Positions 1-32,895 of a DNA stretch of 32,895 nt are shown in pieces. The notes under the pieces are model-generated. The model did not search any database. It was not told the origin of the DNA and saw only the letters and a list, made by a program, of their open reading frames with translations. The stretch spans positions 1-32,895 of the forward strand of contig JAUXFX010000014.1 in the NCBI GenBank assembly GCA_030622635.1. The letters are read 5' to 3'. The number at the start of each line of letters is the position of its first letter. Position 1 is the stretch's first letter. The DNA comes from Bacteroidota bacterium. GTDB lineage: Bacteria > Bacteroidota > Bacteroidia > Bacteroidales > JADFUO01. The translations under genes were made by a program, and so were the position numbers.

Positions 1-1711
1 CAACATGTTCGGGAACTTTAGCCGGTTCATCTGTTTCGGCATTGTTTACAGGTTCAACATCATTCCATGGTAATTTACATAATCCCACCAAACCGAACCA
101 AGTTCTGAACATCGGGAAATAGTGCAGAGCTTCAGCTTTATCTTCAAAAGTTGGGATTTGATTATTGACCATGTCCATGAATATCAGCCATGCTTCGTCA
201 TGCTGAGGTCCTTTGTTGGTCATTGCAAAACCACCCTGCTGAGCCAATGATTCTTTTGAAACATATTCGGAATATTCCAGCCCTTTGTTTTCCATTGCAA
301 TATCCTGAAGAAATTTTGCGTCGCCCCAACCCTTTTCAGCAAATATTTCTTTCATTTTTCTTGTTCCTTTTCCTGCGATAACACCAAATCCTTCGCCTCT
401 TGCAAGCTGATGCATTAGTTCCATTGCAGAATCCGTATTTCCGAAATTAAGTTTTAATCCACCGGTTCTTTCTTCATTAAGGATACCGTTTTCATAACAT
501 TCCATTAAGAATGCCAAAAGTGTTCCCCATGAAATCGTACAAATACCGTAAGTATCGCAGTAAAAGTTAGCTTCAATAATATAATCGGGATTAAAGATTC
601 CGCAGTTTGAGCCCAATCCGCCGGCGTTTTCATATTCAGGTCCGTCAACTAATACTTTTTGTCCTTTATAAGGTCCTGTCCTTAATTCATAATTATCAAC
701 ACCTTTGGAACAAGCCATGTTACAGCCGATCCAGCAACCATCGGGAATTCCTTGAGTAAATCTCTCTTTCCATACATCCCCGTGAATTTTATCACCTTCA
801 GGAGAACTCCCAAACTTATAATTATGAGTTGGTAACAAATCATAATCATTCATAATGTTTACCAGATGAGCAGTTCCTTTTGTTCTCATTTCTGCCTGAG
901 AATCGTCAAGGTCCCTCATTTCCTTGTTGAAGATTTTACCTCTTTCCATGATGGCTTTAAGGTCAACTACATTATTGAGATTACCTTTAACTCCGGGAAT
1001 TTTAGCAACTATTGCCCTTATCTTTTTATCTCTGAAGACAGTTCCAATTCCGCCACGACCTGCTTGTTTCAAACGTACGAGCTTTCTTTTGGGGTCATAA
1101 AAACTGAAATTCAACATACCGATTAATGAATGTTCGGCTGCTGCACCTGTAGAAACAACACCAATATTTTTTTTGTCTTTTTCGTTTTCGGCAAACATTT
1201 CAGTAAGTTCTTCTGCAAGCAAATGGCTGTCAACGGGTTCTTCGGAAGCTTCAAAAATCTCAACTTTATGATTTACACCGTCAATATAAATAATAACATC
1301 ATTAACGGCTTTGCCTTGTAATTCAATGGCATCAAAGCCAGAAAATTTTAAAAACGGACCGAAAAAGCCACCGACATTGCTGTCCATCACCGAGTTAGTT
1401 TGCGGTGAAATTGAAACAACAAGCGACTTTCCTGCACCTGAATATTGAGTGATACCACCAATCGGGCCTGACGAGATTATAATTTCATTTTCAGGATCAT
1501 TCCACTTTGTATCCGGTTTTGTTGCTTCCCATAAAAGTTTTAATCCGTAACCTTTACCTCCGATAAATTTTTCTTTCATTAATGCAGGTACGGATTTTTC
1601 TATTATTTCATTATCAGAAACATTGATGTACAAAATCTTGTCTGTATAACCTTTGTCAAGTGGAGTCCATTCATATTTCCACTCTTTTAAATGCTTATGA
1701 TTGTTTTTCAT
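1..1711 (-). CDS. Aldehyde ferredoxin oxidoreductase family protein (C-terminus runs off the left edge)
   Basis: Manual minus-strand translation from ATG at 1711 is open to position 1: MKNNHKHLKEWKYEWTPLDKGYTDKILYINVSDNE...FIGGKGYGLKLLWEA...SSGPIGGITQYSGAGKSLVVSISPQTNSVMDSNVGGFFGPFLKFSGFDAIELQGKA...KQAGRGGIGTVFRDKKIRAIVAK...GCWIGCNMACSKG. Absent from the ORF track, probably because no stop lies inside the window. Confidence 0.9.
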   Translation of the reverse strand, partial: MKNNHKHLKEWKYEWTPLDKGYTDKILYINVSDNEIIEKSVPALMKEKFIGGKGYGLKLLWEATKPDTKWNDPENEIIISSGPIGGITQYSGAGKSLVVSISPQTNSVMDSNVGGFFGPFLKFSGFDAIELQGKAVNDVIIYIDGVNHKVEIFEASEEPVDSHLLAEELTEMFAENEKDKKNIGVVSTGAAAEHSLIGMLNFSFYDPKRKLVRLKQAGRGGIGTVFRDKKIRAIVAKIPGVKGNLNNVVDLKAIMERGKIFNKEMRDLDDSQAEMRTKGTAHLVNIMNDYDLLPTHNYKFGSSPEGDKIHGDVWKERFTQGIPDGCWIGCNMACSKGVDNYELRTGPYKGQKVLVDGPEYENAGGLGSNCGIFNPDYIIEANFYCDTYGICTISWGTLLAFLMECYENGILNEERTGGLKLNFGNTDSAMELMHQLARGEGFGVIAGKGTRKMKEIFAEKGWGDAKFLQDIAMENKGLEYSEYVSKESLAQQGGFAMTNKGPQHDEAWLIFMDMVNNQIPTFEDKAEALHYFPMFRTWFGLVGLCKLPWNDVEPVNNAETDEPAKVPEHV

Positions 1712-1904
1712 TTCTTAAATATTTAGATTATTATTGATTTATTACCGGCAAAAATATTAAATATTTTATACTTTCGTATAATGAAATTCAAACAAATGAA
1801 GATAATTTTAAATAACCGTAAAGAAATTATAACTGCTGAAAAAATCACTCTTTCGGATCTTATAAAAATTAAGAATTTCACGTTCAGATTTTTTATAAAA
1901 GGCA

Positions 1905-1934
1905 TTGTTATTATAAAATATTTTTATACTTTTG
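1905..1934 (+). promoter_or_regulatory. Bacteroidota-type promoter (TTG, 19 bp, TAnnTTTG) upstream of tRNA-Asn
   Basis: TTG at 1905-1907 and TACTTTTG at 1927-1934, 19-bp spacer, 20 bp before the tRNA. Confidence 0.6.
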
Positions 1935-1954
1935 CACCACTTTTTAAAAAAAAT

Positions 1955-2028
1955 TCCTCCTTAGCTCAGTTGGTTAGAGCATCTGACTGTTAATCAGAGG
2001 GTCGTTGGTTCGAGTCCAACAGGGGGAG
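1955..2028 (+). tRNA. tRNA-Asn (anticodon GTT)
   Basis: Acceptor TCCTCCT/AGGGGGA, anticodon stem TCTGA-CTGTTAA-TCAGA, T-arm GGTTCGAGTCC, discriminator G; CCA not encoded. Confidence 0.95.
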
Positions 2029-2037
2029 CAGAAACTG

Positions 2038-2068
2038 AAAGGGATGAAGTAAGCTTGTCCCTTTTTTT
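2038..2068 (+). terminator. Rho-independent terminator after tRNA-Asn
   Basis: AAAGGGA (2038-2044) pairs with TCCCTTT (2058-2064) and runs into a T tract. Confidence 0.7.
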
Positions 2069-2105
2069 ATTTTTATTAAAATTTTTCTAAATTTGCAACC
2101 GAAAA

Positions 2106-2179
2106 GGGGCATTAGCTCAGTTGGCTAGAGCGTTTGACTGGCAGTCAAGAGGTCATCGGTTCGATTCCGTTATGCTCCA
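2106..2179 (+). tRNA. tRNA-Ala (anticodon GGC), intact copy at an integration site
   Basis: Acceptor GGGGCAT/ATGCTCC, anticodon arm TTTGA-CTGGCAG-TCAAG, GGTTCGATTCC, discriminator A. Confidence 0.93.
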
Positions 2180-2232
2180 CTTTAATTAAAAGATCATTTT
2201 GTTTTTACGCTACTTTTAAATCATAAACACTT
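2134..2232. repeat. 99-bp perfect direct repeat, copy A (att-like: tRNA-Ala 3' part plus hsdR 3' end)
   Basis: Identical to 3561-3659 (offset 1427). Divergent similarity continues to about 2300. Confidence 0.95.
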
Positions 2233-2340
2233 CTTCCTCCACCAGGGTAATTTGTAAATATGTGTTGATAAACCACATTAGTTTTTTCATTTACTTCTTC
2301 TCAATGACTGGTTCCGGTAATTCTCTAAATTGGGTCATGT
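2205..2340 (-). pseudogene. HsdR C-terminal relic
   Basis: Minus-strand reading gives EEVNEKTNVVYQHIFTNYPGGGRSVYDLKVA*, matching the intact HsdR C-terminus (KEVDEKTNVIYQHIFTNYFGGGKSVYDLKVA*). A frame break lies just upstream (RELPEPVIEKK*). Confidence 0.85.
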
Positions 2341-2370
2341 TTGTAAATTTTAAGGTTAATATTTGGAATT

Positions 2371-2880
2371 TTATTCATTGTTCTTTTTGATTTTATATCC
2401 TATCGGTTCCCGGGGTGGGTTTATTGGATTTAATAAATATTTAAGTGCTTCATTAATATCTTTGAATTTCATGTTCATTTCCTTTTCAATAGCATTAATT
2501 TGTTGTTTTAGTTCCTTATAATCCATGTAATATTGCCTAAGTAAAACAAAAGCTCTCACAATTAAAATATTTACCTCAATAGCTTTTTTACTCCTTAAAA
2601 TACTTGCAAGCATTGCTACTCCCTGTTCTGTAAATGCCAAAGGTGTGCCGGGGTTATGTTTGATGTTTTCAGGCAACTTATCACAGTTTGTGATAAGTTC
2701 ATTCCATTCAGGTTTTGTAAGTTGAAACATAAAGTCATCAGGAAACCTGGTTAAATTTCTTTTGACTGCTTGTTTTAATGTCCTTGTTTCCACTTCATAC
2801 AATTCAGCCAGATGAAAGTCCATCATAACCCTTTTGTTTCTCAATTTAAATATTTTAGATTGGATTAATTGAATTTGCAT
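2371..2880 (-). CDS. ORF6N domain-containing protein
   Basis: 169 aa: IFKLRNKRVMMDFHLAELYEVETRTLKQAVKRNLTRFPDDFMFQLTKPEWNEL...LAFTEQGVAMLASILRSKKAIEVNILIVRAFV, an ORF6N/KilA-N-like pattern. Confidence 0.85.
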   Translation of the reverse strand: MQIQLIQSKIFKLRNKRVMMDFHLAELYEVETRTLKQAVKRNLTRFPDDFMFQLTKPEWNELITNCDKLPENIKHNPGTPLAFTEQGVAMLASILRSKKAIEVNILIVRAFVLLRQYYMDYKELKQQINAIEKEMNMKFKDINEALKYLLNPINPPREPIGYKIKKNNE

Positions 2881-2949
2881 TATTTTATTTTTTAAATGTT
2901 TATATCAGGTATTTTATTCATTGCCTCTTTTTTCTTTTAATACATAACT

Positions 2950-3336
2950 TTATTGAAAGTCAGTTAATTTCTTTGCAAATTCATTTAAAGACTTTAAGGC
3001 AGCTCTATAAAGAATTGCAGATTGAAATTTACTTTCTTTTTTCAGTTCTTTTATTTTGGTTTCAAAAAAATCTTGAATAGTGTTTTTTTTCTTTTTCTTG
3101 TTTTTATAAAGGTTTTCAAAATCCTCAAATGAAAATTCACTTAAGTTTTCATCTATAATTGTAATAGCTCTATTCTCAATACTATCTAATTTTCTTTTTG
3201 CTACTTTATACACTCCTCTGGGCTTAGGTGCAATAATTTTTTCATAATCACTTTTTGTATATGACTGCCCCTTTATGCTGTAATATTTTTGTTCTCTTTC
3301 AAATGTAATTCTTAACTTAACGGGGGAATGTATCAT
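2950..3336 (-). pseudogene. Truncated site-specific tyrosine recombinase (N-terminal/SAM-like part only)
   Basis: 128 aa with arm-binding/SAM-like pattern (ITFEREQKYYSIKGQSYTKSDYEKI...FSFEDFENLY...IQDFFETKIKELKKESKFQSAILYRAALKSLNEFAKK) ending where the catalytic domain should begin; adjacent to the tRNA att repeat. Confidence 0.65.
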
Positions 3337-3560
3337 CCTTTTTGGTATATCTTGTATCTAAAATAATGGAAGTAGTTACTTCCGGTTTTTTTCTTTCAGT
3401 ATCCATAATAAAAGATTTTTATTTATTTGCATACAAATACACATACAATTATTGAAAAACAAAACATAATTACAAGAAAATATTATTATCTATTAAACTT
3501 ATATTACTACATTTAAGTAAATAAAGCAAATTATCAGAAATCAAAAGAAAGGTAAATTTA

Positions 3561-3659
3561 TTGACTGGCAGTCAAGAGGTCATCGGTTCGATTCCGTTAT
3601 GCTCCACTTTAATTAAAAGATCATTTTGTTTTTACGCTACTTTTAAATCATAAACACTT
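3561..3659. repeat. 99-bp perfect direct repeat, copy B (tRNA-Ala 3' 46-nt fragment at 3561-3606 plus hsdR 3' end)
   Basis: Identical to 2134-2232. The tRNA fragment starts at the anticodon stem TTGACTGGCAGTCAA. Confidence 0.95.
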
Positions 3660-6600
3660 TTTCCTCCACCAAAATAATTTGTAAATATGTGCTGATAAAT
3701 TACATTCGTTTTTTCATCTACTTCTTTATCAGGATATGGCTCTTGTGGTAACTTTAAAAGTGAATCGTAAATTGTCGTTTTTACCTGTGCTTTTAACTGA
3801 GTGCTTTCTCTCCAACGTTCAACTTTTAATTTTTTAGTTTTTAAAGTTTCCAATGTCTGTTTAGATACCTTTTTAACTTCTTCAATTTCGTTGTCGGTTA
3901 GGCTTTCTTTTTTCAATAAATCAAAAATCGCAAGTGTTTCTTCATCAAGTCCTTCTCGCATTGCCCTTGTATCTTCTTCTGATAAGGTTTCGAGAAAGTC
4001 GGTTAAATCGTCAAATGCTTTTTTTGTTGCGTTTATATCTTTTCCGTTGTTATAATCATCAATAATCTCTTTGTATTTTTCGTAAAATTCCAGGCGCAAA
4101 GGATTTTCCTTTATCATTTGCTTTAATTTCTTTTCAATTGCTTTTTGCAAGTCAAAGACCATTGTGTTTTTCATTTTAATCTTTGCAAATGCTCTCTTTA
4201 ATTTATCAAAATCGAGACCTGACAGGTCAATAGATTGCTCTTCAGAATTAGGTACAAAATCAAAATATTCTTTATTATTCTTAATAAAAACACTCTCGTT
4301 TACCATACCTTGAAGCTGCATCATAATTTCAGTAATATCTGCCGTTTTTACTTTTTGGTTTAATGCGTCATAAATGGCTTCAATCGCATTGAATTGTTTA
4401 ATGAAAGGTTTTATTTCGTCTTCGGGATAAAGTGCTTTGTATTTTCTGAAAACATCTCTTGCCATTATCTCAAATTTGGTTCGGGTGGTTTCGTTTAATG
4501 TTACTTTATCGGTTGCTTCATTAATTTTTGCCAGTTTTTCCATTGGTTTGGCATTCATCAAATCCGGTAAATTAAAACCAAGTTCTTTTAAGTAACCTTT
4601 TGTGGCACGTATGGACTCTTTTAATTCATCTGCCAATGTTTCAAGCAATTCAACAGGTCTTTCGTCTCTTCCTTTGCCATTTGTTCCCGAAACGCCTGTA
4701 TTTCCTCTGTCGCCACCTTCACCGTAAACAGAATAGGCTTTTTCTAATTGTTTGTAAGCATTTCCATAATCTATAATCAAACCGTTTTCTTTTTCGTCAT
4801 CATAAACACGGTTTGCACGGGCTATGGTCTGCATTAATGTATGTCCTTTAATCGGTTTATCTAAATAAACTGTAGAAACACAAGGTGCATCAAAACCGGT
4901 AATCCACATTGCACATACAATTGCAAAACGGAACGGATTTTCTTCGTCTTTAAACTCTTTTTCTAAATCTCTTTCCACTATTTTTTTACGATGTGGTGCA
5001 ATTTCTAAATTCATTTTGCGGAATTTGTCCACTTCGTTTTGCTCGCTGCTGACTACAACACAAACTTCCGTTTCATCAACTTTACTGAGTTTTCGTTTAA
5101 GCTGTAATTCTTCTTGTTGGTCTTGTGCATTTTTTATTCTTTCTTTTAAATCAGTAACATAGTCCGGCCAGTATTTCATTATCAAATCATACATTCTTAC
5201 TGCCGTTGGTTTGTCAAGTGCAACAAATATTGCTTTTCCCTGATAACCTCTTTCATTAAAATGCCATACCAAATCTTTTGCAATAGCATCTAATCGTTTT
5301 TCGGAAGTGAGCACCGGATAATCCCGTTTAAATTCTCTTTCTAATTTTCTACGTTGGTCTTCGTCTAAGTCTTCATTTTCTATAAGTTCCGCCATTTTTT
5401 CATCCAATTGCGGATTTTCAATATCTAATTTTTCTCCTTTGTTCAGGTAACGCAAAGGAAGTGTAGCACCATCATCAATGGCTCGTTTAAAATCGTAAAC
5501 AGAAACATATTCACCAAAAATATTCTTTGTAAGCTCTAATTCTTCTTTGATTAATGGTGTGCCTGTAAAACCAAGATATGAAGCATTTGGAATACCGTGA
5601 AAACGCATATTACGAGCAAATGTTCCTGCTTGTGTTCGGTAGGCTTCGTCTGAAATTACAATTAGGTTTTCTCTGTCTGTAATTAGCGGATATTCGCTTT
5701 CCTTTTTCTTGTCTATTGAAAATTTATGAATTAAAGAAAAAATGTAACGGTGATTTTCTTTGAGCAACTCCCGCAAATGGTCTCGGTTTTCTGCTTTTAC
5801 ATTCTTTTCCGTTACCGATCCAACTCCTGTAAATGTATCGTAAAGTTGGCGTTCTAATTCTGTACGGTCGGTTACAAGTAAAAAAGTGTAGCTACCACCA
5901 AATTTTCTGTGAATTTTTTGAGCGATAAAAACCATTGAATAGGATTTTCCGCTTCCTTGTGTGTGCCAGAATACACCCAATTTTCCTTTAAGTTCTTCAA
6001 TGTTTGTTGCTTTATTCAGAACTTTATTTACACCAATAAACTGGTGGTTTTTAGCCAATATCTTTACACTATCGCCTGCAGAATTATCAAAAAGAATAAA
6101 ATTCTCGAACAAATCTATTAATCGAGTTTTATCGCAAGTACCTCTAAGCATAGTATCAAGTCTTACTATTCCTTTATCGTGTTCTTCAATTCGTTTCCAC
6201 TCTGCAAAAAATTTGTATGGACTTGTTACTGTTCCAACTCTTGCATCTGTTCCATTGCTTAAAATGATAAAAGCATTGGTATATAAAATGTGCGGGATAG
6301 TATCTTTATAATCGGTTAGGTTATCGGTGTATGCATTGCGTAAATTTGTATGATGGGCTTTGAGTTCGAAAAACACCAAAGGAATACCATTTACAAAACC
6401 TACAATATCGGGTCTGCGGTTGTATAATTCTCCTACTACTTCCAGTTGACGAACAGCCAGAAAATGATTTTCGGTAGGATTATCAAAATCAAAAACCCGT
6501 AATTTTTTCTTTATCAGTTCACCTTTATCATTAGTGAAACTGACATCAATTCCTTTGGTTAATAGAGTATATTTTTCTTTATTGATTTGAACTAATGTTT

Positions 6601-6880
6601 TATCCGCTGCTTTTTGGATTATTTGGTCAATAGCGTGTTGGTAGGCAACATTAGGTAGTCCTAAATTTAATTTTGTTAAGGCCTTTAACAGATATCGTTT
6701 GAGAATGACTTCTGATTTATTGTCACGTCCTAATAACCCATCTTCACCAAAAGTTTCTTTATACCAGGCAAATTTTACCTGCCAACCCAAATTTTCTAAT
6801 GCTTGTTGGGCTGCTGCTTCTACGAGATTATCTTCTGAATATTCGTTGCTCATATTAGTTTTATTCCACAGTTTATCCAT
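3632..6880 (-). CDS. hsdR: Type I restriction enzyme, R subunit
   Basis: 1082 aa: RPDIVGFVNGIPLVFFELK (nuclease), FWHTQGSGKSYSMVFIAQ (Walker A), VISDEAYRTQ (DEAD-like), GFTGTPL, FDAPCVSTVYLDKPIKGHTLMQTIARANRV. Confidence 0.97.
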   Translation of the reverse strand: MDKLWNKTNMSNEYSEDNLVEAAAQQALENLGWQVKFAWYKETFGEDGLLGRDNKSEVILKRYLLKALTKLNLGLPNVAYQHAIDQIIQKAADKTLVQINKEKYTLLTKGIDVSFTNDKGELIKKKLRVFDFDNPTENHFLAVRQLEVVGELYNRRPDIVGFVNGIPLVFFELKAHHTNLRNAYTDNLTDYKDTIPHILYTNAFIILSNGTDARVGTVTSPYKFFAEWKRIEEHDKGIVRLDTMLRGTCDKTRLIDLFENFILFDNSAGDSVKILAKNHQFIGVNKVLNKATNIEELKGKLGVFWHTQGSGKSYSMVFIAQKIHRKFGGSYTFLLVTDRTELERQLYDTFTGVGSVTEKNVKAENRDHLRELLKENHRYIFSLIHKFSIDKKKESEYPLITDRENLIVISDEAYRTQAGTFARNMRFHGIPNASYLGFTGTPLIKEELELTKNIFGEYVSVYDFKRAIDDGATLPLRYLNKGEKLDIENPQLDEKMAELIENEDLDEDQRRKLEREFKRDYPVLTSEKRLDAIAKDLVWHFNERGYQGKAIFVALDKPTAVRMYDLIMKYWPDYVTDLKERIKNAQDQQEELQLKRKLSKVDETEVCVVVSSEQNEVDKFRKMNLEIAPHRKKIVERDLEKEFKDEENPFRFAIVCAMWITGFDAPCVSTVYLDKPIKGHTLMQTIARANRVYDDEKENGLIIDYGNAYKQLEKAYSVYGEGGDRGNTGVSGTNGKGRDERPVELLETLADELKESIRATKGYLKELGFNLPDLMNAKPMEKLAKINEATDKVTLNETTRTKFEIMARDVFRKYKALYPEDEIKPFIKQFNAIEAIYDALNQKVKTADITEIMMQLQGMVNESVFIKNNKEYFDFVPNSEEQSIDLSGLDFDKLKRAFAKIKMKNTMVFDLQKAIEKKLKQMIKENPLRLEFYEKYKEIIDDYNNGKDINATKKAFDDLTDFLETLSEEDTRAMREGLDEETLAIFDLLKKESLTDNEIEEVKKVSKQTLETLKTKKLKVERWRESTQLKAQVKTTIYDSLLKLPQEPYPDKEVDEKTNVIYQHIFTNYFGGGKSVYDLKVA

Positions 6881-6927
6881 TTATTTTCCAAAAGTCTGTT
6901 TTGTCTGAACCTTTTCTTTCAATAATG

Positions 6928-8301
6928 TTATTCATTTTCAATTATTACCCAATGTCCTGTTTTATCTGAACCCACTCTCTTTATGATTTGTTTATCTTTT
7001 AACTTTTTTAAATTATTTTCTATTGATGTTGTACTAACTCCAATTAGTTTAGCCATTTCCGGTATTGTTACATCTGGATTATTCTGAATAGCATTAAAAA
7101 CATTCTGCTCATTTACACCCAACTTTACACCCAACTTTACACCCAACTTTACACCCAATTTGTTTCTTCGAAAAACAATCGTAAACATACCTTTGGTTTT
7201 AAATACAGGTTCCGGCAACCCGGCTTCACGAATATCTGTTTTTATCCGCCTGATTCCCGAGCCTACTTGTTCAACCATATCCATTCTTTGGAATAAACCA
7301 AAAACCAGGGGATTTCTGCTCGAACTTTTTGTTCCGAATTCTTCAGGTAAAATGGCACTTACTAAACCACCGGGATTGGTTATTTCTACCTGGTCATCAA
7401 ACAATTCAATCATCGTTCTGCCACCTTTGTCATAATAATCGCGATGAGACAGGGCATTGATAATGGATTCTTTAAGAGCGGTTTCAGGAATTTCCCATAC
7501 TTCTTTTCTGGGTCCGCTTCCTTCAATAATATATCGCACACTCAATTTAGTTTTCAGCCACCGCAAGGCATCGCGGTATTGTTGCATTAAGGGTCCTCCC
7601 CATACTTTATCGTCAATGATTTGGACTTTGTCGGTGCCTTCAAAAGCAACACAGCGGATTACGGCTTTTTCAAAATAGCTTTCAGGTTGTTTGCCGAAAA
7701 ACAATACACTACCGTTCTTAAAAACATTGACATCATCTAACAATTGCAAATTCCTGATGATTTGCCAATCTTCTGTAGCTGGAGAAAAGCCAGCAATTAT
7801 CCTAAATTCCTTAAAAAACTCTTTATCAAAATCACTCTCAAAAGAAAAGTTGTTGCAACTGCCCTCATCAAAATAGATACGACCCGATTGCTGAAAAAAA
7901 TCACGCATTTGCTCTACCGAAATTATTTTCTGTGAATTTGCCCCCTGTCTGACATAAATAGCTCCCGACAAAGTATATGGCTTTTGTAAGCCCGAAGGCA
8001 CTTCAATTACTCCAATTTGTTTTCCGCCCACTTCAACAAAATAAAAGGGACAATGCAAGTTTGGATTAATTTGATGAAGCGAATTTTGAATTGCCGACCG
8101 TTTTTTATTGTTGATTTCAATACCGCGAATCTCATTATTATCATCAACACCGAGAAGCACAACTCCTCCGGCAGCATTGGCAAAGGCACAAACTTCTTCG
8201 GTAAGCTCTTTTACCTTTGCAGGAACACGAACTTTGAACTCGGCATTGTAGCCTTCACCGGATTGCGCAATACTCTTTATGTCAGTTTCTGTTAGTTGCA
8301 T
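6928..8301 (-). CDS. ATP-binding AlbA_2/Schlafen-like protein (COG2865 type) embedded in the RM operon
   Basis: 457 aa: GEGYNAEFKVRVPAKVKELTEEVCAFANAAGGVVLLGVDDN, ALKESIINALSHRDYYDKGGRTMIELFDDQVEITNPGGL, C-terminal winged helix. Confidence 0.88.
   Translation of the reverse strand: MQLTETDIKSIAQSGEGYNAEFKVRVPAKVKELTEEVCAFANAAGGVVLLGVDDNNEIRGIEINNKKRSAIQNSLHQINPNLHCPFYFVEVGGKQIGVIEVPSGLQKPYTLSGAIYVRQGANSQKIISVEQMRDFFQQSGRIYFDEGSCNNFSFESDFDKEFFKEFRIIAGFSPATEDWQIIRNLQLLDDVNVFKNGSVLFFGKQPESYFEKAVIRCVAFEGTDKVQIIDDKVWGGPLMQQYRDALRWLKTKLSVRYIIEGSGPRKEVWEIPETALKESIINALSHRDYYDKGGRTMIELFDDQVEITNPGGLVSAILPEEFGTKSSSRNPLVFGLFQRMDMVEQVGSGIRRIKTDIREAGLPEPVFKTKGMFTIVFRRNKLGVKLGVKLGVKLGVNEQNVFNAIQNNPDVTIPEMAKLIGVSTTSIENNLKKLKDKQIIKRVGSDKTGHWVIIENE
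7112..7159. repeat. 12-bp tandem repeat, 4 copies, encoding KLGV repeats in the AlbA-type protein
   Basis: TTTACACCCAAC x3 followed by TTTACACCCAAT. Confidence 0.95.
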
Positions 8302-9526
8302 ATTTTGCTTTACTTTCTGCTGCTAAATTTAATAAATTTTCCTCATTGCTCTGATATAAATTCAATTTTTCAACATTTATCATCCCCGTCATTAGCCGTG
8401 GCAATAATATATCTCGGGCTTCTTTTAGGTTTTGGTTTTGGATATGTAAATTTTCAATTTCTTTATCAATTGGAATAACTATGTGATTGAATTTTTGCAT
8501 AGTATTTTCATTACCTTCAATTAATTCAATTCTTAACATATCATTTTTAGTTACTGAATTAAATATAGCACCACCACCCATTAAATTATCTTCAAAAAAT
8601 ATTTGTTTTAATTGATTAAATAAAAACCCATTCCATCCATTTTTATGTCTAACTGATGCCAAGCCTCTTCCTAAAATAATTTTGTTGATGGCAATATTTA
8701 GTCTTCCTACAGGTGCTCTTACGCTAAATAAAACATCTCCTTTTTCTGCTACTCGATTACCATTTATACTCCACATTGTATTTGTCGGAAACCTTTCACC
8801 ATAATCTTTTACCCCCTGATGGAATGGTAATCCTTTTCGTTCTATATTATAAAATTCGGATTTTGGACTTTGTCCCATTGTTAGATTACAAGCATCCCCC
8901 AACTTCACCTTCCGCCACCCTTCCGGCAACCCAGTTTTCTCATCAATAGTCAATTTTACGCCATCAATTTTAAATCGCACAAACCACTCCTCATAAGTTT
9001 TTTGTGCCATCTCCTCCAACAGCTTAATGCGTTTTAGGTTGTTTTCTATCAGGTTGTCGTAGGCGGAGAGTATGGTGGCTATTTTTAATCTTATTTCCGA
9101 TTTTTCAGGTAAGAATAATTTTGTTTTTCTTAAATCGGGTCCACTTATTGCATCATAAACAGCTCCATATGAGCGAGCTAAAAATGCTTCACGATTTACC
9201 TTTATTGTGTAATAAATAAATCGTTGTTCATCTGTATTTTTTGCATTAATTGCTGCTAAACCTCTACCAATACAACATTTGACTTTAGTAATGTTTAATT
9301 CTCCAACAGGTGCACGAACAGTAAAAAGCACACTGTCTTTTTCAGCTTCTTTAGTTATTTTGTTTGTATATTGTCTAATTGTCGGAAATAATTCTCTAAA
9401 TTCTGTCTTTCCTTGAAAAAAAGGCAGTCCAGAACCTTTCTCATTATAATATTTGGAAGGTGGTGATTGCCCCATAATAACATCAGCAACTTCTTCTAAT
9501 CTATATTCTTTCCACCCTTCCATCAT
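8282..9526 (-). CDS. hsdS: Type I restriction-modification specificity subunit S
   Basis: 414 aa with two TRDs (MGQSPPSKYYN...GLPFFQG and MGQSPKSEFYN...GLPFHQG) and conserved helices (IATILSAYDNLIENNLKRIKLLEEMAQKTYEEWFV). Confidence 0.95.
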   Translation of the reverse strand: MMEGWKEYRLEEVADVIMGQSPPSKYYNEKGSGLPFFQGKTEFRELFPTIRQYTNKITKEAEKDSVLFTVRAPVGELNITKVKCCIGRGLAAINAKNTDEQRFIYYTIKVNREAFLARSYGAVYDAISGPDLRKTKLFLPEKSEIRLKIATILSAYDNLIENNLKRIKLLEEMAQKTYEEWFVRFKIDGVKLTIDEKTGLPEGWRKVKLGDACNLTMGQSPKSEFYNIERKGLPFHQGVKDYGERFPTNTMWSINGNRVAEKGDVLFSVRAPVGRLNIAINKIILGRGLASVRHKNGWNGFLFNQLKQIFFEDNLMGGGAIFNSVTKNDMLRIELIEGNENTMQKFNHIVIPIDKEIENLHIQNQNLKEARDILLPRLMTGMINVEKLNLYQSNEENLLNLAAESKAKYATNRN

Positions 9527-10191
9527 AATTCCACGCTTTGAATTTTGTTAATATTTCTATTTAAAATACTAATAATAAATCGCTTTACAATATTAGCTTC
9601 ATCGCTTTTGCTTGTGGCAATAAAGAGTGTTAAAGAAGCTAATTCTTCGTGGTCATAATCGTCAAGTAGTTCCAAACCTGTTGAAAAGATATTCAGTATT
9701 TCGTTTTCTTTGGTTTCGTTTCTTGCTTCAATGGCACGGCTAAGTATCTGTATTCCTGTTTTAAGATGTAGTACTTCTTGCTGTTTTTCGTGCAATCGCT
9801 TTTCGTTTATGGCATAACCTTTTACAAGGAAGTCTTTTAGGCGTTGTGTTGCCCATTGGCGGAATTGTGTTCCTCTTTTTGAATTAACTCGATAACCAAC
9901 TGATATAATAGCATCTAAATTATAAAATTTGATATTTCGTTTTACATTTCGTTTTACATTTCGTTTGCCCTCTTTTTGAACTACCGAGAAATACTCGGTA
10001 GTTGAGTTTTCGTCTAATTCACCTTCTTTGAAAATATTTTTAAAATGTAATCCTATGGTGTCGCTGTCTTTATCAAATAACTCTGCCATCTGTTTTTGAC
10101 TAAGCCAAACAGTTTGCTCATCAAATTTTACTTCAACAATAGTTTGGCTGTCTTTAGTTTGATATATTTCTATTTTGTTTTGTTCTTCCAT
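9523..10191 (-). CDS. RhuM-family protein, shortened, with apparent loss of the Fic/DOC core
   Basis: IEIYQTKDSQTIVEVKFDEQTVWLSQKQMAELFDKDSDTIGLHFKNIFKEGEL...TEYFSVVQKEG...FYNLDAIISVGYRVNSKRGTQFRQWATQRLKDFLVKGYAINEKRL is RhuM-like. It then passes from LELLDDYDH directly to ELASLTLFIATSKSDEANIVKRFIISILNRN. Confidence 0.85.
   Translation of the reverse strand: MEEQNKIEIYQTKDSQTIVEVKFDEQTVWLSQKQMAELFDKDSDTIGLHFKNIFKEGELDENSTTEYFSVVQKEGKRNVKRNVKRNIKFYNLDAIISVGYRVNSKRGTQFRQWATQRLKDFLVKGYAINEKRLHEKQQEVLHLKTGIQILSRAIEARNETKENEILNIFSTGLELLDDYDHEELASLTLFIATSKSDEANIVKRFIISILNRNINKIQSVEL
9934..9969. repeat. 12-bp tandem repeat, 3 copies, encoding KRNV repeats in the RhuM-like protein
   Basis: ATTTCGTTTTAC x2 followed by ATTTCGTTTGCC. 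Confidence 0.9.
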
Positions 10192-12167
10192 TACAATTTT
10201 ACGCTCTGTATTTGATTCATTAAATCGTTGGCTTCGGTATTCAGTTCTGTCAGTTCGCTGTGTATCTCTTTCATTCGGGCTTTGTAGTCAAAATCTTCAT
10301 CAATTTGTATGCTGTAACCAACATATCGCCCGGGTGTAAGTGAATAGTCATTTTCTATTATTTCTTCAAAGTCAACTATTTTACAAAGTCCTTCAACATC
10401 CGCATATTTATTTTCGGGGAAATATTCTAAAAGTTTTTTCCAATCGCTTATCCTTTGTTTAATCTCTTTCAAATATTCGGCAATCTGCATTTGATATTCT
10501 TTTAAAGGTTTGTTGAGTTTGTTCAGCTTGTCTTTAAAAGGCTTCATTTTGGCGGTTACTGTTTTCTTATCTATTTTTTGAGACGAACGGCTGTTCGTCT
10601 GTACGAGTGCTGCAATTTCTTTTTCAAGTTCTTTGATAAAATCCAGTGCTTTTGGTGTAGGTTTTTCAAAAGCAGTTAGAATTTCTTCGGCATTTTCGGG
10701 ATTATCAAAGTTGCTAAAATTTACCGTTTCCGAAATAATTAAATCGTCAATTTTTAATTCGACAGATAATTGCTTTAATTCTTTTGCAAGGATTTTATAA
10801 TGGTCGTTCACCATTTCAAACTGTTCGTTTAAAGCATTTTTATGCGCTTTATCAGCTATTGTAACGGCTTCGGTATTTCCACGGTAAAGCTGAACAATAG
10901 TTGTCAGGTTTAATAATTGCCCTTCTGAAAAATCGTTGATAGTTGAGTTCACAACACGATAGGTATTTCGTGCATCAAGCATCAAAATCTTATTCTTGTT
11001 TGTCTGTGGTTTGCCTTTATCAAAAAACCATAAATGACAAGGCAAAGAACGGGTATAAAAGAAGTTGTTGCCCACCGAAACAATCACATCTACATTTTCG
11101 GTTTTAATAAGTTGTTGGCGTATCAGCTTTTCAGAATTACCTGCATCGGTAGCAGAACTTGCCATAACAAAACCGGTACGCCCTTTTTCGTTCAGATAAG
11201 AATTAAAATACTGTATCCACATATAATTGCCATTGTCGGCTTTTGGCACGCCAAAAGGTAAGCGAGGGTCTTCTTTTACATAATCTTTATTCTTGTCAAT
11301 TTTCTTTACATTAAAAGGCGGATTAGCCATTACAAAATCGCATTTGCCAATCAAATTATGCGGGTCGCTGTAAAAAGTATTGTCTTCTAAAATCTTCCCT
11401 TCAATTCCGTGTATAGCAAGGTTCATTTTTGCCAAACGAACATTGTTTGATTTAAGTTCAGTTCCGTAAACAGTTATAGCCTCGTTAACCTGTTTGTTGG
11501 TATGGTTTTTAACAAAATAGCCGGTTTGCACAAACATACCACCCGAACCGCAAGCCGGGTCGTGTATAATTCCGTGCTCGGGTTCAATAAAATTTACAAT
11601 GAGTTGAACCAATGAAGGCGGTGTGAAGAATTCGCCCCCTTCCTGAGCACCGGCACCACTCATTGAAAATTTCATTAGAAAAAATTCATAAATCCTGCCA
11701 AAAACATCACCGGAAATATTTTTTACAGCATCTTTATTAAAAACCCGAATAAGCGAACGCAATAAATCGGCATCAAATTCCTGGTAGTTTTTTGGCAGAA
11801 TTCCTTCAAGGTCTTTGTAATCAGCCTCAATCAATCGCATCGCATTATTTACGGCTTCTGCAATATCATTGCTTTCGGGCAAGTTTGCCAAATATTCGTA
11901 TTGCGATTCAGCTTGTAAATACATTGCACCCGCAGCCAGCAAATCGTTTTTTGACAGCTTTCTTTTTTTGCCTGTTCTTGGGTTTATTGGTAAATTATCC
12001 TCTATCTGGTTTTTAGCTTCTTCAAATCTGTTTTGTGCGTAACGCAAAAGGATTAAACCGAGAACAGGATCTTTATATTCGGCAGCCGTTAATTTTGAGT
12101 TGGCACGCAATTCATCTGCTGCTCCCCACAATTCCGTCTCTAATTTCTTTATTACTTCGTTTGTCAT
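10191..12167 (-). CDS. hsdM: Type I restriction-modification methyltransferase subunit M (ORF opens at 12242; MTNEVIKKLETELWG at 12167 is the likelier start)
   Basis: GRIYEFFLMKFSMSGAGAQEGGEFFTPPSLVQLIVNFIEPEHGIIHDPACGSGGMFVQTG and DFVMANPPFNVK (NPPF) motifs. Confidence 0.96.
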   Translation of the reverse strand: MTNEVIKKLETELWGAADELRANSKLTAAEYKDPVLGLILLRYAQNRFEEAKNQIEDNLPINPRTGKKRKLSKNDLLAAGAMYLQAESQYEYLANLPESNDIAEAVNNAMRLIEADYKDLEGILPKNYQEFDADLLRSLIRVFNKDAVKNISGDVFGRIYEFFLMKFSMSGAGAQEGGEFFTPPSLVQLIVNFIEPEHGIIHDPACGSGGMFVQTGYFVKNHTNKQVNEAITVYGTELKSNNVRLAKMNLAIHGIEGKILEDNTFYSDPHNLIGKCDFVMANPPFNVKKIDKNKDYVKEDPRLPFGVPKADNGNYMWIQYFNSYLNEKGRTGFVMASSATDAGNSEKLIRQQLIKTENVDVIVSVGNNFFYTRSLPCHLWFFDKGKPQTNKNKILMLDARNTYRVVNSTINDFSEGQLLNLTTIVQLYRGNTEAVTIADKAHKNALNEQFEMVNDHYKILAKELKQLSVELKIDDLIISETVNFSNFDNPENAEEILTAFEKPTPKALDFIKELEKEIAALVQTNSRSSQKIDKKTVTAKMKPFKDKLNKLNKPLKEYQMQIAEYLKEIKQRISDWKKLLEYFPENKYADVEGLCKIVDFEEIIENDYSLTPGRYVGYSIQIDEDFDYKARMKEIHSELTELNTEANDLMNQIQSVKL

Positions 12168-12474
12168 ATTATGTTTAAAGTGTTTTGATTTTATTATTTT
12201 GGTTTGCTTTATATAGATTTTATATTTCTGACGTTCAAGCAAAAATATTGAATTTGTTTGAATTTGTTTTTTGTCATTATAAACGACATATTTGAAGGTA
12301 CTCTTTACAAATTAGCGCCAGTTGGGGATTTCTTTGAGAAGCATGTCTTTAATAAAAGTTAAAGTTTAATTATTTGCTAAAGTATAAAATAATTATGAAA
12401 AGGAAGAAAAAAATGTACTAATATCCAAAATCATTTCAATGACACAAATTAAAGAAGATTTTTAACAGCACATA

Positions 12475-12561
12475 ATCGAGGCGGCTGGTGGTCAAATGAC
12501 AGTGCGCCTCTCACACCACTCCCGAAAGTTTTCGGTATACGGGTCTCGTATACGGCGGTTC
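12475..12561 (-). ncRNA. Probable group II intron 3'-end remnant (domains V/VI), interrupted by a TCCCGAAAGTTTTCGG palindrome
   Basis: Minus strand GAACCGCC-GTATACG-AGACC-CGTATAC-...-GTGGTGTGAGAGGCG...CGCCTCGATT resembles group II intron DV/DVI; no RT ORF. Confidence 0.45.
12520..12535. repeat. Palindromic repeat TCCCGAAAGTTTTCGG
   Basis: Inverse-orientation relative of 24031-24048; a half copy occurs near 27119. Confidence 0.7.
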
Positions 12562-12654
12562 ATCAGACAAAAGAAATTTCGAGTTGTGTCTCATTTGGCA
12601 CTGACCGGTGAGATTTCTGAAATTGCTCTGAAAAAGAAAAATAACCTCTCTTTT

Positions 12655-13938
12655 TCAGTCTTTCAAACACCTTACAGAAAAGCCAACTGATTTTGGGAAA
12701 TTCATAAAAAATGCTTTTTCAAACAAATAATTCAAGGAAACATATTTAGCTTCAATCGCTCCATATCCTGTTGATGCCCAAAAATTTCCGCTGCTTCTTA
12801 TATCTTTAAAGGTTGAATCAATATAACGATAACCGCCTGGTAAGGCTGTAAAACCGCTCCAATTATTTGCACCCGTATTAGGAGGATTCCATAGAACTGT
12901 TCCTGTTTCTTTCATTTTGCCACCGGCTATATCAGAACCTCCTAAAAAGTTGGATAATGCTGTCCATTCATTAAAAGATGGAAGATGCCATCCATCGGGA
13001 CAAATACCTTGATTTCCTCCTGAATATGTGTATTGCATCATTTCGTCCCATTGATATAGCCCGCCGTATGTTGTACAAGTTGCAGGATTGTTGTCATAGC
13101 AATACTTTTCAATTGTATCATTATTAGTTTGATTAAAATCCCCATTTATCATTATTCCGACATTCAAATTTTCGTCTAACCAGCATTGATTTCCAATCAC
13201 TATTGTATGATAAACCTGACCTTCATAATTAACCGATGTTATATTATCGCATGGGTCAACAGGGTCTTCTGTTGCAAACGACCAAATATTACCCTCAGTT
13301 TCATTGCCTTTATTATCTTTTGCAACAATTTTCCAATAATAAATCACACCATTTTCCAATGTGACTGGGTTAAATATTTGTACGTTCGTATCCTGAACAA
13401 TAACAGGGGGTTCAATTGTTTTACCTAAATAAATATCAAAAAGTAAAGAATCACCTTCCGGATCGGTACAAAACCATGAAAGTGTCGTTTCAACAGGTAC
13501 GTTAACATCACCATTGGCAGGTGTAGGATCATATGGTGGACCCGGAGGTTTGTTACCTTGGGCAATTACAACAACTTCTCTTGAAGTAGTACCGGTCCAT
13601 CCGGAATTATCTTTCACTCTTAATTGGATATTGTAAGTTGCAGCAGAATCATATTTATGCGAAGCTATTTTTGTTGTTGTGTATTCTGTCCAGATATTAT
13701 TGTTTCGCCAATCCCAGCTTACTTGTAATTCTGACGGCGGGTCTTCGTTGTCAAAGCTTTCCGAAGCATCAACAATAAATATGGTTAATGTATCACCGGA
13801 TGTTGGACTTACAGTAAATGTTGCAGTTGGTGCATATTCATTTTCATCAATATCTTTCTGACAGCCAATAAATATAATTAAAAAAGCTACAAATAATACT
13901 ATCAGTACTATTGTACTTTTACTTTTAAATAAAACCAT
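12655..13938 (-). CDS. Lipoprotein with PKD-like and fibronectin III-like domains and a FISUMP (Fibrobacter succinogenes major paralogous) domain
   Basis: Lipobox-like IFIGCQ after a TM segment; DTLTIFIVDASESFDNEDPP...WDWRNN (PKD-like); VPVETTLSWFCTDPEGDSLLFDIYLG; CWLDENLNVG...YGGLYQWDEMMQY...GICPDGWHLPSFNEW...GGYR (FISUMP). Likely start MVLFKSK at 13938, not the ORF start at 14028. Confidence 0.88.
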   Translation of the reverse strand: MVLFKSKSTIVLIVLFVAFLIIFIGCQKDIDENEYAPTATFTVSPTSGDTLTIFIVDASESFDNEDPPSELQVSWDWRNNNIWTEYTTTKIASHKYDSAATYNIQLRVKDNSGWTGTTSREVVVIAQGNKPPGPPYDPTPANGDVNVPVETTLSWFCTDPEGDSLLFDIYLGKTIEPPVIVQDTNVQIFNPVTLENGVIYYWKIVAKDNKGNETEGNIWSFATEDPVDPCDNITSVNYEGQVYHTIVIGNQCWLDENLNVGIMINGDFNQTNNDTIEKYCYDNNPATCTTYGGLYQWDEMMQYTYSGGNQGICPDGWHLPSFNEWTALSNFLGGSDIAGGKMKETGTVLWNPPNTGANNWSGFTALPGGYRYIDSTFKDIRSSGNFWASTGYGAIEAKYVSLNYLFEKAFFMNFPKSVGFSVRCLKD

Positions 13939-14006
13939 GATTTGAACACTTAAAACGCACAAATATATTAATAAAAAATGATAAAAACAAATATTTGCTC
14001 TTAAAT

Positions 14007-14140
14007 AGTGCTTGCCAGAAAACGCCAATTTCTTCGTTATGCTCGTGCAGAAAACCAGTCATCCGTATGGACTCTTGATTTTTTGCACTTCGCATCCCGA
14101 TAATTATCGGGACGAACTTGACGATTTCTGACTAAGCACT
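14007..14140. repeat. 134-bp hairpin-forming MITE-like element
   Basis: Ends AGTGCTTGCCAGAAAACG and CGATTTCTGACTAAGCACT are imperfect inverted repeats. Internal TGCTCGTGCAGAAAA/TTTTTTGCACTTCGCA pairing and a CCCGATAATTATCGGG palindrome. Confidence 0.7.
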
Positions 14141-14308
14141 CTAAAATATTGAGTTTTCTTGCAGACACTGAAGTTACCGCATATGATAAGTTTCGGGATT
14201 AATGATATTCAATAAAATGTTTTTTAAAATTACGTTTTATGATTCACGGATTAAATATCTGGTCGAAATTCGAAATTCGTAATCCGTAATCCGTAATTGC
14301 AGCAATTC

Positions 14309-15826
14309 CTACCAGTTAACATAATGAACCGTAAAGCCTTCATTCTGATATTCACGGATAACTTTTCTGCGCGCTTCCTCTGCATCTTTTTTGTAAACAA
14401 AGCCAATTGACACCCGATGCCCTGTAGTAACTTCGGGCCATTCTTTAATATTTTTTATAATAATATGATTAAACCTTTTCTGTAGATCATGGAGTATTTT
14501 GGTGTAATGTATATTACTTACATAGGCATTAAAATCTTTTTTGCCTTGTCCGTCGGGGCTGCAATAGCATGATGAATATACAAAATAATAATATGAAGGG
14601 TTTTTTACAAATGATAAAGGAGTGGTAGCCCAAATTGAAGATTCGGTTTCTGCTTTTGGTTTTTTTCTGATTTTGCCGTCATTACGGAATATTGAAGATA
14701 TAAAACCATAACAATTATCCAAACCGCTAAGTAAAACATCCAGATCGGTATCTCTGTCATAATCACCCCATGAAGCATAACTAAAATATATTCCCGGCAA
14801 TTCTGCATAAATATCAGTAAAAACAAAATTACTATCGTTTCTGTAAACTTTTGAAACAGCTTTACGATATGTTTCTCCTGTTAACAAAACATCCAGATCG
14901 CCGTCATTATCATAATCACCCAAATCAACACATCCTGAACGTACACCTACAATATCAGTAAAAATATCTGAAAAGGAACCATTACCATTATTTTTATAAA
15001 CTTTAGAAATTATCCGTTTGCCACTGGCTTCACCTGTAAGTAAAATATCCGGATTTTTGTCATTATTCAAATCGCCCCAGTCAACAGAGCTGTTTCTAAC
15101 TCCTTCCAATCCTGCATGAATATCTTTAAAAATATCTTTCCCTTCGTTACGGTAAATTTTTGAAACCAGGCTCCCATTATATCTTTCGCCGGTAATAAGC
15201 ACGTCCAGATCGTCATCATTGTCGTAATCGCCCCATTTGGCTGAACTAAGAAAAACAGGTACTAAACCGGCATTGATGTCGGTAAACAAATTTTTACCGT
15301 CATTGCGATATATTTTTGAAATAACAGATCCTTTATAACTTTCGCCGGTAAGAAGAATATCCAAATCGCCGTCATTATCATAATCACCCCATTCAACAGA
15401 ACCGTCTCTTACAGGTATTAAATTTGCTTTTATATCAATAAAAACATTATTGCCGTTATTCCTGTAAATCTTTGATATGAATTTATTATTATAAGTTTCG
15501 CCGATAATAGCAATGTCCTGATCGCCATCATTATCATAATCACCACAATCTATTGAACCCCTGTAAACATCCGGGATGCTTGTTTTTAACACCCAGAATT
15601 TATTTTTTTTCGCATTCCTGTAAAGCTTAGTTAAAATTTTATGATTCGAGCCATCGTATCTGTCGCCTGCCAGTATAACATCAAGATGTTTGTCTTTATT
15701 AAAATCAATCCACGAACCTGCACTTTGCATTACGCCTCTGAAGCCCGGTTTGATATCAACAAATGGCTGGGAAATAAGAAAATTTGAAAAAAACAATGTT
15801 AAAAACAGCAACTTAAATTTTTTCAT
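14309..15826 (-). CDS. Secreted FG-GAP/VCBS repeat protein with a C-terminal SPOR-like segment
   Basis: Signal peptide MKKFKLLFLTLFFSNFLISQ; seven repeats of the WGDYDNDGDLDVLLTGE...SKIYRN type; C-term HRVSIGFVYKKDAEEARRKVIREYQNEGFTVHYV. Confidence 0.85.
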   Translation of the reverse strand: MKKFKLLFLTLFFSNFLISQPFVDIKPGFRGVMQSAGSWIDFNKDKHLDVILAGDRYDGSNHKILTKLYRNAKKNKFWVLKTSIPDVYRGSIDCGDYDNDGDQDIAIIGETYNNKFISKIYRNNGNNVFIDIKANLIPVRDGSVEWGDYDNDGDLDILLTGESYKGSVISKIYRNDGKNLFTDINAGLVPVFLSSAKWGDYDNDDDLDVLITGERYNGSLVSKIYRNEGKDIFKDIHAGLEGVRNSSVDWGDLNNDKNPDILLTGEASGKRIISKVYKNNGNGSFSDIFTDIVGVRSGCVDLGDYDNDGDLDVLLTGETYRKAVSKVYRNDSNFVFTDIYAELPGIYFSYASWGDYDRDTDLDVLLSGLDNCYGFISSIFRNDGKIRKKPKAETESSIWATTPLSFVKNPSYYYFVYSSCYCSPDGQGKKDFNAYVSNIHYTKILHDLQKRFNHIIIKNIKEWPEVTTGHRVSIGFVYKKDAEEARRKVIREYQNEGFTVHYVNW

Positions 15827-15905
15827 AATCCGAATGTAATTTTTTTAAAATTCAGCATAAAGTTAAATGTTTTTTTAAAAACCAATAATTATTTATAGAA
15901 TATAT

Positions 15906-15933
15906 TTGAATATCAAAATTTAAATTACTTTTG
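15906..15933 (+). promoter_or_regulatory. Putative Bacteroidota promoter upstream of mce
   Basis: TTG at 15906-15908 and TACTTTTG at 15926-15933, 17-bp spacer. Confidence 0.45.
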
Positions 15934-15960
15934 CGAAAAATATAAAATAAATATTATATA

Positions 15961-16374
15961 ATGAAACCATCTCATATTGAACACATTGGAATAGCTGTAA
16001 AAAGCTTAAAAGAATCTATTCCATATTACGAAAACATACTTGGATTAAAATGCTATTCTATTGAAAAAGTTAAAGAACAAAAAGTAAAAACAGCTTTTTT
16101 TCATGTTGGTCAAACAAAAATTGAGCTTTTAGAATCAACTGATCCTGAAGGACCCATCGGTAAGTTTATCGAAAAAAAAGGAGAAGGAATTCATCATATT
16201 GCTTTTGCTGTGAAAGATATTGAAAAAGTTTTGGAAGAAACCGAATCAAAGGGCATACGATTAATTGATAAAATACCGAGAAAAGGAGCAGAAGGGCTTT
16301 ATATTGCATTCCTTCATCCAAAATCCACTTTTGGTGTATTAACGGAATTTTGCGAGAATAAAAATTCAAAATAA
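15961..16374 (+). CDS. mce: Methylmalonyl-CoA epimerase
   Basis: IEHIGIAVKSLKESIPYYENILGLKC...VGQTKIELLESTDPEGPIGKFIEKKGEGIHHIAFAVKDI. Confidence 0.95.
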   Translation: MKPSHIEHIGIAVKSLKESIPYYENILGLKCYSIEKVKEQKVKTAFFHVGQTKIELLESTDPEGPIGKFIEKKGEGIHHIAFAVKDIEKVLEETESKGIRLIDKIPRKGAEGLYIAFLHPKSTFGVLTEFCENKNSK

Positions 16375-16543
16375 TAAACATTAATTGATAAAAAATCCTT
16401 TATAAATATTTGTGTTTAGGGTGTCCTAATGCGGAAAACAGGTGTAACTGTTTATAAATTTCCATATCATTTTTTTAAGATTTTTACAGCCTCTTAAAAA
16501 AATTCAATATCTTTATCAAAAATTTGAATTAAAAACTTTATTT

Positions 16544-17164
16544 ATGTTAATGATAGGTATTGCCGGTGGTTCGGGCTCCGGAAAAACAACTGTGGTTAAT
16601 AAAATTATTAAAAGTTTACCAAAAAATTCCGTAGCAGTTATTTCTCAGGATTCGTATTACAGAGATAATGGTCATTTGTCAGCGGATGAAAGAGCTAAAA
16701 TCAATTTTGACCATCCTTCATCAATAGAATTTAAATTACTTATTGAACATCTTGATATGTTAAAAGCAGGTAAAACGATACCTATGCCGATATATTCGTA
16801 TCTAACCTGTGCACGAGCTAAAGAAACCATTAAGATTAAACCTGAAAAAGTAATAATAGTTGAAGGAATATTAATTCTTACAAATCCCCGACTTAGACAA
16901 AGACTTGATATTAAAACATACGTTGACGCTGACAATGATGACCGCCTGATGAGAATAATCAGGAGAGATATTGAAGAAAGAGGCCGCTCGTTAAGGGATG
17001 TGCTTGAACATTACGAAAAATATGTAAAACCCATGCATCTGCAATTTATCGAACCTACAAAAAGATATGCCGATATTATTATTCCCCAGGGAGGCGAAAA
17101 TGATATAGCTATTGATATTCTCACATCAAGAATAAAAATAAATTTGAATAGTGATAATATATAG
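16544..17164 (+). CDS. udk: Uridine kinase
   Basis: MIGIAGGSGSGKTTV (P-loop), ISQDSYYRD, NFDHPSSIEF, VIIVEGILIL, RIIRRDIEERGRSL. Confidence 0.96.
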   Translation: MLMIGIAGGSGSGKTTVVNKIIKSLPKNSVAVISQDSYYRDNGHLSADERAKINFDHPSSIEFKLLIEHLDMLKAGKTIPMPIYSYLTCARAKETIKIKPEKVIIVEGILILTNPRLRQRLDIKTYVDADNDDRLMRIIRRDIEERGRSLRDVLEHYEKYVKPMHLQFIEPTKRYADIIIPQGGENDIAIDILTSRIKINLNSDNI

Positions 17165-17197
17165 TTAAATGATTATTTTAAAGATTCTTATATCTAA

Positions 17198-18331
17198 ATG
17201 TATATATCCGGAAATAAATTTTTAGTCAAACATCCCAGATTAACATTAATACTCTTCTTATTCATATTTTCAGTAGTCATTGATTTAGTCCTTGGATGGA
17301 TTTTTTTACCATCAAATATTCACTCATTCCGTTCCCCGCATGATTATTATCATCACGGTTTATTGCCGGATAAGCAAGTCAAAACAACATGGAATGCCGT
17401 TTCTTACTATCCTTTTTATACCAACTCCCTTGGCTTCAGGGATAGAGAAATTCGTCAAATTCCACTAAAGAACAAACAACACCGTATCCTTCTTATTGGT
17501 GATTCACATACTGAAGGTGTGGGTTATGCTTATGGTCAAACATTTGCCGGCATCATTGATGAAACATTTGATACCTTGGGTATAAATGTATTGAATGCAG
17601 CCGTGGTAAGTTATAGTCCCAAACTTTACTATTACAAAACTAAATTTTTATTGGAAAATGTTGGATTGCAATTTGATGAATTGATTGTCTGCCTCGACAT
17701 CAGTGATATACAGAATGAAATAGTCTATAAGGATTTTAAGCCAGGATTGCCTGGAAACAGGACTAAAACATTTTATTCGATAAATAAATTTTTACGCCGG
17801 CATTCTTTAGTTTATTATTCCATTGGCAATATTATCAGTAAAGTAAAATATAACCGGTTTTACAGGGAGCGGAAAAGGGTAGAAAAAAATCCAAGGACAG
17901 ACTTATATTATACTTTCTTTTCTGATTTTTATGATAGTGAGATATTACAAAATGAGAACTTTCATAATATTGGATTATGGTATTTGGATAAAGATATTTT
18001 TGAGAAGTGGGGGCGAGAAGGAATGATACTTGAAAAGTGGTATATGTCCGAATTAGCTTCACTTTGCAAAGAAAATCAGGTTGATCTTAAAATTGTTATT
18101 TATCCATGGCCTATATTGGTAATGTCAGGCGACAGCAACAATATCCAGGTGCAATTCTGGAGTAAATTTGCTGAAGATTATAATGTAGAACTGATCAATC
18201 TGTTCCCTTTATTTTTTAAAGATACCGAACCTAAAATAACAGTCAAAAAGTATTTTATTGAAGGAGATGTGCATTTTAATGCAACAGGTCATAAAATGGT
18301 TGCTGATGAGTTGTTGAAATACTTGAAATAA
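17198..18331 (+). CDS. Membrane-anchored SGNH/GDSL hydrolase-like protein
   Basis: N-terminal TM segment; HRILLIGDSHTEGVGY (GDS), C-terminal GDVHFNATGHKMVADELLKYL (DxxH). Confidence 0.8.
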   Translation: MYISGNKFLVKHPRLTLILFLFIFSVVIDLVLGWIFLPSNIHSFRSPHDYYHHGLLPDKQVKTTWNAVSYYPFYTNSLGFRDREIRQIPLKNKQHRILLIGDSHTEGVGYAYGQTFAGIIDETFDTLGINVLNAAVVSYSPKLYYYKTKFLLENVGLQFDELIVCLDISDIQNEIVYKDFKPGLPGNRTKTFYSINKFLRRHSLVYYSIGNIISKVKYNRFYRERKRVEKNPRTDLYYTFFSDFYDSEILQNENFHNIGLWYLDKDIFEKWGREGMILEKWYMSELASLCKENQVDLKIVIYPWPILVMSGDSNNIQVQFWSKFAEDYNVELINLFPLFFKDTEPKITVKKYFIEGDVHFNATGHKMVADELLKYLK

Positions 18332-18354
18332 GCGTTTGGTTGGAAAATATGTTG

Positions 18355-18426
18355 TAGCCCCGACAAGAATCGAACTTGTATCTAGAGTTTAGGAAACTCC
18401 TATTCTATCCATTGAACTACGGGGCC
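18355..18426 (-). tRNA. tRNA-Arg (anticodon CCT)
   Basis: Minus strand GGCCCCGTAGTTCAATGGATAGAATAGGAGTTTCCTAAACTCTAGATACAAGTTCGATTCTTGTCGGGGCTA; loop TTCCTAA. Confidence 0.93.
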
Positions 18427-18486
18427 AAATTCAGAACTCAGCTATTTCTTTTTTTTAATTGAAATCAAATCGCAAAATTAGTGTTT

Positions 18487-20547
18487 TTATTTTATTTCAC
18501 TTCCGTTATTAAAATTTTCGGTCGGAGAAACAAAGCATAACTTTCCTTCACTGTTTTTAGCCATTAATATCATTCCATTCGATTCAATACCTCTAAGTTT
18601 TCTGGGTGCAAGATTCACTAAAATGCTTATTTTTTGTCCGATAATATCTTCAGGCTTGTAATATTCCGCTATTCCCGAAACAATAAGTCTTTTATCAATA
18701 CCTGTATCAATTTTAAGCTTTAAGAGTTTTTTGGTTTTCGGAACTTTTTCAGCCTCAATAATTGTACCGGTTCTGAGATCCAATTTTACAAAATCGTCAA
18801 ATTCAATATTTTCTTTAGCAGGATTAATTTGTTTTTTTTCTTCTTCATTATTTTTTTTCGTATTAAGTAATTTCTGTATTTGAGTATTAATTTCAGGATC
18901 TTCAATTTTTTCAAATAAATAAAACGGTTTATTAAGTTGATGTCCGGAAACAAGAATATCCGGTTTTCCGGCATCTTTCCATTTTAATGCAGAAATATTC
19001 AATATTTTAATCAATTTATTTGATGTAAAAGGCAGGAACGGCTCAGCGAGTATGGATAAATTAGCACAAATCTGTAAGGAAATATTAAGAATTGTTTTAA
19101 CTCTTTCCTTATTGGATTTTATTTGCTTCCATGGTTCGGAATCTGTAAGGTATTTATTTCCAAGACGTGCTAAATTCATCATTTCATTAAGTGCTTCCCT
19201 GAAACGGTAATTTTCAATGCTTTTACCAATTTTTTCAGGATAAGCTTTGATTTCCTTTAAAACAGTTTTGTCAAGCTCTGTTAATTCCCCGATTTCAGGA
19301 ACCAAACCATTAAAATATTTATGTGTTAAAACAACAGTACGATTTACAAAATTTCCGAATATCGCTAAAAGTTCATTATTATTTTTTGCCTGAAAATCCT
19401 TCCATGTAAAGTCATTATCCTTTGTTTCCGGAGCATTTGAACAAAGGACATATCTCAACACATCCTGTTTATCAGGAAATTCATCAAGGTATTCATGTAA
19501 CCATACTGCCCAGTTTCTTGATGTAGAAATTTTATTGCCCTCAAGGTTCAGAAATTCATTTGCAGGAACATTATCAGGTACAATGTAAGTGCCTTCATTT
19601 TTTAAAATTGATGGAAACATAATACAATGAAATACAATATTGTCTTTACCGATAAAATGGACAAGTTTTGTTTCTTTATCTTTCCAATATGGTTCCCAGT
19701 TTTTATTATTTTCTTGTGCCCATTCTTTAGTAGCTGAAATATAGCCTATTGGTGCATCAAACCAAACATACAAAACTTTTCCTTCAGCATCTTCAACAGG
19801 TACTTTAATTCCCCAGTCAAGGTCTCGTGTAACTGCTCTCGGTTTAAGACCATGATTGATCCATGATTTACACTGACCGTAAACATTGGTTTTCCAATCA
19901 TTTTTATGACTCTCAAGAATCCATTCCCTAAGCCATGGTGTATATTTATCAAGTGGGAGATACCAGTGCTTTGTTTCTTTTCTCACCGGAACATTTCCGC
20001 TAAGTAAGGATTTAGGATTAATAAGCTCATTTGGGCTGAGAGATGTACCACAATTTTCACATTGGTCTCCGTAAGCATTTTCATATCCGCAGTGAGGACA
20101 AGTTCCTGTTATATAACGATCAGCCAGAAAATGCTGGGTTTCTTCATCATAATATTGAAGCGATGTTTGTTCAATAAATTCATTTTTCTCATATAATGTC
20201 CTGAAAATATCTGCTGCAGTTTCATGATGGATTTTATTTGATGTTCTGGAATAAATATCAAATGAAATTCCAAATTGTTCAAATGATTCCTTTATTATTT
20301 TATGATACTTGTCAACTATCTCCTGTGGTGTAACTCCTTGCTCACGTGCTTTAATTGTTATAGGTACTCCATGCTCATCAGAGCCACCGATAAAAATTAC
20401 ATCCTCACCTTTTGATCTTAAATAACGAGAATAAATATCTGCAGGTATGTAAACTCCTGCCAAATGTCCGATATGGAGAGGTCCGTTAGCATAAGGTAAA
20501 GCAGATGTAACAGTATATCTTTTAAATTTTTCTCTGGTGTTTTTCAT
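18487..20547 (-). CDS. metG: Methionyl-tRNA synthetase with C-terminal tRNA-binding domain
   Basis: [42 protein letters not shown] (KMSKS-like), C-term [32 protein letters not shown]. Confidence 0.97.
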
Positions 20548-20596
20548 ATTTGAAATATTTCTCGTAATTTCGGCAAAGTTAAATATTTGTTTCTAA

Positions 20597-21496
20597 ATGA
20601 AAACTCCCAGCTATATAAAAAAAGGCGATAAAATTGGAATTGTTTCAACTGCACGTATAATCTCAAAAAAAGAAATATATCCCGCAGTCAAAATATTTAA
20701 AGAATGGGGGTTAGAAGTAGTTTTAGGAAAACATTTATTTGAAGAATACAACCAATTTGCAGGAACAGATGAACAAAGAACTGCCGACTTACAACAGATG
20801 TTAGATGAACATTCTGTAAAAGCAATTATCTGTGCCAGAGGTGGCTATGGAACAGTTAGAATTATTGATAAGCTGAATTTTTCAAATTTCATTAAAAAGC
20901 CAAAATGGATTGCCGGTTACAGCGATGTTACAGTGCTGCACTCACACATTCATTCAAACTTTGGAATAGAAACCCTGCATTCAACAATGCCGTTAAATAT
21001 TTCTGAAAATAAATTTACCGAAGAATCTTTAGAATCATTCAGAAAAGCATTATTCGGTGAAAAAATAACTTATTCATTAAAAACCTCATCTCTTTCGCGA
21101 AAAGGAAAAGCAGAAGGAATATTAGTTGGAGGTAATTTGTCAATTTTGTATAGTTTGATTGGAACCAAATCAGATATTAATACAAATGGTAAAATTCTCT
21201 TTATTGAAGATTTAGATGAATATCTTTATCATATTGACCGTATGATGATGAATCTTAAAAGAGCCGGTAAATTGAAAAATCTGGCAGGTTTGATTGTTGG
21301 AGGAATGAGTGAAATGAATGATAATAAAATACCTTTCGGAAAAACAGCAAATAAAATTATTGCCGAAACCATTGAGGAATATAACTATCCTGTTTGTTTT
21401 AATTTTCCAGCCGGTCACAAAAATGATAATAGGGTATTAATATTGGGAAGGGAAATTAAATTTAATGTTGAAAAAAATGTCGAAGTAAAATTTTAA
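20597..21496 (+). CDS. LD-carboxypeptidase (peptidase S66 family)
   Basis: KKGDKIGIVSTARIISKKEI, AIICARGGYGTVRIIDKLNF, WIAGYSDVTVLHSHIHSNFGIETLHSTMP, LFIEDLDEYLYHIDRMMMNL. Confidence 0.94.
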   Translation: MKTPSYIKKGDKIGIVSTARIISKKEIYPAVKIFKEWGLEVVLGKHLFEEYNQFAGTDEQRTADLQQMLDEHSVKAIICARGGYGTVRIIDKLNFSNFIKKPKWIAGYSDVTVLHSHIHSNFGIETLHSTMPLNISENKFTEESLESFRKALFGEKITYSLKTSSLSRKGKAEGILVGGNLSILYSLIGTKSDINTNGKILFIEDLDEYLYHIDRMMMNLKRAGKLKNLAGLIVGGMSEMNDNKIPFGKTANKIIAETIEEYNYPVCFNFPAGHKNDNRVLILGREIKFNVEKNVEVKF

Positions 21497-21528
21497 GTAG
21501 CTAATTCAGTATTTTGACATGTAATGTA

Positions 21529-21565
21529 GTTAAATGTTATAATCTAATAACCAATAACTTATAAC
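21529..21565. repeat. Inverted heptamer array (GTTAAAT GTTATAA ... TAATAAC CAATAAC TTATAAC)
   Basis: Two GTTAnAN heptamers, 2 nt, then three inverted NNATAAC heptamers. Confidence 0.6.
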
Positions 21566-21636
21566 AATACACTGAATAGTAAAAATTCGTAAGCGTTCAC
21601 AGAATGCTGAAATTGGAAATTAGAAATTAGATAAAA

Positions 21637-21993
21637 ATGAAAAGAGTTTATGAATTAGAGGTTTACAAACTATCAGAAGAATTGTCTGATTTGGTTTGGT
21701 ACGATTTTGACAAGTGGAACAAAAAGGTTCAAAACACAGTTGGTTATCAGATTATACGATCATCTGATAGTATAGCTGCGAATATAGCAGAAGGGTATGG
21801 AAGGTATACTCCGTCGGACAGGAAAAGGTTTTATATATATTCAAGAGGATCGTTTGAAGAAACTAAATCATGGTTACGAAAACTTATTCGGAGGAAGGTT
21901 CTAAATAAGTCAGATGCTTCAAAATACCAAATAGTAATTGAAAAATTTGGTCCAAAGTTGAATGCGTTTATCAACAGCACAAAAATAGGATAA
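21637..21993 (+). CDS. Four helix bundle protein (23S rRNA-IVS protein family)
   Basis: ELEVYKLSEELSDLVW...IIRSSDSIAANIAEGYGRYTPSDRKRFYIYSRGSFEETKSWL. Confidence 0.92.
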   Translation: MKRVYELEVYKLSEELSDLVWYDFDKWNKKVQNTVGYQIIRSSDSIAANIAEGYGRYTPSDRKRFYIYSRGSFEETKSWLRKLIRRKVLNKSDASKYQIVIEKFGPKLNAFINSTKIG

Positions 21994-22025
21994 CATAAAT
22001 TTCCAATTTCTAATTTCTAAACTTG

Positions 22026-22055
22026 TCCATACGAAGCGAAGCAAGTCCGTATGGA
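22026..22055. repeat. Hairpin TCCATACG...CGTATGGA
   Basis: 8-bp perfect arms at 22026-22033 and 22048-22055. Confidence 0.6.
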
Positions 22056-22106
22056 TGGATTTCAAAACGTGGACGGTTACAAAATTTTTTATAAACATCT
22101 TGCTAT

Positions 22107-22469
22107 ATGGCTGAACATAATGAATTAGGAGAAAAAGGCGAAGAGCTTGCAAGAAATTTTTTAAGAAAAAAAGGATACAAAATAATTGAAACAAACTGGA
22201 GGTTTGGTAAAGATGAAATTGATATTATTGCAATTGACAATGATTATCTCGTTATTGTTGAAGTGAAAACCAGAAGGTCAAATTATTTTTGTGAGCCAGA
22301 ATTTGCAGTTAACAAAAAGAAACAAAGTTTTTTAATACGAGCTGCTCATGCCTATATTATAAAAAAGGATATTGATCTTGAAACACGCTTCGACATAGTT
22401 TCTATTATTATTACTTCTCAAAAAACACATATAAATCATATTGACTTTGCATTTTATCCCACATTATAG
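22107..22469 (+). CDS. YraN family (UPF0102) nuclease-fold protein
   Basis: MAEHNELGEKGEELARNFLRKKGYKIIETNWRFGKDEIDIIAIDNDYLVIVEVKTRRS. Confidence 0.95.
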   Translation: MAEHNELGEKGEELARNFLRKKGYKIIETNWRFGKDEIDIIAIDNDYLVIVEVKTRRSNYFCEPEFAVNKKKQSFLIRAAHAYIIKKDIDLETRFDIVSIIITSQKTHINHIDFAFYPTL

Positions 22470-22515
22470 AATAAATTTATACCTTTACCCTGAAAAAATA
22501 AATCTGTAAAATAAA

Positions 22516-23988
22516 ATGGATTACAAAAAATGCCAGGTTAAAGCCATCCGTCAAAAATTAAATTTTGACCCGGATGAATCAAGAGTTATCACAAAACTTT
22601 TCGGATTAGAAAAGTTTAGAATTTATAAAGTATTTGAAAGGATTTTGAACTTAAGCGATTCTGAGATTAAAAATATGCTTGAGAATGTTATTAATAACTT
22701 TGAGCACAGGCACATGAATGTTCAAAGAATTTTTAAGGATAATTTTGACAAAATTAACAGCCAGCTTGATGTTACAATTTATTATGATCTGCCATTATAT
22801 AAAAAATTGCTTATTGGTTCATATTTTACCCTTGAATATTCTATTGAATCTGCTGCCTTATTTAATCCGTCAATTATTCCACATCCTGATCAGGGAAATT
22901 TAGATGAAGGTGAATTAAGAGCAATTATCAGTTTCAGGGCTGTAGGCGAAGGGCACATGTCATCAATAGTATTCAGGGGCGGTATTCTTAGCAAAAACGG
23001 AGATATTAAAATGGATGAAAACAGTCATCTCGTAGAAATGGCTAAAGTTATTCCGGATACAACATATTTTAAAAAGAATTTTATTTTAAAACTTCAGGAC
23101 CTGGGGAAATATGAAATAGTTAAGAAAATATTAGAAGATATTTTAGATGAGTTCACTTTTGATGAGTTAGATAAAAGTATAAAAAAATTCAGAAAAGAAA
23201 ACCCACAGACTATAGACCATGACAGGGCAATAGAAACATTGTATTGGCTTGAAAGGTCAAATTACGAAATGGAATTCAGTAATAACATTCATTTGACAGA
23301 AAGAGTAATTTTCCCAAGATCAACAACAGATATTAAAGCTATAGAAGATGCCCGCTTCGTATATTTCACAGAAAAAGACGGGTCAAAAATATATTATGCT
23401 ACCTACACAGCATACAATGGATTCAGTATTTTGCCACAATTGATTAAAACAAGAGATTTTTACAGATTCAGAATTTCAACATTATTAGGTGCAGGGTCGC
23501 AAAACAAAGGTATGGCATTATTCCCTGAAAAAATTAACGGCAAATATGCCATGATATCACGAAATGATAGTGAGAATATGTTTATTATGTTTTCTGATAA
23601 TATTCATTACTGGGATAATCCAAAATTGCTTAGAGAACCAAAATATCCCTGGGAATTTATGCAGGTCGGGAATAGCGGCTCTCCTTTAAAAACCGAAAAA
23701 GGATGGTTATTATTAACTCATGGCGTTGGACCCGTGAGAATTTATGCAATAGGTGCAATATTATTAGACCTTGAAGACCCGACAAAAATTATCGGCGAAA
23801 TTGAAAATCCGATCTTAATACCCGAAGAAAAAGAAAGAAACGGATATGTTCCTAACGTAGTATATTCATGCGGAGGTATAATTCATAATGATTATTTAGT
23901 CCTTCCGTATGCTATGTCGGATTCCCGCTCAGGAATTGTAAAATATAAAATCAAAGATATTTTAGATAAAATTAAACCGGTAAAGTGA
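22516..23988 (+). CDS. Glycoside hydrolase family 130-like protein (mannosylglycan phosphorylase-related)
   Basis: Pattern FNPSIIPHPDQ, SIVFRGGILS, NKGMALFPEKINGKYAMISRND, PWEFMQVGNSGSPLKTEKGWLLLTHGVG, NVVYSCGGIIHNDYLVLPYAMSD. Confidence 0.88.
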   Translation: MDYKKCQVKAIRQKLNFDPDESRVITKLFGLEKFRIYKVFERILNLSDSEIKNMLENVINNFEHRHMNVQRIFKDNFDKINSQLDVTIYYDLPLYKKLLIGSYFTLEYSIESAALFNPSIIPHPDQGNLDEGELRAIISFRAVGEGHMSSIVFRGGILSKNGDIKMDENSHLVEMAKVIPDTTYFKKNFILKLQDLGKYEIVKKILEDILDEFTFDELDKSIKKFRKENPQTIDHDRAIETLYWLERSNYEMEFSNNIHLTERVIFPRSTTDIKAIEDARFVYFTEKDGSKIYYATYTAYNGFSILPQLIKTRDFYRFRISTLLGAGSQNKGMALFPEKINGKYAMISRNDSENMFIMFSDNIHYWDNPKLLREPKYPWEFMQVGNSGSPLKTEKGWLLLTHGVGPVRIYAIGAILLDLEDPTKIIGEIENPILIPEEKERNGYVPNVVYSCGGIIHNDYLVLPYAMSDSRSGIVKYKIKDILDKIKPVK

Positions 23989-24030
23989 CAGAGTTTATTT
24001 AACCTGCATTATTCATGAAATTTCTCGCAA

Positions 24031-24048
24031 TCCCGAAAACTTTCGGGA
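24031..24048. repeat. Palindromic repeat TCCCGAAAACTTTCGGGA
   Basis: 8-bp arms with AC centre; related to 12520-12535 and 27119. Confidence 0.75.
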
Positions 24049-24170
24049 GCTAAGCCGCAAAGAATAAGAAAATTAGCAATAAGTGTTTAAAATATTCAAT
24101 TTTATTATATAAAAAGTATTGCTGGTATTAAATTGTTTCAATTCAAATCTTTGCGTCTTTGCGTGATGAA

Positions 24171-25460
24171 TTAGTCTTGTTTAATAAATTTCCCAACAAA
24201 GGAATTGCCTTTACTGTCAGATATTTTCAGCAGATATATTCCCTCTTTGATATGTGCTAATGGAATAGAAAAATTTCTGCTGCCATGCGAAACTTCAAAA
24301 TTTTTTTTAAATATTTTTTGTCCGATTATTGAAATAATTTCAATTTTTATATTTTGACAATTGTTAATGGTTTTGAAGGATAAATTCAATTTATCTTTAA
24401 CAGGATTATTATAGCGAACATCTGCGAAGTAATTTTTGCCGGTTTCTTTAATTGATAAAGTTTTATCCACTTTAATATCCATAATAACAGGCAAATGATC
24501 CGACATATTATAAAGAGCATCCAGAATATCAGCAGGAACACTTGTATTGGTTGGCAAACTATTTATAGCTTTATTAAAATGTTGTCCATCCTCTCCTACT
24601 GCCCAGTATGAGCCGTTAATATACTCAACATTATCAAGTCCGTTTTTAATATTATTTGAAATCATAATAAAATCAAAACGATCGTCCATGCCGCCACCCA
24701 CAGGGCAGTTGCCACCGTTCACATGAGTGGATTGTGTGTGATAATCTGTTAATGAAGTATTGTTGTGCCAATTACCGGGTTTATCAATGGGATCATAAAA
24801 CCTGATTGTTGCATTTGGATAATTAATTATGTTTTGAAAGGACTCCTCAAAACTTGACCGGATATTAAAATCACCCATAAAAATATAGTTATCAGCAACA
24901 CCAATATTATTCAGATGATTCATTAATCTATTCGTTTCATCGGCACGTTCGGCAAGATCGTCAGAGTCGCTGCCTGCTTTCAGATGAGCTACAATGCAGA
25001 TAACAAATGCAGTATCGTTAGTATAAGGCAAATCTGAGGAATTATAATAAAGTTTGTAAATATTTATATCACGTACATTAGTTTCAACTACTGACTGAGA
25101 TTTAAGTGTTAATTTTTTTGAATTATAATACAACATATTTGCAAGCTGATGTGGGGAATAACAATTTACGTTTGCTTTTTTATAATAAGTGATCCAATTA
25201 ATATTTAAAACATTATCCAGAATCCGTTGCACTATTGCCTCATTACAATTAATTTCATTTACAGTAAAAATATCAGGTTTCACGTATGGAATAATTTTTT
25301 TTAAATAATTATCTTTATCGTTCATATTATTGTTAGAAGAATTACAGCCACTCTCATTACATCCGTAAAACAACAGGTTATAATGCATAACGCTTAAAGT
25401 ATCCTGAGCCAGAAGGTAAAAAGAAATGAGTAGAAATATGATGCTGAGTAATAGTTTCAT
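24171..25460 (-). CDS. Endonuclease/exonuclease/phosphatase family protein with T9SS type A C-terminal sorting domain
   Basis: LSVMHYNLLFYG, PDIFTVNEINC, NYIFMGDFNIRSS, DDRFDFIMIS, SDHLPVIMDIKV; C-term YNNPVKDKLNLSF...GIYLLKISDSKGNSFVGKFIKQ. Confidence 0.92.
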   Translation of the reverse strand: MKLLLSIIFLLISFYLLAQDTLSVMHYNLLFYGCNESGCNSSNNNMNDKDNYLKKIIPYVKPDIFTVNEINCNEAIVQRILDNVLNINWITYYKKANVNCYSPHQLANMLYYNSKKLTLKSQSVVETNVRDINIYKLYYNSSDLPYTNDTAFVICIVAHLKAGSDSDDLAERADETNRLMNHLNNIGVADNYIFMGDFNIRSSFEESFQNIINYPNATIRFYDPIDKPGNWHNNTSLTDYHTQSTHVNGGNCPVGGGMDDRFDFIMISNNIKNGLDNVEYINGSYWAVGEDGQHFNKAINSLPTNTSVPADILDALYNMSDHLPVIMDIKVDKTLSIKETGKNYFADVRYNNPVKDKLNLSFKTINNCQNIKIEIISIIGQKIFKKNFEVSHGSRNFSIPLAHIKEGIYLLKISDSKGNSFVGKFIKQD

Positions 25461-25812
25461 GTGTTTATTTTTTGGTAGATAATTTATTTTCTGCTACTTA
25501 TGATTTTTAGAAAAATTCATGTTCGGAAATTAGAAATTTGATATTTGAAATTAGGCTGTTAGAATAAGTTTTTTCCAAATTTCGAATTTCAAGTTTCCCA
25601 TACGGGCTAACTTCGTGTCGCAAATTTTATTATATAATCATTCCCTTGCCTGCCCTGTAATAAAATGTATAGGGTGTGTAAAAATTTACTTGTTATGGAT
25701 GTTTCATTTTATAAAAAATATTTAATGCAAATTTAGAATTTTTTTAGTTCTTGACATTTAATTCCATTTTTACTATCTTTAGAAATTATTTTACATAAAA
25801 ATTTAAAACACT

Positions 25813-27034
25813 ATGAAACTAATAAATATAACAATATTAATAGCAATATTTTTTACTATTAACCAAATACAGCCTATTAATGCACAAATAACACGTGGCG
25901 CTTCCCCAGGCGAAATATACATCTCAACCGACTGGTACTTGGATAACTATGGCCAGGTACATTATGCCATTTTCCACTCCACCGATAATGGCGAGAATAT
26001 TACATTAAAATACGAAAACATTGAAAACCCGCCTACAGGCGAAATGCAGGTTGGCAAAGTGATTGGCGATGTTACACCCGGGGCCTTATACAACTATGGT
26101 AATAATGAACTTTGGGTGAGTTTTGACTATGGGGAGAGTTGGGAGTACAGAGAAGATTTTATTGATTATATTAGATACTGGGGGGGGGTATGAAGGAATA
26201 ATTTATAAAGGCGGTTGGGGATTACTTCATAAAAGTAATGACTATGCACTAACTTATGAAGTTGTTTCAGACCCTCCTAACTGTCCAATTTCAGATGTTG
26301 GTCATTTTGATGCTGAATTTTTTGGGATTGATGGTAATGCAGGAGAAGGGTTTTATCTTTACCATACTATAGATTATGCAAACACATACACTGAAATCCC
26401 AATCGATAGTTCAGTAGCTTATTGGTCAATTGGTGGATATTGGCCTCAAATTAGTCGAGGAACACAGTTAGGTGAAATATATTTAGTTTCATGGTGGACT
26501 AATTCCACATATAAAATTTTTCACAGCATAGATACAGGATATAACTGGACAGAAAAATTCGAGTCTGATTACATTAATATTTATTATTGGCGGGTTTTTT
26601 ATACTGCAGGCAGGGAACCCGGTTCATTTTATGTTATGCGCAGCAGAATAAACCCGGCAGGAGACCATATTTGGCTTTATATTGATTATAGTACGGATTA
26701 CGGTGTAACTTTCACAACTTATTTTCACGATTTGGATTCTACATTTACAGGTATTAATAAATTATACTTGCAACACTACGAACTAAAAAATTACCCTAAT
26801 CCATTTAAACTAAGCAGTAAAATAGAATTTTACCTTGCAGAAGAAAGTAAAGTAAAAATAGAATTATATAATTTACTTGGAGAAAAAATCCAAACAATAA
26901 CAGATAAATATTATACTAAGGGCAAGCATGAGATACTGTTAAATTCTGACGGGTTTAAAACAGGCGTATATTATTGTACTGTAAAATTAAACGGGGCTTT
27001 AGTTGAAGGAAAAAAGATGATGAAGATTGAATAA
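25813..27034 (+). CDS. Secreted BNR/sialidase-like repeat protein with T9SS type A sorting domain, split by a frameshift at a G9 tract (ORFs 25813-26193 and 26123-27034)
   Basis: N-terminal signal; repeated motif TRGASPGEIYISTDW...AIFHSTDNGENIT / SRGTQLGEIYLVSWW...KIFHSIDTGYNWT; C-term LKNYPNPFKLSSKIEFYL...TGVYYCTVKLNGALVEGKKMMKI. Deleting one G restores RYWGGYEGIIYKGGWG. Confidence 0.85.
26180..26188. repeat. Homopolymeric G9 tract inside a coding sequence
   Basis: TACTGGGGGGGGGTATGAAGG at the frame break. Confidence 0.9.
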
Positions 27035-27053
27035 AAGTGTAATTTTTTAGAAA

Positions 27054-27086
27054 AGCTGTTTAGCGGTTTGAAACCGCTAAACAGCT
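27054..27086. repeat. Perfect 16-bp inverted repeat with 1-nt centre (hairpin, possible transcription terminator)
   Basis: AGCTGTTTAGCGGTTT-G-AAACCGCTAAACAGCT just after the T9SS gene stop; TTTT follows on the minus strand. Confidence 0.75.
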
Positions 27087-27171
27087 AAATTAGAAATTTG
27101 AATTTGAGAATTGATCAGTCCCGAAAGTTTTTGTGATCATTAAATTGTCATTCATAGTCATTAGTTGTATT

Positions 27172-27218
27172 TCAATGACAGCAAAGCGAATGACAACAAA
27201 TGACAGCGAAGCGAATGA
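27172..27218. repeat. Short direct repeat AATGACAGC(A/G)AAGCGAATGAC x2
   Basis: aatgacagcaaagcgaatgac-aaca-aatgacagcgaagcgaatgac. Confidence 0.7.
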
Positions 27219-27286
27219 CTTAATAACAAAATACTGGATAACACAATTAAAACAACATATTAGAAAAGTTCGACCTAAGCACCTAA

Positions 27287-28672
27287 TCACTTATGCACCT
27301 TCCTGATAAATTCCTCCACTTCAGGTATTCCGCCCTGATAAACAAGGTAACCGTTATAAGGTTCCCTGTCGGTAATTTCATCATTAATTGGGGTTAACAT
27401 CATCTTTTTTACTTCCTTAGGGTTGTCGGTTTGACCCAGCACCCAGCCCAATTTGATAAATGCAACTTCGGGCAGCATGTTTCCGGCAGGTATTATTCCT
27501 TTAGCCATCATATCCCTTCCTGTGTCATAAACAAACATGTGTACATATCCCCAGATTGTTTGTAAAGTCATGAACATGTGAACACCTTTTGCATGAGCCC
27601 GTTCAATGGCCGGATATAATTCTTTGTTTACATGACCAAGTCCTGTTCCGACAATAATTATACCCTTGTATCCCGCATCAACCAAAGAATCAAGCATGTC
27701 GGGTTTCATGCCGGGATAATAATACAACATAGTTACTTTATCACTAAAATATGGCAGAATTTTAACATTCCTGTCTTTACGACGATGATGATAATTGGTT
27801 TTTATCGGAGTAATTTCTTTTCTGCTGACCATTGCAATAGGAATATCGCCAATAGTTCTAAAAGTTGAACGGTAAGAAGAATGCATTTTCCTCACTCTTG
27901 TGCCTTTATGCAACAAACCATATTCATCTGATGTAGGACCGAACATACAAACCATAACTTCTGCAATATCAGAATGACCTGCTGCGTGCATGGCATGCAT
28001 AAGATTTAATGCAGCATCAGAGCTTGGGCGGTCGGATGAACGTTGTGAACCTACCAAAACAATTGGTACAGGAGAATTTTGCACCATAAATGTAAGTACT
28101 GCTCCTGTGTGATGTAAGGTATCTGTTCCATGTCCTATTACAATACCTTCAATTCCATTTTCAATTTCTTTTCCTATAGCTTTTGCCAAAGAAATGTATT
28201 GTTTAGGTCCCATGTTTTCACTAAAAACAGCGAAAACTTTTTCTGTTTCAAGGTTACAAATATCTGCCAGCTCCGGAACAGCTCCGTATAATTCACCAGG
28301 CGAGAATGCAGGAATAACAGCCCCTGTCCTGTAATCCAAACGGGAAGCAATTGTTCCGCCCGTACCGAATAATTTAACTTTTGGCAAACCTTTTGTAAAC
28401 GGAAATTCTTTTTCCGGAATTTTGTAACTGGCTTTTTTATAGCCGGTTTCTTTCATTGTTTTTATTGTTGCAATATCAATTCCGACATTGTAACCGGTAG
28501 GAATTTTCATCACAATATGTTTGTCATCATCATTTTCAGCGCGTGGAAGAATTGTTCCGTTAAAAGTTCCACGTGTGGTTTCAATAGTTGCCTGCCCCCA
28601 AACCCTGGTATTATATTTTTTTAAAGTTTTAAGTGCAGCTCCTTTATATCCCTGAAAAAAATCTTCGCTCAT
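27287..28672 (-). CDS. gatD: Archaeal-type Glu-tRNA(Gln) amidotransferase subunit D
   Basis: N-terminal GatD domain (VWGQATIETTRGTFNGTILPRAENDDDKHIVMKIPTGYNVGIDI) plus asparaginase-like core (KVKLFGTGGTIASRLDYRTGAVIPAFSPGEL, GIVIGHGTDTLHHTGAVLTFM, VLVGSQRSSDRPSSDAALNL). Confidence 0.93.
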   Translation of the reverse strand: MSEDFFQGYKGAALKTLKKYNTRVWGQATIETTRGTFNGTILPRAENDDDKHIVMKIPTGYNVGIDIATIKTMKETGYKKASYKIPEKEFPFTKGLPKVKLFGTGGTIASRLDYRTGAVIPAFSPGELYGAVPELADICNLETEKVFAVFSENMGPKQYISLAKAIGKEIENGIEGIVIGHGTDTLHHTGAVLTFMVQNSPVPIVLVGSQRSSDRPSSDAALNLMHAMHAAGHSDIAEVMVCMFGPTSDEYGLLHKGTRVRKMHSSYRSTFRTIGDIPIAMVSRKEITPIKTNYHHRRKDRNVKILPYFSDKVTMLYYYPGMKPDMLDSLVDAGYKGIIIVGTGLGHVNKELYPAIERAHAKGVHMFMTLQTIWGYVHMFVYDTGRDMMAKGIIPAGNMLPEVAFIKLGWVLGQTDNPKEVKKMMLTPINDEITDREPYNGYLVYQGGIPEVEEFIRKVHK

Positions 28673-28703
28673 TATGGTATTATTTTAATGTATATAATAT
28701 GTT

Positions 28704-28738
28704 GGTTATATGTTATTTGTTATATGTTATTAGTTATA
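28704..28738. repeat. Heptamer tandem repeat GTTATAT (5 units)
   Basis: GTTATAT GTTATTT GTTATAT GTTATTA GTTATAT. Confidence 0.8.
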
Positions 28739-28899
28739 TACTATTATCCTGTAAAACTTTGCTAAAAAAACAAAGTTATTTAGCAAATCCACAATTAGTA
28801 AGCGATTGCTGAATAATATGTAACTTGCCATTTATGGCGCTATGTTATGAGTTATATGGTGTTGACCAGGCTTGAATCATTAATGAGTCCAGTTTAAAA

Positions 28900-28979
28900 A
28901 GCCATCGGATGACTAATCTTCAAAAAATAGTCAGAAAAAGAAACTGTGTATCGATTTATTAAAAAGTCATCCGATGGCT
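28900..28979. repeat. Perfect 15-bp inverted repeat with 50-nt loop between gatE and gatD
   Basis: AGCCATCGGATGACT (28900-28914) and AGTCATCCGATGGCT (28965-28979); weaker outer arms TTGAATCATTAATGAG / CTCATTAATTCAA. Confidence 0.85.
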
Positions 28980-29033
28980 ATCATTATAAATATTTGCTTT
29001 TTAGTCCAATCTCATTAATTCAACACAATTAAC

Positions 29034-29054
29034 ATATAACCTATAACATTTAAC
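29034..29054. repeat. Inverted heptamers ATATAAC CTATAAC ATTTAAC
   Basis: Reverse-complement orientation of the 28704-28738 array. Confidence 0.7.
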
Positions 29055-29057
29055 TAC

Positions 29058-31073
29058 TTACTTCGTATTTTCAATTTTTTTGGATAATTTCTTTAAGTCA
29101 ATATTACCGATTGCAATTTCATTTAATTCACCCATTATCCAGTTTGTTTCATTTTTCTTATTATCAGCATATTTTATTTCATCAAACTTTTCTTTTAAAA
29201 ATGGAATATGAGAAAAAATACTTTCTATTGATACTTTTTTGAAATTTATGCTTGAAAGAACAGAATCAAAATCCATTTTCGGGTTTTCATAAACAACAGG
29301 AAGCATTTTTTCTGCAAGTTTAAGATTTAGCTTGTTTTTCAGAAGATATCTAAACATAGCATAAATTATTTTATAATTAAACTCCTCTGCAGGTAAATAA
29401 TGCCCTTCAACAAACTTTAATTTATGTCCGAAAAACGTTCCTGTAAATTTTGGATTTATATTAAGTTCGTTGACAATTCTTTCAATTAGCAAGAAAAGAT
29501 TCTTTTTAAAAATATAGGTGTAAGTATCTTCAGGCACATTCCATTTTTTTAATTGAAAATACCTGTCAATAACTTCTGTTGGAAGATTCTTTTTTAAATT
29601 TTCAATATGTTCGTTTTCAAGAGGTATTGGCGGTGAATCGGTGTCAGGGTACATACGGTCAGCACCCGGCAGTACTCTTTCAAAAATTGTTGTACCATCT
29701 TCAAATGATTTCCGTGTTTCGTTAGGTACGCATTCAAAAGCCATTTGGCATCTTTCCTCAATAGTTTCAAGGGCAGTTTCCATATCTTCTTCCGGACCCC
29801 AAAAAATTATCTGTGCATCATCTTTACCTGAGTTTAATAAAGTTCTTATTTTTTTAAAATCATTTTCTAAAATAACCGGTTCAAAAGCTTCGGAATGTGT
29901 CATATTCGGTTTTTCAAGACAGGCAATAACTTTAAGTCTTTCGCTGATTTCATTGGCAAACATTTTCCCGGGTTGAGTAAAATGAGAAAGTATTCCCTTG
30001 AATCCCGGAAAATTAACAGCAATAATTTTATACCGTTGTTTCCGGGCATTTTTGAGAGGCTCATAAGTAAATCTAAAAGAATTAAAAGATTGTGAATTCA
30101 GATGTTCGTAATTGATTTTCCAGTTTGCAGTATCAGCAATTCTTTTCTTTAAAATTTCTCTGATTTTCAACAATGCCCACTGCCTGAAACACTCGTTATG
30201 TGTAAGTTCGGGAATCCATTTAGTGTGTGCAACTCCTTTTATTTCAACACGCGTTCCACCTCTGCAACTAACATTTACATCTTCCCTTCCTGCGCCGATA
30301 CCTGTTCTAACTTTATCTGTGCTTCTGTTCAAAAAACGTATATAATCGCATGTTTCTCTGACTTCTTCGGGATTCACACAATCGGGATAAGTAACGGTTT
30401 CAATCAAAGGCATGCCAAGACGATCGGTTTTAAAAGTACGAACATGACCAATATCTGAAATTTCGCGGCATGCATCTTCTTCTAAACTCAATTGAATAAG
30501 CCGTATTTTTTTGTTTTTCAACGAAATTTCGCCTTCAACACCAATAATAGTAGTACGCTGGAAGCCGGTAGGAATGCTTCCGTCAAGATATTGTTTTCGG
30601 GTAATATGAATCTCTCCTACAATATTTAATTTTGAAAGCAAAGAAATTTCAATAGCAATGTCAAGTGCTTCTTTATTAACAGGAAAAGGTGGAGTATCAT
30701 CAACCTCATAAGTACATGTGGTTTCATTTTTCAAGCGGTAAATTATTTCTTTTTTGGTTTTAAATTCCATCAATGCAGTACCGTCATATTCTCCTAATTC
30801 GCTGAGTGTAGGACGCATGTGTCTGACAACTTCCGCATCATAATCCTCGCTTTTATTGTAAACTCCAGCAGGGCAATGGCAAAAAAGCTTCTCCTTTGTT
30901 AATAATTGTTGATGAACTTCCAATCCCGACTTGAAACCGATTCTATTATAAGTTTCCTGTGTGGCTTCCTTACGCGAAACATAACCAACTGCTTTTTTGG
31001 TTTTTTCATAATTTTGCTTCGGGCTAAACTTATTTAAATTTTTAGAGTTACTACTATTCTTTTGATTTGCCAT
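29058..31073 (-). CDS. gatE: Archaeal-type Glu-tRNA(Gln) amidotransferase subunit E, with GAD insertion domain
   Basis: GFKSGLEVHQQLLTKEKLFCHCPAG, TTCTYEVDDTPPFPVNKEALDIAIEISLL, EIHITRKQYLDGSIPTGFQRTTII, IRLIQLSLEEDACREI, GAGREDVNVSCRGGTRVEIKG; central GFKGILSHFTQPGKMFANEISERLKV...QIIFWG (GAD-like). Confidence 0.94.
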   Translation of the reverse strand: MANQKNSSNSKNLNKFSPKQNYEKTKKAVGYVSRKEATQETYNRIGFKSGLEVHQQLLTKEKLFCHCPAGVYNKSEDYDAEVVRHMRPTLSELGEYDGTALMEFKTKKEIIYRLKNETTCTYEVDDTPPFPVNKEALDIAIEISLLSKLNIVGEIHITRKQYLDGSIPTGFQRTTIIGVEGEISLKNKKIRLIQLSLEEDACREISDIGHVRTFKTDRLGMPLIETVTYPDCVNPEEVRETCDYIRFLNRSTDKVRTGIGAGREDVNVSCRGGTRVEIKGVAHTKWIPELTHNECFRQWALLKIREILKKRIADTANWKINYEHLNSQSFNSFRFTYEPLKNARKQRYKIIAVNFPGFKGILSHFTQPGKMFANEISERLKVIACLEKPNMTHSEAFEPVILENDFKKIRTLLNSGKDDAQIIFWGPEEDMETALETIEERCQMAFECVPNETRKSFEDGTTIFERVLPGADRMYPDTDSPPIPLENEHIENLKKNLPTEVIDRYFQLKKWNVPEDTYTYIFKKNLFLLIERIVNELNINPKFTGTFFGHKLKFVEGHYLPAEEFNYKIIYAMFRYLLKNKLNLKLAEKMLPVVYENPKMDFDSVLSSINFKKVSIESIFSHIPFLKEKFDEIKYADNKKNETNWIMGELNEIAIGNIDLKKLSKKIENTK

Positions 31074-31169
31074 ATTAAAATTGTATCAAAATTTTATTAA
31101 AAAAATAAAAGCCCAAAAGTAAGGATAAAATGAATAACCAAGACGGAAAAAGGATGAATATGCTAAATA

Positions 31170-31375
31170 TTATTTAAACTCAAATAACGGTTTGAGTTTA
31201 GCAAGTATTTCCGAAGAGATATCAGTATGGTTACTAAGTATTTCATTTAGGGAAAATGAAGGCAATTTTATTTTCGATTCCAACTCAATAAATTCACGGA
31301 AAGACAATTCGTTCAAATTATAAGACACAAGCCTGCGGCTCAAGTCTGATTCTCCTTTATAAATTTCAAGAATTG
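31170..31375 (-). pseudogene. Remnant of a DUF4143-type AAA ATPase
   Basis: Minus-strand FTILEIYKGESDLSRRLVSYNLNELSFREFIELESKIKLPSFSLNEILSNHTDISSEILAKLKPLFEFK* then YLAYSSFF; no complete ATPase gene around it. Confidence 0.7.
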
Positions 31376-31592
31376 TAAATATATGTTTACAGTTTATAAT
31401 GTTTTTTGTAAATGCAAATATACAATATTTATTTTGTTTTGGGTTATAAACCGCTAACCAGGCTAAATAATATTTTGATGTGCTGGGGGAAGCTTTTGGT
31501 CGTGCAATGCCCTTGCACGTAATTGCAAGAAGGGGGGTGTATTTTATTGCTAAATCCTTTAAGAATTGAGTAATATATCATTTGAAATATCA

Positions 31593-31638
31593 AACCACGA
31601 AGTGGTTAAACGTGAATAGCCATAGGTGAAACCTGTGG
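31593..31638. repeat. Two consecutive hairpins with GAA triloops downstream of the IS transposase
   Basis: AACCAC-GAA-GTGGTT (31593-31607) and CCATAGGT-GAA-ACCTGTGG (31620-31638). Confidence 0.75.
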
Positions 31639-31688
31639 TTAAAAAGGTGAAAACCATATCAGTAACCCCAACGGGCATACGCGTCAAC

Positions 31689-32895
31689 TTAAGCAAATAT
31701 TTTGTCCATAACTTGCTCATAGTTCAATCTTTTTCTTGAATCATACGAACAGTATCTTGCTAAGGTACAGATTGTTTTGCTAATATTTTCGTTGTAGAAA
31801 AGTAATTCATTATGTATCTCAATTAGCTTGCTTGGATGTTTTACAAAATATTTCAATACTTTCATCAAGCTCAAATATTTATTAAGATGTTTTTGAACTA
31901 ATAATCTACAATGAGAAAAAAAATAATGAGTTAAAAGCAGAATCATTATAAATCGTGCAATTAGTATTATGTGTAGTTGTACAAATGATACATTATGCAT
32001 TTTAGAAAAACCCATATTGCTTTTCCAACTTTTAAATATAATTTCAATACGCCATCGTAAGCCGTATATTTGGATAATTTCAGAGAAGATAGCTTTGTCT
32101 TTTGGGATCGTTACAATAAAAATAGTCCAGTCTTGTTGTTCTAAAAATTCTTTTGAAGGATTTTTCCCTTTGCTTTCTTTCTTGGCTTTTCTTCTTCTTT
32201 CATCAGCAACTGCTTTATTAACTGGTGCAGATACTAATCTAACAAGAGTTTTTTTTTGTTATTAAGCCTAACCATTATATCAAGGTTGCCATTCTTTTTT
32301 AGTTCTTTAGTTAGATTTAAAGGTTTTAAGGTGAATTGATCCAGAATTCTTAATTTGAATTTATACCTATAAATACAATCAGCTCCAACTTTTTTATGCC
32401 TTTCAATTTCGTTAGTATCTAAATATCCCCTGTCTCTCAATACTAAATCACCATCTTCTAATTCTAAATCTGAAGCTGCTTTTATGTCATTCTTAGTATA
32501 TGTATCAATAGAAAAGTAGATGAATTTTTCAGCCAATAGATCGTAAATTCCTTGAATACGTGCATTGGTACTCTTTGATTTTCCATTAGATACACCCGAA
32601 AAAAGTTTAAATAAACGCAATGGAAGTTTAATAATTGTACTATCTTGTACAAGTATTCTTTTGTATTTAGATTTTCTCTTCAAGTGTATTAATTCATCTT
32701 TATCAATTTTGTTTCTAATCATTATTGCTAATATCTCTTGAAAAAACGATTTACTTTGCTTGGTCATTTTCTGTTGTACTGCTTGTTTACTAACACTAAT
32801 TCCAGTTGCTTCTTCCATACGAGATGCTACGATATTATAGCTTGTTTCTCCATTAATTGATTCATAACAAAATGAATATAGAATATCCTTGGGCA
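31689..32895 (-). mobile_element. IS4-family DDE transposase, 5' end beyond the window, with a -1 frame break at an A9 run
   Basis: Upstream part DSTIIKLPLRLFKLFSG...LEDGDLVLRDRGYLD; downstream part contains Y-GL-R-WRI-E-IIFKSW-K, an exact Y(2)R(3)E(6)K signature. Frames join at CAAAAAAAAAC (T9 at 32249-32257 on plus). Confidence 0.88.

What the first reader, a model, noticed from the sequence alone, without database searches (positions are those of the whole stretch)
2106..3659. tRNA-Ala(GGC) integration scar: 99-bp perfect att-like repeat that includes an hsdR 3' end
2134-2232 and 3561-3659 are identical. Each starts at the anticodon stem (TTGACTGGCAGTCAA), runs through the tRNA 3' end and into the 3' end of hsdR. 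The 1427-bp offset encloses an hsdR relic, an ORF6N gene and an integrase fragment. The intact tRNA is left of the scar and the 46-nt fragment abuts the working hsdR. This fits successive integrations of related RM islands at one tRNA, followed by loss of the middle of one.
Basis: partly seen in the sequence, partly recalled or inferred. Interest (0 to 1): 0.72.

Follow-up and report, generated by a model that had tools for sequence, protein, structure and literature searches.

The report
Decayed tandem islands at tRNA-Ala
Two related DNA islands carrying a restriction (anti-virus) system appear to have inserted side by side at the end of one tRNA gene and then partly decayed; it is a clear example of a well-known way in which bacteria gain and lose defence genes.

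Summary
The repeat is real: 2134-2232 equals 3561-3659 exactly, and homology runs on to about 2299/3726 at 95%. It is an att scar. The relic beside it is the N-terminal part of a tyrosine integrase. In 13 of 15 integrases examined (window included), a tRNA 3'-half, cut at the anticodon stem, lies at a similar place and in the same orientation upstream of the gene. One relative has the whole layout: intact tRNA-Asn, 7.4-kb island, integrase, 46-nt fragment. A same-genus genome (G002) has this integrase-side island end and the att core joined directly to the chromosomal flank that in the window lies beyond the restriction operon. So the site is polymorphic and the operon at 3608-~12640 is an extra insertion there. 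The relic hsdR end looks like a different allele, not a decayed copy of the working gene. Best reading: two related type I RM islands accreted in tandem. The left one shrank to 1.4 kb with a dead integrase; the right one lost its integrase and distal att. Order of arrival is unknown, and a mixed-strain assembly join is not excluded. This kind of structure is already described.

The parts
2..1711 (-). left chromosomal flank: aldehyde ferredoxin oxidoreductase-like gene (named from reading its sequence, not from a family search; open at window edge)
   Evidence: 96% identical protein in same-genus G003 C244, which ends before the tRNA pair
1955..2029 (+). tRNA-Asn(GTT)
   Evidence: ARAGORN and Rfam
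2106..2180 (+). intact tRNA-Ala(GGC), restored target gene, holds the left att core
   Evidence: ARAGORN and Rfam
2134..2180 (+). att core copy 1 (anticodon stem to tRNA 3' end)
   Evidence: exact repeat; same sub-site in 13 of 15 integrases examined, window included
2181..2303 (-). left island end with relic of an hsdR 3' end (last 31 codons, different allele)
   Evidence: in-frame translation and comparison with working hsdR and relatives
2371..2880 (-). ORF6N-domain gene, 169 aa, surviving cargo of the left remnant
   Evidence: Pfam PF10543
2950..3408 (-). tyrosine integrase pseudogene: N-terminal segment in another frame near 3323-3408, frameshift, ~130 residues, then apparently fused to the C-terminal tail; catalytic domain missing
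   Evidence: tblastn with full-length relatives; two full-length relatives carry PF00589/PF13102/PF17293
3490..3560 (.). integrase-side island end (non-coding)
   Evidence: 100% identical over 71 bp to G002 C505:1-71, where it leads through the att core to the chromosomal flank
3561..3607 (+). att core copy 2: tRNA-Ala 3'-half fragment, about 155 bp beyond the integrase start
3608..3631 (.). left end of the second island, between att core and hsdR stop codon; identical to 2181-2204
3632..6880 (-). hsdR, 1082 aa, open
   Evidence: Pfam; 85-87% identical relatives in other Bacteroidota
6928..8301 (-). AlbA_2/Schlafen-type gene inside the RM operon
   Evidence: Pfam PF04326
8282..9526 (-). hsdS
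   Evidence: Pfam PF01420, two stretches
9523..10191 (-). RhuM-family gene
   Evidence: Pfam PF13310
10191..12242 (-). hsdM
   Evidence: Pfam PF02384, PF12161
12465..12640 (.). dispersed genus-specific repeat at the right edge, where the second island's integrase and distal att would be expected
   Evidence: 77-94% copies elsewhere in G000 and G001; flank homology with G002 starts at 12640
12640..16600 (.). right chromosomal flank (Fib_succ_major gene, FG-GAP gene, glyoxalase, start of a uridine kinase-like gene)
   Evidence: 89-98% identical pieces in the same order in G002 C505, FG-GAP gene largely missing there

Best explanation
The 3' half of tRNA-Ala(GGC), from the anticodon stem on, is the attachment site of a tyrosine integrase family found in about one sixth of the same-order genomes sampled. 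Integration restores the tRNA and pushes a 3'-half fragment to the island's far end, next to the integrase start (shown by comparison). Two related islands, each ending in an hsdR 3' end 24 bp from the tRNA core, accreted in tandem here (inferred). The left one then collapsed to hsdR tail, ORF6N gene and a dead integrase. The right one kept its type I RM operon but lost its integrase and distal att (that they are missing is shown; that they were once there is inferred). No functional integrase of its own is left, so the array should be fixed in place, apart from excision by an integrase acting in trans or homologous deletion between the 99/166-bp repeats, which would remove the 1427-bp remnant.
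For: Exact repeat from the anticodon stem. 13 of 15 integrases examined (window included) have a tRNA 3'-half fragment at a similar distance, all in one orientation, none reversed; background 135/1680. G054 C6 has intact tRNA-Asn, island and 46-nt fragment, with a 54-bp repeat at 96%. G002 C505 joins the same integrase-side end through the core to the right flank without the RM operon. Relic hsdR differs from the working hsdR in about nine of 31 codons, stays in frame, and shares N and P states with Algoriphagus hsdR. G032 C53 carries integrase-hsdM-AlbA-hsdS-SIR2-HerA-hsdR behind a tRNA-Met fragment, the order inferred here. The hsdR was found in only 4 of 295 same-order genomes at E<=1e-200, and not in G001-G003.
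Against: No third att core: the second island's distal end is gone, so its site-specific entry is inferred. No genome with an empty or complete single island at this tRNA was found; G001-G003 are 77-82% complete and lack a clear tRNA-Ala(GGC) hit. The closest hsdR relatives elsewhere are not beside a tRNA. Draft assembly. The first 99 bp are identical while the next 67 differ at 9 positions, which may mean a later exchange between the two copies.
Confidence: 0.7

Rival explanations
1. One island entered by integrase. The RM operon with the second hsdR end then came in by homologous recombination (through hsdR or the tRNA/island-end sequence), not by a second site-specific integration.
For: No distal att for the second unit. 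The right edge ends in a dispersed repeat rather than an att. Perfect identity of the first 99 bp against 9 mismatches in the next 67 hints at exchange near the junction.
Against: The second unit begins exactly at the tRNA core with an island-type end, as an integrase product does. The related integrase family carries an RM island with hsdR distal to the integrase.
Confidence: 0.14
2. Assembly chimera: two strains in the sample have different single islands at this tRNA, and the assembler joined them at the shared core.
For: The window is one contig of a 279-contig draft genome. The 47-bp core and 99-bp repeat are natural places for a wrong join. In G002 the same integrase-side end leads straight to the flank.
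Against: No N in the contig. A wrong join at 3561-3607 rests on a 47-bp overlap only, so it needs an assembler word size shorter than that. No contig with the alternative flank junction exists in this genome. The other resolution of the 99-bp repeat leaves a 1.4-kb circle with no replication genes.
Confidence: 0.13
3. Simple local tandem duplication of tRNA 3' end plus hsdR 3' end, without islands.
For: A direct repeat of 166 bp exists.
Against: The 1427-bp unit itself is not repeated. The two hsdR ends are distinct in-frame alleles. An integrase pseudogene with family-typical spacing sits at the second core. A same-genus genome lacks the RM operon at this site.
Confidence: 0.03

Closest known systems
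Tandem integrative islands at tRNA genes, as mapped by Islander (PMC4383910)
   Same: Intact tRNA gene, displaced 3' fragment in the same orientation, tyrosine integrase, anticodon-centred sub-site (2083 of 3919 Islander islands; 125 tandems of two or more).
   Different: Here neither member of the array has a working integrase and the third fragment is missing, so Islander's own rule for a tandem (each member with its own fragment and integrase) is not met.
Cis-mobilizable elements (CIMEs) accreted beside other integrative elements (PMC7563491)
   Same: The left remnant has att cores on both sides, no working integrase, one cargo gene and 1.4 kb; described classical CIMEs are 1.2-13 kb and lie in tandem arrays.
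   Different: Origin from a conjugative or mobilizable element is not shown; no relaxase or conjugation gene was seen in either unit.
RM/defence island of G032 C53 (locus L060)
   Same: Same integrase family, tRNA 3'-half fragment beside the integrase, order integrase-hsdM-AlbA-hsdS-...-hsdR.
   Different: tRNA-Met target, low protein identity (hsdR 29%), extra SIR2-like and HerA-like genes, intact integrase; its left end is not at an intact tRNA within the contig.
Riemerella anatipestifer 10-kb genomic island (PMC6764341)
   Same: Bacteroidota tyrosine-integrase island at a tRNA gene with ~50-bp direct repeats, shown by experiment to integrate and excise.
   Different: Single, functional island; its repeat is reported in or just downstream of tRNA-Arg.

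Membership tests
Tyrosine-integrase genomic island in a tRNA gene | Intact tRNA gene plus cognate displaced fragment, same orientation, 3' fragment downstream | tested here: met
   2106-2180 and 3561-3607, both +
Tyrosine-integrase genomic island in a tRNA gene | Integrase gene inside the interval | tested here: met
   Present as a pseudogene, start about 155 bp from the fragment; catalytic domain missing
Tyrosine-integrase genomic island in a tRNA gene | Presence/absence polymorphism at the site | tested here: met
   G002 C505 lacks the RM operon between core and right flank; a completely empty site was not found
Tyrosine-integrase genomic island in a tRNA gene | Active excision or integration | not testable with these tools
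   Needs PCR for circles; the resident integrase is broken
Tandem island array | Each island has its own tRNA fragment and integrase | tested here: not met
   Only one fragment and one integrase pseudogene; no third core in the assembly
Tandem island array | Two distinct island ends of the same type, each next to an att core | tested here: met
   Two hsdR-type ends of different allele, each 24 bp from a core
CIME | att sites on both sides, no own recombination genes that work | tested here: met
   Cores at 2134 and 3561; integrase catalytic part missing
CIME | Derived from an ICE or IME | tested here: inconclusive
   No relaxase or conjugation gene in the remnant or the RM unit among Pfam hits; the ancestor is unknown

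The most novel reading that the evidence does not exclude
The 1.4-kb remnant could be a kept, non-autonomous mini-island: both att sides are preserved with an ORF6N gene, movable in trans by an integrase of the same family, and able to seed further accretion of RM islands at this tRNA.
Probability: 0.08. Interest if true: 0.45.

Novelty: new member of a known kind. Interest (0 to 1): 0.3.

Why it matters
It shows how a defence (type I RM) locus can be gained at a fixed chromosomal address and then frozen there by decay of the integrase and att site. The integrase family defined on the way, with its anticodon-stem cut and limited distance to the gene start, gives a practical rule for finding island ends in this order, even when the integrase is only a fragment. 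Otherwise the finding is an ordinary example of known island biology.

Tried and rejected
Local tandem duplication: rejected, since the 1427-bp unit is not repeated and the hsdR ends are different alleles. A third att core elsewhere in the genome: none. An empty tRNA-Ala site in the same genus: not found; G003's contig ends before the tRNA-Ala position and G001-G003 show no full-length hit. The att/hsdR junction in viral contigs: none. Relatives of the integrase fragment in viral contigs: none. Relatives of the ORF6N protein in viral contigs: seven, 42-54% identical, not studied further. hsdR relatives beside a tRNA: not seen in the five genome-contig loci. ORF6N as part of the RM operon in hsdR-bearing relatives: no hit. 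Folding of the tRNA plus its new downstream sequence: nothing unusual.

Full report
Observation. The two stretches 2134-2232 and 3561-3659 are identical over 99 bp at an offset of 1427, with no identical base to the left. The repeat continues at lower identity, in all 166 bp at 95%, and then stops. The left copy begins at the anticodon stem of an intact tRNA-Ala(GGC), 2106-2180, which follows a tRNA-Asn. The first 47 bp of the right copy are therefore a tRNA 3'-half fragment. Both copies continue through 24 bp into the 3' end of an hsdR gene on the minus strand. The right copy belongs to an open hsdR of 1082 aa; the left copy is a relic of its last 31 codons.

The integrase. The ORF at 2950-3336 has no Pfam match of its own, but 48 of 295 same-order genomes (its own included) encode a match, mostly as the N-terminal part of proteins of 400-480 aa. 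Two full-length relatives carry the Arm-binding, SAM-like and catalytic integrase domains. Aligning the relatives to the window shows a further N-terminal stretch in another frame at about 3323-3408, so the gene starts near 3408 and has a frameshift. The protein reaches about residue 175 and ends in FAKKLTDFQ, which resembles the last residues of two relatives (...EFAKKLTAFKKL and ...EFAKKLSAFKKT). I infer an internal deletion of roughly 260 codons between short similar stretches, which removed the catalytic domain. The integrase is dead.

Geometry of the att site. I took the window and 14 related integrase loci and searched 450 bp upstream of the aligned start for a tRNA T-loop motif. 13 of 15, the window included, have one on the expected strand; none has one on the other. 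Random 450-bp stretches of the same set of loci give 135 of 1680, a generous background because many of these loci were fetched for their tRNAs. Each of the 13 stretches reads as a tRNA 3' half that begins at the anticodon stem, from several different tRNAs (tRNA identities are my reading of the anticodons). G054 C6 shows a whole island: intact tRNA-Asn at 1784-1858, integrase at 7882-9207 on the minus strand, 46-nt tRNA-Asn fragment at 9269, the two ends sharing 54 bp at 96%. The window's second core lies where this family's fragment should lie. The scar is therefore an att scar, with the core beginning in the anticodon region.

Polymorphism. The same-genus genome G002 has a contig, C505, whose first 98 bases equal window 3490-3587 exactly: the integrase-side island end and the first part of the core. 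There the core is interrupted by an insert of about 86 bp, then completes the tRNA 3' end, then runs through 47 bp into sequence homologous to the window from 12640 on: the Fib_succ_major gene, then glyoxalase and the next gene. So in G002 the island end meets the chromosome directly, and in the window about 9 kb with the RM operon stands between them. The hsdR was not found in G001-G003 at E<=1e-200 and was found in only 4 of 295 same-order genomes.

Two alleles. Over the shared hsdR end the relic and the working gene differ in about nine of 31 codons, with the frame kept: T, V, Q and Y silent, V/I, R/K, P/F and N/D replaced, and differences at the junction itself. The relic's N in VNEKTN and P in NYPGGG are found in the hsdR of Algoriphagus hitonicola. 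This fits a second functional allele that was cut down later, better than a decayed copy of the resident gene. The first 99 bp are identical and all differences lie beyond them; this may reflect constraint on the island end or a later exchange, and I cannot tell which.

Right edge. After hsdM (start 12242) there is a short stretch and then, at about 12465-12640, a repeat with 77-94% copies elsewhere in the genus, directly against the flank. The distal att and the 47 bp of flank seen in G002 are missing, and no other contig of the genome holds them.

An intact analogue. G032 C53 has a tRNA-Met 3'-half fragment, then a full integrase of this family, then hsdM, an AlbA gene, hsdS, SIR2-like and HerA-like genes and hsdR, all in the order and orientation inferred for the ancestor here. 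Its proteins are only distantly related, so this supports the layout, not descent.

Reading. The most economical account is accretion of two related RM islands at tRNA-Ala, with decay of both. Shown: the att geometry, the broken integrase, the two hsdR ends, the polymorphism, the missing third core. Inferred: the tandem integration itself and its order. Insertion at the left core or at the right core would give the same array. Rivals kept open are entry of the RM operon by homologous recombination and a wrong join of two strains in this draft genome.

Comparison with known systems. Islander lists 3919 islands in tRNA/tmRNA genes, over half with anticodon-centred sites, and 125 tandems (PMC4383910). 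Decayed elements that keep their att sites but lack recombination genes are known as CIMEs and are often found accreted beside other elements, at sizes of 1.2-13 kb (PMC7563491). A Bacteroidota island at a tRNA with ~50-bp repeats has been shown to integrate and excise (PMC6764341). The present locus is a new, decayed member of this known kind.

Noticed in passing
L062/L080 (G002 C505) 99-184: An insert of about 86 bp with TGCC...GGCA ends splits the att core's T-loop region in G002; it has no other copy in the four same-genus genomes searched.
   Followed up: partly
window 12465-12640: A dispersed repeat of this genus (copies in G000 C275, C66, C19 and G001 C102) sits exactly at the edge of the RM unit; its nature was not determined, and no Rfam family reached threshold.
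   Followed up: partly
window about 14000-14170 and 16390-16440: Two further short dispersed repeats with dozens of copies across the genus's genomes.
   Followed up: no
window 14309-15826: FG-GAP repeat protein gene with seven ~156-bp internal repeats; largely missing in G002 between the Fib_succ and glyoxalase genes.
   Followed up: no
window 2304-2370: Short stretch between the hsdR relic and the ORF6N stop with a 15-codon open frame (MTQFRELPEPVIEKK); origin unknown.
   Followed up: no
L028 (G003 C244) 201-768: In G003 an extra ~570 bp lies between the aldehyde ferredoxin oxidoreductase-like gene and the sequence before the tRNA pair.
   Followed up: no
L055 (G149 C27) 2798-2849 and 10766-10817: A second relative with a 52-bp exact direct repeat, one copy at a tRNA 3' end beside the integrase: probably another complete 8-kb island.
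   Followed up: partly

Follow-up and report, generated by a model that had tools for sequence, protein, structure and literature searches.

Why does a bacterium carry an enzyme that the literature assigns to archaea? The question is raised by two minus-strand genes on a contig of a Bacteroidota bacterium (the whole stretch of DNA analysed, 32,895 nucleotides, is called the window here), which a preliminary description had read as the two halves of the tRNA-dependent amidotransferase GatDE. According to a 2022 review, archaea are today the only organisms with GatDE (PMC9499178), a similar archaeal-only distribution is given elsewhere (PMC8007984), and no report of a bacterial GatDE was found in the literature searched. 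The archaeal enzyme recognises the A1:U72 pair and the D-loop of tRNA-Gln, and its co-evolution with archaeal tRNA-Gln has been offered as the reason why archaea never took up GlnRS (PMC9499178).

The two genes and their products

Both genes are complete open reading frames (Table 1), and their assignment to GatD and GatE was borne out by profile searches, structures and trees. The GatD protein scored 498 and 496 bits against the NCBIfam GatD equivalogs (cut-offs 310 and 324), with 1zq1_A and 2d6f_A as its best PDB matches (E ~1e-114), while GatE scored 472 and 416 bits against the GatE equivalogs (cut-offs 456 and 320), stayed far under all NCBIfam GatB cut-offs and had 2d6f_C and 1zq1_C as its best PDB matches. 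These entries are the archaeal GatDE of Pyrococcus abyssi (1zq1) and that of Methanothermobacter thermautotrophicus with tRNA-Gln (2d6f), with which the bacterial pair has both subunits and the domain order in common, as well as the GAD-type insertion, the GatD_N domain, the catalytic motifs and the fold.

Table 1. Features of the gatE-gatD locus, in positions of the window
Feature	Position	Strand	Description
gatE	29058..31073	-	671 aa, complete ORF, first gene of the gatE-gatD pair
GatE N-terminal extension	30951..31073	-	residues 1-41; from alignments; kept in Bacteroidia-type GatE
GAD-type insertion of GatE	29709..30116	-	~residues 320-455; aligns to archaeal GatE, missing in GatB
GatE C-terminal helical/YqeY-like tail	29070..29483	-	residues 531-668; divergent, 14.9 bits vs Pfam cut-off 27
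gatE-gatD intergenic gap	28673..29057	-	385 bp, nested inverted repeats throughout
gatD	27287..28672	-	461 aa, complete ORF, second gene of the gatE-gatD pair
GatD_N domain	28463..28585	-	GatD residues 30-70; Pfam PF18195, 41.8 bits vs cut-off 25.7
Asparaginase-like glutaminase core of GatD	27398..28381	-	T107, T183, D184, K262 invariant

In GatD, the Asparaginase N and C domains of Pfam were detected alongside GatD_N, as the GatD-specific N-terminal domain on an asparaginase-like core had been described, and the catalytic residues (two Thr, Asp and Lys) line up with those of archaeal GatD. The catalytic core is shared with type I asparaginase; unlike that enzyme, however, the protein of the window carries GatD_N and clusters with archaeal GatD, apart from the asparaginases of its relatives.

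The GAD insertion ascribed to GatE was upheld in substance. A segment of about 135 residues (320-455) is shared with archaeal GatE and absent from GatB, but the Pfam GAD model, which matches 37 of the 56 GatE family members at E<=1, misses the protein of the window. The motifs GLEVH, DGS..GFQRT, LEED and PLIE are conserved, and the three structures most similar to an AlphaFold model of the protein (56 related sequences as input, pLDDT 86) are all archaeal GatE, with 1zq1_C reaching a TM score of 0.81 (target length). The GatB of bacterial GatCAB is homologous to the GatE core, but it stands separate in the tree with full support. What sets the bacterial GatE apart from its archaeal counterparts is an identity of only ~32%, the divergent tail and a conserved N-terminal extension of ~38 residues, which archaeal GatE lacks in the alignments and which is modelled at high confidence from about residue 15. 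A new specificity could reside in the extension and the tail of Bacteroidia GatE.

The two genes travel together. GatD was found above the cut-off in 23 of 24 GatE genomes searched, and in the 24th a partial GatD lies where its contig ends; gatE followed by gatD was seen in 75 of 87 loci, with gatD elsewhere or off the contig in the remainder; wherever both were found, this order on one strand was kept. The gap between them is 137 bp in the closest relative and below 100 bp at most loci, against the 385 bp of the window, where outer inverted-repeat arms of 30 nt (28705-28734 and 29025-29054) enclose a perfect 15-nt pair. By its repeats, the gap resembles a short, palindromic insertion element within the operon.

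The other genes near the pair on the window contig are bacterial, and at the contig end (31689-32893) an IS4-family transposase is broken up over more than one frame (a part of 219 aa, open-ended, then one of 108 aa) and is probably degraded. Across the gene neighbourhoods compared, no recurring translation gene adjoins gatE-gatD. The sole linkage to GlnRS was observed at locus L254 (G305:C45), where gatE (11048-12961, minus strand) and GlnRS (7981-9666, plus strand) are ~1.4 kb apart.

Occurrence and descent within Bacteroidota

GatE was found in 161 of 393 sampled genomes (41%) of the order to which the window belongs, distributed over 90 of 206 genera and many families, in 7 of 295 sampled genomes of its class (above the curated cut-off), and in 30 of 396 sampled genomes of the phylum, several other Bacteroidota lineages included. 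At least 562 GatE relatives were confirmed in GTDB species genomes, and the best 80 of these all come from Bacteroidota assemblies, except for one titled "uncultured bacterium". The finding of GatDE in a bacterial genome, in spite of its archaeal assignment in the literature (PMC9499178), stands. The accompanying suggestion that this genome in particular acquired the pair horizontally is not supported, because GatE is widespread in Bacteroidota, an outcome that the preliminary description had itself named as speaking against its reading. GatDE in this phylum is neither rare nor recent.

In the GatE tree the Bacteroidia sequences form one group (support 100) and nearly all of those from other Bacteroidota classes form another (97); the archaeal GatE and the bacterial GatB sequences fall outside both. 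The GatD tree agrees with it: all bacterial GatD share one group (100), to which neither archaeal GatD nor the asparaginases belong. The archaeal side of both trees consists of two sequences only; with these two rows, GatD and GatE group with their archaeal namesakes against asparaginase and GatB, as the preliminary description had proposed. G420, a genome of another class, carries a Bacteroidia-type GatE, and the sequences of families f66 and f21 branch from within those of the window's order; transfers of GatDE inside the phylum are therefore probable. The best explanation of this pattern is that bacterial GatDE has mostly been inherited within old Bacteroidota lineages, with many losses and some transfers within the phylum, and we hold it, jointly with the auxiliary role discussed below, with a confidence somewhat above even.

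Carriage of GatDE by phages or plasmids was also considered and rejected, since the viral contigs searched held no GatE relative and the plasmid matches comprised only segments distantly similar to GatB and a single piece of archaeal GatE. On the haloarchaeal megaplasmid CP031304 of Natrinema thermotolerans (L239), a GatE-like region that lacks annotation is spread over two frames and is possibly a pseudogene.

Gln-tRNA synthesis in the carriers

The preliminary description had also raised the possibility of an altered tRNA-Gln aminoacylation route, to be checked by looking for GlnRS and GatCAB in the same genome. GlnRS is present in the window's genome (755 bits, cut-off 426) with its PPEPNGYLHIGH and IMSKRK motifs intact, as is AsnRS, while no GatB above the curated cut-off was found there. 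Both of its tRNA-Gln are of the bacterial U1-A72 type, so that the comparison of the first acceptor pair came out against the archaeal A1-U72. In all the features compared, the pair belongs to the GatDE protein family. It does not represent the archaeal GatDE pathway, since two features of that pathway, the absence of GlnRS and an A1-U72 tRNA-Gln, were looked for in this genome and not found.

The same holds beyond this genome. GlnRS occurs in all class-level carriers and in 27 of the 30 phylum-level carriers, compared with 171 of 366 phylum non-carriers (Fisher p 4e-6, uncorrected for kinship). Nineteen of the 30 have GlnRS and GatB, eight GlnRS only and three GatB only; none lacks both, and GatDE therefore never stands alone in the phylum sample. 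With an intact GlnRS, bacterial-type tRNA-Gln and no phylum-level carrier dependent on GatDE alone, the idea of an altered route is not supported. That GatDE might serve as an Asn-tRNA enzyme compensating for a missing GatCAB was likewise rejected, AsnRS being present in every genome checked. An amidotransferase beside the direct synthetases has a parallel in Bdellovibrio, Thermus and Deinococcus, which have GlnRS, AsnRS and GatCAB (PMC4206432); there, however, the enzyme is GatCAB, whereas the Bacteroidota carriers have GatDE, either by itself or as a second amidotransferase.

A relaxed GluRS that charges tRNA-Gln with Glu was considered as a general reason for the retention of GatDE. The position examined was the one aligned to R358 of Thermus thermophilus GluRS, an anticodon-reading residue. 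In the window's genome the bacterial GluRS is cut by the contig end, its N-terminal half lying on the contig and its C-terminal half beyond it, and position 358 is unreadable; its relatives mostly have Arg there, and those of genus g23 have Lys. Genus g23 (G096, G189, G015, G059, G128 and G159) shows three states: some genomes have GatCAB and lack GlnRS, another has GlnRS by itself, and others combine GlnRS and GatDE. Its GluRS has Lys at this position in the genomes with GatCAB only and in those with GlnRS and GatDE, and Arg in the genome with GlnRS only, whose GluRS is nested among those of GatDE carriers. This change, as read from the alignment and the tree, would amount to one event, a hint that fits the notion that GatDE becomes dispensable once GluRS discriminates. 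Outside g23, Arg was found in 13 of 13 readable carriers of other classes, in the three f66 carriers and in 15 of 15 readable non-carriers of the same families, so that nothing points to a relaxed GluRS in most carriers. As the position separates genomes only within g23 and is Arg throughout elsewhere, the general explanation was dropped.

In most of the genomes examined from other classes, only a few kb separate GluRS from GlnRS, and GluRS mostly stands directly upstream, in carriers and non-carriers alike (loci L255, L257, L259, L260, L262-L267, L269 and L271-L273); the same is seen in genus g23.

Possible roles of GatDE beside GlnRS

Since the carriers have GlnRS, many of the relatives together with GatCAB, Gln-tRNA does not come mainly from GatDE. 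Because the whole catalytic apparatus has been kept, the most economical reading is that of a genuine bacterial GatDE which assists GlnRS by amidating mischarged Glu-tRNA(Gln), and we regard this as slightly more probable than its negation. The asparaginase-like core of GatD would release ammonia from Gln or Asn, and GatE would hold the misacylated Glu-tRNA(Gln), activate its Glu with ATP and amidate the activated Glu to yield Gln-tRNA(Gln); the pair would thereby act as an auxiliary or repair amidotransferase, rescuing Glu-tRNA(Gln) made by GluRS. The activity, substrate and repair role are predicted here from homology and conserved residues, and several observations speak against them: the Arg at GluRS position 358 in most carriers, the U1-A72 tRNA-Gln of this genome, where archaeal GatDE is reported to read A1-U72 (PMC9499178), and the general want of translation neighbours. 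A related proposal, plausible but held with less than even confidence, is that Bacteroidota GatDE forms a distinct bacterial branch which took on a new job by means of its N-terminal extension and altered tail, either quality control of Gln decoding by U1-A72 tRNA-Gln next to GlnRS or the amidation of a different substrate.

Among the alternatives, the one that survives best is that GatDE of Bacteroidota was recruited to another substrate, such as some other misacylated tRNA or a molecule that is not a tRNA, and no longer serves tRNA-Gln. It would account for an enzyme whose task GlnRS, and in many cases GatCAB as well, already covers and which is yet under strong purifying selection, and it agrees with the Arg at position 358 in most carriers, with the absence of the archaeal A1-U72 element from tRNA-Gln, and with the new conserved extension and divergent tail of GatE. 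Against this, the catalytic motifs and overall fold of archaeal GatE and the pairing of the subunits are all retained, and no adjoining gene points to another substrate. We consider recruitment rather unlikely, but it stays a serious rival because the GluRS pattern of g23 does not generalise.

That GatDE is left over from an old transfer, expendable and only weakly selected, might be suggested by its patchy presence and many losses at the level of order, class and phylum. This is contradicted by dN/dS values of 0.03-0.13 for gatE and 0.006-0.053 for gatD in all pairs tested, by which both genes are under strong purifying selection, and by the invariance of all motifs, so that a remnant is highly improbable. 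Still less credit can be given to the reading in which Gln-tRNA is made chiefly through GatDE, with a GlnRS that has degenerated or become specialised: GatDE is indeed intact, and the specificity residue of the window genome's own GluRS cannot be read, but GlnRS scores far over its cut-off with intact motifs, it accompanies GatDE in nearly all carriers, and the tRNA-Gln are bacterial. Archaeal contamination or mis-binning, for which only the fragmentation of the assembly into 279 contigs could be adduced, has a negligible probability given the bacterial neighbours, the low identity to archaeal GatE and the occurrence of the nearest GatE and GatD (92-98% identity) in a further assembly from Bacteroidota, and a binning error is excluded because the carriers include single-contig genomes.

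The auxiliary amidotransferase thus favored belongs to an enzyme family that is old and common in Bacteroidota and sits beside GlnRS instead of replacing it. Its presence there breaks the archaea-only statement of the 2022 review, and since GlnRS and GatDE can share a cell, the co-evolution account of GlnRS exclusion from archaea becomes testable (PMC9499178). The close relatives in genus g23, with GatCAB only, with GlnRS only, and with GlnRS and GatDE, form a natural set for following the swapping of Gln-tRNA pathways, and they allow one to ask what purpose an amidotransferase has when Gln-tRNA synthesis does not need it.
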